Assembly: GCA_018058445.1 (NCBI GenBank)
Contig: JAGOZY010000001.1
Span: 1-17,654 of the forward strand
Reading direction: 5' to 3'
Source: Negativicutes bacterium
GTDB lineage: Bacteria > Bacillota > Negativicutes > JAGOZY01
DNA length: 17,654 nt
Position 1 is the first letter of the stretch; every line of letters starts with the position of its first letter. A program made the translations under genes and the position numbers. Positions 1 to 17,654 of this stretch are shown here, piece by piece. The notes beneath the pieces were generated by a model. The model ran no database searches. It was not told the DNA's origin and was given only the letters and a program-made list of their open reading frames with translations.

Positions 1-1
1 G

Positions 2-628
2 ATCATGGTTTTTCAGGCGGGAATTCCAATTCGATTTCTTATGAAACTCTGGATGACTCCGGCTGCTTTTATTGGAATCAGCTTGATAACCGTAGCGATT
101 TCTTTCAGCTCAGATCCTTCCTTGTTTTTCTTTTCAATCCCCTTGGGTCCTTGGCGTATGGGAGTGACTGCTGCTGGGCTTATATTAGCAAAGACTCTAC
201 TTCTTCGAAGCATTGCATCGCTCTCTTGCCTCTTTGGTCTGGCAACGACGACTCCGGCCGCTTACGGTGCAGCTTGGGCAGCCCGAAGTACTTTTCTAAG
301 ACCGATCACTGAGATTGCTTTGCTGACTTATCGATTTATCTTTGTGGTACTTGAAAGTGCAGGACAGATTCACAAGGCTCAGGATGCAAGGCTTGGTTAT
401 TGTGGGTTTAGACGATCTCTCCGATCGCTTAGCTTATTAGCCGCCAGTATTGGACGAAAGTCATTTTGGTCCGTGCGGGATATTTATTTGGCTTTGATTT
501 CAAGAAATTATCAGGAACGACTGGTGTATCGCTATCCAGACTACCCTGTTTCCTGGCAGCGAATTTCAATAATCAGCGCAGTATGGATGAGTCTAACGGT
601 TTGGTCCCTTTGGGGGGCGACGTGGTGA
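2..628 (+). CDS. cbiQ: Cobalt ECF transporter T component CbiQ (5' partial)
   Basis: Membrane-embedded coupling (T) component of an energy-coupling-factor transporter, here probably for Co2+, linking the substrate-binding CbiM/CbiN subunits to the CbiO ATPase. The visible 208-codon stretch is the C-terminal part of the family. It has hydrophobic segments, the segment PITEIALLTYRFIFVVLE, then the coupling motif KAQDARLG, and a second, degenerate coupling helix ending ALISRNYQ, where families often have SRG. CbiQ is normally about 225-260 residues, and the reading frame is open to the window edge, so the ATG at base 5 is probably internal and the true start lies upstream. The stop overlaps a downstream ATG (TGATG) and cbiO follows at once, which supports one operon. 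Assignment to cobalt rather than nickel rests on the cobalamin neighbours. Confidence 0.85.
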   Translation: MMVFQAGIPIRFLMKLWMTPAAFIGISLITVAISFSSDPSLFFFSIPLGPWRMGVTAAGLILAKTLLLRSIASLSCLFGLATTTPAAYGAAWAARSTFLRPITEIALLTYRFIFVVLESAGQIHKAQDARLGYCGFRRSLRSLSLLAASIGRKSFWSVRDIYLALISRNYQERLVYRYPDYPVSWQRISIISAVWMSLTVWSLWGATW

Positions 629-642
629 TGGAGGAAAAAAAG

Positions 643-1470
643 ATGGATACGATTTTATCCGCTCAGAATATAAGCTTTCAATATCGGAGCGACAAACTTG
701 TTTTGGAAAACTGCTCTTTTGAGCTAAAGCGCGGGAGCCGGAGTGTACTTCTGGGATCGAATGGGGCCGGGAAGTCGACTTTATTTTTTCTTCTAAATGG
801 AGTCTACAAACCGAAAGAAGGACAACTAGCTTTTGCTGGGGCGACCTATGAATATAGCCGATCGGGAATTAGCCAACTTCGCCAGAAAGTAGGATTGGTC
901 TTTCAAGACCCCGACGTCCAGCTTTTTGCGAGCACTGTTCTGGATGATGTGATCTTCGGCCCGATGAATCTGGGTGATACGCTAGAAGTTGCCGAGAAAA
1001 AAGCGCGAGCGGCTTTAGAGGCAGTCGGGCTTAGCGGACGCGAAGATGCTCCCCCTCATATGCTCAGTCATGGGCAGAAAAAGCGAGTAGCTCTAGCTGG
1101 AGTTCTTGCGATGAATCCAGATGTGATTATTATGGATGAGCCAACTGCTGGACTGGATTACGAAGGTACTCAGAAGCTAAATGAACTGATTGACTCTCTC
1201 GCAGAGCAAGGAAAAACGTTGCTGATTGCCACCCATGAAGTGGATTGGGCACTAGCTTGGGCGGATATGGCCTACGTTCTCCACTCCGGAAAAATCGAAA
1301 CGGTGGGGCATCCATCGGAGATCTTTTCGAAAGGGAATCATAAAGAGTTGGGGTTTGGAAAACCAATTGTCAGCCAGGTACTGGAATCGTGTAATTGCCC
1401 GATTGATAAACAATCACCACGGGATGCAAAAGAGCTTTGTCGATGGCTGGAAAATAACAAAAAAGTGTAA
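643..1470 (+). CDS. cbiO: Cobalt ECF transporter ATPase CbiO
   Basis: Cytoplasmic ABC ATPase that powers the cobalt ECF transporter together with CbiQ. All nucleotide-binding motifs are visible, numbered from the ATG at 643: Walker A GSNGAGKST at 38-46, Q-loop Q88 in VFQDPDVQLF, signature LSHGQ at 141-145, Walker B VIIMDE at 161-166, D-loop AGLD and switch His198 (THEVD). The 275-residue length is normal for the family. I chose 643 because GGAGG sits 8 bases upstream. An in-frame ATG at 628, overlapping the cbiQ stop, would add five residues. The C-terminal ~50 residues form the usual short tail after the ATPase domain. The order cbiQ-cbiO followed by cbiK argues for cobalt feeding B12 synthesis. 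Identity is very secure at family level; cobalt specificity is inferred from context. Confidence 0.93.
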   Translation: MDTILSAQNISFQYRSDKLVLENCSFELKRGSRSVLLGSNGAGKSTLFFLLNGVYKPKEGQLAFAGATYEYSRSGISQLRQKVGLVFQDPDVQLFASTVLDDVIFGPMNLGDTLEVAEKKARAALEAVGLSGREDAPPHMLSHGQKKRVALAGVLAMNPDVIIMDEPTAGLDYEGTQKLNELIDSLAEQGKTLLIATHEVDWALAWADMAYVLHSGKIETVGHPSEIFSKGNHKELGFGKPIVSQVLESCNCPIDKQSPRDAKELCRWLENNKKV

Positions 1471-1497
1471 GTCGCTACTAAATTCAGCTTTCGGGGT

Positions 1498-1675
1498 TGT
1501 TGATAACTTTGGTCTAGAAAACGAAGTTTTCAAGAGGGTTATCCCCAGAAAACTGTAGTTGTCCCCACGGTTATCCCCAAAAACACCCTCGAAAAATAGC
1601 AAAATGTGGAATTTTATAAAAGTTATCCACAGAATCCACAGATCAAAGAGGGCATTTTTGGATAAGAAATCCACA
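1498..1675. repeat. Cluster of DnaA-box-like sequences between cbiO and cbiK
   Basis: The gap holds one perfect DnaA box, TTATCCACA at 1623-1631. One-mismatch copies are at 1539-1547 and 1571-1579 (both TTATCCCCA), at 1498-1506 on the minus strand (TTATCAACA) and at 1657-1665 on the minus strand (TTATCCAAA). Weaker two-mismatch copies lie at 1559-1567, 1605-1613 (minus), 1632-1640 and 1667-1675. That is about nine sites in 178 bp in both orientations. The boxes are seen directly; DnaA binding is an inference. No dnaA, dnaN or AT-rich unwinding element is evident. No convincing gene lies in this gap. Confidence 0.6.
1517..1554 (+). repeat. Alternative inverted repeats GAAAAC/GTTTTC
   Basis: GAAAAC (1517-1522), GTTTTC (1526-1531) and GAAAAC (1548-1553) can form two mutually exclusive hairpins just downstream of cbiO. 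The second would put the box at 1539 in its loop. There is no T-run, so it is not a standard terminator. Its role is unknown. Confidence 0.4.
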
Positions 1676-1706
1676 GAGGAAAAGAAAACAAAAAGGAGTT
1701 TTGACC

Positions 1707-2507
1707 ATGAGACGAGGACTATTAGCTGTGAGCTTCGGAAGTTCCTACCCCACTGCAGTGGAGCGAGCGATTGTGCCCACAGAAGAAGACCTAGGAAAAG
1801 CCTTTCCCGAGTTTACTATTTATCGGGCTTTTACATCTCCCCGGATTCGGGCCAAGATCTTGAAGCGTGACGGCATTCAGATGCCTAGCCCGGAAGAAGC
1901 GTGGGAAAAAATGGCGGCTGACGGGATCGAAGAAGTACTGGTTCAGCCTCTTCAAGTAGTTCCCGGTGAGGAGTATGCGAAAGTCGCTCATTTAACTGTT
2001 AAAATGAAAAATAGTGATAAGTTTAAGCGAATCGAGATCGGTCGGACGCTGCTTCACTATAATGGACAGGAAGATCGTCCAGATGACTACCATGAAGTGG
2101 CGGAGATACTTGCGTCTGAATTACCCACTCCGGGCCTTCATGAAGGAATTATTTTGATGGGTCACGGTTCACCAAGTCATCCGAATGTGGCCTATGAACT
2201 AATGGGCATTCGTTTTCAGCGTCGTTGGCCTTGGATTCATCTGGCAACAGTTGAAGGGGGGCCTGGATTAGCGGACCTTTTTCCAGCTCTAAAAGCAGCA
2301 GGATACCGAAAAATTCATTTGGTTCCTTTTATGTGGGTCGCTGGCGACCATGCGCTCAATGACATGGCCGGCGAAGAAGAGTCTTGGAAAACGGAGCTGG
2401 AAGCCCAAGGCTATAAAGTCATTTGTCATTTAAATGGGATGGGTGAATATCCGAAAATGCGGGAAATTTTTGTTCGCCGTGCTCAAGATGCCTGGTCGGA
2501 TAAATAA
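1707..2507 (+). CDS. cbiK: Anaerobic sirohydrochlorin cobaltochelatase CbiK
   Basis: Inserts Co2+ into sirohydrochlorin to give cobalt-sirohydrochlorin (cobalt-factor II), the committing step of the anaerobic cobalamin pathway; cytoplasmic. The 266 residues match the CbiK family along their length: N-terminal LLAVSFGSSY, then RAFTSPRI, VPGEEY, MGHGS, ATVEGGPGL and VAGDHALNDMAG. The metal-site residues known from Salmonella CbiK have clear counterparts at Glu89, His153 and His215. I place the start at ATG 1707, 8 bases after GGAG within AAAAGGAG. An in-frame TTG at 1701 is possible but too close to that site. There is no signal peptide, unlike periplasmic CbiK forms of some sulfate reducers. 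It follows the DnaA-box gap and is closed by the terminator at 2557. It is probably co-transcribed with cbiQO, unless the gap hides a promoter. Confidence 0.95.
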   Translation: MRRGLLAVSFGSSYPTAVERAIVPTEEDLGKAFPEFTIYRAFTSPRIRAKILKRDGIQMPSPEEAWEKMAADGIEEVLVQPLQVVPGEEYAKVAHLTVKMKNSDKFKRIEIGRTLLHYNGQEDRPDDYHEVAEILASELPTPGLHEGIILMGHGSPSHPNVAYELMGIRFQRRWPWIHLATVEGGPGLADLFPALKAAGYRKIHLVPFMWVAGDHALNDMAGEEESWKTELEAQGYKVICHLNGMGEYPKMREIFVRRAQDAWSDK

Positions 2508-2556
2508 AATTACCTTAGTTAAATTCATCTAATTTTAAAAGTATGTTATAAATTGG

Positions 2557-2596
2557 GGAAGTGGGTGAGTTTAGAAAACCATCACTTCCTCTTTTT
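2557..2596 (+). terminator. Intrinsic terminator after cbiK
   Basis: GGAAGTG (2557-2563) pairs with CACTTCC (2583-2589) around a 19-base loop region and is followed by TCTTTTT. It closes the cbiQ-cbiO-cbiK unit. Confidence 0.75.
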
Positions 2597-2613
2597 ATTC
2601 ACAGAGTGAATAA
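2595..2613. promoter_or_regulatory. Perfect inverted repeat, candidate operator of the ZIP gene
   Basis: TTATTCAC-AGA-GTGAATAA is a perfect 8-3-8 inverted repeat ending 4 bases before the -35 element of the next promoter. The position suits an activator or a repressor. It does not match the Fur, Zur or MntR consensus sequences I know, so the regulator is unknown. Confidence 0.5.
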
Positions 2614-2617
2614 AATT

Positions 2618-2646
2618 TTGCTAAAAAGAACTCGCAGGAGTAGAAT
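2618..2646 (+). promoter_or_regulatory. Promoter of the ZIP transporter gene
   Basis: -35 TTGCTA (2618-2623), a 17-base spacer and -10 TAGAAT (2641-2646). This predicts transcription from about 2653 and a leader of about 50 bases before the ZIP start. Confidence 0.6.
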
Positions 2647-2699
2647 AGTAACAGAAGCTTTCTTTACTAAAAGAGACTATCGGATTTGTGAGGTGAATC

Positions 2700-3506
2700 G
2701 TGGTGGATGAACAAGTTCTTTTTGCGCTAGGCTTATCTCTGTTTGCCGGTCTTGCGACTGGAATTGGTAGCCTAATCGCACTTTTTGCCAAGCGTACTCA
2801 CACAGGACTACTTTCGGTCGGGCTAGGATTCTCTGGTGGAGTTATGATTTATGTTTCGATGATGGAGCTTTTGCCGGATGGTATGGAAGCGGTTCTCCAT
2901 TATATGCCCGGAAGAATGGGACAATTTATTACTTTGGCCGCATTTTTTGGTGGAATGGGCGTTTTTGTACTGATTGATAAAATGCTTCCGGAAGAGGTAA
3001 ATCCTCACGAGGCTCATCGAGTCGAGGAAATGAGCGGTACAGAAAATCACCATAAGCTTCAGCGGATGGGTATCTTTACCGCTTTAGCTGTTGCGATTCA
3101 TAACTTTCCTGAAGGAATCGCCACGTTTGTCGGCGGGCTGCAAAATCCAGAGATTGGTATTGCAATCGCTGCTGCTGTTGCGTTACATAATATTCCCGAG
3201 GGGATTGCTGTGTCGGTTCCTATTTTCTTTGCAACGGGAGATCGTTGGAAAGCCTTTAAATATTCCTTTTTATCCGGGCTTGCCGAACCAGTTGGCGCGC
3301 TAGTGGCTTATTTATTGCTCCGACCCTGGCTGGATGGAATCGGCCTAGGACTAGTTTTTGCTGCAGTTGCCGGAATGATGGTGATGATCTCCTTGGATGA
3401 ACTTTTGCCAGCAGCAAGGGAATATGGTCAGCCTCATCTGTCTATGTATGGGATGGTTGCCGGAATGATGGTCATGGCGGCGGGGCTCATTTTCTTACAG
3501 GTCTAA
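2700..3506 (+). CDS. ZIP-family divalent metal transporter (ZupT-like)
   Basis: Inner-membrane metal permease of the ZIP family, 268 residues, with about eight hydrophobic segments. The two metal-binding helices are intact: HNFPEG at 134-139 and HNIPEG at 163-168, matching the paired HN..EG motifs of E. coli ZupT. A histidine-containing stretch (HEAHR at 103-107, HH at 117-118) fits the usual cytoplasmic loop. The start is GTG at 2700 or GTG at 2703; AGGTGA at 2691-2696 gives the better spacing to 2703. The gene has its own promoter and sits between cbiK and a cobalamin riboswitch. The substrate may be zinc or another divalent ion. A role in cobalt uptake is suggested only by location, and it is not itself downstream of a riboswitch. 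No terminator is obvious after it. Confidence 0.88.
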   Translation: MVDEQVLFALGLSLFAGLATGIGSLIALFAKRTHTGLLSVGLGFSGGVMIYVSMMELLPDGMEAVLHYMPGRMGQFITLAAFFGGMGVFVLIDKMLPEEVNPHEAHRVEEMSGTENHHKLQRMGIFTALAVAIHNFPEGIATFVGGLQNPEIGIAIAAAVALHNIPEGIAVSVPIFFATGDRWKAFKYSFLSGLAEPVGALVAYLLLRPWLDGIGLGLVFAAVAGMMVMISLDELLPAAREYGQPHLSMYGMVAGMMVMAAGLIFLQV

Positions 3507-3520
3507 ATTTTTAGATAAAA

Positions 3521-3549
3521 TTGACAGGCAATTCTTAGATTGTTATAGT
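3521..3549 (+). promoter_or_regulatory. Promoter of riboswitch 1 / cbiL
   Basis: Consensus -35 TTGACA (3521-3526), a 17-base spacer and -10 TATAGT (3544-3549), which places the transcript start about 15-20 bases before the riboswitch P1 strand. Confidence 0.8.
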
Positions 3550-3572
3550 GATAGATAACTGAATAGTTGCCA

Positions 3573-3760
3573 AAAGAGGTGCCCTTTGGGGCTTAATAGG
3601 GAAGTCCGGTGTAAATCCGGTGCGGTCCCGCCACTGTAACGAGGAGTAATGTCCGCAAATCCACTGGGTCGAAGGCCTGGGAAGGAGGACAAAGCGATGA
3701 ATCGGAGCCAGGAGACCTACCTCTTTGAGTATCACCGTTTGAACCTGCGAGCGAAGGGGA
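3573..3760 (+). promoter_or_regulatory. Cobalamin riboswitch 1 (upstream of cbiL)
   Basis: AdoCbl-class aptamer. The conserved blocks occur in order: GGTGCC near 3579, TTAATAGGGAAGTCCGGTG from 3593, GCGGTCCCGCCACTGTAAC from about 3622, and the B12 box AGCCAGGAGACC at 3706-3717. The closing strands AAAGAGGT (3573-3580) and ACCTCTTT (3719-3726) pair. B12 binding should lower cbiL expression. The expression platform that follows contains a perfect hairpin and a T-run. Confidence 0.95.
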
Positions 3761-3766
3761 GGAGAT

Positions 3767-3823
3767 AGGAAAATATGATATTTTCCTGTTTTCGGAATAT
3801 GCGCTGGTAGGCGCTCTTTTTTT
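3767..3823 (+). terminator. Expression platform of riboswitch 1: hairpin plus T-run
   Basis: AGGAAAATA-TGA-TATTTTCCT (3767-3787) is a perfect 9-bp hairpin. It is followed by a short GC hairpin, GCGCTGGTAGGCGC (3801-3814), and seven T residues (3817-3823). This fits a transcription terminator controlled by the aptamer, although the final stem is short. Confidence 0.6.
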
Positions 3824-3855
3824 GTTTTGAATTAAGGGAGAGAGGATGAATCTGG

Positions 3856-4596
3856 ATGAGTCAATTAGGTCAAGGATATTTTATTGGGGTAGGCGTTGGT
3901 CCTGGCGACCCAGAACTGCTTACAGTTAAAGCTGTAAAAGCGATTGAATCTGCTGATGTGATTATCGCTCCGCGGACAGAAAAAAAAGAAGATAGTGTCG
4001 CCTTGACGATTGCTCAGTGCTATATCAAACCTGAAACGGAAGTATTGCCTGTTATTTTTCCGATGAACTTTAATGCAGATGAGCAAGATGCGTATTGGAA
4101 AGCGGGCAGGGATATTATTGCTGAAAAAGTACAGCAAGGGAAAAAAGTTGTTTTCCTGACTTTGGGTGATCCAATGCTTTATAGCACGTATATTTATGTA
4201 TATCGTTTGCTACAAGATATCGGAATTGACGGAACAACGATACCAGGGATTAATTCCTTTTCGGCTATTGCCAGTCGCTTGGGTCGGCCCTTAGCCGAAG
4301 GAAATGATGTTTTAACGATTATTCCTGCAACGTTGAGTGCGGAAAGACTCAGTCAAGTACTTGATGCTAGCGACAGTGCAGTACTTATGAAAGTTTATCG
4401 CAAGTTTCCTCAAGTGCTGGAAGCTTTAGAGAAAAAAGAGCTTCTTGACCAAGCGATGATGATCTCCCGCTGTGGTCTGGATGGGGAAAATATCTGTCTG
4501 GATCTAAGAGAGCAAAAACCAGAAGATCTAAATTATCTCTCAACTGTACTCACTCGTCGACGAGGATATAAAAATACTCGTCCTGAATTGGAATAA
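3856..4596 (+). CDS. cbiL: Cobalt-factor II C20-methyltransferase CbiL
   Basis: SAM-dependent methyltransferase that adds the C-20 methyl group to cobalt-factor II, giving cobalt-factor III; cytoplasmic. The 246 residues show the tetrapyrrole methylase fold motifs: N-terminal GVGVGPGDPELLTVKA (glycine-rich loop), LTLGDPMLYSTYIYV, and IPGINSFSAIASRLGRPLAEG. The CbiL/CobI group rather than CbiF/CbiH is indicated by the D-x-x-I-A-P-R segment (SADVIIAPR) and the TLGDPMLYSTY form of the second motif. ATG 3856 is preceded by GGGAGAGAGG about 10 bases upstream. It is the only gene in this transcript: a riboswitch lies before it and a strong terminator directly after it. Confidence 0.93.
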   Translation: MSQLGQGYFIGVGVGPGDPELLTVKAVKAIESADVIIAPRTEKKEDSVALTIAQCYIKPETEVLPVIFPMNFNADEQDAYWKAGRDIIAEKVQQGKKVVFLTLGDPMLYSTYIYVYRLLQDIGIDGTTIPGINSFSAIASRLGRPLAEGNDVLTIIPATLSAERLSQVLDASDSAVLMKVYRKFPQVLEALEKKELLDQAMMISRCGLDGENICLDLREQKPEDLNYLSTVLTRRRGYKNTRPELE

Positions 4597-4601
4597 GAGC
4601 T

Positions 4602-4637
4602 AAAAGCTGCCGAAAATTTTCTTTTCGGCAGCTTTTT
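4602..4637 (+). terminator. Intrinsic terminator after cbiL
   Basis: AAAGCTGCCGAAAA pairs with TTTTCGGCAGCTTT around a short loop, and T residues follow. The symmetric A/T flanks allow action on either strand. It separates cbiL from cbiDET. Confidence 0.9.
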
Positions 4638-4681
4638 CATTGAAGATAAGTAGAAAAAGAGCTTTACTTCTTAGTTCCTAT

Positions 4682-4711
4682 TTGAGCAATGAAAGAATTG
4701 TCGTATATAAT
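4682..4711 (+). promoter_or_regulatory. Promoter of cbiDET
   Basis: -35 TTGAGC (4682-4687), an 18-base spacer and perfect -10 TATAAT (4706-4711). The predicted leader of about 40 bases is too short to hold a cobalamin riboswitch. Confidence 0.75.
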
Positions 4712-4756
4712 AGAAGTAATGAAGTAGAGAAGGTGCGAAGAGGGGGGAGCGGACGA

Positions 4757-5860
4757 TTGAAAAAGGAATTGCGATATGGCCTAACGACAGGAACTTGTGT
4801 TGCTGTCGGGGCGAAAGCGGCATTAATGACGCTGGCGGGAAACCATGCAGAATATTTTAGCGTTCGTAATCCGCAAGGCCAAGAGCTTTCGATGCAGATC
4901 GCTGATCGAGGAATGCTTTTAGATGGTGCATGGGCTGAGCTAATCAAAGATGGCGGTGATGATCCGGATGTGACTCACGGCGCCCGAATTCGGGTAGAGG
5001 TGAGGCCCGGCGGCAAAGGAATACGCTTTGTGGGTGGATCTGGGGTTGGTAGGGTGACGAAGCCCGGCCTACAAATCTCAGTGGGTGAGCCAGCGATCAA
5101 TCCGGTCCCACGACAGATGACGATTTGGGCGATCGAAGATGTATTAGGTGAAAACCCGGATGTGGAGATTACCGTCAGTGTGGAAAATGGGGAAGCCCTC
5201 GGAAAGAAAACCTTGAATCCCCAATTAGGCGTGATCGGAGGAATTTCAATTTTGGGGACGACTGGTATCGTAAGGCCAATGAGCGAAGATGCTTTTAAAC
5301 GGTCACTTCTTCCTCAGTTGGATGTGGTTAAGGCTGCAGGCTATGATTTTGTGATCTTGGTTCCTGGCCGAATGGGCGAAGAAGCCGCTGAACGCATGGG
5401 ATTTCCACGAGAAGCAATGGCTCAGATGAGCAATTTTGTCGGCACGTTGTTAACCGGGGCGGCGGAGCGAAAATTCAAAAAAGTACTCTTTTTAGGTCAC
5501 GTTGGAAAGCTGGCGAAGATCGCGGCAGGAAGTTTTAACACTCATAATAAAGTTGCGGATGGGCGGCGGGAAATCATCGCGGTTCTGGCTGCTTTAGAGG
5601 GGCTTGAGCTCTCTTTGGTGGAAAAACTTCTTGAGGCAAATACTGCGGAAGAGACTATTCAGATGTTACTTCCTACCGGTAAGCTGCACTTGGTAATGGA
5701 TGCTATTGCTGCTCGCTCAAGTCGACGGGCGGAAGAACATATTTTTGGTGAACTTGAGGTTGGGACGATTTTAACGACTCTCGATGGAAAAATTCTCGGG
5801 CTGGATAACTCAGCGAGGCAGATAGGGGAGGAACTAACATGCAATTTGACTTATTTATAA
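4757..5860 (+). CDS. cbiD: Cobalt-precorrin-5B C1-methyltransferase CbiD
   Basis: Methylates C-1 of the ring-contracted cobalt-precorrin-5B in the anaerobic cobalamin pathway; cytoplasmic and SAM-dependent. The protein is 367 residues, normal for CbiD. It begins with the family hallmark LRYGLTTGTCVAVGAKAAL (residues 5-23) and carries VGGSGVGRVTKPGLQI, GTTGIVRPMS, VPGRMGEEAA, LGHVGKLAKIAAGSFNTHN and a C-terminal segment with the helical pattern common to the family. I chose TTG 4757 because GGGGGGAG lies 7 bases upstream and the promoter's -10 ends at 4711. Longer frames reaching back to 4640 would start upstream of the promoter. The last 22 bases overlap cbiE, so translation is probably coupled. 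Confidence 0.93.
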   Translation: MKKELRYGLTTGTCVAVGAKAALMTLAGNHAEYFSVRNPQGQELSMQIADRGMLLDGAWAELIKDGGDDPDVTHGARIRVEVRPGGKGIRFVGGSGVGRVTKPGLQISVGEPAINPVPRQMTIWAIEDVLGENPDVEITVSVENGEALGKKTLNPQLGVIGGISILGTTGIVRPMSEDAFKRSLLPQLDVVKAAGYDFVILVPGRMGEEAAERMGFPREAMAQMSNFVGTLLTGAAERKFKKVLFLGHVGKLAKIAAGSFNTHNKVADGRREIIAVLAALEGLELSLVEKLLEANTAEETIQMLLPTGKLHLVMDAIAARSSRRAEEHIFGELEVGTILTTLDGKILGLDNSARQIGEELTCNLTYL

Positions 5861-6465
5861 TTGGAATGGGTCCAGGTCACTCCGACTACATTCTTCCAAT
5901 TGCTAAAAAAACAGTCACAAAAGTTCGAACTTTACTTGGAAGCCCCCGAGCTTTGGAATCCTTTGAGCCGATTGAAGGGCAAGACCGTATTCCATTGGTA
6001 GGGACATTGATCGAAATGAGTCAGGCGATTGATCAAGCTTGGCAGCTCGGTAATGTCGGAGTGGTTGTCTCAGGCGACCCAGGCTATTTTAGTCTGCTTG
6101 ATACAATTAAGCGCACTTGGCCAGAGCGAAAGATCAAAGTAATTCCAGGTCTGAGCTCCTTGCAGGTAGCCTTCGCGCATTTAAGTATGCCTTGGCACGA
6201 TGCGACTTTGGCGAGTTTTCATGGAAAGCAGCCGTTGGACGAAGTGATTCGATTTGCGCCGAAAAAGAAACTCGGTTTATTAACGGATCCCCGCAAAAGT
6301 CCACTGGAAATAGCTGAAAGCTTATTCTTAGGCGGTTGGCGTGCTAATAGTAAAGTTTGGATTTGTGAGAATTTGACGTATGAAAATGAGCGAATTCGAA
6401 AATATGAGTTAGGAAAATTGCCGGATCGTGTGGAACATCCCGCAGTATGGGTGATTACAGAATGA
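5839..6465 (+). CDS. cbiE: Cobalt-precorrin-7 C5-methyltransferase CbiE
   Basis: Adds the C-5 methyl group late in corrin ring synthesis, working with CbiT. The 208 residues have the tetrapyrrole methylase motifs IIGMGPGHSDYILPIAKK at the N terminus, VVVSGDPGYFSLLDTI and VIPGLSSLQVAFAHLSMPW, the last characteristic of the CbiE subgroup. GGGGAGG lies about 7 bases before ATG 5839. CbiE and CbiT are fused as CobL in aerobic-pathway organisms; here they are separate genes with an ATGA overlap. The gene starts inside the end of cbiD, which supports a single cbiDET messenger. Confidence 0.93.
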   Translation: MQFDLFIIGMGPGHSDYILPIAKKTVTKVRTLLGSPRALESFEPIEGQDRIPLVGTLIEMSQAIDQAWQLGNVGVVVSGDPGYFSLLDTIKRTWPERKIKVIPGLSSLQVAFAHLSMPWHDATLASFHGKQPLDEVIRFAPKKKLGLLTDPRKSPLEIAESLFLGGWRANSKVWICENLTYENERIRKYELGKLPDRVEHPAVWVITE

Positions 6466-7070
6466 GTGAATTTAAAAAAGTATTACCAGGTTTGTTTGAC
6501 GAAGATTTTGTTAGAGGAAATATTCCGATGACGAAACGAGAAATTCGAATGGCTGTGCTAACTGAGCTTGCCCTGAGCCCAGATAGTAGAGTACTGGATG
6601 TGGGAGCTGGAACTGGGTCGATATCAATTGAAGCCGCGTTGATGGCGCCCGAAGGCCGGGTATGGGCGATTGAAAAAGAGCCGGAAGGAATTGAACTCAT
6701 TAAAGAAAACGCACATCGACTAGGTGCAACAAATTTGACTGTACTTTCCGGTACTGCACCGGAAGAGTTTACTCATGTGCCAGAAGAACTTGATGCAGTG
6801 ATTGTGGGCGGATCGGGCGGAAAACTAGAGGAAATTCTTTCTTTAAGTGGCGATCGTTTGCGAGTAGGAGGACGGTTAGTTGCGACCGCTGTGACGACTG
6901 GGACTGTCGATCGGGTTTGCCGTTATTACGGTGAGCGGCGAGCTGAATACGAGTTCTGGGGATATCAGACGGCGATCACACGACTTCGACCAGCGGGAGC
7001 TTATTTTCTTTTTCAGGCGCAAAATCCAGTATATATACTGGTTGCGGTTAAGAAGAAGTCTGACAATTAG
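6462..7070 (+). CDS. cbiT: Cobalt-precorrin C15-methyltransferase / decarboxylase CbiT
   Basis: Methylates C-15 and decarboxylates the C-12 acetate side chain of the corrin precursor. It is a class I SAM methyltransferase, unlike the other methylases of the pathway. At 202 residues it is the usual size, with LFDEDFVRGNIPMTKREIR at the N terminus and motif I VLDVGAGTGSISIEAA near residues 44-59. Further along, AIEKEPEGIELIKENAHRLG provides the acidic residue that typically binds the SAM ribose. The start ATG at 6462 overlaps the cbiE stop (ATGA). An earlier ATG at 6447 is possible but less like the family start. The promoter of the next gene lies across its last codons. Confidence 0.94.
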   Translation: MSEFKKVLPGLFDEDFVRGNIPMTKREIRMAVLTELALSPDSRVLDVGAGTGSISIEAALMAPEGRVWAIEKEPEGIELIKENAHRLGATNLTVLSGTAPEEFTHVPEELDAVIVGGSGGKLEEILSLSGDRLRVGGRLVATAVTTGTVDRVCRYYGERRAEYEFWGYQTAITRLRPAGAYFLFQAQNPVYILVAVKKKSDN

Positions 7071-7088
7071 AAATTTTTGTGCTATTAT
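7060..7088 (+). promoter_or_regulatory. Promoter of the LysR-type regulator gene
   Basis: -35 CTGACA (7060-7065), a 17-base spacer and -10 TATTAT (7083-7088). It overlaps the 3' end of cbiT, so the regulator can be transcribed apart from the cobalamin genes. Confidence 0.65.
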
Positions 7089-7140
7089 TAAACAATTAGA
7101 TAAAAGAAATAGTGATAAGGTGACTAATGGGGGTGAAATC

Positions 7141-8097
7141 GTGGAAATTAAACATTTAGAACATTTTACTGCTGTTGTTGAAAGCGAAAGCTTTACTCGA
7201 GCAGCGATCCGGCAGCAAGTGAGTCAACCCAGTATTACTTTAGCAGTTCAACGCCTGGAGGATGAGCTGGGAGTTCAGCTTGTGGATCGACGATATAAAA
7301 AATTGACTCTAACTGAAGACGGGAAGCGTTTTTATGACCGAACTCAGGTCATCTTGAAAGAAGTACAAATCACGGTTGATGAGATGCGGAAAAATCAAGA
7401 TGTAACTGCGGGCCGTATTCGAGTGGCGATGCCTTCGTCAATCGGTGGCCAGGTATATCGGATGTTTCTTTCTGTCTTTAACGACCGCTTTCCTTCGCTT
7501 GGAATTCAAATCGAGGAAACTGGCGATCAATCGGCAGCGCGACAAGTAGAAGAAGAACAGGTGGACGTAGGGATTGTTTTTCTGCCAGAAGTGTCGCGTG
7601 AGATCGAAGTGCTACCGTTAGCGCGGCAGAGAGTTGTGTTGGCTGTCCCTAAATCACATCCCTTAGCACAAGAAAAAGGGCCGATTGCCTTTTCTCGTCT
7701 TCGTAACGAACCTTTTATTATGCCAGAAGAGCAGGCTTGTTTTCATCAGCTGGCGATTCAAGAATGTCTCAATCAAGGATTTAAGCCGAATATTATTTTA
7801 AAGACACCACAAGTACACACGATTCGCCAATTGATTCAAGATGGTTTTGGTTTGTCATTCTTGCTCGAATCTTTAGTGGATGAGGCAGACGGATTGGTAG
7901 GAATTGAATTAAAACCTCAAGTCTATGCAGATGTCGGACTTGCCTGGAAGCGGGGAAAAAAGCAACCTCAGGCAGTAAAAGGGTTCATTGAACTTTTCGA
8001 AAATCAACGAATAGAGCTTCCCGGCTCACTCGGAATCAGACCGACAAATGAAATATTGATGGGCATTGGTGCTACTCGTGGTCGGCCAATTGGATAA
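7141..8097 (+). CDS. LysR-family transcriptional regulator
   Basis: DNA-binding regulator of 318 residues. The N-terminal winged helix-turn-helix spans roughly residues 1-60 (LEHFTAVVESESFTRAA..., SQPSITLAVQRLEDELGVQL, then LTLTEDGKRFYDRTQ), followed by the linker helix and a two-lobed effector domain (IRVAMPSSIGG, LPLARQRVVLAVPKSHPLA, GFGLSFLLESLV). GTG 7141 is supported by GGGGGTG about 6 bases upstream and by the family start; longer frames run back into cbiT. It is followed by a strong terminator and then by carboxylate-related genes on the same strand. Control of the downstream decarboxylase-subunit/permease operon is the likeliest role, with a small organic acid or acyl-CoA as a possible effector. 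This is inference from position only; the cobalamin genes are a less likely target. Confidence 0.9.
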   Translation: MEIKHLEHFTAVVESESFTRAAIRQQVSQPSITLAVQRLEDELGVQLVDRRYKKLTLTEDGKRFYDRTQVILKEVQITVDEMRKNQDVTAGRIRVAMPSSIGGQVYRMFLSVFNDRFPSLGIQIEETGDQSAARQVEEEQVDVGIVFLPEVSREIEVLPLARQRVVLAVPKSHPLAQEKGPIAFSRLRNEPFIMPEEQACFHQLAIQECLNQGFKPNIILKTPQVHTIRQLIQDGFGLSFLLESLVDEADGLVGIELKPQVYADVGLAWKRGKKQPQAVKGFIELFENQRIELPGSLGIRPTNEILMGIGATRGRPIG

Positions 8098-8106
8098 ATA
8101 GACCCC

Positions 8107-8141
8107 AAAAAAGACTGACGAGAGAATTGTCAGTCTTTTTT
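8107..8141 (+). terminator. Intrinsic terminator after lysR-type gene
   Basis: AAAAAAGACTGAC (8107-8119) pairs with GTCAGTC followed by six T (8129-8141), around a loop of about 9 bases. Confidence 0.92.
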
Positions 8142-8248
8142 GTATAAACTGATGAAAACAGAGAAGAATAAGAAGGAATTTTAGCACCAAAGGTCGAAGT
8201 TAGTACTTGGATTATAAAGATTTCTAATGAAAAAATGTTTTTTTATTA

Positions 8249-8277
8249 TTGTAATCTGAGAAAAAGCTTCTTATAAT
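8249..8277 (+). promoter_or_regulatory. Promoter of the decarboxylase-beta operon
   Basis: -35 TTGTAA (8249-8254), a 17-base spacer and perfect -10 TATAAT (8272-8277), giving a start near 8284. An ATTA-N10-TAAT inverted repeat at 8211-8228 lies about 55-75 bases upstream of that start, where LysR-type activators commonly bind. Confidence 0.6.
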
Positions 8278-8283
8278 AGAGGT

Positions 8284-8595
8284 AATGTACATTCACTTAC
8301 TGTTTTGTCTAAATGCTTTATCTCTGTGATAGTAAGAGGAGAGGGGGGAGATGTTACCCTCGCTACAGGGTAGACATAATCTGGTACTGTGATCGAAGCG
8401 TCAGATCTGTTAGGGGTTATCTTCTAATAGTGGGGGCTCGAAAGCAACCGAGGGAGGATGTCTGGCGAGAAAGAGGAGCACCAAGTTTTTCAATTCTCAC
8501 GAGAAGTATCTCCAAGGTAAGCTAGAAATCCCTGACTAAGCGATCGTTGCTTGGTACAAAGAAAGAGACGAAAAGTCTCTACAAGGAGGATAACA
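8284..8595 (+). promoter_or_regulatory. Long structured 5' leader of the decarboxylase-beta gene
   Basis: About 310 untranslated bases lie between the predicted start and the coding region. Visible hairpins are CTTACT/AGTAAG (8296-8301 with 8331-8336), TACCCT/AGGGTA (8355-8360 with 8367-8372) extended by ATGT/ACAT, ATCTG/CAGAT (8379-8383 with 8402-8406), and AGAGAC/GTCTCT (8564-8569 with 8575-8580), the last just before the ribosome site GGAGG at 8585. I do not recognise a known riboswitch class or T-box. Short open frames here (for example 8313-8525) have no support as genes. The stretch 8142-8248 shows nothing else. Confidence 0.45.
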
Positions 8596-9771
8596 ATGGA
8601 TTTTGGTAGTTTAATACACTCATTAAGTGATGAGATGCTCATGGGGATTCATGGTCTTATCGCGCATCCAAACATGATGATTATGTGGCTGGTAGGAGCC
8701 GTATTGATTTATTTGGCGGTCTGGAAAGATTACGAACCTACCCTACTCTTACCAATGGGCGTCGGCGCAATTATTGCTAACATTCCTTTTTCATCAGCTA
8801 TCACAACGACACCAGGCGAAGAAGGATTCTTATTTCTTCTTTACAACATGGGGATCAAAACTGAATTATTTCCAGTTCTGATCTTTATTGCGATCGGTGC
8901 GATGTGTGACTTTGGACCACTGATGCAAAATCCAAGCGTTATGCTTTTCGCAGCAGCAGCGCAAGTGGGTATTTTTGTAACAGCAATTGGTGCAACTGTT
9001 CTTGGTTTCTCTTTCAACCATGCGGCAGCCATCGGAATCATCGGTGCGGCGGATGGCCCCTCGACGATCTTCGTTGCCAGTCGATACGCGGTGGACTTGC
9101 TAGGGCCTCTATCAGTAGCTGCCTATTGCTACATGGCTTTAGTACCAGTTATCCAGCCGCCAGTTATTCGTTTGATCACTAGCAAAGAAGAACGTAGTAT
9201 CCGTATGGGCTACGAAGATACAAAGCCAATTTCTCGAAAAGCAAAATTCCTGTTCCCAATCATGATCATCGTAGTTGCTGGAGTTATTGCTCCAATTTCT
9301 GTAGCGTTGATCGGTGCTTTGATGTTTGGTAACATCTTGAAAGAATCCGGCGTCGTTCCAAGCTTGGCTCGTTGCGCGGAAAATGAACTTTCAAACTTAG
9401 TAACTCTCCTCCTCGGTATCACCGTTGGTGCTACTATGGAAGCGGACAAATTCCTAAACTATCAAGTCCTTCTCATCATGGGATTAGGCGCAGTTGCTTT
9501 CGTATTCGATACCGTTGGTGGTGTTCTCTTTGCGAAAGTTTTAAACATGTTCACAAAGAAAAAAATCAATCCAATGATCGGTGCTTGCGGAATCTCTGCT
9601 TTCCCGATGTCTGGCCGTGTTATTGCAAAAATGGCTCTTCAAGAAGATCCAACAAACTTTATCATCCAGCACTCCATTGGGGTTAACGTAGCGGGTCAAG
9701 TAGCTTCAGTCGTTGCAGCAGGGGTTGTGCTCGCACTCATTCCTGCACTGCAGCAGTTATTGGGGGTGTAA
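8596..9771 (+). CDS. Na+-translocating decarboxylase beta subunit (OadB/GcdB family), orphan
   Basis: Polytopic membrane protein of 391 residues of the family that couples decarboxylation of oxaloacetate, glutaconyl-CoA or methylmalonyl-CoA to Na+ export. The residues known to matter in Klebsiella OadB (Asp203, Tyr229, Asn373, Gly377, Ser382, Arg389) have exact counterparts at identical spacing: Asp153 in GAADGPSTIF, Tyr179, Asn325, Gly329, Ser334 and Arg341 in NPMIGACGISAFPMSGR. So the Na+ path looks intact. ATG 8596 follows AAGGAGG at good spacing. No carboxyltransferase (alpha) or biotin carrier gene is near. Either those are elsewhere or the protein acts differently with the downstream small protein and the permeases. 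Which acid is decarboxylated cannot be told from the sequence. Confidence 0.9.
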   Translation: MDFGSLIHSLSDEMLMGIHGLIAHPNMMIMWLVGAVLIYLAVWKDYEPTLLLPMGVGAIIANIPFSSAITTTPGEEGFLFLLYNMGIKTELFPVLIFIAIGAMCDFGPLMQNPSVMLFAAAAQVGIFVTAIGATVLGFSFNHAAAIGIIGAADGPSTIFVASRYAVDLLGPLSVAAYCYMALVPVIQPPVIRLITSKEERSIRMGYEDTKPISRKAKFLFPIMIIVVAGVIAPISVALIGALMFGNILKESGVVPSLARCAENELSNLVTLLLGITVGATMEADKFLNYQVLLIMGLGAVAFVFDTVGGVLFAKVLNMFTKKKINPMIGACGISAFPMSGRVIAKMALQEDPTNFIIQHSIGVNVAGQVASVVAAGVVLALIPALQQLLGV

Positions 9772-9775
9772 GTAG

Positions 9776-9913
9776 ATGACTCCAACAGTTACAGCAGCAA
9801 TAGTAATGATGATGGCAGCTTTGCCAATGATGTTTATCGTAATTGCGATTTTCATTTTCCTAACAAAAGGATTAGTCGCACTTTTTCCAGCAACGGAAGA
9901 AGACGAAATGTAG
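9776..9913 (+). CDS. 45-residue single-helix protein, possible minimal gamma (OadG-like) subunit
   Basis: A short reading frame starting 4 bases after the beta-subunit stop, with GGGGGTG 7 bases upstream of ATG 9776. It encodes an N-terminal hydrophobic stretch (about residues 8-35, rich in Met, Ile, Phe and Ala) followed by LVALFPATEEDEM, an acidic tail. Size, position and one-helix topology recall the membrane anchor part of OadG/GcdD-type gamma/delta subunits, but without their soluble C-terminal region. That assignment rests on context, not on a clear motif. A decayed copy of its 3' end is found at 11578-11628 as part of the downstream duplication, where the reading frame has lost the hydrophobic segment. 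It is very likely a real gene; its function is inferred. Confidence 0.7.
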   Translation: MTPTVTAAIVMMMAALPMMFIVIAIFIFLTKGLVALFPATEEDEM

Positions 9914-9919
9914 TTTTAG

Positions 9920-10050
9920 CTTCTAAGAAGTTCCTGTAAAAACCAAAAAGCATACCAATCAGGTAATAAGGCAAGCTGGGGGCCCTCTCCAAAAGAGCTG
10001 GCTCCTAAACGGCCAGGATCGAGAGGGCCTCCTTTTTCGATAAAAGGAGG
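9920..10050 (+). promoter_or_regulatory. Structured leader of matC-like copy 1
   Basis: An outer stem GGCCCTCTC/GAGAGGGCC (9981-9989 with 10021-10029) encloses an inner stem CTGGC/GCCAG (9998-10002 with 10012-10016) and is followed by TCCTTTTT, so it resembles a terminator. CCTCCTTTT (10028-10036) can also pair perfectly with AAAAGGAGG (10042-10050) and hide the ribosome site. The two hairpins share bases 10028-10029. Conserved upstream words are shared with the leader of copy 2. Confidence 0.55.
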
Positions 10051-10062
10051 AGAAATAATAAG

Positions 10063-11412
10063 ATGGATATCTCAGCAGCAGCCTGGGCATCGATTATTGC
10101 CCTAGTAATCGTAGTAGGGATCTCTTGTGTCAACGAAGACCTTAATGTCGGTATTTTATCTATCGGTTTTGCAATTATTGTCGGTGGTGTTTTTAGCGGG
10201 CTAAGTGGCGCTAAAGTCATGAGTTTCTTCCCAACTAGTTTATTTATGATCTTGGCTGGGGTGACGTTCATGTTTGGTATCGCCCAAACGAATGGTACGA
10301 TGGAAAAGCTCACAGCCTACTCTGTACGAGTATGTAAAGGAAATAATGCGTTAATTCCTTTAATTGTTTATGTCATTACGTCGGTTTTGACAACGATTGG
10401 ACCTGGTAACATCGCAGCAACAGCTCTCTTGGCTCCGGTTATGATGGCGATTGCCACTCGTGTCGGTATGTCTGCGTTCCTGATGACATTGCTTGTTGTC
10501 GGCGCGGCAAATGGCGCGGCATTCTCACCTTTTGCTCCAACGGGAATTATTTCTAATGGAATTATCGCTAAAATGGCAAGCGAACTGGGTCTTGCAGAGG
10601 CTTCTCTGAATGGTCTAGCTTGGAAAATTCACTTCAACTCCATGTTTGCTCAAGGTTTCGTAAACGTCGGTGGTTTCCTTGTTTTTGGCGGTTGGGCATG
10701 GATCATGAACCAACGTGGGAAAACAGTCGATATTGATGAACTGGCTCCAAAACCAGAGCCTTTCAACAAGCAACAAGTCATGACCATTTGGGCAATTGTC
10801 CTTTTGATTTTACTCGTTGTTGTTCCTGGTCTACCAGGAATGAAAGCGATTGTTCCAAAACAAGTTCAGCTCATGACAGCAAACGTCGGATCTGTAGCGT
10901 TTATTCTTTCCGGCTTCTTGCTCCTGTTTCAAGCTGGCGACAGCAAAGCAGCGATCAAAGCAATGCCTTGGGGCGTTATGATGATGGTTTGCGGTGTGTC
11001 TGTCTTGATTGAAGTCATGGACCAATCGGGCGGACTGAATGCACTGGTCAAAATTATCGGCGCGGTATCAAATCCGATCACCGTTAATGGTTGGCTTGGA
11101 TTTATCACAGGTTTGATCTCGGCGTACTCCAGTTCATCTGGTGTTGTCATGCCGATGTTCCTGCCAATGGTACCAGGACTGATCAAAGAAATTGGCGGCG
11201 GAAATCCAGTGGCTCTAATTTCTTCTATCAACATCGGTTCTCACTTAGTGGATACTTCACCTCTTTCCACTTTAGGTGCTCTTTGTATCGCAAGTGCTGG
11301 TGAGCATGAAGATAAAGGCGCTCTGTTCCGTAGACTTCTGATCTGGGGTCTCTCCATGTCAGTTGTCAGCGGTCTGGTTTGTCTCCTGTTCTTCGGTGTT
11401 CTTGGCCTCTAA
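10063..11412 (+). CDS. MatC-like (SLC13/IT superfamily) carboxylate permease, copy 1
   Basis: Polytopic membrane transporter of 449 residues resembling the MatC N-terminal/dicarboxylate carrier group within the ion-transporter superfamily. It shows about 12 hydrophobic stretches, two re-entrant-type segments such as TSVLTTIGPGNIAATALLAP and SAYSSSSGVVMPMFLPMVPG, and the substrate-region AFSPFAPTGIISNGI. ATG 10063 follows GGAGGAG. Likely substrates are small carboxylates such as malonate or C4-dicarboxylates; the sequence does not decide. Position after an OadB-type subunit and a LysR gene supports a carboxylate role. It is about 96% identical in protein sequence to the next gene, with some 17 substitutions counted by eye, mostly conservative. 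Many third-position differences show that both copies are under selection. Confidence 0.85.
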   Translation: MDISAAAWASIIALVIVVGISCVNEDLNVGILSIGFAIIVGGVFSGLSGAKVMSFFPTSLFMILAGVTFMFGIAQTNGTMEKLTAYSVRVCKGNNALIPLIVYVITSVLTTIGPGNIAATALLAPVMMAIATRVGMSAFLMTLLVVGAANGAAFSPFAPTGIISNGIIAKMASELGLAEASLNGLAWKIHFNSMFAQGFVNVGGFLVFGGWAWIMNQRGKTVDIDELAPKPEPFNKQQVMTIWAIVLLILLVVVPGLPGMKAIVPKQVQLMTANVGSVAFILSGFLLLFQAGDSKAAIKAMPWGVMMMVCGVSVLIEVMDQSGGLNALVKIIGAVSNPITVNGWLGFITGLISAYSSSSGVVMPMFLPMVPGLIKEIGGGNPVALISSINIGSHLVDTSPLSTLGALCIASAGEHEDKGALFRRLLIWGLSMSVVSGLVCLLFFGVLGL

Positions 11413-11424
11413 GAAGTACTTTGA

Positions 11425-11464
11425 CAGCGGAAGTAGTTTAAAACTACTTCCGCTGTTTTATTTT
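11425..11464 (+). terminator. Palindromic intrinsic terminator after matC-like copy 1
   Basis: A perfect 31-base palindrome with 15-bp arms: CAGCGGAAGTAGTTT (11425-11439) pairs with AAACTACTTCCGCTG (11441-11455) around one base, followed by TTTTATTTTC. Its counterpart after copy 2 keeps pairing despite base changes. Confidence 0.9.
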
Positions 11465-11465
11465 C

Positions 11466-11494
11466 TTGACAAAAAAACAGCAAAAGGGCATGAT
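11466..11494 (+). promoter_or_regulatory. Possible promoter of matC-like copy 2
   Basis: TTGACA at 11466-11471, a 17-base spacer and CATGAT at 11489-11494. It is homologous by duplication to the promoter-like sequence before the pirin gene at 13176. The -10 is poor, so activity may need an activator. Confidence 0.45.
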
Positions 11495-11518
11495 GTAAAT
11501 ATAATTGAATGGAATTTT

Positions 11519-11539
11519 ATCATAAGTTCTCGCTATGAT
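11519..11539. promoter_or_regulatory. Inverted repeat ATCATA-N9-TATGAT, candidate LysR site
   Basis: A perfect 6-9-6 inverted repeat containing a T-N11-A core, the typical shape of LysR-family sites. It lies just downstream of the possible promoter at 11466, which would suit repression. Binding by the regulator at 7141 is a guess. Confidence 0.35.
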
Positions 11540-11577
11540 ACTGTCTCAAAAATTCGGAAAATTCAAACTATAACAAA

Positions 11578-11628
11578 TTCTTAGTAAAAGGATTGGTCGC
11601 ACTTTTTTCAGTAATGGAAAGAGACGAA
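11578..11628 (+). pseudogene. Remnant of the 45-residue gene's 3' end
   Basis: In frame, FLVKGLVALFSVMERDE corresponds to FLTKGLVALFPATEEDE of the small gene at 9776-9913. Only this tail is present. The upstream hydrophobic part and start are gone, and the original stop is lost. It marks the left end of the duplicated unit. Confidence 0.7.
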
Positions 11629-11639
11629 AAAATAAACTC

Positions 11640-11763
11640 TAAAAAATCCTGTAAAAACAGGAAAGAGGCCAATCAAGTAAACTGGCAAACTGGGGACCCT
11701 CTCAAAAGAAATGCTGCGAAACAGCATGAATGTGAGGGGCTACTTTCCCCAAAAAAGGAGGAG
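11640..11763 (+). promoter_or_regulatory. Structured leader of matC-like copy 2
   Basis: Diverged copy of the leader at 9920-10050. Visible are CCTGT/ACAGG (from 11648), an outer stem CCCTC/GAGGG (11697-11701 with 11734-11738), an inner stem ATGCTG/CAGCAT (11711-11716 with 11722-11727), and GGGG/CCCC (11736-11739 with 11747-11750). The fold is kept although the bases differ from copy 1. The ribosome site GGAGGAG (11757-11763) follows. Confidence 0.5.
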
Positions 11764-11770
11764 AAAGAAG

Positions 11771-13120
11771 ATGGATATTTCAGCAGCAGCCTGGGCATCG
11801 ATTATTGCCCTCGTCATCGTAGTAGGAATCTCATGTGTCAACGAAGATCTTAACGTCGGTATTTTGTCTATCGGTTTCGCAATTATTGTAGGCGGTATTT
11901 TTAGTGGGTTAAGTGGCGCTAAAGTCATGAGCTTCTTCCCAACTAGCTTATTCATGATCTTAGCTGGGGTAACTTTCATGTTTGGGCTCGCTCAAACAAA
12001 TGGTACGATGGAAAAACTTACAGCCTACTCTGTGCGGGTATGTAAAGGAAACAACGCATTAATTCCTTTAATTGTTTATGTCATTACTTCGGTTTTGACA
12101 ACGATCGGACCTGGCAACATTGCAGCAACAGCTCTCTTGGCCCCGGTCATGATGGCGATTGCCACTCGTGTGGGTATGTCTGCGTTCCTGATGACACTAC
12201 TTGTCGTCGGCGCGGCAAATGGCGCGGCATTCTCGCCTTTTGCTCCAACGGGAATTATTTCTAATGGAATTATCGCCAAAATGGCGGGTGATCTTGGCCT
12301 GGCAGAGTCGTCCCTCAATGGGCTAGCTTGGAAGATTCACTTCAACTCTATGTTTGCTCAAGGTTTCGTTAACATTGGCGGTTTCCTCGTTTTTGGTGGT
12401 TGGGCATGGATTACGAACCAACGTGGAAAAACAGTCGATATTGATGAACTGGCTCCAAAACCAGATCCTTTCAATAAACAACAAGTCATGACCATCTGGG
12501 CAATTGTCCTCTTGATTTTACTCGTTGTTGTCCCTGGCTTACCAGGAATGAAAGCGATTGTTCCAAAACAAATTCTGCTCATGACGTCCAACGTCGGCTC
12601 TGTGGCGTTTATTCTTTCCGGTTTCTTGCTTCTGTTCCAAGCTGGTGACAGTAAAGCAGCGATCAAAGCGATGCCTTGGGGCGTTATGATGATGGTTTGT
12701 GGTGTGTCTGTCTTGATTGAAGTCATGGATAAATCAGGCGGACTAAATGCACTGGTCAAAATTATCGGTGCGGTATCAAATCCGATCACCGTTAATGGTT
12801 GGCTTGGATTTATCACAGGCCTAATCTCCGCGTACTCCAGTTCATCTGGTGTTGTTATGCCGATGTTCCTGCCAATGGTACCAGGACTGATCAAAGAAAT
12901 TGGCGGCGGAAATCCAGTAGCCTTGATTTCTTCTATCAACATCGGTGCTCACTTAGTGGATACTTCACCTCTTTCCACTTTAGGTGCTCTCTGTATCGCA
13001 AGTGCTGGCGAACACGAAGATAAAGGTGCTTTATTCCGTACACTTCTGATCTGGGGTCTCTCCATGTCGGTTGTTGGCGGTCTGGTTTGCCTCCTATTCT
13101 TCGGTATTCTCGGCTTCTAA
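11771..13120 (+). CDS. MatC-like (SLC13/IT superfamily) carboxylate permease, copy 2
   Basis: Duplicate of the gene at 10063, also 449 residues with the same membrane layout and the same signature segments. Changes from copy 1 include GVFSG to GIFSG, FGIAQ to FGLAQ, SELGLAEAS to GDLGLAESS, QVQLMTAN to QILLMTSN, MDQSGG to MDKSGG, INIGSHL to INIGAHL and LFRRLL to LFRTLL. The QVQ-to-QIL, Q-to-K and R-to-T changes are the least conservative and could alter affinity. ATG 11771 is matched to copy 1 and follows GGAGGAG by 7 bases; a longer frame from ATG 11711 would translate the leader and is rejected. Because a terminator follows copy 1, this gene probably uses the promoter-like site at 11466. Confidence 0.85.
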   Translation: MDISAAAWASIIALVIVVGISCVNEDLNVGILSIGFAIIVGGIFSGLSGAKVMSFFPTSLFMILAGVTFMFGLAQTNGTMEKLTAYSVRVCKGNNALIPLIVYVITSVLTTIGPGNIAATALLAPVMMAIATRVGMSAFLMTLLVVGAANGAAFSPFAPTGIISNGIIAKMAGDLGLAESSLNGLAWKIHFNSMFAQGFVNIGGFLVFGGWAWITNQRGKTVDIDELAPKPDPFNKQQVMTIWAIVLLILLVVVPGLPGMKAIVPKQILLMTSNVGSVAFILSGFLLLFQAGDSKAAIKAMPWGVMMMVCGVSVLIEVMDKSGGLNALVKIIGAVSNPITVNGWLGFITGLISAYSSSSGVVMPMFLPMVPGLIKEIGGGNPVALISSINIGAHLVDTSPLSTLGALCIASAGEHEDKGALFRTLLIWGLSMSVVGGLVCLLFFGILGF

Positions 13121-13132
13121 AAACTAAACATA

Positions 13133-13175
13133 AAAGCAGAAGTAGTCTTAAGACTACTTCTGCTTTTTTATTTTC
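13133..13175 (+). terminator. Palindromic intrinsic terminator after matC-like copy 2
   Basis: A perfect 34-base palindrome with arms AAAGCAGAAGTAGTCTT (13133-13149) and AAGACTACTTCTGCTTT (13150-13166), followed by TTTATTTTC. It is homologous to the terminator at 11425 with paired base changes. Confidence 0.9.
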
Positions 13176-13204
13176 TTGACAAAAAAATCGTCAAAGAGCA
13201 TTAT
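13176..13204 (+). promoter_or_regulatory. Promoter of the pirin gene
   Basis: -35 TTGACA (13176-13181), a 17-base spacer and CATTAT (13199-13204) as a weak -10. This is the ancestral form of the site duplicated at 11466. Confidence 0.5.
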
Positions 13205-13250
13205 ATAAGTATAAATCCGATTAAATTAGTCGGAAAAGGAGGGTTTCATG

Positions 13251-13952
13251 ATGAGTATTCGAGTTCGTAAAAACGAAGAGCGGGGTAAAGCGAAGTATGA
13301 TTGGTTAGAATCCTACCATACGTTCTCTTTCGATACCTACTATGATGAAAAAGAGATGGGATTTGGCGAGCTGCGAGTGATAAATGAAGACATTGTTCAG
13401 TCTGGCCGAGGATTTGGCGAGCATGGGCATAAGAATATGGAAATTATTACCTATGTGGTCGATGGCGAGCTCACTCATCGCGACTCTACAGGAGCTAAGC
13501 ATGTGATGGGCCCTGGGGGTGTTCAAAAAATGAGCGCAGGCCGTGGAATTCACCATAGTGAGATGAATGAAGGTTCGGTGCCGGTTCATCTTTTTCAGGT
13601 TTGGATTGTACCAAATAAACAAAATGTCGAGCCTGCTTATGAAGAACGAAAGCCGGACCCCAAAGCTCGCAAAGGAAATTGGCAAATCTTGGCTTCAAAT
13701 CACTCTGCCCCAGATTCAGTATCACTTTTAGCTGATGCGGAGATTCTAACAACCGTACTTGATCCGGGGCAAACGATTGAATATCACTTAGCAACAGATC
13801 GTCGCGCTTGGCTTCAAGTGATTCGTGGTGAGGTAAAAGTGGAAGGAGAAAATCTTCGGCAAGGGGACGGAGCTCGGTTATGGAATGTGGAAGATATCAA
13901 ACTAGTTGCCAGTTTTGACGGAGCCGAAGTGATACTCTTTGATCTGGCGTAA
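13251..13952 (+). CDS. Pirin-family bicupin metalloprotein (YhhW-like)
   Basis: Cytoplasmic bicupin of 233 residues. The N-terminal cupin carries the four metal ligands of the family, His58 and His60 (GEHGHKNMEIITYV) and His102 and Glu104 (GIHHSEMNE), matching His57, His59, His101 and Glu103 of E. coli YhhW. The second cupin (about residues 150-233) lacks these ligands, as usual. Bacterial pirins have been described as quercetin dioxygenases or as modulators of central metabolism; the substrate here is unknown. AAGGAGGG lies 7 bases before ATG 13251; ATG 13248 is an alternative start. It has its own promoter and terminator. No sequence link to carboxylate or cobalamin metabolism is visible. 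Confidence 0.92.
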   Translation: MSIRVRKNEERGKAKYDWLESYHTFSFDTYYDEKEMGFGELRVINEDIVQSGRGFGEHGHKNMEIITYVVDGELTHRDSTGAKHVMGPGGVQKMSAGRGIHHSEMNEGSVPVHLFQVWIVPNKQNVEPAYEERKPDPKARKGNWQILASNHSAPDSVSLLADAEILTTVLDPGQTIEYHLATDRRAWLQVIRGEVKVEGENLRQGDGARLWNVEDIKLVASFDGAEVILFDLA

Positions 13953-13967
13953 CTTTAAAATATAAGT

Positions 13968-14006
13968 AAAAGGAAAGTAGAAAACGAACATTCTACTTTC
14001 CTTTTT
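13968..14006 (+). terminator. Intrinsic terminator after the pirin gene
   Basis: AAAAGGAAAGTAGAA (13968-13982) pairs with TTCTACTTTCCTTTT (13991-14005) around an 8-base loop, with a T-rich end. From 14007 to 14111 I see nothing beyond AT-rich spacer. Confidence 0.93.
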
Positions 14007-14111
14007 ATTTTGTCGAAGAAAGTCGTGAAAGTCGTAAATTAAAAATTAATATAGAAACGATCTAAAATCGAAAAAGAACAAGAAAAATCGATAAGTTTAA
14101 GGCTTCTTAAA

Positions 14112-14140
14112 TTGACAGTCTGAGGGCCAAGTGATACGAT
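14112..14140 (+). promoter_or_regulatory. Promoter of riboswitch 2 operon
   Basis: Perfect -35 TTGACA (14112-14117), a 17-base spacer and -10 TACGAT (14135-14140). The start would be near 14147, about 26 bases before the aptamer. Confidence 0.78.
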
Positions 14141-14172
14141 AAAACTAGAGTTTTTGATAATTTAATAATTTG

Positions 14173-14355
14173 GATAAGGTGCCTTTCGGGGCTTAATAGG
14201 GAAGTCCGGTGTGGAACCGGCGCGGTCCCGCCACTGTAACGGGGAGCAACGCCAATAAGTGCCACTGAAATTATTTTGGGAAGGCTGGCGCGAAGCAATG
14301 AACCGGAGCCAGGAGAACTGCCTTATCGACGATCACCGGTTGGACCCACGAGCGA
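14173..14355 (+). promoter_or_regulatory. Cobalamin riboswitch 2 (upstream of TauE/SafE pair and cbiFGH)
   Basis: AdoCbl-class aptamer nearly identical in its core to riboswitch 1: GGTGCC, TTAATAGGGAAGTCCGGTG (from 14193), GCGGTCCCGCCACTGTAAC (from 14222) and B12 box AGCCAGGAGAAC (14307-14318), which has A for C near its end. The closing strands GATAAGG (14173-14179) and CCTTATC (14321-14327) pair. It should repress the following genes when B12 is plentiful. Confidence 0.95.
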
Positions 14356-14416
14356 TGGGAAGGGGATTTTGGCTTTATCCTAGGGTATTTTTGGGACAGA
14401 GTTATTTTTCAGCCTT

Positions 14417-14451
14417 ACCTCTTATCGGATTTTCCGGTTCGAGGTTTTTTT
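14417..14451 (+). terminator. Riboswitch 2 expression-platform terminator
   Basis: ACCTC (14417-14421) pairs with GAGGT (14441-14445), with an inner CGG/CCG stem and a run of T residues following. It stands 40 bases before the first gene, which indicates transcriptional control by the riboswitch. Confidence 0.85.
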
Positions 14452-14491
14452 GTTTTTAAATCAAGTAGTGGAAAGGTGGCATAATCTGGCA

Positions 14492-14854
14492 ATGAATAAA
14501 TGGAAATTAGGCTTTGCCGGCATGGTAGTTGGTTTGCTTAGCGGTCTCTTAGGCGTTGGTGGCGGCATTTTTATTGTACCTATTCTAGTAGGTCTATTCG
14601 CTGTTCAGCAACATAAAGCCCAAGCTGTTTCTCAGGGAGTAGTCCTTCCTACAGCGATTGTTAGCTCCTATTTTTATTTTCAAAATGGCTTGATGGACAC
14701 GAGCTCTTTTTCAATTGCAGCATCCATGGCACTTTTTAGCATGTTTTGTGCCGCCTATGGCGTAAAGCTTATGAAAAATCTTCCGGCAAATACCCTTAAA
14801 AAGGCTTTTGGCCTTTTGATGGTGGTCGCTGGAATCAAGATGATGTGGGGGTAA
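14492..14854 (+). CDS. Half-size TauE/SafE-family membrane permease, first subunit
   Basis: A 120-residue membrane protein equal to one half of a TauE/SafE permease, which normally has about 250 residues made of two related halves. The family motif GLLGVGGGIFIVP is at residues 18-30. The half ends with a fourth hydrophobic segment (AFGLLMVVAGIKMMW). It is the first gene after cobalamin riboswitch 2, so B12 controls it. This suggests transport of something needed for B12, with cobalt the obvious candidate, although known TauE/SafE members move sulfonates, sulfite or other anions. ATG 14492 has AAAGGTGG about 12 bases upstream, a rather long spacing. The second half is a separate gene 4 bases downstream. 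Both genes look intact, not products of a recent frameshift. Confidence 0.82.
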   Translation: MNKWKLGFAGMVVGLLSGLLGVGGGIFIVPILVGLFAVQQHKAQAVSQGVVLPTAIVSSYFYFQNGLMDTSSFSIAASMALFSMFCAAYGVKLMKNLPANTLKKAFGLLMVVAGIKMMWG

Positions 14855-14858
14855 GAAG

Positions 14859-15257
14859 ATGGAAATGATACAGCTCCTTCAAGGAGCACTTATTGGATCC
14901 ATTGGTGGTACGTTGGCAGGACTACTTGGTGTTGGTGGCGGATTTATCATGGTTCCGCTCCTTGTCATGATTATGGGACTCGGGCAGCAGATGGCTCAGG
15001 GAATTTCTCTTTTAGTTATTGTTCCTACCTCGATTGTTGCGATTTGGCGACTTCACAAAAGTTCGCTAATTGACTGGAGCATGGTGATGGTCATGGCTGT
15101 AGGTTCTATTCTTGGAGCAGCGATTAGTTCAAACTTTGTTCAGTACATCGATTCAAAATTATTGACCAAGATTTTTGGCTTTTGTGTGATCTTAGTCGGT
15201 CTAAAAATGTACTTTGACGCACGTAAAAATGAGCAAAAAAATTCGGCTGAAAAGTAG
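14859..15257 (+). CDS. Half-size TauE/SafE-family membrane permease, second subunit
   Basis: A 132-residue partner of the preceding gene. It repeats the motif as GLLGVGGGFIMVP (residues 21-33), has about four hydrophobic segments, and ends with a hydrophilic, Lys/Glu-rich tail (DARKNEQKNSAEK). It starts 4 bases after the upstream stop, probably by translational coupling. A heterodimer of the two halves would recreate a full-length permease. The substrate is unknown; riboswitch control and the cbiF neighbour make cobalt, or another B12 precursor or by-product, plausible. The two proteins resemble each other but are clearly diverged, so the split is not a recent duplication. Confidence 0.82.
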   Translation: MEMIQLLQGALIGSIGGTLAGLLGVGGGFIMVPLLVMIMGLGQQMAQGISLLVIVPTSIVAIWRLHKSSLIDWSMVMVMAVGSILGAAISSNFVQYIDSKLLTKIFGFCVILVGLKMYFDARKNEQKNSAEK

Positions 15258-15294
15258 CAATAGATAGTTGCTTAATATAGAGAGGATGAATTCA

Positions 15295-16056
15295 ATGATT
15301 TCTTTTGTTGGTGCAGGACCTGGAGATCCAGAACTTATCACACTAAAAGGTCAAAAGCGGCTTCAAACAGCTAATACTGTGATTTATGCAGGCTCGCTTG
15401 TCCCTGAGGCACTGCTGTCTCATTGCACAGAAGATTGCGAGATCTATAATAGTGCAGAGATGAGCCTGCCGGAGGTTTTAGAAGTTCTTATTCGCGATCA
15501 AAAAGCGGGGAAAAGTGTTGTTCGTCTCCATACTGGCGACCCGGCGATCTACGGTGCCATCAGAGAGCAAATGGATGGCCTTAAAGAGGCGGGTATTACA
15601 GACTTTGAAGTTGTCCCGGGGGTTAGCTCTTTCTTGGGCGCCGCAGCGGCTTTAAAGGCCGAGTATACTCTTCCGGAAGTGACCCAAACAGTCATATTAA
15701 CCCGAATGGAAGGGCGAACTCCTGTACCGTCACGGGAAAGTATTGTCTCACTTGCGAGCCACCAGGCTACGATGTGCATCTTCCTGTCGGTTCATATGCT
15801 TCCTGTACTCATTGAACGGCTTAAAGAGGGCGGTTATGCAGGAAACACACCCATTGCCATTGTTGAAAAAGCCACTTGGCCAGAGCAACGGATTTTCCGT
15901 GGAACTCTAGATACGATTCAAGAGGTTTTGGGATCTGATACTGTGCCTCGTACAGGAATGGTTGTCGTTGGTTGGGCATTAGGTGACGATTATGCTCTTT
16001 CAAAACTGTATGACCCCAATTTTAGCCACATGTACCGGACCGCAAATCCTTCTTGA
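15295..16056 (+). CDS. cbiF: Cobalt-precorrin-4 C11-methyltransferase CbiF
   Basis: Methylates C-11 of cobalt-precorrin-4; cytoplasmic, SAM-dependent. The 253 residues are typical. The N terminus MISFVGAGPGDPELITLKG, then VIYAGSLVPEALL, the second glycine motif RLHTGDPAIYGAIREQ and the segment VVPGVSSFLGAAAALKAEYTLPEV are specific to CbiF/CobM. Later segments ILTRMEGRTPVP and VEKATWPEQRIFRGTL also match. I chose ATG 15295, 9 bases after AGAGG, because the family begins there; ATG 15286 and TTG 15268 are also in frame. It is the third gene under riboswitch 2 and is separated from cbiG by 34 bases. Confidence 0.95.
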   Translation: MISFVGAGPGDPELITLKGQKRLQTANTVIYAGSLVPEALLSHCTEDCEIYNSAEMSLPEVLEVLIRDQKAGKSVVRLHTGDPAIYGAIREQMDGLKEAGITDFEVVPGVSSFLGAAAALKAEYTLPEVTQTVILTRMEGRTPVPSRESIVSLASHQATMCIFLSVHMLPVLIERLKEGGYAGNTPIAIVEKATWPEQRIFRGTLDTIQEVLGSDTVPRTGMVVVGWALGDDYALSKLYDPNFSHMYRTANPS

Positions 16057-16090
16057 TCTTTTCCACTTAAACTTTTAAGAAAGAAGGGAG

Positions 16091-17176
16091 ATGAGATTTT
16101 TGCAATCTGTAGGAATTATTTCAGTAACCACACAAGGCTCTCTTTTGGCTGCCCGGTTAGCCGCTAAGCTACCCATGCAGACAGAGGTTTATGCGAAAGC
16201 AGGTCGGAACATCGCCCTTGAGGGAAAAGAGTATGAGAATTTTTCTGAGACTGTCGAAGAACTGTTTAATCGTATGGATGGGCTGATCTTTATTATGGCA
16301 ACAGGTATTGTTGTTCGTACTTTAGCTCCGCTTATTGTTAATAAAACCCAGGATCCCGCGATTGTCGTGCTTGACGAACAAGGTCAGCATGCGATTAGTC
16401 TGCTTTCAGGGCATATCGGCGGAGCCAATGAGCTTGCGAAAATGGCGGCGGATGCAGTGGATGGCACTCCGGTAATAACCACTGCGACTGATGTCCAGCA
16501 AGTGATGGCGCCAGATACTCTGGCTGTGAAGCTTGAGCTTGAGATTGATGGGCTGGATGAAGCTAAGAAAATCAGCAGCTTATTGGTCAACGAGGGAAGA
16601 GTTCTTTACTTTTTGGATGAAAGCTTACCAGGAGCGGAAGAATATCGCCAGAGAGCTAAAGAATATAAAGTGGAATTACTCTCAATGTCAGACATGAGTC
16701 AATTAGATGGATTCGATGGGGCTGTGGTGATTTCCGACCAACAAATTTTGCTTGAAGTGCCGACTCTTTATTTGCGACCTCCTGTACTGATAGCCGGTAT
16801 CGGATGCCGTCGCGGGACCTCTGCGATCAATATTCTGCAAGCTTTGCAGGAAACTTGTCGTATGAGCGGTAGAAGCCTGCGCAGTGTCCACAGTTTAGCG
16901 AGTGTTGATCTTAAAGAAGATGAAATTGGACTTTTGGCAGCAGCTCAACAGCTGCATTTAGAGACCTATTTTTATACTCCAGAAGAACTGGAAAGTGTTC
17001 GCTTAAAATTCGGCTTGGCTGAATCGGCGTTTGTAAAAGAAAAGATTGGAGTGGGAAATGTATGCGAAACAGCGGCTCTGTTAGCCAGCCAAGGGGGATC
17101 TTTGGTTTCACCGAAGAAGAGTTTCGAAGGAATCACAATAGCTTTGGCCCGGGCCGCATCTCCGTTATTGGACTAG
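16091..17176 (+). CDS. cbiG: Cobalt-precorrin-5A hydrolase CbiG
   Basis: Opens the delta-lactone of cobalt-precorrin-5A and releases acetaldehyde, giving cobalt-precorrin-5B, the substrate of CbiD. The 361 residues contain the N-terminal domain (VGIISVTTQGSLLAARLA, FIMATGIVVRTLAPLI, DPAIVVLDEQGQHAISLLSGH), a middle region, and the C-terminal domain (IAGIGCRRGTSAINI, SVDLKEDEIGLLAAAQ, IGVGNVCETAALLA, ITIALARAA). The ribosome site AAGGGAG directly touches ATG 16091. TTG 16100, in frame and 9 bases from that site, may be the real start and would remove only three residues. The 3' end overlaps the start of cbiH by 115 bases, and the C-terminal family motifs are intact despite the overlap. Confidence 0.93.
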   Translation: MRFLQSVGIISVTTQGSLLAARLAAKLPMQTEVYAKAGRNIALEGKEYENFSETVEELFNRMDGLIFIMATGIVVRTLAPLIVNKTQDPAIVVLDEQGQHAISLLSGHIGGANELAKMAADAVDGTPVITTATDVQQVMAPDTLAVKLELEIDGLDEAKKISSLLVNEGRVLYFLDESLPGAEEYRQRAKEYKVELLSMSDMSQLDGFDGAVVISDQQILLEVPTLYLRPPVLIAGIGCRRGTSAINILQALQETCRMSGRSLRSVHSLASVDLKEDEIGLLAAAQQLHLETYFYTPEELESVRLKFGLAESAFVKEKIGVGNVCETAALLASQGGSLVSPKKSFEGITIALARAASPLLD

Positions 17177-17654
17177 GCCCAGGAAGTTTGGATTTATTGA
17201 CTCCACAAGCACGGCAAGTGCTGGAAGAGTCACAAGTCATTGCGGGCTATCGAACTTATTTAGATCTGATTCCAGAGTACCTAGACGGCAAAGAAGTCAT
17301 TGGTACCGGAATGATGCAAGAAGTAGAGCGCTGCGAAGCGGCTCTCAAAGAAGCGATTGCCGGAAAGACTGTATCGGTTGTCTCGAGTGGCGACTCCGGA
17401 GTCTATGGGATGGCAGGACTTGTCTTGGAGCTTGCTTTGGCACTGAAACCAGAAGAGCGTCCGCTAGTTGAAATTATTGCTGGAATTAGCGCGGTAAATG
17501 GAGCAGCAGCACTATTGGGTGCGCCTTTAATGCACGATTTCGCGGTTATTAGTTTAAGCGATTTAATGACTTCTTGGGAAGTCATTGAAAAGCGTATCCA
17601 AATGGCGGCGGAAGGTGATTTCGTCACCTCCTTTTATAATCCTAAAAGCAAAAA
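17062..17654 (+). CDS. cbiH: Cobalt-factor III C17-methyltransferase CbiH (3' partial)
   Basis: Ring-contracting methyltransferase that methylates C-17 of cobalt-factor III. The visible 197 codons have the tetrapyrrole methylase motif RISVIGLGPGSLDLLTPQA (from residue 32), then VIAGYRTYLDLI, VVSSGDSGVYGMAG, AGISAVNGAAALLGAPLMHDF and SLSDLMTSWEVIEKR, all typical of CbiH/CobJ. The gene runs off the window; about 45 residues are missing. The only ATG before the methylase domain is 17062, inside cbiG, giving a 115-base overlap and an extra ~30 residues at the N terminus. No ATG, GTG or TTG lies between 17065 and the glycine motif in this frame. A rarer start codon near the domain edge is the alternative. 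Confidence 0.9.
   Translation, partial: MRNSGSVSQPRGIFGFTEEEFRRNHNSFGPGRISVIGLGPGSLDLLTPQARQVLEESQVIAGYRTYLDLIPEYLDGKEVIGTGMMQEVERCEAALKEAIAGKTVSVVSSGDSGVYGMAGLVLELALALKPEERPLVEIIAGISAVNGAAALLGAPLMHDFAVISLSDLMTSWEVIEKRIQMAAEGDFVTSFYNPKSK

Follow-up and report, generated by a model that had tools for sequence, protein, structure and literature searches.

The question raised by this locus is why a dense group of predicted DnaA boxes should lie inside a cobalt/cobalamin operon. Most work on DnaA-box clusters away from oriC has been done in Escherichia coli and Bacillus subtilis. The window, i.e. the whole stretch of 17,654 nucleotides analysed here, is the entire contig C69 of a Negativicutes draft genome (G000; 1.32 Mb, 242 contigs, 74% complete), from whose assembly further clusters may be missing. 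The upstream neighbour of the cluster is cbiO (634–1470, forward strand), encoding a cobalt transporter ATPase (TIGR01166, 230.4 bits with a cut-off of 211.8), and the downstream neighbour is cbiK (1707–2507, forward strand), encoding a CbiK-type sirohydrochlorin cobaltochelatase. An earlier note on this DNA had named these genes correctly: CbiQ and CbiO scored above their model cut-offs, and the best model for CbiK was that of sirohydrochlorin cobaltochelatase (NF047852; 204.8 bits, below the strict cut-off of 400). Between the stop codon of cbiO (1468–1470) and the ATG of cbiK (1707) lies a gap of 236 bp. Directly after cbiK comes a ZupT-type metal transporter gene (2700–3506), as it does in G001, the related genome described below, and between the two lies a perfect 10-bp inverted repeat (2593–2615; TTTTATTCAC, loop AGA) that contains two weak box-like words and is terminator-like or operator-like. 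The window also carries two cobalamin riboswitches, one before cobI (3560–3738) and one before the TauE/cbiF region (14160–14339), and two neighbouring MatC/CitMHS-type transporter genes (10063–11412 and 11771–13120) whose proteins are 96% identical, a pair that appears to be a recent tandem duplication.

Recounting the boxes between cbiO and cbiK confirmed the cluster that the earlier note had described as one perfect box, four one-mismatch boxes and several weaker ones. At 1498–1675 we found eight predicted boxes, on both strands, that differ from TTATCCACA at no more than two positions; one is perfect, four carry a single mismatch and three carry two. The core is a double box on the forward strand (1623–1640), in which the perfect TTATCCACA at 1623 abuts a two-mismatch box at 1632. 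Upstream of this core lie the one-mismatch boxes TTATCAACA (1498–1506, reverse strand), TTATCCCCA (1539–1547, forward) and again TTATCCCCA (1571–1579, forward) as well as the two-mismatch box TTGTCCCCA (1559–1567, forward), while downstream of it lie the one-mismatch box TTATCCAAA (1657–1665, reverse) and the two-mismatch box AAATCCACA (1667–1675, forward), the last of the cluster, 31 bp from the ATG of cbiK.

Among 100 relatives searched, the sole genome of the same family (labelled f1, covering both genomes) was G001, a draft 77% complete from a sister genus, whose CbiK is 55–56% identical to that of G000. A check of conservation between cbiO and cbiK, as the earlier note had suggested, revealed a cluster with two perfect boxes in G001, where the gap carries TTATCCACA, TTATACACA, one two-mismatch box and then TTATCCACA abutting CTATCCACA. 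Alignment of the two gaps matched the double boxes with each other and paired the last weak box, AAATCCACA, with ATTCCACA of G001; the boxes farther upstream vary in count and spacing between the two genomes. None of 28 other cbiK loci (L005–L032), all from other families and taken from the best-scoring matches, had three boxes in 180 bp. An alignment-based contig search returned the G001 record and Robinsoniella only, a single-protein contig search returned no relative, and a search against phages returned nothing. Survey of 34 further G001 stretches brought up a second cluster in that genome (L232, C12:7478–7562), with five boxes of at most one mismatch at −42, 0, +10, +19 and +34 (reversed). 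The box layout of this second cluster resembles that of the cbi cluster; the genes upstream of it belong to the IclR and C_GCAxxG_C_C families, and the contig ends downstream.

The abutting double box, searched for as TTATCCACANWATCCACA, was present in 98 of 300 genomes of the class, including both f1 genomes, and the backwards pattern in none among the matches listed; the 300 genomes are a sample with a large share from family f11 and with related, hence non-independent, members, and clusters that lack an abutting pair escape the pattern. The 138 double-box places correspond to 131 loci, 130 of which were fetched with flanks of about 1.5 kb (G282:C112:2899 was left out), and their neighbours were assigned by similarity to reference proteins. 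Of the 130, 29 lie between tsaD and the gene of a PdtaS-like histidine kinase. Another 40 have LCP, CYTH or MgtC/cytidine-deaminase genes nearby in varying combinations; in the 'MgtC' reference, MgtC and cytidine deaminase are fused into one frame, and its label denotes either. Seven are close to rsmG or parA, two are the cbi loci of f1, one has an ABC ATPase only, and 51 have no match to any reference.

Clusters at tsaD were detected by the double-box pattern in families f3, f9, f14, f15, f20, f23, f24 and f31, and a separate tsaD survey added f8 and f18. In 8 of the 27 genomes examined, the stretch downstream of tsaD carries at least three boxes in 180 bp; clusters at this position are common, though far from universal. 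Those between tsaD and the PdtaS-like kinase gene include L047–L056, L058, L059, L061, L064, L065, L141, L144–L154, L156 and L158, and most tsaD clusters have boxes near 0, +9 and +21 and a second group 64–85 bp on. The lack of a box between tsaD and the kinase gene in G001 prompted the idea that a tsaD cluster had relocated to the cbi operon, which we dropped because, with so few of the 27 genomes having at least three boxes there, absence is ordinary. In the G000 assembly, TsaD was not matched, and no box is present around the kinase relative (L202).

Loci of similar layout in f11 had their left or their right neighbour gene in common, but not both; for example, one side may carry MscL or a lipoprotein and the other an MFS, BASS-like, panC or HD gene (names given by eye, except for MscL, a profile match). 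Relative to the double box, the 128 non-f1 loci had a mean of 0.45 boxes per offset and strand, and the commonest offsets were −12 (forward, 37 times), +21 (forward, 33 times) and +35 (reverse, 18 times). In G001 a weak box lies at −12 and in G000 a reversed box at +34, an offset matched within one base by 23 boxes among the non-f1 loci; the G000 offsets −84 and −125 are uncommon elsewhere. The recurring spacing is suggestive of a common arrangement and, as the loci are related, does not amount to a test. Helical phasing of same-strand boxes (p ~0.03 and 0.02 for the two f1 clusters, 0.004–0.07 for three others) is likewise suggestive only.

Several explanations of the cluster had to be weighed. 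The gap has a GC content of 0.386 and is AT-richer than the genes, which favours a chance build-up of boxes. However, the 178 bp hold five boxes with at most one mismatch, whereas dinucleotide shuffles of the window reached a maximum of three (2 of 2000) and 20,000 shuffles of the gap alone, keeping its dinucleotides, a maximum of two (22 of 20,000). For the equivalent gap of G001, four boxes were observed, and three were reached in 1 of 20,000 shuffles. The shuffles and the presence of a cluster in G001 refute chance, to which we assign next to no probability, indicating that 1498–1675 holds several boxes in a short stretch, more than expected by chance. The sequence TTATMCMCA was found 58 times in G000 versus 21 for the backwards control, and 71 versus 37 times in G001; among the places listed, triples within 250 bp were confined in G000 (58 places) to the dnaA-dnaN gap (C19) and the cbiO-cbiK gap, and in G001 to the gap between cbiO and cbiK. 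Twenty other strong G000 boxes (14 TTATCCACA and 6 TTATACACA), in a survey that left out other TTATCCCCA and TTATACCCA sites, showed at most two within 180 bp. By this comparison with the rest of the genome, a check of the kind that the earlier note had called for, the cbi cluster is the densest strong-box site in either draft, besides the G000 dnaA-dnaN gap. That gap, next to a dnaA cut by the contig end, likewise contains five boxes of at most one mismatch, and this equal density favours reading the cbi cluster as a chromosomal or former plasmid replication origin. Against this, dnaA is located on other contigs in both genomes. On C108 of G001, where the dnaA-dnaN gap has just two boxes with at most one mismatch, GC skew changes across dnaA from about −0.2 to +0.3, whereas on C105, where the cbi cluster lies 19.5 kb in, skew was positive in all 2-kb steps but one (−0.03 at 35 kb), including over minus-strand genes; the skew evidence is that of G001, the G000 contig having 1.5 kb left of the cluster. 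The cbi cluster is therefore outside oriC, away from both dnaA and the skew switch. The presence of the cluster in the equivalent operon gap of two genera also speaks against an origin, as does the lack of a replication protein among the window genes examined, the latter in line with the earlier note. On the position of dnaA and the G001 skew we rejected the origin that the note had offered as one option, considering it very improbable.

Two further explanations take the cobalamin setting at face value. The window is rich in cobalamin genes and has two cobalamin riboswitches, as would suit the argument that DnaA ties B12 to dNTP supply via a B12-dependent ribonucleotide reductase. This argument of the earlier note was weakened, as NrdJ (TIGR02504) was found in neither genome, whereas NrdD (TIGR02487) scored above its cut-off in both; with drafts 74% and 77% complete and TIGR02505 outside the search, absence is no proof, and we regard the link as highly doubtful. 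No report of a link between DnaA boxes and cobalamin was apparent in the partial literature texts consulted. Outside f1, 2 of 128 loci have a CobT-domain protein that ends ~50 bp away from the double box (L073 and L074; HMM on L073 only). This protein has a long C-terminal part after the CobT domain, and the cluster lies at the 3' end of its gene. L088, L089 and L092 match its C-terminal part only, where the fetched stretch ends, and all five loci are in f11. When 11 window proteins (cbiK, cbiO, cbiQ, ZIP, cobI, cbiD, cbiE, cbiT, cbiF, cbiG and cobJ) were compared with the fetched loci, the only matches outside f1 were to a CbiO-like ABC ATPase (L082, L143). With this set of proteins, cobalamin genes as preferred neighbours of clusters were rejected. 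Alternatively, the main role of DnaA here could be to regulate cbiK as a transcription factor, linking cobalt insertion to replication state. The end of the cluster just before the ATG and its presence in the equivalent G001 gap fit this proposal, as does, by analogy, the position of several B. subtilis clusters ahead of genes under activation or apparent repression by DnaA, according to an excerpt of PMC4447404; moreover, upstream of the cobalt-transport and cbiK genes of G001 their contig shows no riboswitch, the sole one found lying before cobI. However, a scan for the sigma-70 consensus gave no match in the gap and one in 1300–2800, at 2618 (shuffle mean 2.3), the 28 other cbiK loci have no cluster, and clusters elsewhere in the class lie by unrelated genes, often at gene 3' ends, and we consider control of cbiK as the main role unlikely. 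Of the coupling to cobalamin proposed earlier, the real, conserved cluster stands, while the coupling itself is disfavoured by these other cbiK loci and by like clusters beside unrelated genes. Given the lack of a riboswitch upstream of the G001 cobalt-transport and cbiK genes, DnaA might even be a dedicated cobaltochelatase regulator or, in reverse, transcription from cbiO might strip DnaA from the boxes such that cobalt demand nudges initiation, which we hold to be a long shot. Were DnaA a dedicated regulator, cobalt insertion would follow the replication cycle, and later steps would answer to B12 via riboswitches.

The explanation we favour, with somewhat better than even confidence, is that the gap holds an extra-oriC DnaA-box cluster (DBC) acting mainly as a DnaA sink, its place between cbiO and cbiK being incidental to that function. 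A DnaA sink fits best because like clusters recur with similar cores beside changing genes; the excess over shuffles, the G001 cluster, the class-wide double boxes, the unrelated neighbours and the second G001 cluster all count for it, and the cobalamin setting is probably incidental. Counting against it are the single sister genome, the fragmentation of both genomes and the uncommon offsets −84 and −125; conservation in the equivalent gap of two genera would also be expected of a cbiK operator and thus also fits that alternative. As judged from sequence, a real, conserved cluster is supported, and so is the titration locus considered in the earlier note. From the sequence we infer DnaA binding, sink function and any effect on cbiK. 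Binding of DnaA to the boxes would be cooperative, with the abutting double box as the probable nucleation site, and would draw DnaA from the pool for oriC. Once the locus is copied after initiation, the sink would be doubled, which would help to delay re-initiation. A possible local effect is that DnaA on the boxes also hinders or tunes transcription running into cbiK.

Known systems offer points of comparison. According to an excerpt, B. subtilis has eight DnaA regions of high affinity in vitro, among which one lies downstream of gcp (= tsaD) and several precede unrelated genes, some regulated by DnaA (PMC4447404). The DBCs there, e.g. downstream of gcp/ydiF, resemble the cbi cluster in their closely packed 9-mer boxes between genes and outside oriC, and many clusters of the class likewise lie just downstream of tsaD, whereas the predicted cluster described here, known from sequence, lies between cbiO and cbiK. 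As stated in part of a review, removal of six extra-oriC clusters in B. subtilis leads to early initiation, which is partly relieved by putting one cluster back at various places; the same text also states that clusters with significant roles in initiation control were not identified in B. subtilis (PMC5295017). Chromosomal boxes in E. coli control the amount of free DnaA, according to an excerpt of PMC12371093. The E. coli datA locus is also a box cluster outside oriC, downstream of an operon that may read through it (PMC10950094, in excerpt), but it needs an IHF site and promotes ATP hydrolysis. Read-through from cbiO as proposed above would strip DnaA in a similar way to the displacement of IHF by tRNA read-through at datA. 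In DnaA-regulated promoters such as B. subtilis sda and ywlC, boxes lie upstream of the gene start, as here, but no promoter was recognised in the cbi gap by the sigma-70 consensus scan. The dnaA-dnaN oriC is alike in box number and density, but the cbi cluster lies off dnaA and off the G001 skew switch.

About one in three of the sampled Negativicutes genomes carries such clusters, whose box spacing recurs and which, in the cobalt operon, have a family-specific position, while the position at the 3' end of tsaD is common to B. subtilis and at least ten Negativicutes families. Their comparison could show what selection keeps, i.e. the position of the cluster, its layout or the neighbour gene, and clusters across the class would offer new systems for testing DnaA titration.
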